Source: Phytoseiulus persimilis (Eukaryota; Arthropoda; Arachnida; Mesostigmata; Phytoseiidae). Taken from it: DNA of 64,000 nucleotides. Both the position numbers and the translations under genes were made by a program. The DNA is taken from NCBI GenBank assembly GCA_037576195.1, contig CM075104.1, positions 316,775 to 380,774 of the forward strand, written 5' to 3'. Shown piece by piece: positions 1 through 64,000 of this stretch. Within the stretch, counting starts at the first letter, position 1. Every line of letters begins with the position of its first letter. The notes beneath the pieces are model-generated. The model was not told the origin of the DNA. It saw only the letters and a list, made by a program, of their open reading frames with translations, and searched no databases.

Positions 1-2
1 CA

Positions 3-1011
3 CTCAGCGGTCCTCAGCCGATCTATTTGGCACCCAACCCAACGACCATTATTCCAAAATTCAACGGTGATCCGGTTCGTTGGGAGGAGTGCTGGCACTT
101 GTTCACTCATTACGTCGACGCAAGACCCCTCGAAACAACGGAGAAATGCCGCATCCTCAAGAACGCCTTGGTCGGAAAGGCGGCACGCCCAGTGTGTCAT
201 CTCAAGATCTGTGCGGAAAATTACGAATTATTGAAGGATATCGCGCAAAAGGAATTCAAAGACACAACCCAAGCGAGAAGGACGCACATCCGACGCATCC
301 ATGACCTCTGCCCCTTCTCTTAGGCAGCACATACATTCGCTTGTAGCATTAGGGCATGATTATCAATGTCTGACGGCCACACTCTCCTCGACGTTATTGG
401 AGGCGTTGCCGCGGAATGTGGTTAAGAAGTTCAATTCCATCTGGGATGACACTGTCGATCTGGAAGCCTGCGAGTTACAGCGTCTAATGGACTTCCTAGA
501 GCGTGAGGCCGACCTCATTAGGAAATGCGATCGACTCAGTAGAAACCATGGGCAGAATCCGCCATCTGTTGGTCGTAGACACGATAGTATGAGTAGAGAC
601 GGTCGATACCTTCGCCCCGAATCCGATCCCAGACCAGAGTACAATCAAAGATCTCAGTTCTCGTTTGCAAACGGTGTAGGGACAGTGGATCATTCTTGTA
701 TATTTTGCGCAAAAGATCATATGAGCACAAAGTGCACGAAGCAAATGTCAGTCGAAGAACGACGAAGATGCGTTGATACAAAGAATGCCTGTCTCAGGTG
801 TCTTCGTAGAAATCATTCAGCTCAAAAATGCACATTGGCACCTGATATGTACAGGTCAACGCGACGAACAAAGTTCCAACGGCGTGGTCGTCGCTTCACC
901 GTGTTCACCTTTAGCGAGCTTGTTCTGCACATCGCGTACCCTTCTCCAAACCGGCTACGTCTGGGCAATCGCAAGCAAGAAAATAAAAGTCATCTGTCGA
1001 ATCATTCTTGA
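3..1011 (+). pseudogene. gag: BEL-1 gag (DUF1759-type), frame-broken
   Basis: The first part (to 323) matches the gag of BEL-2 at 60-61 kb almost residue for residue, including the shared run LETTEKCRILKNALVGKAAR. It is open to the window edge, so there is no start here. Relative to BEL-2, about 50 bases are missing after the HDLC motif near 305-310, which shifts the frame; gag resumes in the frame of 301-1011. That part holds two cysteine-rich zinc-knuckle-like motifs, CxxC near 697-745 and CLRCLRRNHSAQKC near 790-830. A second shift near 845 leads into the pol frame. Gag would form the particle core and bind RNA. I call it a pseudogene because two shifts are needed to read it; they could in part be assembly errors. 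Confidence 0.85.
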
Positions 1012-4000
1012 TCCGGGCAGCCAGGTTTCAATGGTCTCGGAACGCATAGTTAGGCTTTTGGGCGTCAGTGCCGTCGAGACTCGAGATATCAGCTTTCACG
1101 GGGTCTTCTCAGCCGAGCAGAAACTACAAGTCGTCAAACTCAAATTGAAGAGCAGGTTCTCAAACGCATCGATCGCAGTGCTATGCCTCTCGGTGCCAAA
1201 GGTCATCGAAGGTACTCTACCAAGAGCCACCCTCAACGTTCAGTTACCACACGTAGCGGACGAAAAACTAGAGTCGTTCCCTGACGAAGTGGATATCCTG
1301 CTCGGTGCGGACATTTTGCCCTGGGTCTACCGGGGATCCTATAAAAAAATCGAGAATGTTCTAGCTCAGCCAACTATCTTTGGAATTCTCCTCTGGGGCA
1401 ACGACGGGGTGAACCAGTTTACCAACTCGGTTGTCACGTCCGTTGGATTGATTCAAACAGTGCGACAGCCCCCGACTCCAGAGACCCGACTGCAAAAGTC
1501 GAAAGAGACTCTGGAGTCGCTCGGTTTCCTATGGGGAACAGAGCTGTTTGGCATCGAAAGCTCGGCCCCGGACGAGGACCGGATCTCGTCCTTACAAATG
1601 GAACAATTCTTCGCCCGCACTCTCAAACGGAACCACGAGGGTCGATATATCGTTACTCTGCCACTCAGAGAGAACTTGGATGCGCTCGGGGATAATCAGA
1701 AATTGGCTTACTCCAGACTGATCAGCTTTCTAAAGCAGGCAAAGAAGAATCGAGAACTGCTCGCGGCAGTTGACGGGGAAATAAAACGGTACATCGATTC
1801 GGGCTACGCCGAACCAGCCAAGCCACGTTTGTCGGGTGAGAGAGCCCATTACTTACCCCTGTTGGCTGTAGCGAAAAGGTCGCTCGCAAATTCGTCAGAT
1901 TTGAAAGTGAGAGTCGTCAAGGACGGTGGCTGCCGGAGCGCAGACGAAGCGTCTCTGAACGACGTCATGGAGCAAGGTCCTAACCTGCTTCCAGACATCA
2001 TCAAAGTCCTCTTCAACTTTAGGCGAAAGCCAATCGTGCTCATCGCCGATATTCAAGCAGCTTTCATGCAATTCCTCATAAACAAGGATCAACGTACGCT
2101 GCTTCGCTTCTACTGGCCTCTCGGCATCTCCAAAGACCAGAACGCACCGACCCGGGAGTTCTGGTCAACAGTTCTCGATTTCGGCATCATAGCCGCGCCC
2201 TGGATAGCTTGCGCCGGTATCCGGTTTCACCTCGACTCAGAAATCGCGACGAGTCCGCAATCGGCCACGGTCCTTAAAGAGGTCAGAGAGACCGTCTATA
2301 TGGACGACATCTCAGTCGGAAGTTACACCGAAGACGAAGCAAAGGACACCGTCGAGCTGCTGGTAGACGCCTTCCGGCGCGGACATTTCCCACTTGGAAA
2401 GTGGGCTACGAACAGCGCGAATGTTGCGCAGTTCATCGCGGACTTCACGAAGTCGGAGATTGGGTCCGTCTCGTTTGATCAGCCGGACGCTAAGTTCCTA
2501 GGCATTCCTTGGAATCAATTGACGGATCGCTTGTACATTAACACGGACGAAATCAAACGACAACTGCTTTCAGGACTTCCAACAAAGAGGAAATTACTGA
2601 AGGGCCTCAGCGGTATTTTCGACCCGCTCGGATTTCTGGCCCCGATTTCGATCTCCTTTAAAGTTCTCTGCCAGTCAGCATGGCAGGCTCGTCTAGACTG
2701 GGACTCGCCCTGGGAAGGAGACTTGGCGTATCGGTACGAGCAAGCAGCAGCGAACCTCGACGCAGCGGAGCATGTACAGATCGAGCGCTGCCTATGCTCT
2801 CGACCGACCGACAGCCTGACGAGAGAAATACACATCTTCGCTGACGCTTCCTCGGTGGCATACGCATGTTGCGCGTACCTAAAGGAGTTCGAGGCAGGAC
2901 ATCCTGAATCCGTCGCGGTCCGCTTCCTCTTCGCAAAAGCACGCGTGGCGCCGTTAAAGGCAAAACACACCATCCATCGTTTAGAGCTACTCGCCGCAAC
3001 CTTGGCCGCTCAGGTCGCCAAATCAATCACGTCCATGGTTCCGGAAAGGATCGACAGAATCTGCTACTACTCCGACAACTCAGCTACGCTTCATTGGATC
3101 CGCGACCGCAAGCCGGACCGCTGGAAGCCGTTCGTGGCTAATCGGGTGAAACAGATCCAGACGATTTCCGACCCGGGCGCATGGAATTTCATCCGAACTG
3201 CAGAGAACCCGAGCGATTTAGCCTCGCGCGGGTGTCCGTTGGATTCCGAGGAAACGCGACGCTTCTGGCTAACCGGGCCTACTTGGCTCTCAACGCTCGA
3301 AAAACCCGAGCCACACGCTCTCAACAAACCCGACCTGGCTCCAGAATGTCGCCGGGAACGCAAGGCTGAAGTGGCCGCGACGGCTCTCGTCTCAACAAGC
3401 GCTCCGTTGATCGAGAAGCGATACTCTTCATGGGCGAAAACGGTGAGAATAACAGCCTACTCAAAGCGATTCGTCGACGCTTGCAACAAGAAAACACGTA
3501 TGGAGTCGGTCTCCGTTGACTCGGCGGAATTTCGATGCGTTGAGGATACCCTCATCAGGAGTATACAACGAGCCCACTTTTCGGCCGAGATCGAATCGCA
3601 AGGGAAAGAGATTCCAAAGGCGAGTTCCTTGCATCAGTTGAGGGTATTTCTTGGAGAGGATCGATTCCTCCGTTGTCGCTCTAGGTTGGAGAAATTCGAG
3701 ACTATGAGCTACGACGAAAGATTTCCCATTTTGTTGCCAGCAAAAAACCATTTGGTCGAATTGCTCATCGGTCACATTCATGCAGCCGATTGCCTCCATA
3801 CCGGAGGAATCGCAAACACTTTGCACCACCTTCGAGCTCGGTTTTTCGTGATCAGCGCAAGAGCCATGGTTAAAGCAGCCATCGCGCGATGCAAGCTCTG
3901 CGTGAAGTTCGCGGCGAAACCAGCAAGTCTGCCGATGCCACCGCTCCCAGCCTTCCGGATAACAGAATGCGCGCCTTTTACAGTCACCGGCATCGATTTC

Positions 4001-4906
4001 TTGGGACCAATCTGGGTCAAACAGGAATCCGAGCGAGTGAAGTCGTTTGTTTTGCTCCTAACATGTGCAGTCACGCGAGCCATAAGATTGGAACTAGTGG
4101 CGAACTTGACGACATATGAGTTCCTGTTGGCGTTACGCAGATTCCTCAGCAGGAACCCGGCGCTAAGGATGTTGATCTCGGACAACGCTCGCACCTTCAA
4201 ACGCGCAGAAAAGGAACTAAAACTCCTTTTCAAGCACGCTCGAGGCACGGACATCGGCGATTTCCTCGTTCGCAAACGCATCGAATGGCGTTACGGCACA
4301 GAGAAGGCGCCTTGGACAAATGGATTCTTCGAAAGATGCGTGCAGTATGTGAAGCGACCTCTACGGAAAATCCTCGGTACTCACGCTCTCTCGTTCAGGG
4401 AACTCGAAACGGTCCTCGCGGAGATCGAGAAAGTGGTCAACGACAGACCGATTTCAGCGGTCATTACGAATCCGCACGAACCGCGAGCCCTCACCCCAGC
4501 CAACCTCATGTACGGATACGACACGGAGCTGGGACTGCCAGATATGAAGAAAGTTATCAAAGATTGCGAGTCGGCGACAGCGATCGTTTTTTCAGAGCGT
4601 TGGCGCAGCCAACAGTCAATGCTCCGCTCATTCTGGAAGCAATTCCACATCGACTACCTGCAGCTCCTGCGTTCCAATCATTTCAGTAACTCGGCCGGCG
4701 AACGTCCATTGCGAGTTGGGGACGTTTGCCTGTTGCATTCCGCCGACTCCTCTCGTGCATATTGGCCGTTGTGTATCGTCGAATCGCTTCACGGCGGGGA
4801 GGGCACAGACCGCAGGCAGCGCTCCTGTTGGATTCGAACGGCGCAAGGCAAGCGGCTCAGGCGACCCATCCAACTTCTCTACCCTCTTGAGGTCCACAGC
4901 TACTGA
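773..4906 (+). CDS. pol: BEL-1 Pol polyprotein (aspartic protease, RT, RNase H, integrase)
   Basis: This is an open frame of 1377 codons. In order it shows an aspartic protease with ILDPGSQ near residue 80 (DUF1758 type, DPGS instead of DTG); a Pao-type reverse transcriptase with VLIADIQAAF and the catalytic YMDD near residue 509; an RNase H with IFADASSVAYA; a zinc-binding CKLC motif; and a DDE integrase with TGIDFLGP, LISDNARTF and NGFFER. The product would cleave Gag-Pol, copy the RNA and integrate the cDNA. Real pol coding probably starts near 846, where it leaves the gag frame; the stretch 773-845 is a shadow of gag. All catalytic motifs are present. BEL-2 on the minus strand is a diverged relative that has lost several of them. 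Confidence 0.95.
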   Translation: MIQRMPVSGVFVEIIQLKNAHWHLICTGQRDEQSSNGVVVASPCSPLASLFCTSRTLLQTGYVWAIASKKIKVICRIILDPGSQVSMVSERIVRLLGVSAVETRDISFHGVFSAEQKLQVVKLKLKSRFSNASIAVLCLSVPKVIEGTLPRATLNVQLPHVADEKLESFPDEVDILLGADILPWVYRGSYKKIENVLAQPTIFGILLWGNDGVNQFTNSVVTSVGLIQTVRQPPTPETRLQKSKETLESLGFLWGTELFGIESSAPDEDRISSLQMEQFFARTLKRNHEGRYIVTLPLRENLDALGDNQKLAYSRLISFLKQAKKNRELLAAVDGEIKRYIDSGYAEPAKPRLSGERAHYLPLLAVAKRSLANSSDLKVRVVKDGGCRSADEASLNDVMEQGPNLLPDIIKVLFNFRRKPIVLIADIQAAFMQFLINKDQRTLLRFYWPLGISKDQNAPTREFWSTVLDFGIIAAPWIACAGIRFHLDSEIATSPQSATVLKEVRETVYMDDISVGSYTEDEAKDTVELLVDAFRRGHFPLGKWATNSANVAQFIADFTKSEIGSVSFDQPDAKFLGIPWNQLTDRLYINTDEIKRQLLSGLPTKRKLLKGLSGIFDPLGFLAPISISFKVLCQSAWQARLDWDSPWEGDLAYRYEQAAANLDAAEHVQIERCLCSRPTDSLTREIHIFADASSVAYACCAYLKEFEAGHPESVAVRFLFAKARVAPLKAKHTIHRLELLAATLAAQVAKSITSMVPERIDRICYYSDNSATLHWIRDRKPDRWKPFVANRVKQIQTISDPGAWNFIRTAENPSDLASRGCPLDSEETRRFWLTGPTWLSTLEKPEPHALNKPDLAPECRRERKAEVAATALVSTSAPLIEKRYSSWAKTVRITAYSKRFVDACNKKTRMESVSVDSAEFRCVEDTLIRSIQRAHFSAEIESQGKEIPKASSLHQLRVFLGEDRFLRCRSRLEKFETMSYDERFPILLPAKNHLVELLIGHIHAADCLHTGGIANTLHHLRARFFVISARAMVKAAIARCKLCVKFAAKPASLPMPPLPAFRITECAPFTVTGIDFLGPIWVKQESERVKSFVLLLTCAVTRAIRLELVANLTTYEFLLALRRFLSRNPALRMLISDNARTFKRAEKELKLLFKHARGTDIGDFLVRKRIEWRYGTEKAPWTNGFFERCVQYVKRPLRKILGTHALSFRELETVLAEIEKVVNDRPISAVITNPHEPRALTPANLMYGYDTELGLPDMKKVIKDCESATAIVFSERWRSQQSMLRSFWKQFHIDYLQLLRSNHFSNSAGERPLRVGDVCLLHSADSSRAYWPLCIVESLHGGEGTDRRQRSCWIRTAQGKRLRRPIQLLYPLEVHSY

Positions 4907-4910
4907 AGGC

Positions 4911-5449
4911 TGTGGTTACCAATTTTGCCTGTCTGTCCGCAATAAGTTCTCATTCAACGTGCGAATGTCGATCAATTCCTGAGTCCGGCCGAACGCCCGC
5001 TCGCGGCACCATACACTAATCTAGAGATGCTGGAAGATGCGGTGTTGAGGATGTGTGTTCAATAGCGAGCGAATGTAGTGCATGGCTGCTTAGAGGTTAA
5101 TCGAGTGACAATTTTTCTCTTAGTTACGTCAGAAAATCCCTCGACCTACATGAGCGGACTCGCCGCTCCCCGGGGAATGTAACGAACGAGTCTTGATCAG
5201 ACCGTTCGTAGGTATAAGTTCGGAATCAAGTTGCCAATAAATTCGACTCCGCGCATTGGAACGCCGGCGCCGGTCTCTCCGCCTTCTCTCGAGAAGACAC
5301 ACTCACTTTTTCTCTCCACGAGACACCACGTCTCGCGGTTCGTGGAAGAAGAGATCAGGCGGTTCCTTGTCGGGTCGCTCCCTTCGAAGTTCCGACTTTT
5401 AATTGTGTGCAGTTTAGCAGTTACCTGAACCCCCGCCAGGTAATTCACA
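4911..5449 (+). repeat. 3' LTR of BEL-1
   Basis: It starts TGTGGTTACC four bases after the pol stop and ends GGTAATTCACA, so the termini are TG...CA and mutually inverted. Inside are a TATAAG box at 5213-5218 and an AATAAA signal at 5236-5241, arranged as in an LTR promoter and poly(A) region. Only one copy is in the window, so the ends rest on the termini and on the Copia reading frame that resumes at 5450. Confidence 0.75.
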
Positions 5450-5553
5450 AGGCCAGCTTGCCATTGAACCTGAATAATGTGAATCGCTCCAGATTCAAAA
5501 ACGAATGGTATGCTGCAATGGCATGAGAGCTTGAATCATTCAGAACGAATGAG
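5450..5553 (+). pseudogene. Copia-0 RT fragment 1 (start of the RT domain)
   Basis: Translated from 5452, this piece aligns position by position with the start of the Copia-2 RT: a Pro, then 13 residues, then W-x-x-AM-A and the following acidic stretch. One in-frame TGA replaces a Glu position. The alignment continues without gap at 11043, which shows that 5554-11037 is an insertion. It is one of four scattered pieces of the oldest element here, Copia-0. Confidence 0.7.
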
Positions 5554-5781
5554 TCTAATTCTGCAGAATCACGACAACCGGTTTTGTGCTTGAAACAAAA
5601 TTTTATTCTGTGAGTTATCTAACCCACACTCGATTCTACCTGGGAGTGGGTCATGGACATGATGAACGACCAATCGAAATATTATTCCTACCTTGAAACA
5701 AAATAGATTTACAAGTCGATACTTCCACCTCTCTGTCCGAACTAGTTCCGTTGAACAGCGCTGCCCGAATCTCGAGCAGTG
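5554..5781 (-). repeat. Left terminal direct repeat of Gypsy-A (3' LTR, possibly partial)
   Basis: It is about 97 percent identical by eye to 10766-10995, from TCTAATTCTGCAG to CGAGCAGTGG. On the minus strand this is the downstream repeat, consistent with a 3' LTR. A TG...CA core can be read from TGCTCGAG to CTGCA. No promoter motif was identified with confidence. Confidence 0.7.
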
Positions 5782-6221
5782 GCGATTCAGCCCCGCAGCA
5801 TCCTCACATTGTTGCTTCCAGAATCGGCAGTTGTCGAGGAACCGAAAACTGGAGCTCTCGAATGTTAGCGCATCGTTGCGGTGATAGAGCGGGTGTGATA
5901 GGTGCACGACTGTTGGGTCTTCGTTATCCTTCTATTTCGGATTCAATAAAAAGGGCAGCCATTTTGGCTACCATCACTTTTCCTCCCAGCCTAGCTGACG
6001 TGAGCGACACTGTGTGTCCCTTCAGAACCTAACAACGACAGAGTCACTTTCAATGCTGCCCAACACACACGTGGAGCAATAACAGAAAGGACCTGCCACG
6101 ACAGCGGCAGTCGTTAGGTGATACACTTGATTCGCTCGAATCAGTCAATGCTCATTTTCGTTCTCAATCTTGACACTGATTCCTCAACACCTAGTGCGCA
6201 ACCCAATGCGATTTTACTGGC
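5782..6221. other. Stretch without a recognised gene between the Gypsy-A repeat and the hAT
   Basis: There are 440 bases with only short ORFs on either strand. One AATAAA occurs on the plus strand near 5945. Integrase and the 3' part of Gypsy-A would be expected here but I cannot recognise them, so they are deleted or too decayed. It probably contains the left end of the hAT, but I found no terminal inverted repeat. Confidence 0.5.
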
Positions 6222-7734
6222 GTGGTTGATGTTGTGACGATGCCGAGTCAAGCGAAGAGCCTGAGGAGCAGATTGCAGCGATACGTCGAGGAGTTCGGGA
6301 GCGAAGCGTTTATGACCGATGGAAAGGTGTTGACTTGTAAGTTGTGTGAAGAAAAAGTGAACAATGGAAAAATATTACGTCCAGCAACACGTCGAAAGCG
6401 CTGGACACAAGAACCAGATTCAACGCCGTTCAGCGAGTATTCCTAACACGTGCTTGATCTCGAGTTTTCTCGAGATATCGAGCAGGGAGAGCGTGTTTAA
6501 CATGGACCTCTGTACGATGCTGGTTGAATCGAATATACCGCTCTACAAAACTCATTATCCATCCTTCCGTGAATTCCTGCAAAAGTACTATTGTAAGAAT
6601 AAGGTTCCCGACCACACAACGCTGCGCAAAGGTTACTTGAGAAAGCTGTATGATGCCACCATAGGGAAGATCCGGCACGCTGTCGGGAACAATCGAATTT
6701 GAATCTCAGTTGATGAGACAACCGATGTAAGAGGTCGGTTTGTTGTGAACACGATTGTTGGTTGTATGACACCAGAGCGATCCTCCAGCCCCTTCCTGTT
6801 ATCTTCGGCTGTAGTGGAGCACACCAACCACGCAAGCATCGCTCAAACCTTCACAAACTCGCTGACGTTGTTATGGCCCGATGGTATCAGGCATGATAAC
6901 GTGATGCTCTTCGTTACCGATGCTGCACCCTATTTGAAAAAGGCGGCTCGGGGTCTGAATGTGTTATTTCCCAGTATGGTCCACACAACTTGTCTCGCTC
7001 ATGGAGCGCATCGAGTATCCGAACAAATTCGCGACTCCTTCCCGATGGTCGACAAACTGGTTACGAACGTGAAAAAAATATTCGTGAAGGCCCCGTCGCG
7101 GATCCGTTTCTTTCAAAATATTGCACCCAATTTGCGGCTTCCGCCAGAGCCCGTTGTGACGCGGTGGGGCACATGGCTCTCAGCTGCTCTGTACTACGCC
7201 AAGTTTTTCGATGAGATCAAAAGACTTGTGACGGCGCTGGATGCCAACGAAGCCGTTAGCATCAAAAGATCGCAAGAGCTTATGGGAGAGCGCTCTCTCA
7301 AGGCGGATCTTATTTACATAGCATCGAATTACTCGACCATTCCAGAATACATTGAAAAGCTTGAATGTACGACTCTTCCACTCAGAGGAACAATCGAAGT
7401 CTTCCAAGACTTACGGAAATGCATCGACGCTGTCGAAGGAGCCCCAGCACAGTTTATCAAGAACAAAATGAAGCACGTCTTGGAGAATCACACGCGTTAC
7501 AAGATCATGCTCCAGATAGAGGAAGCGGTGCGAGGGAAAGTCGTTGGCGATGACATCTCGCATCTTTCGGTTGCCGATATCTCATCATTCATGTACGCGC
7601 CCTTGGTCAGCGTAGATGTGGAAAGGTCTTTTTCACGTTATAAGGCACTTCTCTCAGACCGACGGTACGGCCTGACCACGGAGAATCTCAAATATCATAT
7701 TATACCCTTGTGTAAGTCGACCGCGTTCGAATAA
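6222..7734 (+). pseudogene. hAT transposase (CGGBP1-like group), decayed
   Basis: The N-terminal part encodes a BED/C2H2-like zinc finger: CKLC near 6340-6351 and the paired histidines of QQHVESAGH near 6380-6410, in the next frame after a shift near 6365. The second part (6364-6702) ends in an in-frame TGA. The frame reopens as 6745-7734, which includes VDETTD just upstream, VTDAAPYLKK, HTTCLAHGAHRV, and the hAT C-terminal dimerisation motif APLVSVDVERSFSRYKALL near 7597-7655. These are the hallmarks of hAT transposases whose N terminus resembles CGG-repeat-binding protein 1. It would cut and paste its own DNA, but one frameshift and one stop make this copy inactive. It lies opposite to the surrounding Gypsy-A genes and interrupts their RNase H. 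Confidence 0.88.
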
Positions 7735-7903
7735 AGTTGTTCCGGCGCTCTGAAGACCCCCCCCCCCCCCCCTGAGGTTATGCTTCTTTCAGATCAGTCT
7801 GTTTTCAACGACTTTTTTTGTCGAACCCAACTGCCTTTTTCCAGTTTTTTGATGCCTTTTCGCCTGCCTTTTCCGAGTTTTTCAGTGCCCGAACTTCCAG
7901 GCT
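7735..7903. other. Probable 3' end of the hAT element, with a poly(C) run
   Basis: A run of 15 C lies at about 7757-7771, followed by T-rich sequence with repeated TGCCTTTT words, as in the subterminal regions of hAT elements. The Gypsy-A RNase H frame stops matching at the SDH motif encoded at about 7904-7912, so the hAT right end lies close to 7903. No matching left terminal inverted repeat was found. Confidence 0.45.
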
Positions 7904-9303
7904 CTAGTGATCAGATATCACCGTGAAAGTTTTCCCTATCAGCCAACGTTGCCAGAACACCAACGCCTCCTTGATCGCTAAACATTCGAGATGAATCGCT
8001 TTCTTTTTTGCTTCGGCAGCCCTCAGTTTCCTAGAAAAGTATGCTACAGGGTGCAGGACGTTGTCGTCTTGGGGTTGTTTCAGAACTGCGGCTACTCCTA
8101 GTCCACTCGCATCTGTGTTAATGAAAATAGGTTTCCTTTCATCATATAATAGATAGCTAACACTGGACTGGAGCATAGAACAGATTTGATTTTCTCGAAC
8201 GCTTTTTCGCATTTGCTATCCCAATTGAATTCCGTGTTCTTTCGAAGTAGGTTGTGCAGGGGTTCCAATTGTTCGCTCGAGTTCTCGATGTATTTGAGGT
8301 AGAAATTCACTTTGCCCAGAAGCTGCCTTACTTTTTTCTTATTCTTTGGTCTATCGAACTCACGGATGGCTCTCAGATTGTCTTTCGACGGTCGCACTCT
8401 GTTCGCTTCTACAATATGACCGAGATATTTGACCGCGTTCTCCGCAATGTGACACTTCTCCCGTTTCAACTTGAAACCCTCGGTTTTCAGAGTCTCGAAC
8501 AGTTCAGCTAGGTGTTCAAAATGCTCATCCAGCGTAAGAGAGAACACAACCACATCATCGATATAATTCGAACAGAATATGTTCAGACCGTTTCTTCTCA
8601 GAATGTTGCCGAGAATTCGTTGAAATATTGCTGGCGAAGTCTTCAATCCGAAGGGGAGACGTTTCCATTGGTAGTGACCGCTCTGAGTGACGAACGCAGT
8701 CTTCCTTCTGTCCTTCTCCCTGAGTGATATGGACCAGAATGCTGAATTGATATCCACGGTGGAGAACCATTTGCAGTTGCTCATTTTCGTGATCAAGTCC
8801 TATATTCTGGGGAAAGGCTGTGATTCCGGAACGATGATCTTGTTAAGTTCCCTGAAATCTATGCAGAGTCGCGATTTTCTGCCGTCGTCTTTCTTGAACG
8901 CAAGAGTCACGGGTGCGGCAGACGGAGAACTCGACTCTTCAATAAGTCCTCTTTGTGTCAGTTCGCTTATCTGTGATTCAATTTCTTGGTGATCTGGAAT
9001 GGAGTATCTGTATGGCTTTCTAGCAACGTATCTATCCATGAGCAGCTTGATTCGAGCTTCATGGTTCTCCACTAATCCCACATCGAATTTGTCTTTTGCA
9101 AAGATATTCTCGTTATCGCACAAGAATTCTTGTACTTTGTTGTGCACTCCAGCTGTCATTGATTTCGCCTCCGAGGCTCCTTTGCTAATTCCTCTCAGAG
9201 GTGTAACAGTCTCGACATCGTGCTTTTCTGTTTCTTCGCTTACTCTCTGGCTGACGGTGAAGTTTTCGTTTTGCATCAGTCTGAATTTTCTTATGACATC
9301 CAA
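7904..9303 (-). pseudogene. pol: Gypsy-A reverse transcriptase and RNase H (truncated)
   Basis: Read on the minus strand, 9303-8800 gives the start of a Gypsy RT (RKPYRYSIPDHQ, FKKDDGRKSRLCIDFRELNK). One in-frame stop at 8800 is followed by 8796-8098 with WFSTVDINSAFWSI, LPFGLKTSPAIFQR and the catalytic YIDD, then the connection domain. A frame change near 8110-8200 leads into 8212-7904 with the RNase H motif FINTDASGLGVAAVL and ends at FTVISDH, where the hAT begins. Integrase is absent. It can make no functional product. Confidence 0.9.
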
Positions 9304-9306
9304 GCC

Positions 9307-9520
9307 TTAGAGCAAATCATACGAGAAATGATCATTCTTCACGACGTGAACATCGACTGTCTTCTCTATTTTTCCGATCTTCAATTTCAATTTTGCCCGG
9401 CCTTGGGTGAAATTCTTCCCGCTTAGAGAACTGAGGAGCTTTTTTCCTTCCATGAGACTTATTTTGAGTTTATTCGCCAAGTCGTAACTCATCAATGATA
9501 CGTTAGATCCAGTGTCATAA
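9307..9520 (-). pseudogene. Gypsy-A aspartic protease
   Basis: On the minus strand a retropepsin-like domain is visible. The active-site motif AVYDTGSNVSLMS is encoded around 9490-9525, followed by a beta-strand-rich domain ending near 9307 at a TAA. The next residues in frame (GLDVIRKF) join RT, so protease and RT were once one polyprotein. It lies between gag and RT as expected. Confidence 0.75.
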
Positions 9521-9563
9521 ACCGCCTCAACTTCTCTCTCGCTGTTTACAGTTACTCGAAGTC

Positions 9564-10681
9564 TTATGAGATGTGGGAATTTCTCCGGGCGCTTGAGTTT
9601 TTTGAATTGTACTCTGTCTCGCTCAAGTCTTCATTCAGATTGACCCCGGCTTCCGAGACTCTTTTCATACCCCTGTTCCAACATTTTTCAACCGGATGGA
9701 AACGATTTCTGAAGTTCAGTTTCTCACAAATCGTGCAGGGTTTCTTCTCTAGCGCTGCTCTGGGAAGATTCGTGAGCTCTTTCTGAGCGTCGGTTTTTCT
9801 TGCGAACCTGTCTTCTTTGTTTCTCCATGGTTGCTGTTGTTGTTTCACGGGAGTTTCGAATCGAGAAAGTTCGTTCATGAGCTCGTCGATTCCATTGCTG
9901 TCTTTTCTATCCATACGTCGACGGATTTCAGAGGGCAATCCGAAGACGATCAGGTTGATCCTCGACTCAATGGTCATGTTACGTTCAACATCTAGCAGCA
10001 ATCGCAATTTTTTATCGCATAATCAGCATAAGACCCAGCCATGTATCTGAATCCGAGCGCATATTCCATTCTTGACCATCCTCTTTCTCCGAAAACGGTG
10101 AGAAAAGAGTTTTTCCAAGCGGCAAAATCTTCGATAGGGTACTCGATCAAACAGGACTTGTATCATTCTTCTGTAGCATCTTGAACAAAGTATCGCAACG
10201 CCCGAACTTTCATTTCGTTCGTCGTGATCTCGAACCGGGTGCATTCTTTCTCAAAATCCTCAATCCAATCTGCTGCCTTCCGACATACCTTGTCAAACTT
10301 GGTTATCGCGAAGTTTTTCTCAATTTTGGAGAGGATCGACAACGGGCTCCTCCCTGATGAGGCTCGTTCGGTCTGGTTGTCGCTCTGTGTCCATTGTGCA
10401 TCTTTTTCAACGTATATCCCTTCTCCCTCTTGAACTTCTTCGAGGACGTCATCTTTGTACACGAAATTGGTATCTTCGTCCCATTAAGTCTGAAGTAACT
10501 CCCCGTTTAGGGAAACTCTCACGTTCCTGAAGTGGCCTGCTTTCTTCATTGATCTTGTAGCATTTCGGACGATTTTCTGTTTCAGCAATGCGGTGTGTTG
10601 TTCCAGTGGTTGATGCTCTTCGGGAAACTTGTACTCGATAGGATTGTCCAGCACTTTCACGGTTTCCACAAAATCTTTCAA
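9564..10681 (-). pseudogene. gag: Gypsy-A gag, broken into several frames
   Basis: Four minus-strand pieces (10681-10484, 10462-10163, 10244-10023, 10007-9564) together resemble a Gypsy Gag. A glutamate/lysine-rich N-terminal half is followed by a capsid-like segment (WIEDFEKECTRF, LRLLLDVERNM) and a zinc-knuckle-like CTIC...H...C motif near 9640-9710. Stops and frame changes separate the pieces, so no intact Gag is encoded. Confidence 0.7.
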
Positions 10682-10765
10682 TCCTTCTTCACACTCTCTC
10701 TTTTCATTAGATGAAATACAATTTTCACCACGGGTGGCATCTTGTGTCGAGTCGGTAGATCGATT

Positions 10766-10995
10766 TCTAATTCTGCAGAATCACGACAACCGATTTTGTG
10801 CTTGAAACAAAATTTTATTCTGTGAGTTATCTAACCCACACTCGATTCTACCTGGGAGTGGGTCATGGACATGATGAACGACCAATCGAAATATTATTCC
10901 TACCTTGAAACAAAATCGATTTACGAGTCGATACTTCCACCTCTCTGTCCGAACTAGTTCCGTTGAACAGCGCTGCCCGAATCTCGAGCAGTGGA
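10766..10995 (-). repeat. Right terminal direct repeat of Gypsy-A (5' LTR)
   Basis: It is the direct repeat partner of 5554-5781, with only scattered substitutions and one- or two-base gaps. On the minus strand it precedes gag, as a 5' LTR should. I could not identify a primer-binding site next to it on its inner side (10765 and below). Confidence 0.7.
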
Positions 10996-11037
10996 GAGGA
11001 TATGGTGAGAGGATTCAAAGGAAGTAGAACTTCTTAT

Positions 11038-11242
11038 ATGAGGTCTATCGATTAGTAGACCCTGCTCCGGGACAGCATGTTCTGTCAAACAGATGGGTAT
11101 TTTCCCTAAAGAAAGATGAAGATGGAAAACTTATCAAAGGGAAAGCTTGTTGTACGAGGGTGTCAACAGCGCCCTGGAGTTGAATATGGAAGTCTATTCA
11201 GCCACACAGCGAGTTTTGAGACGATTAGAACTATATTGTCTA
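11038..11242 (+). pseudogene. Copia-0 RT fragment 2
   Basis: It encodes the N-terminal Copia RT block: VYRLVDPAPGQ, NRWVFSLKKDEDG, LVVRGCQQRPGVEY and FETIRTILS, with one small frame change near 11145. It aligns with the Copia-2 RT directly after fragment 1 and directly before fragment 3. It stops at the codon TCT (11239-11241), where the minisatellite element begins. Confidence 0.85.
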
Positions 11243-11282
11243 CTTTTCTCTCTCTTCACTGGGTCAGCAATATGGTTTTGAA

Positions 11283-14200
11283 AAGTATGGTCAGATTGGT
11301 CCCCGAATCAACCCCTCAGACTTGGAAAGTAATGGTCAGATTGGTCCCGGAATCACCCCTCCAGAGTTGGGAAGTAATGCTCAGATTGGTCTCGGAATCA
11401 CCCCTCCAGAGTTGGGAAGTAATGCTCAGATTGGTCTCGGGATCACCCCTCCAGAGTTGGGAAGTAATGCTCAGATTGGTCACGGAATCACCCCTCCAGA
11501 GTTGGGAAGTAATGCTCAGATTGGTCTCGGAATCACCCCTCTAGAGTTGGAAAGTAATGCTCAGATTGACCCCGGAATCACCCCTCCAGAGTTGGGAAGT
11601 AATGCTCAGATTGCTCTCGGAATCACCCCTCCAGAGTTGGGAAGTAATGCTCAGATTGGCCTCGGAATCACCCCTCCAGAGTTGGAAAGTAATGGTCAGA
11701 TTGGTCCCGGAATCACCCCTCCAGAGTTGGGAAGTAATGCTCAGATTGGTCTCGGAATCACCCCTCCAGAGTTGGAAAGTAATGCTCAGATTGACCCCAG
11801 AATCACCCCTCCAGAGTTAGAAAGAAATGCTCAGATTGGTCCCGGAATCACCCCTCCAGAGTTGGGAAGTAATGCTCAGATTGGTCCCGGAATCACCCCT
11901 CAAGAGTCGGAAAGTAATGCTCAGATTGGTCTCGGAATCACCCCTCCAGAGTTGGGAAGTAATGCTCAGATTGAGCCCAGAATCACCCCTCCAGAGTTGG
12001 GGAGTAATGCTCAGATTGACCCCGGAATCACCCCTCCAGAGTTGCGAAGTAATGCTCAGATTGGTCTCGGAATCACCCCTCCAGAGTTGGAAAGTAATGC
12101 TCAGATTGAGCCCGGAATCACCCCTCCAGAGTTGGAAAGTAATGCTCAGATTGACCCCGGTATCACCCCTCCAGAGTTGGGAAGTAATGCTCAGATTGAG
12201 CCCGGAATCATCCCTCCAGAGTTGGGAAGTAATGCTCAGATTGACCCCGGAATCAACCCTCCAGAGTTGGAAAGTAATGCTCAGATTGAGCCCGGAATCA
12301 CCCCTCCAGAGTTAGGAAGTAATGCTCAGATTGTTCTCGGAATCACCCCTCCAGAGTTGGAAAGTAATGCTCAGATTGACCCCGGAATCACCCCTCCAGA
12401 GTTGGGAAGTAATGCTCAGATTGGTCTCGGAATCACCCCTCCAGAGTTGGAAAGTAATGCTCAGATTGACCCCGGAATCACCTCTCCAGAGTTGGCAAGT
12501 GATGCTCAGATTGAGCCCGGAATCACCCCTCCAGAGTTGGAAAGTAATGCTCAGATTGGTCTCGGAATCACCCCTCCAGAGTTGGAAAGTAATGCTCAGA
12601 TTGACCCCGGAATCACCCCTCCAGAGTTGGGAAGTAATGCTCAGATTGAGCCCGGAATCTCCCCTCCAGAGTTGGGAAGTAATGCTCAGATTGAGCCCAG
12701 AATCACCCCTCCAAAGTTGGGGAGTAATGCTCAGATTGGTCCCGGAATCACCCCTCCAGAGTTGGGAAGTAATGCTCAGATTGGTCTCGGAATCACCCCT
12801 CCAGAGTTGGAAAGTAATGCTCAGATTGGTCCCGGAATCACCCCTCCAGAGTTGGGAAGTAATGCTCAGATTGGTCTCGGAATCACCCCTCCAGAGTTGG
12901 AAAGTAATGCTCAGATTGACCCCAGAATCACCCCTCCAGAGTTAGAAAGAAATGCTCAGATTGGTCCCGGAATCGCCCCTCCAGAGTTGGGAAGTAATGC
13001 TCAGATTGAGCCCGGAATCACCCCTCCAGAGTTGGAAAGTAATGCTCAGATTGGTCTCGGAATCACCCCTCCAGAGTTGGAAAGTAATGCTCAGATTGAC
13101 CCCGGAATCACCCCTCCAGAGTTGGGAAGTAATGCTCAGATTGAGCCCAGAATCACCCCTCCGAAGTTGGGGAGTAATGCTCAGATTGACCCCGGAATCA
13201 CCCCTCCAGAGTTGGGAAGTAATGTTCAGATTGCTCTCGGAATCACCCCTCCAGAGTTGGAAAGTAATGCTCAGATTGACCCCAGAATCACCCCTCCAGA
13301 GTTAGAGAGAAATGCTCAGATTGGTCCCGGAATCACCCCTCCAGAGTTGGGAAGTAATGCTCAGATTGGTCCCGGAATCACCCCTCAAGAGTCGGAAAGT
13401 AATGCTCAGATTGGTCTCGGAATCACCCCTCCAGAGTTGGGAAGTAATGCTCAGATTGAGCCCAGAATCACCCCTCCAGAGTTGGGGAGCTCAGATTGAC
13501 CCCGGAATCACCCCTCCAGAGTTGCGAAGTAATGCTCAGATTGGTCTCGGAATCACCCCTCCAGAGTTGGAAAGTAATGCTCAGATTGAGCCCGGAATCA
13601 TCCCTCCAGAGTTGGAAAGTAATGCTCAGATTGACCCCGGAATCACCCCTCCAGAGTTGGGAAGTAATGCTCAGATTGAGCCCGGAATCATCCCTCCAGA
13701 GTTGGGAAGTAATGCTCAGATTGGTCTCGGAATCACCCCTCCAGAGTTGGAAAGTAATGCTCAGATTGACCCCAGGATCACCCCTCCAGAGTTAGAAAGA
13801 AATGCTCAGATTGGTCCCGGAATCACCCCTCCAGAGTTGGGAAGTAATGCTCAGATTGGTCCCGGAATCACCCCTCAAGAGTCGGAAAGTAATGCTCAGA
13901 TTGGTCTCGGAATCACCCCTCCAGAGTTGGGAAGTAATGCTCAGATTGAGCCCAGAATCACCCCTCCAGAGTTGGGGAGTAATGCTCAGATTGACCCCGG
14001 AATCACCCCTCCAGAGTTGCGAAGTAATGCTCAGATTGGTCTCGGAATCACCCCTCCAGAGTTGGAAAGTAATGCTCAGATTGAGCCCGGAATCACCCCT
14101 CCAGAGTTGGAAAGTAATGCTCAGATTGACCCCGGTATCACCCCTCCAGAGTTGGGAAGTAATGCTCAGATTGAGCCCGGAATCATCCCTCCAGAGTTGG

Positions 14201-16152
14201 GAAGTAATGCTCAGATTGACCCCGGAATCACCCCTCCAGAGTTGGAAAGTAATGCTCAGATTGAGCCCGGAATCACCCCTCCAGAGTTAGGAAGTAATGC
14301 TCAGATTGTTCTCGGAATCACCCCTCCAGAGTTGGAAAGTAATGCTCAGATTGACCCCGGAATCACCCCTCCAGAGTTGGGAAGTAATGCTCAGATTGGT
14401 CTCGGAATCACTCTCCAGAGTTGGAAAGTAATGCTCAGATTGACCCTGGAATCACCTCTCCAGAGTTGGCAGGTGATGCTCAGATTGAGCCCGGAATCAC
14501 CCCTCCAGAGTTGGAAAGTAATGCTCAGATTGGTCTCGGAATCACCCCTCCAGAGTTGGAAAGTAATGCTCAGATTGACCCCGGAATCACCCCTCCAGAG
14601 TTGGGAAGTAATGCTCAGATTGAGCCCGGAATCTCCCCTCCAGAGTTGGGAAGTAATGCTCAGATTGAGCCCAGAATCACCCCTCCAAAGTTGGGGAGTA
14701 ATGCTCAGATTGACCCCGGAATCACCCCTCCAGAGTTGCGAAGTAATGCTCAGATTGGTCTCGGAATCACCCCTCCAGAGTTGGGAAGTAATGCTCAGAT
14801 TGGTCCCGGAATCACCCCTCCAGAGTTGGGAAGTAATGCTCAGATTGGTCTCGGAATCACCCCTCCAGAGTTGGAAAGTAATGCTCAGATTGACCCCAGA
14901 ATCACCCCTCCAGAGTTAGAAAGAAATGCTCAGATTGGTCCCGGAATCGCCCCTCCAGAGTTGGGAAGTAATGCTCAGATTGAGCCCGGAATCACCCCTC
15001 CAGAGTTGGAAAGTAATGCTCAGATTGGTCTCGGAATCACCCCTCCAGAGTTGGAAAGTAATGCTCAGATTGACCCCGGAATCACCCCTCCAGAGTTGGG
15101 AAGTAATGCTCAGATTGAGCCCAGAATCACCCCTCCAAAGTTGAGGAGTAATGCTCAGATTGACCCCGGAATCACCCCTCCAGAGTTGGGAAGTAATGCT
15201 CAGATTGCTCTCGGAATCACCCCTCCAGAGTTGGAAAGTAATGCTCAGATTGACCCCAGAATCACCCCTCCAGAGTTAGAGAGAAATGCTCAGATTGGTC
15301 CCGGAATCACCCCTCCAGAGTTGGGAAGTAATGCTCAGATTGGTCCCGGAATCACCCCTCAAGAGTCGGAAAGTAATGCTCAGATTGGTCTCGGAATCAC
15401 CCCTCCAGAGTTGGGAAGTAATGCTCAGATTGAGCCCAGAATCACCCCTCCAGAGTTGGGAAGTAATGCTCAGATTGAGCCCGGAATCTCCCCTCCAGAG
15501 TTGGGAAGTAATGCTCAGATTGAGCCCAGAATCACCCCTCCAAAGTTGGGGAGTAATGCTCAGATTGACCCCGGAATCACCCCTCCAGAATTGCGAAGTA
15601 ATGCTCAGATTGGTCTCGGAATCACCCCTCCAGAGTTGGAAAGTAATGCTCAGATTGAGCCCGGAATCACCCCTCCAGAGTTGGAAAGTAATGCTCAGAT
15701 TGACCCAGGAATCACCCCTCCAGAGTTGGGAAGTAATGCTCAGATTGAGCCCGGAATCATCCCTCCAGAGTTGGGAAGTAATGCTCAGATTGACCCCGGA
15801 ATCACCCCTCCAGAGTTGGAAAGTAATGCTCAGATAGAGCCCGGAATCACCCCTCCAGAGTTAGGAAGTAATGCTCAGATTGTTCTCGGAATCACCCCTC
15901 CAGAGTTGGAAAGTAATGCTCAGATTGACCCCGGAATCACCCCTCCAGAGTTGGGGAGTAATGCTCAGATTGGTCTCGGAATCACCCCTCCAGAGTTGGA
16001 AAGTAATGCTCAGATTGACCCCGGAATCACCTCTCCAGAGTTGGCAAGTAATGCTCAGATTGAGCCCGGAATCACCCCTCCAGAGTTGGAAAGTAATGCT
16101 CAGATTGGTCTCGGAATCACCCCTCTAGAGTTGGAAAGTAATGCTCAGATTG
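11283..16152 (+). repeat. 45-bp minisatellite array, about 108 units, with higher-order repeats
   Basis: The unit is 45 bp, with core words AATGCTCAGATTGG, GGAATCACCCCTCC and AGAGTTGGAAAGT. Units differ at a few fixed positions, and the same order of variants recurs. The rare variant CAAGAGTCGG occurs at 11901, 13386, 13876 and 15360, spaced 1485, 490 and 1484 bp. That is 33 units, 11 units less a 5-bp deletion at about 13489, and 33 units less a 1-bp deletion at about 14411. The array thus grew by duplication of blocks of 33 and 11 units. Because 45 is divisible by three and units lack stops in all plus frames, long repetitive ORFs appear; I regard them as a by-product. Units at the outer edge (11283-11340) are the most diverged. 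Confidence 0.95.
16148..16152. repeat. Target site duplication of Copia-1, left copy (GATTG)
   Basis: GATTG immediately left of the Copia-1 LTR is repeated at 32976-32980 right after the right LTR. Removing 16153-32980 restores the minisatellite unit in register. Confidence 0.95.
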
Positions 16153-16465
16153 TGTTGAAATACAGCCATATTTCTGGGTAGCTGTAATTAGTCTGAAACA
16201 CTGATGGGTCCAGAAGACGAGGACATTCTGACCGGAACCCTTTTCTGTGAGATACTGACAACGGCGTCCGTGAAGGACTTCCGGTCTTCACGGACGGGTG
16301 CAGCTTTCCACACTGATATATAAATCCTGAATAAAGAACTGCTCGGGGAGCTACATGATTCTAACACCGAATCTCTGTCTTATTATTCCGTGCCGTGATC
16401 TTCCAGACTCACAGAGTACTTCCAGATCGTGTCCACCGACTGACCCCAGTGGGTTATTTCCAACA
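16153..16465 (+). repeat. 5' LTR of Copia-1
   Basis: It is 313 bp with TG...CA ends. It contains TATATAAA at about 16317-16324 and AATAAA at 16330-16335. The only differences seen from the right LTR are T/C at the base after TATATAAA and T/C in CTGTCT(T/C)ATTATTCC. Confidence 0.95.
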
Positions 16466-16469
16466 TTCG

Positions 16470-16847
16470 TGTTGAGTATTTGATGTTTCACCCAGACCAG
16501 TCGTCAGCACAGTATCTGGATAATCAGGGAAGACGCCAGTCGAGCTCGAAGCATCTGTGAACTTTGAGTATGGTCACTGTGCGCAGGCAATCACTGTAGA
16601 TTACTGAGATAGAAATTGGACGCCCTGTAGATTGACGTCAAGCGTCAGTATTCGCCGTGTAACTCTCACCAGTCAGTGACTATAAAAGCCGGAATAAAAC
16701 TTCAGTGTGTCGGGGGAGCCAAACATTCTGTCCACCAGAATTGTCGTCTTTATTCAATAGCCGTCGTCTCTGTGCAAGTCTTGTACGCGCCACCGATCAT
16801 CTCGTCCAGCCGCAAAGAAGCTAGAGCCAGGCCGAAAAGGCTTATCA
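16470..16847 (+). repeat. 5' LTR of Copia-2
   Basis: It begins TGTTGAGTATTTG and ends GGCTTATCA. A TATAAAAG box is at 16681-16688 and an AATAAA at 16693-16698. The three differences from the right LTR are at GATGTTT(C/T)ACCC, CTCACC(A/C)GTC and TATAAA(A/T)GCC. Confidence 0.95.
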
Positions 16848-16935
16848 GCGTTATCAGCACGACACACTCAGGTTGAGCGGGTCGGTGGCGTAAGTATACA
16901 TCGGTGAATCAAGGAAGTCACAGTTCAGCATCACG
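16848..16935 (+). promoter_or_regulatory. Copia-2 leader with a candidate 5' splice site
   Basis: Between the LTR and the gag ATG lies GTAAGTATA at 16890-16898, a near-perfect eukaryotic splice donor. CAG directly before the env-like ATG (21043-21045) could serve as acceptor, giving a spliced subgenomic env-like mRNA as in retroviruses. I could not assign the tRNA primer-binding site with confidence; it should lie right after 16847. Confidence 0.5.
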
Positions 16936-19557
16936 ATGTCAAGACAGCAATCCGCCAGAGATGCCCAAGGCCCCCACGGCTTCGTTCACTACGGACTGGA
17001 CGGTCTCGAAGTTGATCCAGAACCCAGCTCCAGCACATCCGGAGATCCCATCGTGTGTGGACCAAGACCACGAGTCGCAACCAACATCATCCTAGCACTA
17101 GACGGCAAGAACTACATACCATGGCGCACAGTCATGCCATCCGTACTAGATGGAGAACCGTATGCCTGGCCTGTAACCATCGGGAAACTCAACCCACCAG
17201 CTCCAGATCAAGCAAACACACCAGAGGGCAAAACGCAAATGAAGAACTACACCATCGGAAACAGAGCTGCGAGGTACGTGCTAATCAACTCGATACACCC
17301 GAATCTCGCCACATCATTATTCCTCGACAGCGCAGATAACATAGCAGCACAGGAGATATGGCGCCGAATCAAGAACAAGTTCACGCGCGCAACAGGCACA
17401 AGGAAAGGCCTGGCACTGTCGAAGTTCATGACGTTCGAATACCAGCCAGGACTATCCGTTGGCGATAACCTCCTCGCTTACAAGAAAGTCATCTTCGAGC
17501 TCAACACAGTTGGAATCAACTTACCAGACGATGTCCAGTGCTCCAAACTTCTAGAGGCGCTTCCAAGTTCATGGGAACCGTTCCGACAGGGATGGAGCAC
17601 CCGACTGGACTCTGACAAACATCTGGACACACTGACGGATCTAATCGAAGGAGAAGCCACTCGAAGGAACCAAAGTGACGTCAACGAGATCACAGCGATG
17701 TTCTCCCGATTCAACCCCTCAAGGAATCAACACTTCAGGAGAAGAAACTTCGCCAGAAGATACAACTTCCGAAGAACATCTGTGCAGTCATCCGAAGTAA
17801 TATGTTACAACTGCAATCAAAGAGGACACATGCAATCAGCCTGCAGACTTCCCCGACAAGGCGGGAATCAACGCAGAGGCGGATTTCGAGGCAGAGGAAG
17901 AGGCAGAGGACAATCGAGAACACTACCGCCGCAAGCCAACATTGCTGAAGCCCTGATCGTGGAATGCCAGCAAGCCGAAGTCAATCAGGCAAGTGCTGAA
18001 GAAATATTTGCTGTTGATAGCGGCTCGACCCACCACATGCTAACCAGCCTGAAATGGATGACGGACTACAAGCCGTTCGAAAACAACCAAGTGGTCGCAC
18101 TCGGCGGATCCAACACCCTAAGTGCACAGGGGTCAGGAACCGCAATTGTGCCAGTGAACAACGACAACAAGACCGCAACGCTATGTCTAAAGGACGCTCT
18201 GTACGTACCCAGGCTTCGCAGAAATCTAATTTCAGTTTCAAAGCTACTAAACGAGAAGTTTCGTATTTTGGTAACTGAGGAGGCCATCACCATACTCCGA
18301 GACAACGATGAAGCTCGAGCTGAGCAACAAAATGGATTGTTCGTGTTCCATGCAAGTGAACCAGTGGAGGGAAACGTTGCGGGACTGAAGAAGAGAGTAA
18401 GTCTGAAAGCGGTACATGAAATGTTCGCTCACATCAACGTTAAGACCCTCAGGAAAATGCTGAACCGCGAAGGATACGAGATAATCAATGACTTCGTGAA
18501 ATGTGACGTATGTACCCAAGGCAAGATGCATCGTTCGAGCAACAGGCCGAAACCCGGGAAAGTGGTAGCTCCAAGACCAGGGTACATACACGCGGATACC
18601 TGCGCTATGCGTAAGAGATCTCTTGGAGGAGCAAATCTGTTTCTCACGCTGACTGACGACATGACTCGATTTCGAAAAGTGTACTTCTTGAAATCAAAGG
18701 ATCAAGTACCTGACCGCATCGCGGAGTTCGTCAAATGGTTCCAGAATCAAAGCGGTTTCACTGTGTATCATCTCCACTCTGATGAAGGGACTGAGTTCAA
18801 GAATCAGAGAGTGAAGGAGATCACGAGTGCCATCGGAGCTGATGTAAGTTACTCCCCTCCTTTTACCCCCCAACTTAACGGTGTAAGTGAGCGTTTAAAT
18901 CGATCGTTGCTTGACTTGGCAAGGACCATGCTCATCGACAGTGGCCTGCCCAAGTACCTTTGGGCGGAAGCCGTGAGCTTTTCCGCCCACGCGACGAATT
19001 GCGTAAAGTTTGTCGAATCAACCGGGAAGACACCGTACGAGATGATCATGAGGAGAAAACCATACATCAGTCTCATCAGAGCATTTGGCACCGAGTGCAA
19101 GTTTTACAACCGCACCCCGCAGAAGGACAAGTTGGACACCAGAGGATTCCCAGGCTACATCGTCGGGATCGACGAAGATGGACTCAGCTATCGTGTGTGG
19201 TATCCCGAGACCAGACAGATCGTCAGGACGAAAGACGTGAAGGTGAGCACTCCCAGTCCACTGGATGGGGGAGTCGCCTCAGAGAATGCCGCCGAAGTAG
19301 AAGCGCCTGAAGGCAACGGCGAAGAGCAGATCGAAGAAGCCAATCCGTCAGCAGATACCAGAGAGAACGCATCTGCAAGAGAAGAAGCAGCATCCGCGGG
19401 CCCCGTGCCGGAAAGAGAATCCTCGAATGAAGGACATGGCGCCGCAGGAGCGGCTGCCCCAAGTGAAAAACGCAACGAACGGCGCGGGAGATACGAGCTA
19501 CGAGATCGATCCAAGTTAATTTGGTTAATAATTTGGTTGACGAACCAACATGTATAG
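16936..19557 (+). CDS. gag-pol: Copia-2 Gag-protease-integrase polyprotein
   Basis: It has 873 codons starting at an ATG. A Copia Gag domain occupies about residues 50-250. A zinc knuckle CYNCNQRGHMQSAC is near residue 288, followed by an Arg/Gly-rich basic stretch (RGGFRGRGRGRGQSR). The protease has FAVDSGSTHHM near residue 360, with DSG in place of DTG. The pre-integrase zinc-binding domain has a HxNxxxL, CDVCTQGKMHR pattern near residues 495-535. The DDE integrase has acidic residues in HADTC, HSDEGTEF and NGVSE near residues 553, 616 and 653. Gag packages RNA, protease cuts the polyprotein and integrase inserts the cDNA. The frame closes at 19557, while RT continues one frame over from about 19480, so RT expression needs a frameshift or this copy has a one-base mutation. 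Everything else looks intact. Confidence 0.95.
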   Translation: MSRQQSARDAQGPHGFVHYGLDGLEVDPEPSSSTSGDPIVCGPRPRVATNIILALDGKNYIPWRTVMPSVLDGEPYAWPVTIGKLNPPAPDQANTPEGKTQMKNYTIGNRAARYVLINSIHPNLATSLFLDSADNIAAQEIWRRIKNKFTRATGTRKGLALSKFMTFEYQPGLSVGDNLLAYKKVIFELNTVGINLPDDVQCSKLLEALPSSWEPFRQGWSTRLDSDKHLDTLTDLIEGEATRRNQSDVNEITAMFSRFNPSRNQHFRRRNFARRYNFRRTSVQSSEVICYNCNQRGHMQSACRLPRQGGNQRRGGFRGRGRGRGQSRTLPPQANIAEALIVECQQAEVNQASAEEIFAVDSGSTHHMLTSLKWMTDYKPFENNQVVALGGSNTLSAQGSGTAIVPVNNDNKTATLCLKDALYVPRLRRNLISVSKLLNEKFRILVTEEAITILRDNDEARAEQQNGLFVFHASEPVEGNVAGLKKRVSLKAVHEMFAHINVKTLRKMLNREGYEIINDFVKCDVCTQGKMHRSSNRPKPGKVVAPRPGYIHADTCAMRKRSLGGANLFLTLTDDMTRFRKVYFLKSKDQVPDRIAEFVKWFQNQSGFTVYHLHSDEGTEFKNQRVKEITSAIGADVSYSPPFTPQLNGVSERLNRSLLDLARTMLIDSGLPKYLWAEAVSFSAHATNCVKFVESTGKTPYEMIMRRKPYISLIRAFGTECKFYNRTPQKDKLDTRGFPGYIVGIDEDGLSYRVWYPETRQIVRTKDVKVSTPSPLDGGVASENAAEVEAPEGNGEEQIEEANPSADTRENASAREEAASAGPVPERESSNEGHGAAGAAAPSEKRNERRGRYELRDRSKLIWLIIWLTNQHV

Positions 19558-21092
19558 AAGAAGTTCACAAGTCCAATTACAGCCAGCAGTGGCTTAGTGC
19601 GATGGCGGAGGAGATGGCGTCACTCGATTTCCACAAGGTTTGGAAGCTCACCGAGCTTCCAAAAGGCAGACGCACGGTTGGAAATCGATGGATCTTCAAA
19701 GCAAAGAAAGACGCACTAGGTAACATCGAGAGGTTTCGTGCAAGATGGGTCATTCAAGGATTCAGCCAACGTCCAGGTATAGATTTCACAGAACTCTACT
19801 CGCCTGTAGCTAGATTTGATACCATCAAAACGATTCTGTCAATAGCTGCCAGGGAGAGATTGATACTATACCAATTCGACGTTAAGACGGCGTTTCTGCA
19901 CTCGGAACTGTCGGAGGAAATCTACACGAACCAACCAAAAGGGTTCGAAGATGGAACGAATCGAGTCTGCAAACTCTTGAAGGCAGTCTACGGCCTTCGT
20001 CAGGCATCAAGGGCTTGGAACCTGGAGATCAACCAGGTTCTAACAGGACTTGGACTCACACAGAGTCAAGCTGATCCTTGCGTCTACTTCACAAATGGCC
20101 CAAAGCGAGTTTTGGTTGCCTTGTACGTTGACGATGGATTGACAGCGGGATCAGACCTAAAGGTCGTGCAGGAGTTTCTCGAGATCCTCGGTGAGGAGTT
20201 CGCAATCACTTCCAGGAAGTTGGAGTTCTTTCTCGGTCTACATATCGAATCATCAGATGACAACTCCGTCATTCGTGTCCACCAATCAAAGTACATCCAA
20301 GGACTGTTAGACAGATTCCAGATGTCAAAATGCAAGGAAACAGCAGTCCCGATAGACAACAGCTACAAGTCGAGTCCCAGTGACGAGATCGAACCAGAAC
20401 TGCCGTATCGTTCAATCGTTGGCGGTTTGATGTACCTCACGATTGCGACGCGCTTTGACCTCGGTTTCGTGGTAGGATACCTGTCAAGGTTCCTGGATCG
20501 TCCCACCAGACGTCTTTGGGATCTCGCGTTGAAAGTGCTGCGCTACCTCAAGGGTACCAAGACTTTCGGTCTCCGGTACTCGGGGAGCGGTCCAGAACTG
20601 CTCGAGTGTTTCAGCGATGCGGATTTCGCTGGCGACGAGCAAACGAGACGGAGCACCACCGGATTACTGATTAGGTTCGGAGGTGGAGTCATTTCTTGGG
20701 CAAGCAACCGCCAAGCGTCAGTGACGCTCTCTTCAATGGAGGCGGAGCTTGTGGCCCTTCCCGAAACACTCAAGACCGCGATTTGGACAGCGCGTTTACT
20801 CGCAGAGCTTGGACATCCAGTCGTACCAAAGTTGCTTGTTGACAACCAGTCGACGATCGCTCTTGCTGAGAATCCATCCTTTCACAAGCGCTCAAAGCAC
20901 ATCGAGGTGAGACATTTCTACTGTCGAGAGAAACTGCAACCCGGAGAGATCACAATCCATTATTGCCCAACAGCACAGAACATTGCTGACATTCTGACGA
21001 AGTGCCTGCCTAGAGAAACGTTCCAAAGACTCAGATCACTTGCAGATGGAAACCCTCAAGATGATGATCGCAGTGTGCGTGATGGCCAGTAG
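19521..21092 (+). CDS. pol: Copia-2 reverse transcriptase and RNase H
   Basis: It has 523 codons in the frame offset from gag-integrase. RT motifs in order are WLSAMAEEM, RWIFKAKKDALG, FDVKTAFLHSEL, the catalytic YVDDGLTAG, LEFFLGLHIE and LPYRSIVGGLMYL. RNase H has FSDADFAGDEQTRRSTTG, SSMEAELVAL and LVDNQSTIALAENP, and ends LPRETFQRL. It copies genomic RNA to DNA and degrades the template. The listed start is a TTG; the same frame is open back to about 19480, so it is probably read as part of the upstream polyprotein. Its last 47 bases overlap the start of the env-like gene in another frame. Confidence 0.95.
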   Translation: MVNNLVDEPTCIEEVHKSNYSQQWLSAMAEEMASLDFHKVWKLTELPKGRRTVGNRWIFKAKKDALGNIERFRARWVIQGFSQRPGIDFTELYSPVARFDTIKTILSIAARERLILYQFDVKTAFLHSELSEEIYTNQPKGFEDGTNRVCKLLKAVYGLRQASRAWNLEINQVLTGLGLTQSQADPCVYFTNGPKRVLVALYVDDGLTAGSDLKVVQEFLEILGEEFAITSRKLEFFLGLHIESSDDNSVIRVHQSKYIQGLLDRFQMSKCKETAVPIDNSYKSSPSDEIEPELPYRSIVGGLMYLTIATRFDLGFVVGYLSRFLDRPTRRLWDLALKVLRYLKGTKTFGLRYSGSGPELLECFSDADFAGDEQTRRSTTGLLIRFGGGVISWASNRQASVTLSSMEAELVALPETLKTAIWTARLLAELGHPVVPKLLVDNQSTIALAENPSFHKRSKHIEVRHFYCREKLQPGEITIHYCPTAQNIADILTKCLPRETFQRLRSLADGNPQDDDRSVRDGQ

Positions 21093-21735
21093 CGCGTCAG
21101 AGTACTTCACTTACTCCGACTGCGACACTGATTGCCAGAAGATGAACTGGCCATGTACAATTTCCCAAACGAATGAGAACAACTTTCCATGCGACTGCGT
21201 AGAGCTCGAGGCGAGCTGTCTCAGATTGGCATCTAGAGAAGTCGTATGCCTGATCAAGAACAGGACTGCCGTAGGAGGAGAAGACATTTGGATTCCATAC
21301 TTCAACCATACGCACCCGTCAACACCATCACCCCCAGTGCCCGATCCTGATCGGAGAAATGGATATTGGTTCAAATTTTTATCAATATATTTCGTGGTCA
21401 CAAATGTGATTTCGGTGCTCGCCGGTCTGGTCGTCCTCATGAGATGGATCAGAGGGATTCGAGCGCGTTCATACGCTCGCATGCCTGATCCACCTCTTGA
21501 ACAAGAGGATGGACCATACCGACCGACATCCGAAGAGATTCGAGATGCAACTCTTTCTTGTGAATCTCGTTTTTCCCAAATAATAAAACGCACGTCTCAC
21601 TATTTACAAAAGAGATTTGAACCTTTATTCGATAAGTCAGGCGGAGAAGATCGAGTAATTGGAACAAAGTTTTTGTATCTCGGATACATCTTGTCCATAT
21701 GCAGCAAAGTTACGTGGATCATAGTCTCGAACTGA
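21046..21735 (+). CDS. Copia-2 env-like type I membrane protein
   Basis: It has 229 codons from ATG 21046, chosen because CAG|ATG sits there and the start aligns with the Copia-0 homologue. It shows a hydrophobic signal peptide (about residues 5-18), then an ectodomain with nine to ten cysteines and two N-glycosylation sequons (NRT, NHT). A proline-rich stalk (PSTPSPPVPDPD) leads to a transmembrane segment at about 108-132 and a basic then acidic cytoplasmic tail. The ectodomain signature C-x6-C-x3-AS-x4-C and GG-x-DIWI-x-Y-x-N-x-TH recurs in Copia-0 (40469-40962), and the first part recurs in Copia-1 (28099-28241). Topology and position after RNase H match retroviral env genes. I recognise no known glycoprotein family; function in membrane fusion or attachment is inferred only from architecture. 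Confidence 0.8.
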   Translation: METLKMMIAVCVMASSASEYFTYSDCDTDCQKMNWPCTISQTNENNFPCDCVELEASCLRLASREVVCLIKNRTAVGGEDIWIPYFNHTHPSTPSPPVPDPDRRNGYWFKFLSIYFVVTNVISVLAGLVVLMRWIRGIRARSYARMPDPPLEQEDGPYRPTSEEIRDATLSCESRFSQIIKRTSHYLQKRFEPLFDKSGGEDRVIGTKFLYLGYILSICSKVTWIIVSN

Positions 21736-22772
21736 CAAATGATCCGGAGTCGGAATGTGCAGAGGGATGACGACACAGCGTCGATCCCTGCGGTAGATAC
21801 AGGTCCGCACATACGACATCTGGTAACAGTGATATCTGCGGATATCCAATTGGAATCGCCTGGGTGGTAAAGTCGATGAAATCGGATCGGTGTTCATTTC
21901 GGAACTCGAGAGAGTCGAAATCGGAGCGGCGTCAGTTGTCACCGAATGCGTTGTTGACTTTGGAGAAGTCAAACGCGCGGTTGTGGAAGAAGAAGGTAGA
22001 ATCCGAATTGTTGTTGTGGAAACCGGCAGATCCGAAGTAACAACACCCTCGGCAGTAGTCAAAGATGACTGAGTGGTGGTTGTAGTCGGTACCATGGGAA
22101 CCGGAGTCGTCGGACGCCGTGTCGTCACCGACGAAGATGTTGTTGAAGGAGAAGGTGATCGAGTCTGTCCAAAGTACAATCTTTGGATGGCAGTTGTGCG
22201 CTCAACGTACCAATGATGAGTCGTCGTCGAAGAGCGGAGAGCCCTTGGAGTTGTTGATCTCGGCATCCAACGACGAGTCGTCGTGTGGCGGCGCTCATCA
22301 TATCTGGTAGCGTGAGTGGTTGTGGCTGGAGAATGACCCTTAGCGGTCTGTTCGGTAACGAACCGATAAGTTGGTGTCGTGAGAATCGTTTTCACTGTCG
22401 TAGTCGGGTTTGGCGTTGCAGCCGGCGTCGGAAGTCCGACCGTCTGCAGACTCGTGAAATTTCGAGAGCGCACGGTCTCGCGAACCATGCGCTCCCCCCT
22501 CGTGGAGGTTGAGCTCAAGAGGAAAACTGTAGGAGAGTAACGGAAACATTGGAATGCAGCTCACACGGAAACGTAGCCAGGAAATGTAACGAAGTCTGAT
22601 ACGCACCCGAGTAGACTAGGATTCCGAGAACGACCGTCAATGCAGAAATCACGAACAACAAATATCTTGCCACTCCACGAGTCGCGCGCAGATTGAAAGC
22701 CATCGATCGAACACTCGATTCACTGGTTTGATTCAAAGTGGAATACTCAAGATCAAGCCCTTGGAGTTCCAT
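21637..22772 (-). CDS. Copia-2 antisense gene B: mucin-like type II membrane protein, one intron
   Basis: On the minus strand, exon 1 (22772-22607, ATG start) encodes a short cytoplasmic tail, then ARYLLFVISALTVVLGILVY, a clear transmembrane anchor at residues 36-54. A donor G|GTGCGT at 22607/22606 and an acceptor CTCCTACAG|TT at 22527/22526 define an 80-bp intron in phase 1. Exon 2 (22526-21637) stays in frame and encodes about 295 residues: a long Thr/Ser/Pro-rich region (runs such as VPTTTTTQSS) typical of O-glycosylated mucins, then a C-terminal domain with four cysteines and a sequon (NYS). The total is 351 residues. An AATAAA lies at 21629-21624, just after the stop. Unspliced, the frame stops soon after exon 1. 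It overlaps the 3' end of the env-like gene tail to tail by 99 bp. I know no homologue; a role as a surface attachment or shield protein is inference. Confidence 0.68.
22527..22606 (-). other. Predicted intron of antisense gene B
   Basis: It is 80 bp with GT-AG ends on the minus strand and a pyrimidine-rich stretch before the acceptor (TTACTCTCCTACAG). It has in-frame stops inside, and splicing keeps the frame in phase 1. On the plus strand these sites are reversed, so the genomic RNA of the element would not be spliced there. Confidence 0.6.
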
Positions 22773-22859
22773 CGTGGAGAGCACGGATCAAGAGAAGGTA
22801 GCTCTCGAGGCGGGGGAAGTTTTGGAAGTTGCACTCGATGCATCAACACTCATCAAGCA

Positions 22860-22910
22860 ATGTTTAGTGTCAAGACTCCCACTCCCCTTCCAATTTTTTT
22901 ATGCTCCAAG
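22860..22910 (-). promoter_or_regulatory. Candidate promoter of antisense gene B
   Basis: On the minus strand a TATA-like CATAAAAAAA lies at about 22905-22896, some 130 bp before the ATG. A start near 22870 would give a leader of about 100 bases. The signal is weaker than the promoter of gene A and could be chance in an A-rich stretch. Confidence 0.3.
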
Positions 22911-22976
22911 AAAACACTTGAATCTTGGTCACAGAAAAAAAAATCTAAACCGAGCTCATCAGAATACATACTCTAT

Positions 22977-23521
22977 TTATTCGTAACAAAGGTAGACTTC
23001 GAGGTCTCCACAGACGTTGACAAACATCCTCAAAGCGCGCCTCTGGACGCGGCAAACCGCATAGGTTGGGACTGGGACTTCTGCCCGCATGAGGAGGCAG
23101 CGCCTTGTTGCCGAAGAGAGGCAAACCCAATTCTGGGCCAGACGCTCGCACATGAATTGACGCAAGTCAATTTGCTCCCGGATGACTTCCTCCAGATGCA
23201 CAACGCTGGGGAGCGCGGGCATATCTGAATGGAGAACGATTGAGATGATGAGATCGAGAAACAGCAACAGCACATGTCAACAATAAAGTTCGTTAGTTTT
23301 TTTTTTTGGCCTCACTCACCGACGATGATCCAGACGACGAGGACCAATCCTAACACGACGATCGCAAGGAAGGGACGGTGCCTACCTAATCTGCGGAATG
23401 CCCTCAGGGCTTGCACCAGTCTCCTCGGAATGACGATGACAACTTCATCATCCAAAACAGTCGTGCCGATCACAATTTGACGGTTTTCGTCGGAAGGGTT
23501 GTTGCTGTTGCCTGTGGGCAT
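22977..23521 (-). CDS. Copia-2 antisense gene A: small type II membrane protein, one intron
   Basis: On the minus strand, exon 1 (23521-23320, ATG start) encodes a 50-residue hydrophilic tail with RR and RRLGRHR, then a transmembrane segment FLAIVVLGLVLVVWIIV (residues 51-67). A donor G|GTGAGT at 23320/23319 and an acceptor TTCTCCATTCAG|AT at 23225/23224 define a 95-bp intron in phase 1. Exon 2 (23224-22977) continues in frame for 81 residues with six cysteines, giving 149 residues in total. The stop TAA overlaps an AATAAA (22981-22976). Like gene B, exon 1 is tail plus anchor, the intron sits right after the anchor, and exon 2 is the ectodomain. I do not recognise the family. Without splicing, exon 1 stops five codons on. 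Confidence 0.68.
23225..23319 (-). other. Predicted intron of antisense gene A
   Basis: It is 95 bp with canonical GTGAGT donor, a T/C-rich tract and CAG acceptor on the minus strand. It contains a run of 13 A and in-frame stops. Phase 1, as in gene B. Splicing exactly joins two otherwise separate ORFs. Confidence 0.6.
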
Positions 23522-23544
23522 CTTGATTCTCACTCCGCGAGATT

Positions 23545-23580
23545 CGGTGATTGAGTGCTCAGAACCACCCCCTTTTATAC
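23545..23580 (-). promoter_or_regulatory. Candidate TATA promoter of antisense gene A
   Basis: On the minus strand GTATAAAAGG lies at 23580-23571 with the TATAAAAG core at 23579-23572. An initiator-like CTCAATC lies about 25 bases downstream near 23550, and the ATG is at 23521. The spacing is that of a standard RNA polymerase II core promoter. Confidence 0.6.
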
Positions 23581-23876
23581 GATTTTGGCGAGAGTTTGTC
23601 TCGAGATTCGGTCGTATGTCAGTTCAATTGCAAAGCAAATTTCGCGACAAAGATGTCTAGACAGACATCAGCTTGGAGTTTCTCTATAGAATTCGAACCG
23701 TTGAATTGATAAAGCATCGAGTGAAGTCTCTACACATTGCATGCTAGATAAGCGCTTCCGCTGAAGAGATCTGTAATCACGGAGTTGCGCATCCGAGTAA
23801 TGTCACATGCAATGTTCCCCACATCGGAAGGTTCCGGCTATGATCATGCGAACGACTGTTCTGTGTAGGAGGGAGT
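23581..23876. other. Upstream region of antisense gene A and purine tract of Copia-2
   Basis: There are about 300 bases with no ORF of note. The right end, GTAGGAGGGAGT at about 23865-23876, is the polypurine tract that would prime plus-strand DNA synthesis. The rest could hold upstream promoter elements for gene A, but none was identified. Confidence 0.6.
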
Positions 23877-24254
23877 TGTTGAGTATTTGATGTTTTACCC
23901 AGACCAGTCGTCAGCACAGTATCTGGATAATCAGGGAAGACGCCAGTCGAGCTCGAAGCATCTGTGAACTTTGAGTATGGTCACTGTGCGCAGGCAATCA
24001 CTGTAGATTACTGAGATAGAAATTGGACGCCCTGTAGATTGACGTCAAGCGTCAGTATTCGCCGTGTAACTCTCACCCGTCAGTGACTATAAATGCCGGA
24101 ATAAAACTTCAGTGTGTCGGGGGAGCCAAACATTCTGTCCACCAGAATTGTCGTCTTTATTCAATAGCCGTCGTCTCTGTGCAAGTCTTGTACGCGCCAC
24201 CGATCATCTCGTCCAGCCGCAAAGAAGCTAGAGCCAGGCCGAAAAGGCTTATCA
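23877..24254 (+). repeat. 3' LTR of Copia-2
   Basis: It is 378 bp, the same length as the left LTR and about 99 percent identical. It is followed directly by the target duplication ATTCG (24255-24259). The TATA box here reads TATAAATG. Confidence 0.95.
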
Positions 24255-24361
24255 ATTCGTTATTGCTCACGATACCGCTCTACGGACCCATACGACTGGA
24301 CAGTGTACTGTGAGGTGTGTGACTCTCCCGTGAATAGTTCGGTGCAACTCCAACGAGTGAA

Positions 24362-24775
24362 ATGTATCAAATGGAGAGTCAGCCAACACACGAAGATTCC
24401 AGTAGCTCCCACGGCTCAAGCAACGCAGGCGACCAGATGCCCGGGCACTCAGCAACAATAGAAAGTGGTAGGCTGAAAGCAGAAAACAAACAGAAGCGAG
24501 AGTATGGTGAGGACATGGAGGACTCCAACAACCTCGACGTAGGCTCGAGAAACCGGTACCAATACATCGGTGTGCTGCGGCCTGATGGTGCGAACTACAC
24601 CGAATGGGTTGTTTTCCGCGACTTTGGATGCAGACCCGTTCGCCCTCGATGTGACCCTGTGGAAACTGATGCCACCGCGAGCGATCTCCGGGCGGTCATT
24701 CACCGCGAGGGAGGAATCCGGAAAATCCCTTGTGCCCCTAGTGAATGCCATGGAGATTGAAGCTCTCAGACTGGT
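24362..24775 (+). pseudogene. Copia-1 gag remnant
   Basis: From ATG 24362, a hydrophilic Ser/Glu-rich stretch is followed by RYQYIGVLRPDGANYTEW, which resembles the Copia Gag N-terminal motif (L-x-G-x-NY-x-x-W) seen in Copia-2. After about 24610 the frame is lost to a shift, and related codons continue in another frame to about 24775. No zinc knuckle is recognisable. Confidence 0.65.
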
Positions 24776-25129
24776 ACCCACGAGGTGACGGTTCTGTCCA
24801 TGGAGCTCCAGGCTTCCCATGGAGAACAGCATCGCAGAGACACTCATAACCGTAGGGCCAGCATCAACCGAACGGTCACCAGTTCCAGCGAGAGATCCTG
24901 TCAAATGATCAGACTGCCCAATTTCGGGCCCCAATTCGGAAAAGGAAGTCAAGCCGATAACGTCAAGAACATCGCTCACAAAGCCCTCAACAGTCCCACC
25001 GGTACCAGCATGTACGTCCCAGAGGACGACCCTTGAATCGACAACAGCTATGAAGTTTCAACGATACTGAAACTCACGTTATCGAAGCTCTCAACTGTGA
25101 GACAGGTATCGTAAAATCAAGCAACGTAC

Positions 25130-25945
25130 CAACCGATAGTGAATACTTCGTGGACAGTGGAATGATCCCTCACACGATCATCTACACGCCCTATCATCAG
25201 CCACGTGAGATCAGATCGAGTGGTTCTAGGACCCTGAGCGCTCCTGGGTTCGGAACTGTTCGTTTCACCTCCATCTACAACGGATGTTCTCAGACTGTGC
25301 AGCTGAATGAGGTGTTGTATCTTCCACAAGTCCGACGAGATTTCTTATCAGTCTCAGGACTGGCTGACGATAACTTCGAGATGGCTGTTCTTCAAGACTT
25401 TATCACCTTGAAACAAGGGAACATGACTCTTCTGGAAGAACGCAAGAAATGTCTCCACGTTCTACGCTTTACCTACACTTCTGAAAGAAATGAAGCTGAA
25501 GGCAACAACAGTGTCAGCCTCGCGCCAATGGACCGAAGAGACGCTCACATCAACGTAGGATAGCTGAAGTCAATGTTTGAGAGAGAAGGATATGGAGTGA
25601 TCCCAGAATTTACCAGCTGTGAAAGCTGTGTTGACGGAAAGATGCATCGAGCTGGCTACCGGCAGAAGCCTAGCAGCAGACTTGCCCCTCGCATTGTATG
25701 GATCAACTGCGCTGTCGGTTCCGTAAGCACGCCTTCTTACGGAAGACATGACGCATGCCTCACATTGACTTATGACCGCAGCCGTATCCGTAAATCGTAC
25801 CTCCTCCGGAAAGAATCCGAAGTCTTCGATCGGATTAGGGATATGCTCGAAAGGTTCTACAACTGCAAATCTTACAAGATCAAGCTCGACCAGCGAGCTA
25901 TTGCCAGAACCGCTATCAACATAGAAGAAGATGGACCGAGTTGAA
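25130..25945 (+). pseudogene. Copia-1 protease and pre-integrase/integrase remnant
   Basis: The frame 25150-25563 begins with YFVDSGMIPHTI, the protease motif of this group (compare VDSGSTHHM in Copia-2), and runs through VLYLPQVRRDFLSVSGLADD. It ends at HINVG, an in-frame TAG. The next frame segment 25573-25944 has MFEREGYGVIPEFTSC, ESCVDGKMHR (zinc-binding domain) and LTYDRSRIRKSYLL (integrase). The acidic residues of the DDE triad are partly lost. It is clearly homologous to Copia-2 but dead. Confidence 0.82.
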
Positions 25946-26679
25946 GAATCCTCAAACTCGGAACTAAGGACGTTCATCGAATCCGTGACATCACTGGACA
26001 GAAACCAGTACTACCCAATGGAAACGCTAACCGGCGTCCTCCACTGTCCCCAGATGAACCCAACTTCGACGGACATCATCGGGCTTCCCTTACCAAGAAG
26101 AAACGTGCCATCTCCCAGAAAAACATCGACGGTTGAGACAGCGTCAGAGAATGGCAACTGGAGTGGAGTGAGAAATCATGATAAGATGATGTTTGAAAGT
26201 TAGGAGTGGCTGTCGATCGCGTATCCAGCACTCAGATCCTGCCTGCCACAGCTCCGCGCGGACAAAATAGGATAGTTCCCGGCAAGGACAAAGGATCAAG
26301 ACGAGGGATGCAAGTATGATTTGAGAAATCGAGGTAGCTCGTCGCTCGAAGCTCGTAGCTCATAGCTCGGAGCTTGTGAAAGCCAGATCGCATTGAGGCT
26401 TGTATAGCCCACTGTGTCTCCAGTAGTACTACGACTGATAAGATTATCAAGAAACTAGGCAGTTCGAACCCACAGGTAGACGTACCTTCCCGCCTATAGG
26501 ATAATAAGAACTTGACACATACACAGAAAAATGAACAACTAACAGCGATGGCTTCTGAACTAGGATAGTTCGAATCGAACCGGTATGACAAGCTGGTCGA
26601 TCCAGCTCCAGGATTGCGTGTCCTGTTGAGCCGCTTGGTTTCTCCTTGTAAGCAGACAAGGATTGAAACATGATCGAGC

Positions 26680-27770
26680 GAAAGGCGAGGCTTCAAGTAA
26701 CAGATTGTGATTGGCATCACTTTCGGAAGCCATTACAGCCCTGTGGCGAGACTCGCAACTATACGGTCAATATCGTCTGTCTCGGCCAAGGAGCAATCAT
26801 GTCTCACTCAGGCAGATGCTGGCACCGAGCACCTCTCAGTTCCTCTGGATGCGGAGCTCAGCTCGCGCAAACCAGCCGATCTCGTGCACGGAAGCGATCG
26901 AGGTCGCGAAGCCGATAGGACAGCAAATGTGACTGTCATCGAGTAATGCACTGCTGAGTTTGAGGACTGTTAACAGACAGGGAATGTACAGGACCCTTGT
27001 CTGTTCTTCTCGAATTCCCCTCAGAGAGTTCCATGTCCACGCATGATCGTTCAATCAACTTCAGCAACGGCAAAGGCTTGAGGACACAGTTTGAAAAACT
27101 CAAGAACTCACCTCGGAGTGGTTCGAGTTCGTCTTAGGATTGAGATTGAAAAATCTCTCCAGACTGAGGGAGGATACGGATCAATCAGACCTAGTTCAAA
27201 GCTGAGACTTTCGATTGCTCCCGAATGTCAATCCGAAAAGTGTTTCCGGTTCCTATCGATGTCACGTTCGGGCCGCCATTCGGGGAAGTGTTGATCTCAC
27301 TTTGAAGTATTGTCAGCGTATTGGAGTCTCTTAAGTTGGCACCGATCGCAGGCAAGAATAAGATCAGTTACGTAGTAGGTTTTCTCCCAAGATGTCCAGA
27401 GTAACCTATACGTCATCCGTGGTATACAGTCTTCTCCCGCTACTTCCCGGTTCGATCATCACGGTTTCACTCTATCGCGGTTTTTCCGAGCCGGCCGAAA
27501 TAGGTCATTGGAACAGAGAACAGGCTCTTCATCGGACAGAACTCATGAAACCATGTAGATCGTGGAGTAAGCGTACCAGTTTGGGAGGGACTCTACTCGT
27601 CAAACCAGACGAGTACTGCAACACAGATTGGGCTGATTGCAAACGAACGAGAAGAGTGTTTGAGTGGCGCGTTTACAACGTTCGGCAGCGTCGCCGTAAT
27701 TTGGTCAACGCGGCTCCAAAGTTGCGCAACTCTCAGAAGCATGGGAAGTGCAGTCGTTACCCACAGTGAA
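26680..27770 (+). pseudogene. Copia-1 RT and RNase H remnant
   Basis: At 26707-26946 the frame reads YSPVARLATIRSISSVSAKE and then a stretch matching the FDVKTAFL region position by position, but with the key residues replaced. Near 27370-27400 is ISYVVGFLPRCPE (RT C terminus), and near 27610-27760 YCNTDWADCKRTRR (RNase H). Stops and shifts separate the parts. No YVDD motif is preserved. Confidence 0.75.
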
Positions 27771-28098
27771 ACTAGCTGACTAGTCACGCTCAAGCTGTTC
27801 ACGAGGATTCAGGTAACAAATTGTAGAGAGCATATTGAGTCCAGGCGATTTCAATCCTACGAAAATATGGAGGGTAAAGAATTCAACATCGGAGGATATT
27901 CCATTGATAAGAATATTCCGTGGCCAGGAACTCACTACGCTCGCTTACAGAAACTAGCAGGACTTGTGGATCATAATACAAGACAGAAACGTAAGCATCC
28001 ACCTGCTGGCTGCAAGACCAGCCACGCTTTTCCAGTAAGGCTCTGAGTGTTCACCATCTTTCATCAAACAAAAACTATCGTCAGGATTCCCGAGATAA

Positions 28099-28241
28099 GT
28101 CCGAACTTATTTCCCAGAAAATTGTCCCTCAGTTAGCACCACCTGTACAGAGAGAGCGTCAACAAAGATAGCATGCCTGCTGTCGAATGGAACCTGTCTA
28201 GGCGAAGATGACAAACGGATCGCATATCAGCTACACTCATA
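28099..28241 (+). pseudogene. Copia-1 remnant of the env-like gene
   Basis: Between stops at 28096 and 28239 one frame preserves the ectodomain signature of the env-like proteins. FP-x2-C is followed by C-x6-C-x3-AS-x4-CL, with cysteines at 28123, 28144 and 28174 in exactly the spacing of Copia-2 and Copia-0. An N-x-T sequon then sits at the same position as in Copia-2. Signal peptide and anchor are not recognisable in frame. It sits after RNase H, as in the other two elements. Confidence 0.65.
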
Positions 28242-28306
28242 GAATCACCAACTTATCCATACATGGAACAAACTTTCTCCAACTCTGAGCAGAGCTTGTA
28301 AGCAAC

Positions 28307-28771
28307 TTGAGTTTGCTCATAGCACTTCTTACTGCAAGAGTTGTGCGCTCCAAAACAGGCGACAGTCACGCTACCAGCAGCCCGGCGGACACCAGCTTTC
28401 TTTCTCTGGCTTCCCAGTACTCGCTAGCTCTCCATGGAAAGTCTATTGTAGAGGAAGGTAGATTCTCACCCCTCTTCCCCATTTCTGATGGACAAGTGAT
28501 CTTCAACATTTCGTACGAGTGCAACTTCATTCAGTCTAAGGTGATGAAATTATTGAAGTCGTGCCCTCATTCTGTGGTCAATTTGTTCTTTTCTGTTCAT
28601 TGGGGAATCTCAAGACTCTGTGCCCATGTGTTGCTGAATGGAAGTACAAAAGTAATTGTAATTGTTCCTCAGACGCTTGTCTCAAATAGATTGGGTGGAC
28701 TCATGGATGGAGCAGTGGTAAGCGGAGCAGTGATAGGATTTTCGATGCTGGTTACTACGGTTGGACTATGA
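28307..28771 (+). other. Unassigned ORF with hydrophobic ends in Copia-1
   Basis: It is an open stretch of 154 codons without a good ATG at its start. The N terminus is hydrophobic (LSLLIALL), there are two sequons (NIS, NGS), and the last 25 residues are hydrophobic. It lies just after the env-like remnant, so it could be a decayed part of a surface protein. Nothing in it aligns with Copia-2, and it may be chance. Confidence 0.25.
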
Positions 28772-28789
28772 GTGCTCGAAGCACCAGTA

Positions 28790-31700
28790 TGTACTTGATT
28801 CACCGATAGTAGTTTCGGAAGCTGTTTTGTGAACAGAGGACTTGGTAGTCAACAATAACGCCATGCCTCATCGTGGAGCTCTGTAGAGAAAGGAGACTGA
28901 GTGTTTAAGCTTGAACTGGAGTGGGTAACTAACGACCCTGACTCCAAAGCATCCGGGTCAAACTTTGATACATTCTGAAGTGCTTGTCCAGCAGTCCCAC
29001 CGCTGATATTCTTCAGCGTTGATAGAACCCTGGAACTCATGATTCCAAACAACCCAGTGAACTCAGTATCAAATGAGGCCGTGAACTCAGACGAAATGCT
29101 CGTCAGAATGGATTCGATTCAAAGAAGAATCAGTACTCATGCCTACAGGAATGGTTGACGATGGCGCCAGAGTCGCGCGCTCTTAAATTTCTCTCTTGGT
29201 AACAACGATGACAGGTGTGAGCACTTCCAATCCAGTAAAGTACATGGAAGGTGAGTTGAGATTTCGTGGAGAGACTCGCTCGCAAGGAGTTCGAGTCACC
29301 ACTGAACACGACACGCTGTCAGATCTCTTTGGTTCTGAATTGACAGTGACGGCTTTGTTCAAATTAGCAAAAGCAAGCCTGTAGAAATGGTCTTGGAAAA
29401 GGAACCAGATGGCAGAAGATGAGCTTGACTTCTAATGTTGCCGAGAAGCTGTTATGGATTTTCTGTTGCATTATTATGTTTTGCACGTGCTTGGAACCGA
29501 AGTCAATGATACCCTGCTCTCCTGCTGCTGCAACTTACGGTTCATGTTGGTAGACTCTGACCAAGGTTGACTCGGAGGGAGGACAATCCTTCGAGGTCCC
29601 TGTCAGAGCAATGCATGCCCTAGTGGATGAATGAACGGGTCACTGTACGAAGGCTATGCGTATGAGCCACTGACTCTGTCAACACTGGGTATTGACTCAA
29701 AAGAAAATCACGCTCGACGAAAAGCGCGAGAGAAGCCGTGATTGACACGTCATCATGTGAAGTATGGAATCCATGATAGACATTGCATGGTGCGGTCAAC
29801 AAATGGTCCTATACTTAACAGGAGAGTGGGCTCCTGAAGCAGGGATAACTCACTCCAGTCAAGGAACGGTTTTGGAGTTTCCCTCAGCATAGATGACTCT
29901 TGATCATCATAAAAATGGTGTATCAATTGAGTAACTCACAAGCTGTGAGAGTTGACTTAGCAGGAACGCATTCAGTCCGGAGAAATCATTGAGGACATGA
30001 ACAAAGGTAATGAGCGTTCCTGAGCACCTCACCATTTAGGGATTCAAGTTGACGGTCTGATCAGCTGTTCTTTCATTGACTCTACTTGGTGCATGTACTG
30101 ATGGTAAACATTGACCCCGCAGAAAATCATGAGAGGGTCACATTCAGGTCTTCCAGTAACAGAGAACTGGTAAAGACGCAAGATACGAGAACAAAGATGA
30201 AGTCAAGTGCACAATGACATGAGACAAAGATGATTGTCTGAACATGCCGGCATGATTGAAACAGCATGCCCAATGAATCTTTGCTTCGAGTATCGAAAAG
30301 GAAATCGTAAAGCCTCTGAAGAAAGAGAGGATGGTTTCTGAACTCTCTCGGTGCTACTATAGCATTCTGGTCAAGGATCCAATGGCGATTGTAATGGAAT
30401 TATCAATCTCGGATTCCTTGCTTCCTCGACCCTGCTTATGAATATGGCGGGTTAAATCCAACCGGAAGTTGAGATGGAGGGAGGAGAGTTCTGTGGTCGA
30501 AAGTTCGCGTGGAAGCGATTATGCTAGTGATTCTCGATTAAACTGAGAACACATCCACCGAGGCAAAGCGAATGCTTTAGAGAATGCTTCGCACACACCT
30601 CACTGATAGGCGAACTGACTAACGTAGATCTTACTGAAGCATGGGAGGATGAATTGATCCTAGGATTCAAAAGGATTTTCCTCAGATAAGTGCCTGCAGA
30701 AGATCAGGGGTCTTTTATGACACCCAATCAGTTTTGATCTCGGTGAAATCTGTTCAATGGAGCAGACAAGAGCACCAGACTCCCGAGAAGGTCAGAGGTT
30801 GGAAGTATGAATCGTGTTGGATTCATCCCAATGAGAAAACGACCTGGAACAATCTCACTAGAAGGTAATCTCGAAAGTCTCACGTGAGAAGCTCATCTGA
30901 ATACCTTGGTGATTGGAAAGTTCCAAAAGCAGCAAAACTGAAAACAAGGCAGAGCATTTCGATGGAAATGTGGTTCCTATTTGACATTCTCGCAGAGAGC
31001 AAATACAGAGCTGTCTCTCGAGAACCTCGAATGCCCATGTCCTTGATCCTGACTTGAACAATCGAGATCCGAAACGTGGTATCCATGTGAGAACCAGCTC
31101 CAGCTTATCGAGACTGTGATTTGAGGGGTGTTCTTGGTCTGGAACTCATCAAACATCGTTGACAGCCCCACAGATATCGGAGATGTTCAAGTGCAGAGGA
31201 CGAATGTGCTAAAACGGTTACAATATGAGCACCAGACTCATTTTCAGGATGACCGTAAGCCCAAATGGTTGAGCTAACGTATCAGTTTGGACTATCGTCT
31301 CGGTACAGGTCTATTCAAGGCTGTGTTAGACTGTACTGATTTGATCCCTGATATTGTCGCCGATGTTACCGGTGAAAGCTCCCAAGATAAAAGATGAACC
31401 AAGCATCTTTGCTGATCAGAGTGTTCTGCAACGAACGCTTCAAGGGTTGATTATTCGCGATCCCAGCTGTCTAAGTTCATTTAAAAGCTACGAACTCACG
31501 TTGCCTCTTGATTTGCTATCCAAACAAGAGATCGAACTTGGCAGAATTCTATCGAACAAAATCAATGCATAAACATCAATTCTGAACTAACGGTTCTGAA
31601 GTTTCACGGTTTCACGCCTGAAGTGGCTGATCGTGACAAAGCATTGTAATGGAATCTAGTGGCAATACAAAGTGTATGCCTGGAGTAGAGAAACCAACGT

Positions 31701-32650
31701 TTCGGTTGTCACCTCACGATCGAACCCTCACTCAATCGATTCCAGACAGGATAGAAGCCAGTATTTAAGATCATTAAGAGCTCACTAAAACATGTGACTC
31801 GATAATCTCCCAGTTGTGTGAAGCAACCTAACTCCACGTGTCACGGAAGTGGAGAATCCCCAGAAATCACAATTCGATGATTCGCCGCGGTGGATACCAG
31901 AGCAACGAAGATAACCTTCTCAAGCTGAGGGTTAGACAGTTTAGTGAACGACGACGCGCTTGATCCCCGCTTGCCATGATGGTGCAACAGGCACAGTTTC
32001 GAGAGGAAGAGGATTGATCCAAGAGAGACAATCTCCTCTGCGCCATGGTGAATTACAACGTTTCGAAGTCTTCCTTTCTATCGGATGCGATGAGGTTACC
32101 CGGAAACAAAAGACCTCATTCTTGGCGTTTGTGAAAGACCAGTCGAAGATCCAAGTTACGCGCCCAATGGGGAATGTGTAAGGTTCGCTTGCAAGCACAT
32201 CATCGCATCAGAGACGGAAATGGAACACGACGAATTCGTTCGAGAGGACATTTCTGTCCGAAGACAGAACAACTCTTCATCGATGATGAAGAAAGACCTA
32301 ACATACATTGCCAGAAGGAACATCCTGGTCCGTCACCGAGTAGAATCAATCGAGATCCTCGGAAAGGATCATGAGGATCCACCTTGAGAACTTCATGATG
32401 TCAGAAAGTTCCCAGGATGACCACTCCGAACGTTGTTCCGGAATCATACGGCAATGAGTGATCTAATATGACTAACGATTAGATACAATATCTCACGCGG
32501 AAGCCTCGTTGGAGATAAAATGAGAACCAGATAGAAATTAATGAACAAAAATTAATTTTTGTGGACTGCATGCCAGTGAAGTCTAGATAGGAAAAAGGGG
32601 AAACTAAGTGTTCATCAGTGAAAGGTAAAAGCTCATTCAGACTTCTTCCA
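28790..32650 (+). other. Copia-1 3' region without recognisable genes
   Basis: About 3.9 kb contains only short ORFs on both strands. None matches the antisense genes of Copia-2 by eye, although the position is the same. It ends in the purine tract AAGGGAGGA just before the LTR. This may be a decayed accessory region or non-coding filler of a non-autonomous element. Confidence 0.6.
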
Positions 32651-32662
32651 TCTAAGGGAGGA

Positions 32663-32975
32663 TGTTGAAATACAGCCATATTTCTGGGTAGCTGTAATTA
32701 GTCTGAAACACTGATGGGTCCAGAAGACGAGGACATTCTGACCGGAACCCTTTTCTGTGAGATACTGACAACGGCGTCCGTGAAGGACTTCCGGTCTTCA
32801 CGGACGGGTGCAGCTTTCCACACTGATATATAAACCCTGAATAAAGAACTGCTCGGGGAGCTACATGATTCTAACACCGAATCTCTGTCTCATTATTCCG
32901 TGCCGTGATCTTCCAGACTCACAGAGTACTTCCAGATCGTGTCCACCGACTGACCCCAGTGGGTTATTTCCAACA
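32663..32975 (+). repeat. 3' LTR of Copia-1
   Basis: It is 313 bp, nearly identical to 16153-16465. It is preceded by the purine tract at about 32652-32662 and followed by the duplicated GATTG (32976-32980). The sequence after that is minisatellite, in register with the unit interrupted at 16152. Confidence 0.95.
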
Positions 32976-33487
32976 GATTGACCCCGGAATCACCCCTCCA
33001 GAGTTGGGAAGTAATGCTGAGATTGAGCCCGGAATCTCCCCTCCAGAGTTGGAAAGTAATGCTCAGATTGGTCTCGGAATCACCCCTCCAGAGTTGAGAA
33101 GTAATGCTCAGATTGGTCTCGGAATCACCCCTCCAGAGTTGGGAAGTAATGCTCAGATTGGTCTCGGAATCACGCCTCCAGAGTTGGAAAGTAATGCTCA
33201 GATTGGTCTCAGAATCACCCCTCCAGAGTTGGGAAGTAATGCTCAGTTTGGTCTCGGAATCACCCCTGCAGACTTGAAAAGTAATGGTCAGATCGGTTCC
33301 GGAATCACCCCTCCACGTTCTGAAAAGTATGGTCAGATTGGTTCTAGAATCACCGCTCCACGTTTTGAAAAGTATGGTCAGATTGGTTCTAGAATCACCC
33401 CTCCAGCTTTTGAGAAGTATAGTCAGACTCGTACCGGAATCACCTCTCCAGACTCGGGAGAGTATGTTCAGATTGGTCCCAGAATCA
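32976..33487 (+). repeat. 45-bp minisatellite array, right part (about 11 units)
   Basis: It continues the array cut at 16152. The first seven units are typical; from about 33280 they diverge step by step (TATGGTCAGATTGGTTCTAG, then TATGTTCAGATTGG). Such diverged edge units are expected where an array expands from its middle. Confidence 0.93.
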
Positions 33488-33552
33488 CCTTCATGTCTTC
33501 CAGAAAAAGTGCGGACAGACTGACAGACTAAGCCGATTATATATAGTAAGGA
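33488..33552 (-). repeat. Terminal block of the minisatellite element
   Basis: This unique sequence follows the last unit: ATGTCTTCCAG, then ACAGACTGACAGAC, then ATTATATATAGTAAGGA. An inverted homologue lies at about 61930-61995 beside another array of the same family. It therefore marks a real end of the repeated element. Confidence 0.75.
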
Positions 33553-34546
33553 TCTCGGCAAGTGAGAGGCTTTTCTTGGTTCAGGCTGATGTCTGTACAG
33601 CTTTCCTGACAGCTCCGTTAGATCGCAAACTCTATATGCGACAACCGGATGGGTTCGGAGATGGAACCAAGAGAATTTGTGAACTAAAGAAGGCATGCTA
33701 TGGAACTGCACAGGCCTCAAGATGTTTTAACAAAAAGTTGAGTGACACCTTGCTTAAAATGACAGCAGTCAAACTCACTCAAAGTTCACAAGATCCATGC
33801 CTGTACTTCTCAAACCCCCCCCCTCAAAAGAGCATTTGTTCTCGTCTATGTAGACGATTGCCTTATAGCCTCAAAGAGCGAGCAATTGAACAAAGAGATC
33901 ATAAAAGAACTTGAGAAAACCTTTGAGATGACATCCAAGCAATTGGAGTTCCTTTTGGGATTGAGAATCATTGTTTCCCCAGACAGAGGGACAATCAAGC
34001 TCGGTATATGAATGAGCTACTCGAAAGGTTCCAAATGCAGAACAGTAAGGCTATAGCCACCCCCATTGATGCAACATCAAAAACTGCATTTGAGGGAAAG
34101 ATTGATCTGAACTTGAAGTACAGAGAATTAGTAGGGGGATTGATGTCCGCCTCGGTGGCATGCCGCGGAGACATCAGTTATTCGGTTGGGTTCCTATCGC
34201 GCTACTTAGCAGCGCCAACCAAGCATCTTCGGGAAATTGGCCTTCGAGTATTGAGATATCTCTCAGGAACCAAAACATTAGGACCCACGTATACCGGAGA
34301 CATCTCAGACGGTATCAGTGCGTAAAGCGATGCTGACTGGAGTGGATGTCGATCAAGGAGAAGAAGCACTAGCGGATCATTCATTATGGTTGGTGGAGCA
34401 GGCGTGATCTGGTCATCCAGACGCCAGAGCTGTGTTTCCCTCTCTTCAATGGAGAGTGAAATCTTGGCCTGTAGCGAAATGGGAAAGTCATGCTTATGGC
34501 TAGCTAGGCTGCTCCGAGAGATTGGGCATCCAATCACACCGATACT
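33553..34546 (+). pseudogene. Copia-0 RT and RNase H, fragment 3
   Basis: The RT frame resumes with ERLFLVQADVCTAFL directly after the TILS of fragment 2. YMRQPDGFGDGT and LKKACYGTAQASR follow. A run of nine C near 33817-33825 shifts the frame; YVDDCLIASK and LEFLLGLRI continue in the next one. 34008-34325 carries LKYRELVGGLMS and ISYSVGFLSRYL. An in-frame TAA at 34323 replaces the Tyr of the RNase H start (SDADWSG), and SSMESEILACSEMGKS follows. It ends at the 14-bp duplication flanking the R1-like LINE. Confidence 0.9.
34533..34546. repeat. Target site duplication of the R1-like LINE, left copy
   Basis: ATCACACCGATACT is repeated exactly at 40231-40244. Both copies lie in the Copia-0 RNase H gene, which reads through when one copy and the LINE are removed. 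Confidence 0.95.
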
Positions 34547-34775
34547 TTTTTTTTTTTTATCGAGGTGTCCAGGCCAGTCGCTGGCCGGGGAATCCAATTA
34601 CGGACACCTGGGAAGAGGACCCAGGTAGTGTGAGACTCGCCCCTGGCGCGGGGAATACTCAATAACCCTCCCAGAGAACTCGGATCACAATCCTCGGTCG
34701 CCCTGCCGAAGCCGGGGGAGACGCCGGAACTGGTGCGATGGCATATTACATCAGCGTCTCGCTTTCGACGCGGAG

Positions 34776-37718
34776 CTATGTCCCTGTAATTGACGAACGG
34801 GTCGAGTTATCGGGGGGGGGGGGGGGGTAGAGAGAGGGCGGTGGCTTGCCGTGAGAGAGCTGCGGCAGCAATGTAGGGGGCGAGAGCTGCCTCCGACCAG
34901 CTTTTTCTGTCCTTGACCATGTGGGAAACGATGGCCGGGCAGGTGAGGGGGGGGGGGGCGGCAGGCCAGAGGCCCGGAGGAAAGTTCGGCGGCACTGGGA
35001 CGTCGCGGGGCAGACCTCGAAGGAGTGGCGAGCATCGTCCTCCTCACCCGAGTGGCAGAGAACGCATGTAGAGGAGTCGAGGCGCTGTATTCGATGAAGG
35101 TACTTCGCGAAGGATCCGTGGTTTGTGAGGAGCTGGGCGAGCGGGTAAGTCAGGTTGCCGCAATTCGGTCCGATCCAGACTGAAATGTCCGGAATGAGCT
35201 TGGCGGTCCAGTGGCCGGGCGCCCCTGGCAGGATGGCCGACCATCGACTCTGCCAGTCGCGGATAGCGTCGACACGGGAGAAGGAGGGGGGCTCGTCGGG
35301 GGCTTGGAGGGAGTTGTCGGGATCCCCGAGGAATTCACTTGCTGAGAGCATGCGGCATCTTAGGTCGTATGGAATTTGTCGCGAAATGACCTGCAGGGCG
35401 ACTGTAGAGACTGTGCGGTGTGCACGGGACAGGCAGAGGGCCATGGGGCGCTGGGTTTTGTCGAGGAAGCGTCTGATGCTTTTCTTGGAGGCGGAGGGGC
35501 CCCAGATGGGGGCTGCGTAGAGGAAGATACTGTCGACTAACGATGCTAGGAGTCTACGACGGAAGTCGTTTCCTCCTCTCGTTCGGGGCATCAGTCGGGC
35601 GACTGCGTGGGCCGCTTTCACCGCTTTTGCGGAGGCGTGACGAATGTGCGGAATGCCTGTCAACCCGCTGTCGAGCATCACGCCGAGGTACCGTGCGACC
35701 GGCTGGAAGGGGATGTCGTGTCCGTCGAGAACGACTCGAACCGAGGGAGGGTGCTTACGGCCGTTTAGGAGGATGGCAACGGATTTCGCGGGGGACATGG
35801 AGAGGCCCCTGGGCTTTATCCAGGCGCTGATCTCTGCGAGAGAGTCGTTGAGTTTGAGCTCGAGAGATTCGGAGTGAGGGTCCGCGGCCACGACGCCCAG
35901 GTCGTCAGCGTACGCAATCGTCGTGACGCCGGGGGGAAGAGGGAGGCGTAGGACGCCATCATACGCCAGGTTCCAGAGAGTGGGACCCAGAATCGAGCCT
36001 TGAGGGACCCCTGCATATACTGTGCTGGTGGTTCCATAGTAATCGTTAGAACGGTGAGAGAGATAGCCGGCGAGGATGCGGCGAAGGTACGCGGGGCCTC
36101 CGCCGAGAGCGAGGATCTCGTTTATGGCGTCCAATGAGACCGAGTTGAACGCGTTTTTGACGTCCAGGAGAACAGCAACGCAGTGAGAGCGAGACCGGAG
36201 GGGAGTGGCGCGATGGAATTCGGCGATCTCCGGGACACGGCGGATGGCATGTCCGGTGGAGCGGAAGGGACGGAGACCGTACTGGTCTTCCGAGAGCATC
36301 CCCCTCGCCTCGAGCTCATCGCACAGTCTGGAGTTGATGACGTGCTTTACGGCTTTGGAGAGGGAAGAAAGGCAACTGATAGGACGGTAAGCAGCTGGGC
36401 CGGACGCCTTTGGTTTTGGAATGAGGACGAGACGGGCGGTTTTCCATTTACGGGGCCAGACACCTGAGCGAAAAAGGTGGTCGACCATGTCCATGAAAAC
36501 CCGCGGGAACTTGCGAATAAACGAATTGACAGCCTCACCGGGGATGCGGTCGCGACCTGGGGCTTTTTTCGGTCTGAGGCGGCCGAGGACGTAGCTCACC
36601 TCCGCCTGGGCGACGGGGTCGAAGACGAATGTCTCATGCTCGTCGAAGCAAAGTGGTCGTGGGGAGGGACGAACCGGGAAGAGGGACTGTATCACCTCGC
36701 CCGCCTCTTCCTCGGGGAGGGGAGGGACGCCATGTGGGAGTTTGTGTCGTACGATCTTATAAGCTTTGCCAAACGGATGGGTTCCAGAGTTGATGTTGTC
36801 GAGGAGAGAAGACCATTGCTGACGTTTGCTCCTGGAGATTTTCTTGCGAAGGGGGGCTTTCGACTTATGGTACTCTCTGCGGAGCGTCTCTACTGCTGGA
36901 GAGTCCTCACGAGCTCCGGAGCGGGTGTAAGACCTGCAGAGCCTGGTGCAGGTTCGTCTGGCCTCTTCTATCTCACCATTCCACCAGTATTTTGGGGCCC
37001 TGTGCGCAGGCGCCCGTGAAATACGGGCGGCACTTCCGCAGCTGTCTTCGAAGAGGTCGATGACTGAGTCAGGAGAGTGGTCTTGGAGGTTCGGGACCCT
37101 GTCTTCGAAGAGCCTGAGAAGTTTCTTGAGGTTTACCCTGAGAGGAGCAGACGGGCGGGGGGATCGAGCAGGAGCTGCCTCAGAAACACTGAAGGTAATG
37201 TACATATGGTCTGATAGATTTTCGTGTTGTGGCCACAGCTTCCAGCCAGAGACCCGACCCGCCAGGTCGAAGCTTGCGAAGGTGAGGTCGATCGTGGAGG
37301 TGCCGAGGTGACCCACGAAAGTCGGACCTGGGGTGTTGATCAGCGCAAGATCGTGCTGAGCGGCCCAGTCGACGAGGAGCGTTCCTTTTGGGCAAGATCT
37401 CGTCCGATTCCAGGATACATGCGCGGCGTTGAAGTCACCCGCAATGAGGAAGCGAGAGCGGCGGGCGCTAGCGATGAGGGTGTCCAGCTCCGAGAGGATC
37501 GCGTCGGACTCGGGGAGAGTGACGTTTGGAGAAATGTAAAGGGAGATTACGGTGAAGTCGGATAGTTCTACCGCACAAGCCGTAGTAGAGGGGCCCAGGG
37601 CCGAGCATGGGATGGAGCTATTCAAGAACTGGATTGTGGACAGGCCGTGAGCTGACCTGGTGACAGCAGCTTTGAGGGCGGTTCTCGGGGCCTCCGAGAT
37701 CAGCAGGACATCAGACAT
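34776..37718 (-). CDS. R1-like ORF2: AP-endonuclease and reverse transcriptase
   Basis: It has 980 codons from the first ATG. The same frame is open upstream to about 37805 and encodes FLQINLRRSPAAFDLVCQDA, the usual start of the endonuclease in this clade, so the true start lies upstream and overlaps the ORF1 stop. The endonuclease shows IAGDFNAAH near residue 95, STIDLTF and NLSDHMYITF. RT shows KTARLVLIPKP, YRPISCLSSLSK, VAVLLDVKNAFNSV, GVPQGSILGPTLWNL and the catalytic YADD near residue 602. A CxxC-H-C zinc motif (CVLCHSG, FEVC) lies near the C terminus. It would nick target DNA and prime reverse transcription there. Runs of G at 34815-34827 and 34949-34957 lie within its C-terminal codons. 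Confidence 0.94.
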   Translation of the reverse strand: MSDVLLISEAPRTALKAAVTRSAHGLSTIQFLNSSIPCSALGPSTTACAVELSDFTVISLYISPNVTLPESDAILSELDTLIASARRSRFLIAGDFNAAHVSWNRTRSCPKGTLLVDWAAQHDLALINTPGPTFVGHLGTSTIDLTFASFDLAGRVSGWKLWPQHENLSDHMYITFSVSEAAPARSPRPSAPLRVNLKKLLRLFEDRVPNLQDHSPDSVIDLFEDSCGSAARISRAPAHRAPKYWWNGEIEEARRTCTRLCRSYTRSGAREDSPAVETLRREYHKSKAPLRKKISRSKRQQWSSLLDNINSGTHPFGKAYKIVRHKLPHGVPPLPEEEAGEVIQSLFPVRPSPRPLCFDEHETFVFDPVAQAEVSYVLGRLRPKKAPGRDRIPGEAVNSFIRKFPRVFMDMVDHLFRSGVWPRKWKTARLVLIPKPKASGPAAYRPISCLSSLSKAVKHVINSRLCDELEARGMLSEDQYGLRPFRSTGHAIRRVPEIAEFHRATPLRSRSHCVAVLLDVKNAFNSVSLDAINEILALGGGPAYLRRILAGYLSHRSNDYYGTTSTVYAGVPQGSILGPTLWNLAYDGVLRLPLPPGVTTIAYADDLGVVAADPHSESLELKLNDSLAEISAWIKPRGLSMSPAKSVAILLNGRKHPPSVRVVLDGHDIPFQPVARYLGVMLDSGLTGIPHIRHASAKAVKAAHAVARLMPRTRGGNDFRRRLLASLVDSIFLYAAPIWGPSASKKSIRRFLDKTQRPMALCLSRAHRTVSTVALQVISRQIPYDLRCRMLSASEFLGDPDNSLQAPDEPPSFSRVDAIRDWQSRWSAILPGAPGHWTAKLIPDISVWIGPNCGNLTYPLAQLLTNHGSFAKYLHRIQRLDSSTCVLCHSGEEDDARHSFEVCPATSQCRRTFLRASGLPPPPPSPARPSFPTWSRTEKAGRRQLSPPTLLPQLSHGKPPPSLYPPPPPDNSTRSSITGT

Positions 37719-37797
37719 CAGCCCAGCGAGGGTTGTGGCGTCCTGGCAGACTAGGTCGAAGGCGGCGGGAGAGCGGCGGAGATTTATCTGAAGAAAG

Positions 37798-39654
37798 CTA
37801 GGCTTGACGACCCTTCTGGTTTCGGAGGGAATTCACCTTGAGTCGGTAAACCGGGCAGTCAGTGGAGGTGGCGAAATGCCCGTCCGTTTTGCACGTATAG
37901 CAGCGAGGGGGTGAGGTGCAGGAGCTCGACAAGTGCCCTGAAAGGCCACATTTCAGGCAGACGGGGCTGGTGCTTGGAGGTGAAGTGCAGTCCTTCGAGT
38001 GATGATCGAAGCTTAGACAGCGGAGGCATTGGTCAACCTTGACCAGCTCGTCGAAACGGCAGCTCGTCCAGCCGACCTGGATCCTGCCTCGGGAGAGGTG
38101 TGCGCGGGCCATCTCGCTGGGAAGACGTGCAATGCAGCTGAAGTCACCAGCCCGGGTCTTCCTGAAGTTTTGGAGGCTTATGTCATGCGATTCAGGAACG
38201 GGAGAGAGAGCCTGTCTGAGGACATCAGGGGTGGCATCTCCAGGGAGATCACGGATGATTAAGGCAGTCTCCTTCCGGAGGACCTTGGCAGAGGTGTCTA
38301 GCCTTGTTCTCTGCTTGATTGCCTCTGCGAAGGATGCGGCCGCGCGCGGAGCATTTTCACGAACCCAGATGCGGATCTGGCCAGAAGGGGTTTCGGAGAT
38401 GTTGGATACACGAACGCCTTGTGCGGAAGGATCGACAGCCGACTTCAACTGACTGACCGCATCCGCGTAGGTGAGGTTGCCGGGGTTGATGGTGATGGAG
38501 GTGACGTCTCCACGCCTGGCTTTGGCTGGGCGTCTCGTGCCCGGTTTCCCGGAGCTCCCATCGCCGGGCCTATGGGACTTCGCGCTGAGCTCGATTTTGA
38601 GTTGAGGGTGGCGAGCGAGGGCAGCTTCGAGGAATTTCCTGGCAAGATGGAGATCCTGCGTAGAAGAGATCATGAGGGAGACCGTCCTGGAAAAATCTTT
38701 GCCCTTCGCCAGGTGGTCACAGAGGTCGACTAGCGATTTGAGCAGGGACACCGGAGCCAGAGGGGAGGAGTCGGTAGACTGCGGGAGGTATTCCACCACC
38801 AGGGCCCGTGAGGTAGCTGGAGAGATTTGGCCATCAATCTCAAGACTGGAGCCACTGCGGACTGTGACTGTGGAGCCTACGGAAAGGGCCTTGTCAGCTT
38901 GGTGAAGGTTTGGGAACTGGTTCCCGAGCAGGGCAAGGAGCCGCTTGTCCTTCAGGTCATCAGGGGAGGTGAGGAGGGCGCGAGTTTGCTGCCTATCCGT
39001 GAGGACGCTGGACCGAGAGAGTGAGGTGGAGGTGAACACCGAGGGGGGCCACTCGGCCTCAGTGAGCCTCAGCAGCTCGTCGTCGGACCAGTCAGACTCA
39101 AGGGAGCGGCGAATGTCCTCGGGATTGGGCGCGGGGCTTGCTCCGCAGTTGCAAGCGGCCAGGGGGGCCGGAGGATGCTCGAAGCCGCTGTCCTCCAGCT
39201 TGCGGTTGAAGCAACGCAGTTGGCTGAAAAAGAGGGCGGCAACGCGCTTTTTGTCTTTTTGAGTTTTCGAGTGTGCCGCAATCAGCATCTCCAGCTCGAG
39301 GGCGGTGCCGAGGAAGACTTTGACGTCCGACTTGCTTGCTGGGTCCTCCGAATTCCTGGGACGGCTGGTCGGGTTTGGCTGGGAGGACTGGGGCGAGAAA
39401 GGAGTCTTTCGCTTGCTGAGAGTCGCAGGTGGGATCGACGACTGCGGGGCTTCGGAGGGTTCATCCGTCGGTCGGCTCTCGGCCAGAGCCGGACGGGCCT
39501 CGACGGCGTCCTCTGTGACCTCGAGAACGTCGAAGTCGATGCGTTCGAGGTTAGCGGAAGCGGAGGAGGCGCGGCTCGGACACTCGGAGGGAGATGTACG
39601 TGCGAGGGCACCGCCCCTGAGGAGCCCGATGGGGTCCTCCGAAGGGTCTGACAT
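37798..39654 (-). CDS. R1-like ORF1: Gag-like nucleic-acid-binding protein
   Basis: It has 618 codons. The N-terminal half is hydrophilic and Ser/Pro/Asp-rich. A conserved Gag-like domain precedes three CCHC zinc knuckles in the last 75 residues: CLRCLSFDHHSKDC, CLKCGLSGHLSSSC and CYTCKTDGHFATSTDC. Such proteins bind the element RNA and form the RNP. The ATG at 39654 begins MSDPSEDPIGLL. The stop at 37798 lies inside the start of the ORF2 frame. It has no internal stop. Confidence 0.9.
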   Translation of the reverse strand: MSDPSEDPIGLLRGGALARTSPSECPSRASSASANLERIDFDVLEVTEDAVEARPALAESRPTDEPSEAPQSSIPPATLSKRKTPFSPQSSQPNPTSRPRNSEDPASKSDVKVFLGTALELEMLIAAHSKTQKDKKRVAALFFSQLRCFNRKLEDSGFEHPPAPLAACNCGASPAPNPEDIRRSLESDWSDDELLRLTEAEWPPSVFTSTSLSRSSVLTDRQQTRALLTSPDDLKDKRLLALLGNQFPNLHQADKALSVGSTVTVRSGSSLEIDGQISPATSRALVVEYLPQSTDSSPLAPVSLLKSLVDLCDHLAKGKDFSRTVSLMISSTQDLHLARKFLEAALARHPQLKIELSAKSHRPGDGSSGKPGTRRPAKARRGDVTSITINPGNLTYADAVSQLKSAVDPSAQGVRVSNISETPSGQIRIWVRENAPRAAASFAEAIKQRTRLDTSAKVLRKETALIIRDLPGDATPDVLRQALSPVPESHDISLQNFRKTRAGDFSCIARLPSEMARAHLSRGRIQVGWTSCRFDELVKVDQCLRCLSFDHHSKDCTSPPSTSPVCLKCGLSGHLSSSCTSPPRCYTCKTDGHFATSTDCPVYRLKVNSLRNQKGRQA

Positions 39655-40230
39655 GCTCCGTCCAGGAAAGGGCGTTTAAGGCACTGCCGAAAACTTGAAT
39701 TCCTTGGTTGGGCGAATTTCGGGGGGAGAAGGGGCGGAGGGGTTGGAGGTGGGTTCTGTGGGGAGATGTATTCGAGAGGAGCACTGTGATATGTGTCTCG
39801 AGGCGCGAGGACCAAGTCAACTCGGAAACCTGTCCAGGCCGAACGGGACCTGTCCAAGCTGAACGGTTCTCTGGAGGGGTTTCGGAATACGATAATTCTT
39901 CGGAATAATGGAAAAATCTCACGGATCGGCGTCGGCTGGAGAGGCGCGATGGTGCGCTATGTGGATTGGGGCGGATTCCTCGATTTTTTCTTCCTCAATC
40001 CGTGGAATAATTGACCAAGGAAGATCCGAGCACAGCATTGGGAAAAACTTGAACTATTGTCAAGAAATGCGAAGCTTCGCACTGGAAGGCCCCATCCCGC
40101 CCGCCTGCTGTTCGGGAAAGTTGTCTTTCGACGGCCTATGAGGGAAGCTCGATCCAGGACTCGTAGGTTGCACAGGAGCGGAGCTCGGGAGAAATGCGTG
40201 CGTTCACTACGGAGGTTGGAAGCAGGCTGT
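39655..40230 (-). other. 5' UTR of the R1-like LINE
   Basis: There are 576 bases between the right target duplication and the ORF1 ATG. No long ORF is present in the sense of the LINE. Non-LTR elements usually carry an internal promoter here, but I see no defined motif. Confidence 0.6.
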
Positions 40231-40468
40231 ATCACACCGATACTACGAGTAGACAACACCGCCTGTATCCAGCTTCTCACCGAGAACCAGGTAACACGGC
40301 GTTCCAAGCAAATTGTGACTCGTGAGTTCTGGCTGAGAGAAAAGATTGAAAATGGAGATTTCAAGATAATCCATTGCCCTTCAGAGTTGAATATCTCTGA
40401 TCTGGGAACGAAAGCCTTACCAGAAACTCAATTCGTCCGCTTACGAAATCTTGCCGGTTACAGAAAAT
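40231..40468 (+). pseudogene. Copia-0 RNase H, fragment 4 (C-terminal end)
   Basis: After the right copy of the LINE duplication, the frame reads VDNTACIQLLTENQVTRRSK, REFWLREKIENGDFKIIHCP and LGTKALPETQFVRL. These match the end of Copia-2 RNase H (LVDNQSTIAL, IADILTKCLPRETFQRL) in spacing. The frame continues past the start of the env-like gene, as in Copia-2. Confidence 0.9.
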
Positions 40469-40962
40469 ATGCAACAGAAGATGTTCATGATCACAATCAT
40501 GATGGCGACCGAGGTCGCCGCGTACTTCGAATACGCTAAAGATTTCACGCCTATCTGCATTCGATTAAAACAACCGTGCACACTATACGAGCGCAATCCA
40601 GAAATTTTCCTCGTAGATTGCATTGACTTAAACGATGCATGTAAAGAATTGGCATCACCTAAGGTCGTGTGTATGCATCCGGACGGAAATGTTCAGGGTG
40701 GATCAGACATCTGGATAGACTATTACAACTTTACCCACAACAAACCGCCGCAACCCGTCCCGACTCCAACGAATTGACTGGATTTCATTCATCTATATGC
40801 AGGCATGTTGACTGTACTTGTACTATTCTCTGTGATGTACAGCTTGTACGCCTGCACAACTCAGGCTTTACGCGGACGTGCGTATCAGCAGCTTGAAACA
40901 GAACAGCCGCCAGATTCGAGAGAAGATCAAGCCCTGAATCCCCTTACAGTACAACTGTTATG
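40469..40962 (+). pseudogene. Copia-0 env-like membrane protein, one in-frame stop
   Basis: From ATG 40469 it encodes a hydrophobic signal peptide. The ectodomain carries the shared signature (C-x6-C-x3-AS-x4-C and GGSDIWIDYYNFTH, with sequon NFT), then PQPVPTPT. A TGA at 40775-40777 interrupts it right before the transmembrane part (LDFIHLYAGMLTVLVLF). The cytoplasmic tail RGRAYQQLETEQPP resembles that of Copia-2. CAG lies three bases before the ATG, again a possible splice acceptor. Conservation with Copia-2 argues that this gene is a regular part of this Copia lineage. Confidence 0.82.
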
Positions 40963-41400
40963 AATATTTGACCCATAGTGAAATAAATAATTCTCTCATT
41001 GTTCAAATTGAAAAATTTACTTCTCACGCAATGAAGTTACGATGACCATCACAAACCTGTAGAATCTTCGAATGCTCCTCAACCAAAACATGGTAATCTT
41101 TCTTGTATGGGAGAACAGATAGATGATGATTAAGTCTGGTCATTCGTTTTAATTAGACGTCTGTTATGAATATTTGACCTGTAGAATTCACTTTATTAAG
41201 ACACGTGCTTTCGTGCTTGTTGACTGGCACACTCTCGTAGAGCAGACCGACTTTATTCTGGACTAGCCGGCCTTCGGCCGACTACGCTGGCCGGCCCGTC
41301 CCTTGCTTCGGGAGTCTACTGCTGACAGACACACATTGCCTTGAATGTAGTGTCATGAGACCTTCGGGAGTGGCCACCGATTCTCGATAAGATTCTGACC
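40956..41400 (+). repeat. Probable 3' LTR remains of Copia-0, with an internal 18-bp repeat
   Basis: TGTTATGAATATTTGACC occurs at 40956 (overlapping the env-like stop codon) and again at 41162. A TG start directly after the last gene suits an LTR, and AATAAA (about 40982) and a GC-rich hairpin (about 41265-41300) lie inside. There is no clear purine tract and no matching 5' copy in the window, so the assignment is tentative. The left end of the second minisatellite element begins at about 41409. Confidence 0.4.
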
Positions 41401-41408
41401 TGGAATCG

Positions 41409-42847
41409 AGGCACTTTCCTCTCTTTTCACTCGGTCAGCATCATGGTTTTGAGAAGTATGGTCAGATTGGTGTCGTAATCACCCCTTCAGATTCGGAGAA
41501 GCATGGTCAGATTGGTCCCGGAATCACCCCTCCAGAGTTGGAAAGTAATGGCCAGATTGGCCTCGGAATCACCCCTCCAGAGTTGGAAAGTAATGGCCAG
41601 ATTGATACCGGAATCACCCCTCCAGAGTAGGAGAGTAATGGCCAGATCGCTCCCAGAATCACCCCTCCAGAGTTGGAAAGTAATGGCCAGATTGGCCTCG
41701 GAATCACCCCTCCAGAGTTGAAAAGTAATGGCCAGATTGGTCTCGGAATCACCCCTCTAAAGTTGGGAAGTAATGGCCAGATTGGTCTCGGAATCACCCC
41801 TCCAGAGTTGGAAACTAATGGCCAGATTGGCACCGGAATCACCCCTCCAGAGTTGAAAACTAATGGCCAGATTGGTCTCGGAATCACCCCTCCAGAGTTG
41901 GAAACTAATGGCCAGATTGGCACCGGAATCACCCCTCCAGAGTTGAAAACTAATGGTCAAATTGGCACCGGAATCACCCCTCCAGAGTTGGAAACTAATG
42001 GTCAAATTGGCACCGGAATCACCCCTCCAGAGTTGGAAACTAATGGTCGTATTGGTCTCAGAATCACCCCTCCAAAGTTGGAAAGTAATGTCCAGATTGG
42101 TCTCGGAATCACCCCTCCAGAGTTGGAAAGTAATGGCCAGATTGATACCGGAATCACCCCTCCAGAGTTGAAAACTAATGGTCAAATTGGCACCGGAATC
42201 ACCCCTCCAGAGTTGGAAACTAATGGTCGGATTGGTCTCAGAATCACCCCTCCAAACAAAGTTGGAAAGTAATGTCCAGATTGGTCTCGGAATCACCCCT
42301 CCAGAGTTGAAAACTAATGGCCAGATTGGTCTCGGAATCACCCCTCCAGAGTTGGAAACTAATGGCCAGATTGGCACCGGAATCACCCCTCCAGAGTTGA
42401 AAACTAATGGTCAAATTGGCACCGGAATCACCCCTCCAGAGTTGGAAACTAATGGTCAAATTGGCACCGGAATCACCCCTCCAGAGTTGGAAAGTAATGG
42501 CCAGATTGATACCGGAATCACCCCTCCAGAGTTGAAAACTAATGGTCAAATTGGCACCGGAATCATCCCTCCAGAGTTGGAAAGTAATGGCCAGATTGGT
42601 CCCGGAATCACCCCTCCAGAGTTGGAAAGTAATGGCCAGATTGGTCTCGGAATCACCCCTCCAAAGTTGGAAAGTAATGTCCAGATTGGTCTCGCAATCA
42701 GCCCTCCAGAGTTAGAAACTAAAGGCCAGATTGGTCTCGTAATCACCCCTCCAGAGTTGGAAACTAATGGCCAGATTGGTCTCGGAATCACCCCTCCAGA
42801 GTTGGGAAGTAATGGCCTTATTGGTCTCGAAATCACCCCTCCAGGAA
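41409..42847 (+). repeat. Second minisatellite array of the 45-bp family (about 31 units)
   Basis: It starts with the same unique leader as the first array (CTTTCCTCTCTTTTCACTCG, then GGTCAGCATCATGGTTTTGA). The units are of the AATGGCCAGATTGG type rather than AATGCTCAGATTGG, so the two arrays were homogenised separately. A 4-bp insertion lies at about 42257. Units rich in AAACT in place of AAAGT dominate the middle. The long ORFs across it are again a by-product of the 45-bp period. Confidence 0.93.
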
Positions 42848-43205
42848 TTTTTATGATAGATGTATAGGAGAGGAGGTGGGGAAGGATATCCGATGACGAT
42901 GGGATGAGTCTGGCTGGCGTCATAACGGGGCGGTGCACCTTATCGTCAGAATTTGGATGCGGGTGACAGTATGGAGGGGGTCAAAGTTGGGGTAACTCGC
43001 GAGGGGGGAAGGAGGGGAGAGGGAGGGGGGAGGGGTGGGTGGACTATGTCCTTCCCGGTGAGTCGCCCTACATTATGCAGTTTGTTCCAAGTCGATCCGA
43101 TCAATACCGGAGGAGCCTATTGAGGACAAACAAACAGACAGACAAACAAACAAACAAACAAACAGACCCTGGATTTTTATATATATAGATGATGATGGCT
43201 CATGG
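42848..43205 (+). other. Tail-like region with purine-rich and (CAAA)n repeats
   Basis: It is a G/A-rich tract (about 42990-43040). Then comes GACAAACAAACAGACAGAC with further CAAA repeats and TGGATTTTTATATATATAGAT at about 43167-43189. Such endings are common in 3' tails of invertebrate repeats, but I cannot name the family. No ORF is present. Confidence 0.5.
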
Positions 43206-45188
43206 CTATTGATCTTGGCTATTGAGCGCGGGCCCTGCGGCCGCTACAGTACCCTCCCCCAGTAGGGGACGACCTTTAGGAGGCCGACCACGTTTTCGGG
43301 GCACATCAGTAGTGAAATGACCAAGGTCCACTTTGGCAGGTTTGACACGTTGTATGGACACTCTGGTGGGACCATGAGGGGTATCTAACTTTACAGTACA
43401 ATCGTCACGCTCTATTCCTCGGTACGGACCAGTATACGGTCTCTGTAATGGTTTCCTTGTGGAATCTGTGCGTAGGAAAACGTATTCACAAGATAGCAAT
43501 TCTTCGGGAACATAGTGTTGAGAGTTTAGATCGGGTCTAGTTTGTTGCCCTTTGATTTTACACATCATGTCTTTGAGTACACTGACAAAATCGTTTGGGT
43601 CCACTTGGACCCCGGACGGTTCATCTTTTAGATCGGGTGGCAGAGCGATGTTCTGGCCGAACACGAGTTCTGCCGGCGAGGCGCGAACGTCTTCTTTGAC
43701 AGTTGCTCTAAACCACAACAGGACAAGCGGTATCTAATCGTTCCAGTTCGTTTCCGCGAAATGGCAACGCAAGGCGTCCTTTAGTTGACGGTGAAACCCT
43801 TCAACCGTACCGCTTGCACGAGGATTGCATTACGCCAAAACAAGGAATCCACGAAGAGATTAAAGCAGAGGCGACGGTAGTGGTCTCCATGTTCGCTAGT
43901 GAGCATGCCTCCGGCCAGCGGGTAAACCTGTCGACCATGGTGAGGACATACTTGTAACCGTTCGATGAAGTGAGCGGACCAACTAGGTCGATATGAACTT
44001 GTGAGAAACGAGATTTGGGCATCGGAATGACCTGCGGTGCGGTTTTCGTATGTCTGGTGATCTTCGAAGCCTGGCAGGCGATGCACCTGTCGCACCAGTT
44101 ATTGATGTCTGGGGCAATAGTAGGCCAGAAGTAGAGGCGGCCAAGCAGCTTTTTCATCGGGCGTTTGCTGAGATGGCTGACGTTGTGGTATTGCTCGAAA
44201 ACTTTCCGCCGGAGACAGGAGGGAACGTAGAGGCGGTGTCTTGATCCGCTGGAGTCGTAGATGAGACGGATGATAGAAAACACATTGATTGGCTTCAGAG
44301 TACTTGAAGTTTTCAACTGAGCCAGCTCCGGATCTTGCTTCTGTGCTTCACACAATTCCTCGATCGTCCAGGGCGCGGGAGCTTGTCTTTGGATGGCGTC
44401 GATTTGGTTGTGTCGGGACAGCGTATCAGCGACGACGTTATCTGAACCGCTCACATGCTGTATGTCAGTTGTGAACTGCGAGACGAATTCTAGGTGATTG
44501 GTCTGTCGTGGTGATCTTTCAGTTTTCGAGGCGATTGCCTGGGTAAGGGACTCGTGATCGGTGAAAACTGTGAACTGTCTGCCTTCTACCATGAATCGGA
44601 AGTGTTTGATCGCCAGCACAATCGCCGATAGCTCTCTGTCGAAGGCGGAGTATTTCTGTTGTCTCTCGTCTAGAGCTTTCGGAAATAATCCAAGCGGTAA
44701 CCATTCATTAGAACTGTTTCCCTCGCGTTGAAGAACGGCACCGACGGCGGTTTCAGACGCATCGACTGCCAGGGAAAGTCTGGCGTGCCTCTCGGGAAAC
44801 CTTAGCATGGTGAATGAGGATAGGGCCGCCTTTGCTTTTTCGGAGGATTCTGAGGCTCCGTTGGACCACCCTAGCCTTTTGTTGTTCGTGAGGGCATAGA
44901 GCGGTAGCAAGATTTGTGCGATGTTCTTGATAAACCTTCGGTAGAAGTTGATCATGCCAAGAAATCGTTGCAGCTGTTTGACTGAAGTGGGCTGAGGGAC
45001 TGCGCAGATGGCCTGCACTCTGTCTTTCAATGGAGACAGTCCATTTGCCGTGACGTGGTGGCGAACCGACACTTGTTGACGCTGATGAGTAATCCGTAAG
45101 CTTTGAGGCGGGTGAACAGTTGTCCGAGGTGCAAAACATGTTGTTACCGACCGGCAGGGACCAGGTACGGTAGACCAGATCACACAAG
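43206..45188 (-). pseudogene. pol: Gypsy-B pol fragment: RT end, RNase H, integrase
   Basis: On the minus strand, 45188-43801 shows the last part of RT (frame broken near 45000-45100, FLGMINFYRRFI), RNase H (SLAVDASETAVGAVLQREG, YSAFDRELSAIVLAIKHFRF, FTDHESL), the integrase zinc domain (HNVSH, CDRCIACQ) and the first catalytic Asp (VHIDLVGP). After a shift near 43800-43720 the frame 43718-43206 carries the integrase C terminus with RASPAELVFGQNI and a basic RKRGRPPKGRP tail. The second Asp and the Glu are lost at the break. The N-terminal half of RT, protease and gag are absent; the fragment ends where Gypsy-C begins. Confidence 0.9.
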
Positions 45189-45375
45189 TGTTAGGAAACG
45201 AGGAGACGGGGACGCGATTCGTCGATTTATTCGGCCTGCACACTCCTCGCGCTCTACGCGCGCTCTATCTATTGCATTGTAATGATCCTTGCTGACGACG
45301 GTCGCGCCGAGAGAGGGCGGCCGTACGGCGCGACGCCTGACGTTTCAAGTCCGCGCGGGTAAACTGTCTCTAACA
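45189..45375 (-). repeat. 3' LTR of Gypsy-C
   Basis: It is the left copy of the terminal direct repeat, 187 bp, TGTTAGGAAACGAG to CTCTAACA. It is downstream of pol on the minus strand. It is short for an LTR; a TATA box is not obvious. Confidence 0.9.
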
Positions 45376-45666
45376 TTCGGCCAACCTGACTCAGCGACGA
45401 CCTCGTCGCGGGTGTAAGTGTTACAATTTTAACGAATTTGACATATGAGCATGATAGTGATTGTAACGCAGCCTTTCCTGCCTAAGATTGGTTCTGAATG
45501 TACGCCGCGGGCGATTATTTTTATGTTAACACAATTGCTTTCTACTACGACGGGTCGAACTTTTGGGCTTGTCTTCTAGTTCTTGTTGACCTTCGAACCT
45601 CGTGATTTGTTGCGCTGTTTTTGTATTTGTGCGATGGAGTCTTTCTCGGGATAGGGATTCTGCTGG
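45376..45666 (-). other. Gypsy-C region between pol and 3' LTR
   Basis: There are about 290 bases without an ORF. A purine tract would be expected next to the LTR but only a weak one is seen on the minus strand. Confidence 0.5.
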
Positions 45667-48510
45667 TTACACCGTCTCCGTTTTGGTCCAGAAGTTCACT
45701 CGACGGTGGAAGCGTTGACGATTCCTCTTCCTGAGGCGAATCTGCAATAGCTCCGACATTCGTTCGTGACTGGTTGTGGCGCCCGAGAGTGTCATCAACA
45801 CAGGAAAGAGCTGACTATCTACTGCGTGTTCCCGCTCTGCATTGCACGAGTCACTTGGGGTAATCCGTGCGGATTGGCCGAACAAACGTAGCTGGCTTTT
45901 GTGCGCCGTGCCCGTGTATCTGTCATTTTCCAGGGAAATCAATGCGTAAGTGTCTCGGTCAAGTGCGCGAGTGATGACCAGCGGACCTCTAAAGAGCGGA
46001 TCCAGCTTTCTTGATGTCCCGTCAGCTGCTCTTGGTGGGGCTGTGAGCCAAACTATGGCTCCCGCCGAAAGTTTCTCGGCAGCACGGTGACGGCGATCGT
46101 AGTATTTCTTCGCTTCGTCGAATGACTTTTTGAGGCGGTTGATTGCTTCTCTTCTTGGTTCCACCGGATCCTCACGAGTTTGGGTATATGGATGTTCGAC
46201 TCTCTTCAGGAATCTATCTGTCGTCTCTGGATTGAACCCACACAGCAAACGTATGGGAGTCTCTCCTGTTGCGCAGTTGACAGAGGTGTTTAACAGCAGT
46301 TGCACTTTTTCGAGATGTTTGTCCCAGTTGCCGAGTTTTTGCGAGTGGAGCATTTTTGCGAGCATTGGGGTGATGACGGCATTCACGCGTTCTGCCTGAC
46401 CGTTTCCCTGTGCCCTCCTTGCACACACAAGGTGATGAGTGACGCCGATGTCGCTCAAGAAGGACCCGAAGAGTCCCCCGGTGAAAGCCGTGCCTCTGTC
46501 CGTTGTTATGTGAGCAGGAATGCCCCAATCGTCGATGAATTTCTTGAACGCGGCCACTGCCCCTTTCGCTGAGGTGTCCCGTACCGCTTCGAGATACACA
46601 AACTTCGTCATGCGGTCCACGATCACAAGAATGTGGGTGTGTTTTGAGAAGGTTGTTGGATATGGGCCAACGTGGTCCGCGTGGACCCAATCGAACGGCC
46701 TATGAGGGACTGGTATCTCCTGGAGCAGACCTGGCTGCCTCCCGCTGTTTCTCCTGTGGGCCAAGCAAACGACGCATCTAGATACGTGGTCCCGTACGTA
46801 CCGCCTGAGTCGAGGGAACCAACATTTTCTCAGAATGACCTCAACGGTTCTGTCAATTCCTCCGTGGCCGTGAAGATCATGGGCGCAGACGACGGTGGCT
46901 TCTCTTTGACTATCAGGAATGACCAGCAAACTCGCTTGAGGGAATTTTTTGTAGAGAAGATTCTGATTGAGTTCGAAGGAGTCAACCAGTCTTGCTTCCG
47001 GACGAGATCGGGCGTCCAAAGGTTTCTTCAAGATCTCCATTCTTTGACGTGTTTTCGGGTCGTCGCGCTGGACTGCACGGATTTCCTCAACGTAGGAAAT
47101 CGGGGGATCGGGTGCCGTCTCCATTTCGTTATGCTCCTCGCTCATCATCTCGTCGAGGTCCGCGTCGATATCCGCCTCCGCAGCCCCGCAGTAAATGCGC
47201 TCCACCACCACTTCAGGCTCATCGGTAGGGTTTCGCGACAATGAATCAACGTGACTCATTCGCTCCCCGGCTCGGTGCTCGACAGTAAACTGGAAGTCTT
47301 GTATGAGTGCCAACCATCGAGCCATTTGAGGGTTTCTCGTCGAACGTGTGTTGATACTCAGCAGAGCCTGGCAATCTGTCACCAGCTTGAAACTTCGGCC
47401 AATCAGGAAGGGACGCGATTTTTCCAGCGCAAATGCTATTGCCAAGAGCTCCAGGCGCGACGAGTGGTACGACGCCTCCGCGGGGCTACATTTGCGCGAT
47501 AAGCATCGAACCAAGTGGAGCCGCTCGTCCCGCTGAGGTTGCAGCAACATGGCCGCCAGGCCGACAGCGGAAGCGTCCGTGTGTAGCTCTATGGGCACCG
47601 CCGGATCGAATAAGGTTAGTACTGGCGGTTCGCACATGATCTCCTTGAGCCTCTGGAAGGCGGACGATTGTGGGTCGCCCCATGCAAATTCGCTTTTGGT
47701 CGACGTCACTGTTGTCAAGGGTGCGGCGATCGTCGCGTATCCCGGCACGAATCTCCTGAAGAACCCGCACAGCCCTAGAAACTGTCGGACTTGCGTGACG
47801 TTCTTCGGAGCTTGAAAGTCTCGAATAGCCCGCACCTTGTCCTCGGTCATAGAGATCTTGCCGCCTTTGATCAGGAATCCCATGAAAATCACCTCTCGGA
47901 ACCCGAACTTGCATTGCTCAGGGTTTAGAGTGAGTCGAGCCGCTCGGAGTCTTCCGAAGACGTCCCTTAGGTTTTGAAGGAGCTCGCCGAAGTCTTTACC
48001 CCTGACAAGAACGTCGTCGAAGAAGAAGAAACATGACTTCTCGCGACGCAAGGGTCCCAAGACGAGTGAAACGAGGTGGTTAAAAATAGCGGGACTATTC
48101 TTGAACCCGAACGGCATACGACGGAACTCTCCGCTTGACTCTGGTGTGATGAATACCGTCAGGCGGCGCGCGCGCTTTGTTAACGGCACCTGCATGAATC
48201 CCTGCATGAAATCCAGCTGGCCGAAACAACCGGCGTTAGACAAATCCATCAACTCATCCTCCAGGTTCGGGATTGGCCAATGCAGATCTACAGCAATATC
48301 GTTCAGCTTCCTTATGTCAACGACAACTCTCTTTTTGGGTACCTTACCGGGACAGACTCTTGTCACCACGAATGCCGGGCTTGCGTATGGGCTTGGTGTG
48401 TCTGCAACGATACCGGCTGTCCTCCATTTGCACTTGCTTCTCCATGAAATTGCGATCCTCGGGCGCAAGTCGATAAGGCTTTGCCCGCAAGGGCAGCGTG
48501 CCCGGCTCAA
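45667..48510 (-). CDS. pol: Gypsy-C Pol: reverse transcriptase, RNase H, integrase
   Basis: It is an open frame of 947 codons. RT shows KKRVVVDIRKLNDIAV, CFGQLDFMQGFMQVPL, FRRMPFGFKNSPAIFNHL and the catalytic FFFFDDVLV near residue 160, with a Phe in place of the usual Tyr of YxDD. RNase H has ELHTDASAVGLAAMLLQ. Integrase has the zinc motif HGHGG...CVVC, HADHVGPYP, ITTDRGTAF and GQAERVN, the three acidic residues lying near 610, 670 and 705. A C-terminal GPLVITRALDRDTY segment follows, as in Gypsy integrases. The RT N-terminal residues lie in an overlapping frame upstream (49150-48344), so one frameshift near 48420 separates them. It is otherwise intact. Confidence 0.94.
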   Translation of the reverse strand: MSRARCPCGQSLIDLRPRIAISWRSKCKWRTAGIVADTPSPYASPAFVVTRVCPGKVPKKRVVVDIRKLNDIAVDLHWPIPNLEDELMDLSNAGCFGQLDFMQGFMQVPLTKRARRLTVFITPESSGEFRRMPFGFKNSPAIFNHLVSLVLGPLRREKSCFFFFDDVLVRGKDFGELLQNLRDVFGRLRAARLTLNPEQCKFGFREVIFMGFLIKGGKISMTEDKVRAIRDFQAPKNVTQVRQFLGLCGFFRRFVPGYATIAAPLTTVTSTKSEFAWGDPQSSAFQRLKEIMCEPPVLTLFDPAVPIELHTDASAVGLAAMLLQPQRDERLHLVRCLSRKCSPAEASYHSSRLELLAIAFALEKSRPFLIGRSFKLVTDCQALLSINTRSTRNPQMARWLALIQDFQFTVEHRAGERMSHVDSLSRNPTDEPEVVVERIYCGAAEADIDADLDEMMSEEHNEMETAPDPPISYVEEIRAVQRDDPKTRQRMEILKKPLDARSRPEARLVDSFELNQNLLYKKFPQASLLVIPDSQREATVVCAHDLHGHGGIDRTVEVILRKCWFPRLRRYVRDHVSRCVVCLAHRRNSGRQPGLLQEIPVPHRPFDWVHADHVGPYPTTFSKHTHILVIVDRMTKFVYLEAVRDTSAKGAVAAFKKFIDDWGIPAHITTDRGTAFTGGLFGSFLSDIGVTHHLVCARRAQGNGQAERVNAVITPMLAKMLHSQKLGNWDKHLEKVQLLLNTSVNCATGETPIRLLCGFNPETTDRFLKRVEHPYTQTREDPVEPRREAINRLKKSFDEAKKYYDRRHRAAEKLSAGAIVWLTAPPRAADGTSRKLDPLFRGPLVITRALDRDTYALISLENDRYTGTAHKSQLRLFGQSARITPSDSCNAEREHAVDSQLFPVLMTLSGATTSHERMSELLQIRLRKRNRQRFHRRVNFWTKTETV

Positions 48511-50568
48511 CCTCGATGTCGGCCTCGACCAGGTCCGTACAACCCAGTTCGCTCAGCGAAAACGAGAAGACGTCTCGAAATTCGTTCACAAGCTCCACTA
48601 GGCGCAATTGTTCACTCGCGGCGAGTGACGGGTCCAGATTGACCTCGTGTGCCTCAATGCGACGGCCACAACCCACTGTACCACTAAACGCGACAACACC
48701 ACTACCATTCGGCCCGACAGAACAGGAGGCGTCCGGCAACTCAGCCAGTCTGACGTCCTGCTCCCTCAGAACCTTACACGTGCCCAATCGGTCTCCGACG
48801 CGGTAGGTGACCCGCTGCAGGCTTGGGTTCCTGACTGGAAATTTCAAGAGACCATTATTATCGCTGTGGTATACAAAATCGCATTTGCGTTCGCGAACAA
48901 CGACCGCAGGGTCTGGATCGTTGGAGTCTGGCCGCCGTCCCCGGCAAGATCTCGACATTCTCGGCCACCTTGAGGCCGGTACTCCGTGCCGTGTGGAACT
49001 TCTCCAGCAAGGAGTCAGTGGGTCCGACGTAGAATCTGTCATTGATCTTGAGAAGGGCCAGATGTGGCAGGTCCAAGAAGGTCCGACCCACGGAAAGGTC
49101 CTCCGGAATCGCACCATCCGGGACCACCATGGCATCCACGCCCTCTGCATAGCCCTCGTCCACCTGCAATGAATTTAACACAACGCGCCCGATGGCGAAC
49201 GTTGATGGAGTGGATGTATCCCCCGTGCCGTAGATGGGTATCGGCTCGAGCACTGTTCTCAACCCGAGCCGGTTCACCGCGCTTGCCCGCAACAGGACAG
49301 ACGAACACCACGTGTCCATTAGGCCGCTCCCCTGCTCCTTACCATTGATGAGACATTGTTTCATGTACTTGGCTCCCGAAGCCACGATCTTGGGTCCCCG
49401 CGATGCGTTGCACTGAGCTCTGTTTGATACGTTCCGAGATCCTTCTCCGCGCATGTCTTGGGGACAGTCTCGAATGTAGTGACCAGACTCCCCGCATCTC
49501 CAGCATGTTGGCCGGGACACGTCGGCTCGATTAATGTCCCTTGGTGGCTGCGTGAGCGCCAACTGCCTGCGACCTCGCGATGAGCCCTGAAAGTTACGGA
49601 ATGGGACGCCACCGCCCCGAGGGGTTTGTCCGGAAGCTCCCGGTTGAGGCAACGGTTCTCGGAATGCCCCGGCCACCATATGCGCGCGTGGCGTAGCCGG
49701 ACTGAACTGCTGGTCCCCGGCTCGCACCCCCCAAGCCCGCCTGTCCGCCCGGCAGAATCCAATGCCCTGGTCGCAGCGCAGGCCGTCGACGCCTTGTCTT
49801 GTCCCCTGAAGAAGGTCTCGAGGCGCTCTTGAAGCGTCCAGCCCAATCATTCTGGCCGCCCTCCCCACATCATCGATCAGTGCAACCACGCTAGCCGACG
49901 GATGGTGAGATATGGCAAGCTTGACAGGGGTGAACACCTCGTGCATTCCCCGAACTATGTGGTCGAACGCCTCGTCGAACGGAATTCCTGCCGCCTGGGC
50001 CATACTTGCCTTCTCGAAAACATAGGACTCCAACGGACTATCAGGTGCTTGCACAAACGTAAAAAAAAACACTGGCAGTGCATCCAGGGAGCACGAATGC
50101 CGTCTTGAAACGGAGCAAAAAGGCTGCGTCATCCTCACCATCCGCGGGGTCGAATGACGAAAACGGAACCTCCGCATTCTCGCAATGAAACCACTTAGCC
50201 GCCCGACCCTCGAGGTGCGCAAGCGCGAGCGTCAAGGCCGCATCCGAACCCAATGCTGAGCCGGAAACTTCTCCGGTGATCTGCAGCAGCCACCTCCGCG
50301 CCGCGAGGCCCTTGCTGACTCCGTCATAGCATGACAAGCGTGGTCCTCTGCGAGGCACCACCGTCGGACGATCGTTCATGGCTCGGATCAAGCTTGTCAG
50401 CTGCTCCGTCAACTCCAGCACCTTTTGCTCTATATTTATTCGTTGAATTATCAAGTGGATATCGTCCTCAGGCTCACCGCAATCGCACGCGCGATCGCCC
50501 TCGAAAAAAAAAAAAACTCCTCCTGTCGGTCCTTCCCGAGTTGTCCGAAGTGTTCTTCCGAGGGACAC
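48344..50568 (-). pseudogene. gag: Gypsy-C gag and protease, three frames
   Basis: On the minus strand, 50568-50041 encodes a Gag capsid-like part (LALAHLEGRAAKWF, DDAAFLLRFKTAF). A nine-T run at about 50060-50068 shifts the frame into 50222-48858, which carries the zinc knuckle CWRCGESGHYIRDCPQ near 49500. The aspartic protease follows near 49330-49050, with LMDTWCSSVLL where L-x-D-T-G is expected. The invariant Gly is replaced by Trp, which should abolish activity. A third frame (49150-48344) links protease to RT. Another A run at 50505-50516 lies near the start. The gag is therefore probably not functional as it stands. Confidence 0.82.
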
Positions 50569-50590
50569 GAGTCACATCCCACTTCTGAGT

Positions 50591-50783
50591 TGTTAGGAAA
50601 CGAGGAGACGGGGACGCGATTCGTCGATTTATTCGGCCTGCACACTCCTCGCGCTCTACGCGCGCTCTATCTATTGCATTGTAATGATCCTTGCTGACGA
50701 CGGTCGCGCCGAGAGCGAGAGAGGGCGGCCGTACGGCGCGACGCCTGACGTTTCAAGTCCGCGCGGGTAAACTGTCTCTAACA
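50591..50783 (-). repeat. 5' LTR of Gypsy-C
   Basis: It is the right copy of the terminal repeat, 193 bp, with an extra GAGCGA relative to the left copy. It lies just before gag on the minus strand. Confidence 0.9.
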
Positions 50784-51605
50784 CAAGGAAAAGCCGGAGT
50801 GTGAGAAGGTAGCGAGCCAACTCCAAACCTGCTTTCTCGGTCGGCTGGGCGGGAGACGCGAAGGTCTCGGCAGTTCGACTGTGTGTGCCTGAGATGCACG
50901 TCGGGCTCTCCGTCGGCTTCCACGGCCGGGAGAGGAGGAACCCAACGGCATCCAGCGAGAGAGTCGAGCGAGAAGCGGGTCTTTTTATTATAAATCACTG
51001 ATACCTACGATGCCACTTTGAGCATTCGTAACATTACCCCGGGAGCGTGTACGCTCGAAATGACAACTCGGGCCGAGGGGGGTGAGAGCGATCGCAGATC
51101 GTTACCTCGGAGTACATAATCATGGGCTCGTGCAATGGCGGGAACATGCGGATGGTGCGGACTCTGCGCGACCGGCCAAGGTTGGCCCGGCGGCGGAAGG
51201 AGGAGCCGAAGGTTCGGAACCTGACTCTCCGAGCTCCGCCGGGGACACGGCGCGTCGCAAACGCTTTTCCGTTCCGGAACGGGGGAAGGGGCGGCGAGTC
51301 CGTGGCGAGGACGTCGGCTGGGAATCGGGGAGCGGGGTGTTCCACCAGGCACTGAAAGAAGCTCTTTTCTGGTTACCTCCCTGCAGCCTACCTATGGACG
51401 AGCGTATTTTACGAGAAGAGACGACGCGATTTTAATTTCAGCTCCCGAGAGTCGAGAACGAATCTGGATCGCAAACGCACGATCGAACGCATTCGATATC
51501 TCTTGAACGAGCCGGAGGTGCCGAAGTGACCTGAATACTTTCACTTTTTCTCTCGCCTGAACTCTAGAGATCGAAAGGGTACGACGATTATATTTTCATT
51601 TCGCG
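50784..51605. other. Region without an assigned gene
   Basis: It is GC-rich, with ORFs of up to 117 codons on the plus strand (51082-51435) and 115 on the minus strand (51352-51005). None shows a domain I recognise and they mirror each other in composition. It may be the 3' flank or LTR region of BEL-2, but no second copy is available to prove it. Confidence 0.4.
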
Positions 51606-51863
51606 ATGGACCGCTCTAGTCGACGCAGTCGATCCTTCGCCAGCTCCCCCACGGGGGTGCTTCTGATGTGGTTGTTGGTTCACAACCCGGAGGAGGCCCG
51701 CGCGCTCGCAGGGTCAGCTTGGCTGACGCTCACCGCTGAGGAGCGGGCGAAATACCTCGCTCTGAGCCGACGATCCGCCCAGCCTGAAATATGGCTGGCC
51801 GGTTTTGAGGCCGCCCTGCGGCTGACGGTCGGTCGGTTTGACCCCGACCTCCGTCAGGCCTGA
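51606..51863 (+). CDS. Small hypothetical protein (85 residues)
   Basis: It starts at an ATG after an AT-rich stretch (TTATATTTTCATTTCGCG). The product has a basic Ser/Arg-rich start, then a helix-prone region with WLTLTAEERAKYLAL, which faintly recalls an HMG-box helix but is too short for the domain. Codon use is GC-rich and there is no neighbour in the same direction. It may be real, part of an unrecognised element, or a chance ORF. Confidence 0.3.
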   Translation: MDRSSRRSRSFASSPTGVLLMWLLVHNPEEARALAGSAWLTLTAEERAKYLALSRRSAQPEIWLAGFEAALRLTVGRFDPDLRQA

Positions 51864-51962
51864 GGTGCGGGCCTCATTTATATATATTTTTTTATCTTAG
51901 GTATACCTAGGCGACGCGGCACTGCCCGTCCCGGAGGGCCGACTGAATATCGAAAAATATGA

Positions 51963-53575
51963 TTAATAGTTGCGCACCTCTAGCGGGTACAGCAACTGAA
52001 TGGGACGGCGCAAGCGCTTGCCCTCGGCCGTGCGGATCCAACACGATCGTTGGCGACGATCGGTTTCCTCCCCGCCGTGAAGGGACTCCACCACGCAAAG
52101 CGGCCAGTAGGCTCTGGAGGAGTCGGCTGAGTGCAAGAGACACACGTCGCCGGCTCTGATTGTGAGCGGGCGATCGCGCGCTGGGTTGGCGAAGTGGTTG
52201 GATCGCAGATGTTGGAGGTACTCGACGTGAAATGTTTTCCAGAAGCCGCGGAGCGTGGCTTGCTGCCTACGCCATCTCTCGGAGAAGACGATCGCCGTCG
52301 CAGCTTCCGCTTCTTCGATGATTTGCTTCGTGTCCGGGAGTCCTGCCTGTGAATTGTAACCGTACAGAAGGTTGGCCGGGGAGAGAGCCCTGGGCTCGTT
52401 CGCGTCCGAGATGATTGCCGAAATCGGCCTGTCGTTGACGACCTTCTCTATCTCGGTCAAGACTGTCTCCAATTCCCGGAACCGAAGCGCGTGGGTGCCA
52501 AGGACTTTCCTCAATGGTCGCTTAACCGTATTACGCAAATGCAAGACGCAAATGCATATTCACAGGGTTCCTGCGAAACAAATTGAAGATTCCGATCCAC
52601 ACCCAAACAGGAGGCTGATTTCCTCACGGCTCGAACGATGTCTCCTGGCGCTCATCGCTTGGAGAAATCGAGTTTTCGCAAATATTCCGCCCGCCTTCTC
52701 CGTGCCGTACTGCCATGTTATCTTCTTTCGGGCCAGGAAATCGCCAACTTCCGCTTGACGGGCGTGCTTGAACAGAAGATCGAGCTCCCTTTCGGGCCGT
52801 TTGAAGGTTCTTGCGTTATCTGAAATTGACCTTTGGAGCGCTGGGTTGCGGCTCAAAAAACGGCGTAGTGTCAGGAGAAACTCTTCGGCAGACATATCTG
52901 CCACAAGCTCGAGCCGGATCGCTCGAGTGACCGCGCATGTGAACAGCAATACGTATGATTTCACCTTCTCTTCGTTCCGCTTGATCCAAATCGGCCCGAG
53001 GAAGTCTATAGGAAGTCTAAGGCCCTTGCGCGTAGCACAAAGAACCTTGGCCGGAGGTGGTGCAGCACGTTGGCGATCCCGCCCGTGTGAAGGCACTCCG
53101 AGGCGTGGATGTGGTGCACCAGCAAAGCGACCAGATGCTCGTCGTGCGGCAGGAGGATTGGGAATTTTTCGTCGAAGCTCATGCTTGGCGACTTCTCCAT
53201 CCTTGAGCGGCAGCGCAGGAATCCGTCTTCAGCGACGAACAGCCGGAGCTGGTGGAGCGGGCTTGCTCTCGGGATCTTCTCGCCTTGATTTGCGAGCTCT
53301 GACTGGAAGTGACAACTTTGTATATTCTTGAGAAATTGTGATTCGGCTGTCTTCAGTTCGTCCGCGCTGATTGCTGTTGACGAATGGTGTTTACGACCTC
53401 TGGCTGCGTCTGGGAACCGGAGTGCGTACGCGGTGATTCTAAGTGCTTCGGTCCATGAAGACAAATCTTTCCAGAAGAGAGGCCTGCAAGATGTTTTTAC
53501 AACCAACGACATGATCGAACCCACCTTACGTTCAGCTGCGCAGTCGTTCAGGTCGGATTCGTTTAGATCATGCAT
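51963..53575 (-). pseudogene. BEL-2 integrase region
   Basis: The minus-strand pieces 53575-53006, 53096-52560 and 52544-51963 align with the BEL-1 integrase. The first covers the N-terminal part up to FVLRARAL, where about 120 bases including the CKLC zinc motif are missing. The deletion sits at a short repeat, AGACTTCCT. The second has DFLGPIW, SDNARTF and YGTEKA; then about 130 bases replace the NGFFER segment, so the catalytic Glu is gone. The third resumes with VKRPLRKVLGTHA and runs to the end. No functional integrase is possible. Confidence 0.9.
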
Positions 53576-53629
53576 CCCCGGTTGCTCGAGAGCTTCCAGC
53601 CAAGGTGGGCCCCTGAGCCAGAACTGTTG

Positions 53630-54946
53630 TCAATCTTCTTTGTCGAGAGCTGATCCGCGCGACGCGAGATCAGCGGGGTTTTCGGCTGTTCTCACGTAGA
53701 ACCAATCTTGAGGGTCTGAAAGCTCTCTGATTTGTTTGACTCTGTTCGCGACAAATGTTTTCCAGCGATCCGGTTTTGGATCTCGAATCCAATGCATAGT
53801 CGCGGAGTTGTCGGAGTGATAGTGTACGCGATGTAGCTTCTCTGGGATGGTGTCAATGAGTTTCCTGGCGATTTTCGCGCTCAGGACAGCTGCGATTAAC
53901 TCAAGGCGGTGGATTGTGTGCTTGTCTTTCAGGGGTGCTACCCTGGCTTTGGCGAAAAGGAAACGGACTGAGACCGATTTGGGCTTGCCTTCCGCGTACT
54001 CGCGTAGGTACGCACAGTACGCGTAGGCTGCCAATGAAGCGTCGGCGAATATGTGAAGTTCTCGGATTGTATCGGGAGATTTGCTGTTGCATAGACAGCG
54101 TTCGACTCGAATGTTCTTCACGAAGTCGAGGTTCGCTGCCGCCGACGCGTACCGCTCTACTAACTCTCCGGTCCACACTGTGTCCCAACCGAGCTTTGCT
54201 TGCCATGCTGCCTGACAGAGAATTTTGAAATTAATAGCTATTGGAGCTATGATCCCTAGTGGATCGAACAGCGCGCTGAGACCTTTCAGCAACTTTCTTT
54301 TGGTGGGTGGACCCGACACCAGGGCGTCTTTGACCGCGTCCGGTTGAATGTGGAGCCGGTCTGTTACTTGATCCCAGGGAATGCCGAGAAACTTGATGTC
54401 GGTTAAGCCGCACATCACATCCGCTCTTGGCGTGCTGGTGAACTTTGCTATGAAATCTGCTACTTCTTCATTGTTCGTTGCCCATTTGGCTAGAGGAACG
54501 TGTCCTCGCTTGAACATGTCGACTAGTAACGCGACGGTTTTCTTTGCTCCAGCGACGCTGTCACTTCCGACTGAAACGTCGTCCATGTAAACAGAGTCTC
54601 TGACTTCCGCTAGGACCGGGGCGTGCTCTGGCTGGCTGGCGATCTCGTTGTCAAGATGGAATCGGATGCCTGCACAGGATAGCCAAGGGGCTGCAACGAT
54701 TCCGAAATCCAGAACTGTGGACCAAAACTCCTTAATTGGAGCGTCCGGATTTTCCGCGATGCCTAGAGGCCAGTAGAATCGCATGTACGTGCGATGTGGT
54801 TTTGTGACGAGAAACTGCATAAACGCAGCTTTGATGTCTGTGTTGAGCACAATAGGTTTTCTCCTGAAGTTGGTCAACACCTTGATGATGCAGGGAAGGA
54901 GGGAAGGTCCTTGCTCCATGCAGTCGTTGAGTGTCGCCTCGTCCAT
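53630..54946 (-). pseudogene. BEL-2 reverse transcriptase and RNase H
   Basis: It has 438 codons on the minus strand. RT shows VLNTDIKAAFMQFL and the catalytic YMDDVSVG. A Pao-type thumb (LLKGLSALFDPLG) and RNase H (IFADASLAAYAYCA) follow, then HRLELIAAVLSAKIA. The flanking stops replace residues that are present in BEL-1: two TGA codons between 54974 and 54946 at positions of Arg in BEL-1, and one TGA at 53630. Catalytic residues are kept, so the decay is recent relative to the sequence divergence. Confidence 0.92.
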
Positions 54947-54973
54947 GCTTCACGAGCCGCCGTCTTTGACGAC

Positions 54974-56109
54974 TCATACCTTGAATTCTGGCGAGTCTGC
55001 GAATGCTTTTTTGGCGACTGCGAGAATTGGGAGGTAATGCGCTTGCTCGCCTGGCTGCCTGGGTGGCGCGATCTGGGCGTAGCCTGCGTCGACATATTTT
55101 TTAATCTCGGCGTCGACCGCCGCTAGAAGCTTAGGGGACTTGGTTGCTTGCTTAATGAATCGAATTAACCTGGAGTACGCTAGTTTCTGGTTGTCTCCCA
55201 ACGTGTTCAAGTTGGACTTGAAAGGGAGTGACACGATGTAGCGGCCTGCTTCGGTGCGTTTCATCGTTTGTCTGAAGAAGCGGTCCATTTTTTCCGCTGA
55301 TGCCGCGTCGTCGTCGGATTCCGAACGCTCGATTCCGAGCAGCTCGTTCTCCCAAAGAAACTCCAATGACTCCGCGTTGTCTTTTGGCTTGGTCGCTAGG
55401 CTCGATGACTGACTGCTTTCGCGCACTGACTTGATGACACCCAACGACGTGACAACCGAGTTGCCGAATTGATTTAGACCGTCGCTGCCCCATAGGAACC
55501 ATCCGAAGATGGTTGGCTGCGCCAGGAGACTGCCTATTTTTTTGTATGTGCCGCGGTAGACATATGGAAGTACGTCGGCGCCAAGGAGAAGGTCTATCTC
55601 ATCTGGGAATGAGTCGAGTCTCTCGTCCGCGAGCTCCGGCATTGGCTCGCCCAGTACGGCCCTGGGCAGTATGCCCTCGATCACCTTGGGGACTGCGAGG
55701 CAACGCGCTGAAATCGCGGCGCGAGAGAACCGACTCCTGATTTTGAATTCGACCAAGCTTAGTTTTTGGCCGTCCGACACACTTCCGGCTACTCCGTGGA
55801 AACTGGTGAGTCTTTGCTCTACCGGGCTCAACTTTAGCAATTGTACTATCCTGTCTGAGACTATGGAAACTTGGCTGCCCGGATCGAGAATGGCTATGCA
55901 GATGGTTTTGCGGTTTTCACCCGCACTGACCCACACGTAGCCCGTCTGGAGGGAGGCGCTGTTCGCGGCGTCTCCGGAGGGCAGCGGGAGGCAGGGGGAA
56001 GCCACCACCACTTCATCCGCGGGTCGTTGTTCTCTTTGCCGGGAGCACACCAAGCTCGAATGCCTGCTGTTGCAGACTGAGCAATTGGGGACGCGCGCTG
56101 AGTGATTGC
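54974..56109 (-). pseudogene. BEL-2 protease region and end of the Gag zinc knuckle
   Basis: Right after the LINE, the frame that continues Gag (NHSARVPNCSVCNSRHSS) completes a zinc knuckle, then passes into the DUF1758-type aspartic protease. This has QTGYVWVSAGENRKTICIA and ILDPGSQVSIVSDRIV, like BEL-1. DEIDLLLGADVLPYV and FGWFLWGSDGLNQF follow. The piece runs to the RT N-terminal fingers (HYLPILAVAKK) and stops at a TGA before 54974. The ATG-initiated ORF begins at 56053. Confidence 0.88.
56094..56109. repeat. Target site duplication of the CR1-like LINE, left copy
   Basis: CGCGCTGAGTGATTGC is repeated exactly at 60231-60246. Both copies encode the same residues (NHSAR) of the BEL-2 Gag zinc knuckle on the minus strand, and removing the LINE plus one copy restores the gag reading frame. 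Confidence 0.96.
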
Positions 56110-56183
56110 TTGTTGCAAAAGACGTTTATTGCCAGGTTTGTTTGGCGCGTGTTGTGGGTTAGATATGATCTATGTACAGTGCT

Positions 56184-57311
56184 CTACATGGTATTCCAGT
56201 CGAAATTGTTTCCCTTTCCACAGCTGTACAGGTGGTATTCAGGGCAGTGTTTTCCACATAATTTACAAGTGCACCTATCATTCGTTTCGTGGTCTCGCTC
56301 ATTTTCACAAATCCATTTATGATATCCATGAATCGCCCCTCTTGTCATTCTGTGTCGTGTATCAAACTTTGGTTTCCTCCACGCATCGGACTTCATGGCG
56401 GGGACGCCGTAGAACTCGGGGTTGATCTTAGCCATCTTGTCATGCCAGGATTCAATGTACGCGTTGTAGGTGTTCGTCTTCGGGAGCCCGTGAATTTTCC
56501 TTTGATCTTCTGTCAGGAGTGGAGTTGCCGCTAGGACGTATGTCAATCGATTTTTCGAGGAGCGATGTATTCCAAGAGCCAGTTTCAGGAACGCGGCTTT
56601 CAATTTGTCGAGTTCCCTCAGCTGCGACGTGCCGAGATGGTTCCATATGATCGGGATTCCGTAACAGGCGATGGGTGCTATCTTTATGTCGAATAGTCGA
56701 ATCGCCGTTTCCAGGGACAAAGATTGTGGTTTCGGGATGGACACAAAGGCGGCTTTGGCCTTCCTGATTCTGTTGGTGATGTGCCGAGCAAATAACAGAC
56801 CTCTTTCACTTAAGTCGATTCCGAGATAGGTGAAGTGTCTCACTTTTTCGATCTTTTGGCCGTCCAGTCGGAAGATGTCACCAGCCGCGGGTGGGCCACC
56901 GCTTCCGAATTTCATGGCTTTCGTTTTTGTCGTGTTGATCGTAAGTTCATTTTCCGCTGTGTATGTTTCCAGTGACCTCAATGCTCTCTTTAGTTGTACT
57001 CTGGATCTCGAGTACAGAATCAGGTCATCCGCGTAACAAATTGATTTTACAAGGTCGTGTTTCTCTCTGATATATTCGGGTAGATCCCCTATCAGTACTG
57101 TGAACAATAAAGGCGATAAGTTATCTCCTTGAGCTACGCCGGTAGTCTGATCGAAAGGCGGTAAGGTAGCAGTTCCGGTCTCCAGTGCAACCTCCCCTCT
57201 CTGGAGGATGGACATTAGAAATTTAAGCACTGTGTCTCCCACCCCATTCAACATGAGTTTTTCGAGGATTTTCGTTCTAGAAGCAACATCAAAGGCCATT
57301 CGGAAATCCAC
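56184..57311 (-). pseudogene. CR1-like ORF2, C-terminal part (RT catalytic core)
   Basis: It has 375 codons. It starts in the RT palm (FRMAFDVASR), then GVAQGDNLSPLLFTVLI and the catalytic YADDLILYSRS, a thumb region (FTYLGIDLSERG), and near the end CTCKLCGKHCPEYHLYSC, a zinc-binding C terminus. It joins the upstream part by one frameshift in an A7 run at about 57327-57333. Otherwise it is complete to its stop at 56184. Confidence 0.9.
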
Positions 57312-58929
57312 AAAAACCGCGTACAGGGGATAGTTTTTTTCGCCTCGTCGAACGCTCGATGTCGTACATAATCCTTTCGCAAGCCATCAGCGTGGATCTT
57401 CCGGGTCTGAATCCGAACTGTTCCTCCGGTATAGCTGATCGGGATTCAAGATAATTATTCAACCGGGATGCCAGAAGTGATGAGAGGAGTTTTCCGAGGG
57501 TGTTTCTCTTCGCGATTCCTCGCCAGTTCGCAGGGTCTGTGGGGTCTTTCCCTTTCGAGATCAGACTTAGAGTGCAGTTTCTCCATTCGGACGGGACCTC
57601 TCCTCGGTCCAGGCAATCGTTTATGAGCAGGGTTATCTGCGGGATGATTGCACCGGCCTGTTGGATGTGTTCATTTAAGATCTGATCCGGACCCGAGGCC
57701 TTCTTTCGTGGTAGATGAGCTATCGCCTCCACCACTTCAGCGATGGTCCAGTGTCTGGATAACGCCTCAAAAGCCTCCTGGTCGTCTTCCGCTCTTACCC
57801 AGCTGTGGGTTAGGACGTGCTTTGGTGTGGTATCGGTTGATGCGAGAACGGATTTGAAGTGTTGCGTGAGAGTTGCTGGGTCAATGTTGCACACTTTGAA
57901 GTTCATCGATGGACGTAGCCATTTGTACGGTTTCTCGAGTGCTTCGAGTATGAGAGCGTTTTCTTTCTGCTTCTGGTGCTCTGCCTTCTTCCCACGGAGG
58001 CATCGTTTGTAGCACAAGCGAATAGCTTGAACTTGTCTACGGCTTTCCGGGTCCATGTTCTGCTTTCTCAGCACCAGTTTCAGGTTGTTCCATGCCTGAT
58101 GACACTCTCGATCAAACCATGGCTGAGAGCGCCTCGGTTTCCGTTCTAATACAGAGTTCCGGAGCATCTGGGCGATATCTTCCGCTCTCGTCCCGAGCTG
58201 CTCTTCGGACGAGTAGGTCCGGGTAGAACTCAGTTCAAACAACCGGTTCTGGTCGATCTTGTAGTTTAGCCTGTTTTCTCTTTTCCTCGCGTCCGCCCGA
58301 CGGACGGGGATGCTGATGGCCACCGGGAGATGGTGTGACATGCCAAAGATCGGTAGGTTTCTCTGGTAGCCTTTGAAGTTGGCTTCAGTATTCGTTGCGA
58401 AGATGTCAATCGTCGATTTCCCCTGCGGGGCGATGAACGTATTCAGATCGGGGTCAGAGCAGATCGTGAGGGCCCATGAGTCAAGGAATTCGTGAAGGAT
58501 CTCCGTTCTTTTGTTTTTCGGTTTGTCAAGAGGCGCATTCAGATCTCCGCAGAAGAGTACAGTCTTGGTTTCGTCGATGTAGCTTCCAACCGTTGAAAGT
58601 CGGTCTTCAAAAGTGTCGATGTCCTCCGCTGGGCTTACATACATTGCAATTACGATCATGTGCTTTGTCATCAATATCACGGTGTTGTTCTCGGCATATT
58701 CGCAACGCGCTCCAGTCTGCGAATGGTTGAACAGAATCACCACGCCACCAGACGGCCGTCCTGGGCCTGTAGCTGCCCTGGCGATGGACTGGGCGACGTG
58801 AAAGCCTGGTACTTCAACCCTGGTCGTTTCCCAGGATTCTGTGAAGACGAATAAGTCATACTTCGAGAGCATCTCGTTTGTGAGAGTTGCGGTGTTTTTC
58901 CGGAATCCCTCACAGTTCCAGAGACCCAC
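57289..58929 (-). pseudogene. CR1-like ORF2, N-terminal part (endonuclease and RT fingers)
   Basis: It has 546 codons. The EEP endonuclease shows GLWNCEGFRKN, FTESWETT, VLFCGDLNAPLD, STIDIFAT and a C-terminal SHHLPVAI. RT begins with LPRKKASGPDQILNEH, CTLSLISKGKDP and EEQFGFRPGRST. The first codon is a GTG and the frame is open further upstream, so the true start is unclear. It ends by frameshift at about 57330; the other half follows at 57311. Restored by one base it would be a complete ORF2, so this is either a recent mutation or a homopolymer sequencing error. Confidence 0.9.
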
Positions 58930-59063
58930 GAGAGAGAATACCTCGTTCTTTGAAGCATTCCTCTCGCGTTCTGCTTGATCGTTTTCGGTGTTGGCATTGA
59001 TTCTGGATTTGTTCGGTCCGCGTCTGTTCGTCGGGATTGGGTTGACTCTCGAGCCAGAGATGC

Positions 59064-60052
59064 CTAAGAGTCCCCCGAAGCTGCCTGGTCGATCATGGTG
59101 ACTTCGCCTCTGTCTTCAGAATTTTCCTGGTCACTTGCCTCTGCGGTAGCAGTACACTCGATCTGGTCATCCTTTGGTTTGCCTCCGAATGTTCTTACGG
59201 CGACTCCTACTGGCCAGCTGCTCGGGTCTTTCAGTTCCTCGCCTTTCCCTGACTCTGTCTCGATCACGAAGGATGAGAAAGTCGGAAACTGCGAGCGTGT
59301 TTTCAGTTTCGTCATACCCAGCACTTTCGATGAAAGCGTCATCGCGTACTTCAGGAGGTCTTCTGGTGCTGTTTTTTTCGAGATGCGTGTCACAAAGTAA
59401 CGGTCAGTTCTCTTGACCGCATCTATGGCCGCGGTAATTGGAATCGATGTCGAACCGGTGCCGAATGTAGCAGCACGTGATGCACTCACGCCCTGAAATC
59501 CGACCCCTCGGCCTGCGAGAGTTCCCGGTGTCTGGTTTGGCGTGTCTGTAAACACGCGATTTCTTCCTGTTCCAGAACTTCTGGAAGCTTTCGCGTTGTT
59601 TTCCACCTGGAAAACATCGGAAGCCTTCCGTGTTTTAGGAGTTCCCGAGATCAGCTGTTCGTGATTTGGAGCGGTTGATCGTTGATGAAGGGGTGGGAAT
59701 CGAAAGGAGAAACCGTCCCTGGCTGAAGTTACGGGTGTGGAGGTCGGGTTTGACGGGGCGTTCAGAATTCTTTCACCTCTCAAGAGCCTGATTTCGGCCT
59801 TGGCGTCCGTCAGTTCTCGTCCGAGATCCACCACAAGATCCGTGAGGACTAGAACTTTCTCGATCAGCATTGTCATCGTCGGTTCTGTCGTGCTCGTGAC
59901 TTTCGAGCAGCAGGTTGGACATATGGGATTCATTCGTGCGCTGGGTAGTTCAGGTGCGCAGGATGGGTGCAGGAAGCTGCCGCATCCCCGCTTGTTGCTA
60001 CGTCACGTTTCTCCGTACGCTTGCAGATTGTGCAGATCAGATTGGCACTCAT
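59064..60052 (-). pseudogene. CR1-like ORF1 with PHD-type zinc finger, one frameshift
   Basis: From ATG 60052 the first residues give ICTICKR. After a one-base shift near 60000 the frame of 59933-59064 carries GCGSFLHPSC and ICPTCC. Together these form the C4HC3-like pattern of a PHD finger. A coiled-coil-like stretch (LVVDLGRELTDAKAEIRLL) follows, then a Ser/Thr-rich linker and a conserved domain with RYFVTRISKKTAPEDLLKYA. Such ORF1 proteins bind the element RNA. The ORF from 59933 alone has 289 codons. Confidence 0.8.
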
Positions 60053-60230
60053 CTTCGTGCCGTCGGTCTGATTTTCTGCGTGGGGCTGAAGGTGATTGTT
60101 CCGGGTATCGTACTTGGGAGCACTAGGTCAGAGAATCGTCAATTTTTTGCACCGTTTTTCACTGAAAGAGTCGTGAGGCTCGGAGATCGATGTGAACACG
60201 ACCGCGTAGCAGACGAACTCGTCGCGAACT

Positions 60231-61393
60231 CGCGCTGAGTGATTGCGTCGAAGGCACCTCAAGCGCGCGTTTTTCGATTCCGCCGTTCGTCGTCTCTCCT
60301 CGTTTGACATTCTTTTCAAACACCTTGAGCTGGCACGATCTTTTGCGCAGAAAATGCGGGAGAGGTCAACCGATCCGACGCCGCCGGCGAAAGAGTACTG
60401 CGATCTTTGGTTGTATTCCGGTTTCTGTTCGTCCGGACGCGAATTGTGGCCGTTTTCCGAATTCTTACCTCTACGGTTTTGCTGATGGCTTTGACTCTCG
60501 TAGTTTCTGCCTAACCTTTCACATTTCTTGATCAGGTCGGCCTCGCGTTCTAGAAAATTCATCAAAAGTTCTAATTCGCAGTGATCTCCCCCCGCGAGCT
60601 GCTCACACCAGGCGGCGTTGAATTTTTTGACGTAGCTCCCGGGGAGCGCCTCGAGAACGGTGGGTGATAAGGGTGCCGTAAGCGATGCGTAATGGAATCC
60701 TAACATTACCAGGGATTGCATCTGCTGCTTAGGGGAGGTAACGAAATCGAGCAACTTATCGTCTCTGTGAAGGTCCTTTGATCGGCACAGGTCGTGGATC
60801 TTCCTCACGTGGGTCCGTCGGGCTTGGGTGTTGTCCTGGAACTCTTTCTGCGCGATTTCCTTCATCAAATCGTAGTTTTCAGCGCAAATTTTGAGGTGGT
60901 AAACTGGTCTTGCCGCTTTACCGACGAGTGCGTTCTTGAGGATTCGGCACTTTTCCGTCGTTTCCAACGGTTTGGAGTCGACGTAGTACTGGAACAGGTG
61001 CCAAAACTCGTCCCAGCGCACCGGGTCTCCTCCGAATCTGGGAACAGAGAGCGCTGGGTCGCGTGCCACGTAGATTGGTTGTGGGAGCGCCTGTTGTGGT
61101 ACCTCGGGATTGGGACTGGACGTGGCTGGGATTCCGGGGCTCGAGCCTGGGGCGGTGTCTATATAGGAGTCTGCTCCGAGTCCGCCGTATTGCTGAGTGA
61201 TTCCGGAGTAGGTGGGACTCGCTTCCTCTGCGGCGGCGTGGAACTCGTGCTCGTCCGGTTGAAGATCGGCATCCGGCTGGAACTGGTTTAGTGAGGCTTC
61301 CTGCTGGGGGGAGTTACCTGTAGTCGACTGGGCACCGAGAAGCTGTGTCAGGTTGTCGATTTTCTCCTGCAGATCCTCTGCGACTGTGTCCAT
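60231..61393 (-). pseudogene. gag: BEL-2 gag (5' part, cut by the LINE)
   Basis: It starts with an ATG at 61393 (MDTVAEDLQEKIDNLTQLL, a coiled-coil-like N terminus), then a Pro/Gln/Ser-rich linker. The DUF1759-type capsid domain has VPRFGGDPVRWDEFWHLF, LETTEKCRILKNALVGKAAR and FLEREADLIKKCE. The first zinc knuckle has IFCAKDRASSRC. The LINE begins in the second knuckle after CLRCLRRNHSAR. This part has no stops, so it preserves what BEL-1 has lost near 305. Confidence 0.93.
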
Positions 61394-61590
61394 TTTAGCG
61401 CAGAAATGCGCTTTTCTTCGGGCGTGTTTACTGGGGTGTAACTGGGAGTGGAACGAAAAAATGGGAACGAAAAAATCGCACCGGGAGGCCTTTAAGATTT
61501 TTTCCGGAGCGAGGGAAATTTGAATTCAAGTTGAATTTCATGTGGTGAATCTTGGTGTCTTGTCATAGGTCAATGACAATGAAGTGATGG
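61394..61590. other. Leader side of BEL-2 gag, no LTR recognised
   Basis: It is AT-rich sequence with two GGAACGAAAAAAT/GGGAACGAAAAAAT words at about 61451-61475. No similarity to the BEL-1 LTR was seen. The 5' LTR may have been removed before the minisatellite fragment at 61596 came to lie here. Confidence 0.4.
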
Positions 61591-61595
61591 TAGGT

Positions 61596-61842
61596 GATGT
61601 TCAGATCGGTCCCGGAATCACCCCTCCAGACTTGGAAAGTAATGGTCAGATCGGTCCCGGAATCACCCCTCCAGACTTGGGAAGTAATAGTCAGATTGGT
61701 CCCGGAATCGCCCCTTAGACCTGGGAAAGTAATGGTGAGATCGGTCCCGGAATCACCCCTCCAGCCTCGGAATGTGAAGGTCAGATTGGTCCCGGAATCA
61801 CCCCTCCAGACTTGGAAAGTAATGGTCAGATTGGTCCCGGAC
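61596..61842 (+). repeat. Third minisatellite fragment (5-6 units)
   Basis: Units are of the TCAGATCGGTCCCGGAATCACCC type with AGACTTGGAAAGTAATGG. It ends at GGTCCCGGA, followed by a partly palindromic block (61849-61925). Confidence 0.9.
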
Positions 61843-61929
61843 AAACATCATTTTCCGTAGTACGGAGTACGGCAAATGTATTTACGTACCACTCCGTTAC
61901 GGAAATTCATTTTTCGTACCCCGGACCCG

Positions 61930-62350
61930 AGGATCCTTACTACTTATGATCGGCTTCGTCTGTCAGTTTGTCCTCGTTCCTCCTGGAATACATGGGGGTG
62001 ATTCCGGCACCAATCTGACCTTCACTTTTCGAGTGTGGACGGGTGATTCTGGGACTGATCCGACAATATTCTTCCGAGTCTGGAGGGGTGCTTCCGGGAC
62101 CAATCTGACAATCTTCTTCCGAGTCTGGTGGAGTGATTCCGGTACCAATCTGAGCATACTTTCCTGAGTCTGGTGGGTTGATTCCAGGACGCATATGACA
62201 ACATTTTGCTGAGTCTGGAGGAGTGATTCCGGCACCAGCCTGAGCATATTTTTCCGAGTCTGGAGGAGTGATTCCGGGACCAATCTGAGCATACTTTTCT
62301 GAGTCTGGTGGGTTGATTCCAGGACCAATCTGACAATATTCTGCCGAGTC
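61930..62350 (-). repeat. Fourth minisatellite fragment, inverted, with terminal block
   Basis: The terminal block TCCTTACTACTTATGATCGG follows an A at 61932, matching the minus-strand end at 33552. About eight inverted units follow (AATCTGACAATATTCT, GGAGTGATTCCGG). It shows that this end of the family is conserved. Confidence 0.88.
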
Positions 62351-62924
62351 TGGAGAGCCGAAAGCTGGATCAGAGAGCGGTCGATACCTGATTCTCGCTT
62401 CGTTCGGTATTGTGACTATACCTCTGTTCTCTGACAATACTGTAACGGAGGTTTCCGCTGTCTGCCAAAGCTCGCACTAGGTGAGGTCTTAAGATCTGGG
62501 TGACGAAGGAGCTACGACTCACGGAGTAAGAAGACGAACTTACTCGGACACAACTGGGAGCGGGGGCTGGATGCTTAGTCCACCTTGGACGCTAGGGCAG
62601 CGGAAGAAAGGGACGTTTTGAGGACGGTCACAACTTGTCGGCGAGCAAATCTACCCTTCTACTCTCAAGCTTTTTTCATTCGTTTCCCTCTTACAGGCTC
62701 TTCCTCTTCTAGCCGGTCGCGTTCTTGCTTCACATTGGTCCTGGACGCCTTCGCTCTTTCACTATTGATGTCTACCCCGCACCTGCGCCCTCGGTTGCAA
62801 TGCCGGTCTCACCGCCAGCGGATAATACACATGTGGCCCCTGTGATCGTTATATTATCCGGCTACCAGCTCACGAGACACTTTTCTCTGAATCTATCTTC
62901 TCATTCGGTTGATTGGTACATGCT
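62351..62924. other. No gene recognised
   Basis: There are about 570 bases with ORFs below 90 codons and no motif I can name. It separates the inverted array from further forward minisatellite units. Confidence 0.5.
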
Positions 62925-63215
62925 GTTATGGTCAGATGGATTCCGGAATTACCTCCTCAGAGTCTAAAAAGTATGGTCAGGTCGATCCTGGACTCACCCC
63001 TTTAGACTCCGAAGAGTATGTTCAGATTGGTACCGGAATATAACCGAATTCCGTCGCCGTACTATTGCCGTACATTTGAATTCATTTGCCGTACTACGTA
63101 AAATGATGTCTAGTCCCGGAATCACCTCTCCAGACTTGGGAAGTAATGGTCAGATCGGTCCCGGAATCACCCCTCCAGACTTGAAAAGTAAAGGTCAGAT
63201 TGGTCCCGGAATCGC
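62925..63215 (+). repeat. Fifth minisatellite fragments
   Basis: Two short runs of diverged 45-bp-family units lie at about 62925-63040 and 63112-63215. Between them is a block (CATTTGCCGTACTACG...) that is an inverted relative of 61849-61880. Confidence 0.8.
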
Positions 63216-63298
63216 TCCAAGAAATCGATGGTCGGTGATCGACCCCCTGGGGCACGGCAATCCATATACTTCAACGAAGTCGCTCAGGGGGTCCACGG

Positions 63299-63732
63299 TT
63301 GACCCCGTGGTCGACAGGTGGAGTTGCTATTCACGAACGCAGAGGAGCACCTACGCAAGCAACTCCCACAATTACACCAGATCTCATTGATGAAGATCCT
63401 GGTGACATTCATGCCTGTAAAATACTCCTACGTAGCCAACCAACCCTAGTCCTTGCGACTGTGTATATGAATCCGGGAAAATCGTTCGAACTCATTGAAG
63501 AGTTCCTACTGAAATATGACCATGTTCTGTCCCCTGGTATACAAAACCAGAGAACTTCACTGATTCTATGCGGTGATTTCAATTGGAACCTGAAAGACCC
63601 CCTAAAAAGGAAAACAATATCGAATTTATGCGAAATCAATTTGAAAATCTTGAACTAATAACCGATCCTGAGATATTGACAACACGTGGCCGAACATGCA
63701 TCGATATCGTATTCTCGGGAGGCACTCCGTAG
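63299..63732 (+). pseudogene. EEP-type endonuclease fragment (LINE or Helentron origin)
   Basis: 63299-63620 encodes a central EEP domain: LVLATVYMNPGKSFELIEEF, then SLILCGDFNWNL with the GDFN catalytic motif. After a shift at an A-rich run near 63610-63620 the next frame has LITDPEILTTRGRTCIDIVF, the STIDxxF-like motif, and a TAG at 63730. The domain lacks its N and C termini. EEP domains occur in LINE ORF2 proteins and in Helentron-type Helitrons; no RT or helicase is attached, so the source is open. Confidence 0.7.
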
Positions 63733-64000
63733 CACTGAAGATAGGACCGTCGAAAACAAATTGAGGGGGGCTTTGGGCGGAAGCACTCGAGAAATTTTGG
63801 ACACATGCCACCGCCATTGATGAGAAATCTCAATATTGCTGAAGCATTTTCCCCTCTCGAGGGGTTGGGACACCCCCCTCCCTCTCGTTCTTTTGTAGGT
63901 GTTTCAAAACCAATCCACCGTACTTTCCAATTCATTTATCGACGAATTTTGTCTGTATCCCGGCTTGACGCTAGGTTGTTCGCATTTCTGCGCCCCGGTT
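63733..64000. other. No gene recognised at the right window edge
   Basis: Only short ORFs are present on either strand, none with a recognisable domain. Confidence 0.5.

What the first reader, a model, noticed from the sequence alone, without database searches (positions are those of the whole stretch)
21637..23580. Ambisense Copia element: two antisense, intron-containing membrane-protein genes between env-like gene and 3' LTR
Seen: on the minus strand of Copia-2, four ORFs pair into two genes by GT-AG introns of 95 and 80 bp. Each junction keeps the frame. Gene A has 149 residues and gene B 351; both have an N-terminal tail and one transmembrane anchor (type II). Gene B has a long Thr/Ser-rich mucin-like ectodomain. 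Each stop is at or followed by AATAAA. Known: third genes in Copia-type elements are normally on the sense strand. Inference: this is an element with an antisense surface-protein module, comparable in layout to mucin-like type II attachment proteins of enveloped viruses, and I know of no described example.
Basis: partly seen in the sequence, partly recalled or inferred. Interest (0 to 1): 0.92.

Follow-up and report, generated by a model that had tools for sequence, protein, structure and literature searches.

The report
Retrotransposon with spliced antisense membrane genes
A jumping-gene family in an animal genome carries, on the strand opposite to its replication genes, two spliced and conserved genes that look like membrane surface proteins, one of which differs between copies like an exchangeable cassette.

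Summary
A young complete Copia element (16470-24254; LTRs 99.2% identical, ATTCG flanking both sides) carries, between a sense env-like gene and the 3' LTR, two minus-strand genes with GT-AG introns of 95 and 80 nt (149 and 351 aa), both ending at AATAAA. Comparative evidence says they are real genes. Of 34 copies (window + 33 fetched), 16 keep gene B full length, 18 keep gene A, 12 keep both. Intron phase, splice sites, gene A's TATA box (25 of 34) and its stop inside the polyadenylation signal persist; dN/dS is 0.15-0.45. A and B are paralogues with a C-x8-C-x7-C ectodomain. Gene B matches lie on the opposite strand beside 59 of 147 Copia RT loci and on the same strand beside none; related antisense genes occur in Copia lineages with only 43-49% RT identity. 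New: gene A behaves as a cassette (e.g. 42% identity in exon 1 between copies whose LTR-side flank is 97% and gene B 95% identical; 8-11 types in 22 copies). Antisense ORFs are known in plant elements and in HTLV/HIV; spliced antisense membrane genes in an animal Copia were not found in my searches. Surface function is inferred: no RNA data, no family or fold match, host unnamed.

The parts
16470..16847 (+). 5' LTR, 378 bp, TG...CA; 99.2% identical to the 3' LTR; ATTCG directly before it (16465-16469)
16894..19557 (+). Copia gag, protease region and integrase frame (Retrotran_gag_2, zf-CCHC, Pol_BBD; rve below its cut-off; SH3_retrovirus)
19467..21092 (+). Copia reverse transcriptase/RNase H frame (RVT_2, E 5.6e-65)
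21046..21549 (+). env-like sense gene: 168 aa in 12 other copies, hydrophobic N-terminus, Cys-rich ectodomain with 2 N-glycosylation motifs, one TM, basic tail (type I-like). In the window the stop is lost and the frame runs to 21735
21624..21629 (-). AATAAA after the gene B stop (present within 15 nt in 14 of 16 full-length copies)
21637..22526 (-). antisense gene B exon 2 (Ser/Thr-rich stalk and C-terminal C-x8-C-x7-C domain)
22527..22606 (-). gene B intron, 80 nt, GT-AG, phase 1 (79 nt in most other copies)
22607..22772 (-). antisense gene B exon 1 (N-terminal tail and signal anchor)
22976..22982 (-). GAATAAA holding the last codon and stop of gene A (GAATAAA in 17 and GAATAATAAA in 1 of 18 full-length copies)
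22977..23224 (-). antisense gene A exon 2 (6-Cys ectodomain, paralogous to the gene B C-terminus)
23225..23319 (-). gene A intron, 95 nt, GT-AG, phase 1 (85-132 nt over 18 copies)
23320..23521 (-). antisense gene A exon 1 (N-terminal tail and signal anchor)
23549..23579 (-). gene A core-promoter-like stretch: TATAAAAGGGG (23569-23579) and an initiator-like TCAATC whose A lies 27 nt downstream of the first T
23877..24254 (+). 3' LTR; ATTCG directly after it (24255-24259)

Best explanation
The element is an ambisense LTR retrotransposon of the Copia kind. The sense strand carries gag-pol and a small type I-like membrane protein; the minus strand, starting from a TATA promoter about 300 bp inside the 3' LTR, carries two paralogous type II-like membrane proteins (A and B) with a shared Cys-rich ectodomain, B raised on a Ser/Thr-rich stalk. 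Shown by sequence: coding, splicing signals, purifying selection, paralogy, antisense position in several Copia lineages, cassette-like diversity of gene A. Inferred: antisense mRNAs are made, spliced and polyadenylated at AATAAA; the introns survive transposition because the reverse-transcribed genome is the sense RNA, in which the antisense splice sites are not read. Inferred and less sure: the three proteins form a surface module that serves passage of the element between cells (or from soma to germ line), and gene A is its specificity determinant, exchanged between element genomes by template switching and kept diverse by selection.
For: Census and splice-site conservation in independent insertions with different flanks. 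dN/dS: A exon 2 0.148, A exon 1 0.451, B exon 1 0.283, B exon 2 0.443, RT 0.174, env-like 0.182. TATA motif in 25 of 34 copies; one match in the 64-kb window against 0.03 expected. A/B paralogy: hhalign E 6e-5 though probability only 64, same cysteine spacing, same intron phase 1 just after the anchor. Gene B on the opposite strand beside 59 of 147 RT rows and same-strand beside 0; related antisense genes in L042, L043, L044, L045. Cassette: L021/L014 LTR-side flank 97%, A exon 1 42%, A intron 34%, A exon 2 57%, B exon 2 95%; L012/L021 97/53/50/70/98%; synonymous change in A near saturation while B and RT differ by a few per cent. Basic N-flank of the A anchor, basic C-flank of the env-like TM.
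Against: No transcript, protein or particle evidence. No similarity to any envelope, fusogen or attachment protein by sequence or fold. The positive-inside signal for gene B is weak (3 basic residues on each side). Gene B lacks an obvious TATA box. Many env-like copies have early stops. dS for gene A is saturated, so its dN/dS rests mainly on distant pairs (3 pairs with pS below 0.5: 0.107 for exon 2 and 0.270 for exon 1). The hydropathy scan is a simple one, not a trained topology predictor.
Confidence: 0.57

Rival explanations
1. The antisense genes are real membrane proteins but act inside the producing cell or against competing copies: superinfection exclusion, decoy or self-recognition among elements, not virion display.
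For: Gene A diversity between nearly identical elements fits a self/non-self or exclusion label as well as a receptor-binding label; the paralogous pair A and B would suit partner recognition.
Against: Does not by itself explain the sense type I-like partner gene, found in at least 151 places, or the long stalk of B; no direct test.
Confidence: 0.22
2. Regulatory antisense genes in the manner of plant accessory ORFs or HTLV-1 HBZ: the antisense RNA or protein limits sense expression.
For: Layout is the same: pol-3' LTR interval, own promoter, antisense, spliced in HTLV (passages). Antisense RNA overlapping sense RNA could be silenced.
Against: Products have a membrane anchor and a Cys-rich ectodomain rather than a nuclear or DNA-binding domain; selection acts on the protein frames, not only on RNA.
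Confidence: 0.15
3. Chance open frames or the relics of an unrelated gene insertion, not functioning genes.
For: No RNA evidence; 16 of 34 copies lack gene A and 18 of 34 lack gene B in full-length form.
Against: Frame, splice sites, intron phase and stop-in-GAATAAA kept at 33-75% protein identity; dN/dS below 1; the same antisense place in several lineages.
Confidence: 0.03

Closest known systems
Antisense additional ORFs (aORF-3R) of plant LTR retrotransposons: maize Grande gene23, rice RIRE2, Silene Retand, PvRetro13 (PMC7264820, PMC11963269; passages seen)
   Different: The Retand paper concerns plant Gypsy elements; their products there carry a TRP28 domain and may bind DNA, and Grande's is nuclear. 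Here: animal Copia, spliced, membrane-anchored with Cys-rich ectodomain, paired paralogues, cassette diversity, and a sense membrane gene as partner.
HTLV-1 HBZ and other deltaretrovirus antisense genes (PMC10186651; passages seen)
   Same: Antisense, spliced, at the 3' end of the provirus.
   Different: HBZ starts in the 3' LTR and is a nuclear bZIP factor; here the promoter lies inside the LTR border and products are membrane proteins.
HIV-1 ASP (PMC10186651; passages seen)
   Same: Antisense-encoded membrane protein, reported on the cell surface and viral envelope.
   Different: ASP has two TM segments and is a recent, group M-limited ORF; no homology tested. Here single anchors, introns and wide conservation.
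sORF2/FAST-like proteins of insect MDG1-group Gypsy elements (PMC11952523, preprint; passages seen)
   Same: A retrotransposon without classical Env carrying a small membrane protein that serves cell-to-cell passage; a functional precedent.
   Different: sORF2 is N-out/C-in with a myristoylation motif and an ectodomain of about 30 residues, not described there as antisense; here type II-like proteins on the minus strand.
Mucin-like type II attachment proteins of enveloped negative-strand RNA viruses (recalled, no call)
   Same: Short N-terminal tail, signal anchor, Ser/Thr-rich stalk, Cys-containing end.
   Different: No sequence or fold relation found; resemblance of layout only.

Membership tests
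Copia (Pseudoviridae) LTR retrotransposon | gag with zinc knuckle, integrase ahead of RVT_2 reverse transcriptase | tested here: met
   (rve itself 31.7 bits, just under its 32.6 cut-off; neighbouring SH3_retrovirus and Retrotran_gag_2 above theirs)
Copia (Pseudoviridae) LTR retrotransposon | paired LTRs with target-site duplication | tested here: met
   378-bp LTRs 99.2% identical; ATTCG on both sides read from the printed flanks
Plant-type antisense additional ORF (aORF-3R) | conserved antisense ORF between pol and 3' LTR | tested here: met
Plant-type antisense additional ORF (aORF-3R) | known domain such as TRP28 (PF04195) | tested here: not met
   no Pfam family above its cut-off in A, B or the distant homologues scanned
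HBZ-like deltaretrovirus antisense gene | transcription start inside the 3' LTR | tested here: not met
   TATA/initiator at 23549-23579, LTR begins at 23877; start site itself not mapped
HBZ-like deltaretrovirus antisense gene | nuclear bZIP product | tested here: not met
   no bZIP family; hydrophobic anchors instead
Retroviral or errantiviral Env | recognisable SU/TM or other viral glycoprotein homology | tested here: inconclusive
   no Pfam, PDB-sequence or significant Foldseek match, but small fast-evolving proteins can be missed and the env-like model was poor (pLDDT 49)
Retroviral or errantiviral Env | furin-type cleavage site and fusion peptide | not tested
   no scan was run
Type II membrane protein | single N-terminal anchor with cytosolic N-terminus | tested here: inconclusive
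   one strong hydrophobic window each (A 51-69, B 41-59); charge bias clear for A, neutral for B; no topology experiment
Spliced antisense gene | transcript with the predicted junctions | not testable with these tools
   no RNA data on hand

The most novel reading that the evidence does not exclude
A lineage of animal Copia elements runs an ambisense surface-protein system in which an antisense gene is an exchangeable type cassette: elements otherwise nearly identical carry one of many old alleles of gene A, as serotypes do in viruses, used for receptor choice or for telling own from foreign copies, and the introns are tolerated only because the gene is antisense.
Probability: 0.4. Interest if true: 0.92.

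Novelty: new variant of a known kind. Interest (0 to 1): 0.82.

Why it matters
It shows protein-level selection on spliced antisense genes in animal retrotransposons, so annotation that reads such elements on one strand misses genes. It offers a natural test of whether Copia elements, usually taken as confined to the cell, carry a surface module. The gene A cassette gives a dated set of alleles on near-identical backbones for asking what keeps a mobile element's protein diverse: host receptors, host defence or competition among copies.

Tried and rejected
Chance ORFs: rejected by frame, splice and dN/dS conservation. A single capture in one copy: rejected, other lineages have it. Same-strand env duplication: rejected, 0 of 147 same-strand cases. 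Reading the window's 229-aa env ORF as the real product: rejected.

Limits: genome searches score only the best candidates (150 of 229 env-like and 150 of 456 RT candidates), so counts are lower bounds. For one search I pasted 147 of the 150 RT rows (second pieces of interrupted RTs left out) and 97 gene B places merged by hand. In one search the gene A exon 1 of L024 used an upstream ATG. Three copies (L027, L039, L041) did not score as spliced in gene B: L027 has a stop inside exon 1, the others are disrupted downstream.

Full report
Anatomy. The element spans 16470-24254 with 378-bp LTRs that differ at 3 of 378 positions (99.2%) and ATTCG on both sides. Two overlapping sense frames carry Copia gag, integrase and RVT_2 domains. 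A third sense frame starts at 21046.

Copies. A DNA search with the antisense region gave 73 matches in the genome; I fetched 33 further stretches and compared 34 copies in all. Where the 3' LTR end was held the flanking DNA differs from copy to copy, apart from one tandem arrangement (L016/L019), so these are separate insertions. gag and integrase are mostly 95-99% identical to the window, while the antisense part is 72-80% in most copies.

Gene B. Exon 1 was found end to end in 25 of 34 copies; 22 of these have GT and AG at the homologous place (intron 79-80 nt), and most have the stronger donor GTATGT where the window has GTGCGT. Sixteen of 34 have a full product of 345-365 aa; the length difference to the window comes from in-frame indels. 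Fourteen of those 16 have AATAAA within 15 nt of the stop.

Gene A. Eighteen of 34 copies have a full product of 138-149 aa. All 18 have a phase 1 intron of 85-132 nt with GTRAGT- or GTRAGC-type donors, and all end with Glu-stop written as GAATAAA (17) or GAATAATAAA (1), so the stop lies inside or at the polyadenylation signal. The proteins are 33-100% identical, median 43% (22 copies, including some with broken ends). TATAAAAGG upstream of gene A is present in 25 of 34 copies, with an initiator-like TCAATC or TCGATC about 27 nt on in most; in the whole window the 11-mer occurs once, against 0.03 expected. Gene B has a conserved ATTGGAAAGGGGAGTGGGAGTCTTGACAT stretch upstream in most copies but no clear TATA.

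Selection. Nei-Gojobori dN/dS: A exon 2 0.148, A exon 1 0.451, B exon 1 0.283, B exon 2 0.443, RT 0.174, env-like 0.182. Variable sites concentrate at third positions (A exon 2: 53, 34, 78; B exon 2: 81, 76, 123). These sets were picked for intact frames. For gene A synonymous change is near saturation; the three pairs below pS 0.5 give 0.107 (exon 2) and 0.270 (exon 1).

Cassette. Between L021 and L014 identity is 97% in the 350 nt on the LTR side, 42% in A exon 1, 34% in the A intron, 57% in A exon 2, then 92% up to the B start and 95% in B exon 2. L012/L021 gives 97, 53, 50, 70, 82, 98%. L021/L026 gives 81, 51, 40, 63, 93, 95%, so there the LTR side also differs. Copies of the same type (L021/L022, L014/L024) are 94-100% through gene A. 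Grouping 22 gene A proteins gives 11 types at 80% and 8 at 70% identity. Template switching during reverse transcription would move such a cassette; that is inference.

Paralogy and reach. The gene A ectodomain and the gene B C-terminus share C-x8-C-x7-C (hhalign E 6e-5, probability 64), four invariant cysteines over 18 aligned sequences and the intron position after the anchor. Protein searches of the genome gave 44 gene A and 68 gene B matches, and 90 with a distant gene B. Of 147 RT rows used, 59 have a gene B match on the opposite strand within 7.5 kb downstream (26 of 34 at 70% identity or more, 1 of 1 at 58%, 19 of 24 at 45-49%, 13 of 88 at 38-44%), and none on the same strand. Distant examples: L042 has gag, RT and env-like pieces on one strand and matches to A (E 6.5e-7) and B (E 3.8e-6) on the other; L045 has a single 553-aa frame with anchor, Ser/Thr-rich middle and the same Cys end, no gene A match in the stretch held; L043, beside an RT of 44% identity, has an antisense frame with a hydrophobic segment and C-x8-C-x7-C whose relatives number 52 rows, mostly without stops down to 52% identity, lying opposite in strand to the neighbouring RTs in the cases I compared by coordinates; L044 has a gene A-like match on the antisense strand (E 0.003) next to a frame ending in a hydrophobic segment.

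Sense partner. The env-like protein is 168 aa in 12 other copies, with Cys-rich ectodomain, two N-glycosylation motifs, one TM and a basic tail; of the 26 copies listed others stop early. At least 151 matches exist genome-wide (150 of 229 candidates scored), some beside RTs of 43-44% identity. Its predicted structure is poor (pLDDT 49). The gene A ectodomain folds as a small beta-rich domain (pLDDT 80) without a significant match.

Mechanism. Best reading: sense RNA from the 5' LTR makes Gag-Pol and the env-like protein; antisense RNAs from internal promoters make A and B, spliced and polyadenylated at their own hexamers. Because the sense RNA is what is reverse-transcribed, antisense introns are not lost; this follows from the replication scheme of LTR elements (recalled knowledge). 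That the three membrane proteins form a surface module is inferred from topology-like features, the stalk, the shared ectodomain and the diversity of A; rivals are exclusion or self-recognition and antisense regulation.

Known ground. I saw passages, not whole texts, of PMC7264820, PMC11963269, PMC5408684, PMC11952523, PMC10186651 and PMC8220671. [quoted passage not shown] Searches of the held open-access library for antisense genes in Copia or animal LTR elements (61 failed) listed no animal Copia with antisense membrane genes; many subscription papers and repeat databases are not in that library.

Verdict. I rate it a new variant of a known kind (antisense accessory genes of LTR elements).

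Noticed in passing
G000:C2:5594359-5603238 and C2:5663986-5678439; L046: Head-to-tail units of about 1389 bp, each with an open 322-aa frame that joins a cytosolic-looking domain to the TM and C-x8-C-x7-C ectodomain of the L043-type antisense gene; no pol seen in the 2.5 kb read. Possibly an expanded or domesticated gene array.
   Followed up: partly
window 11179-16200, also about 32.9-33.5, 41.6-42.9 and 62 kb; L021, L042: A 45-bp minisatellite (150 overlapping 300-nt copies in register) whose translation repeats GITPPELGSNAQI; it ends just before the Copia 5' LTR, and pieces adjoin some other copies.
   Followed up: partly
L044:348-1337 (+): A 330-aa sense frame with coiled-coil-like composition in the pol-3' side of a 43%-RT Copia; no Pfam family above cut-off.
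   Followed up: no
window 24449-26200: Frames with Copia gag/pol-like look directly downstream of the 3' LTR, probably a second decayed Copia (by eye).
   Followed up: no
L016/L019 (G000:C1:1924200-1939600): Two copies of the family about 7.9 kb apart; internal sequence follows the 3' LTR of L019, as in a tandem sharing an LTR.
   Followed up: no
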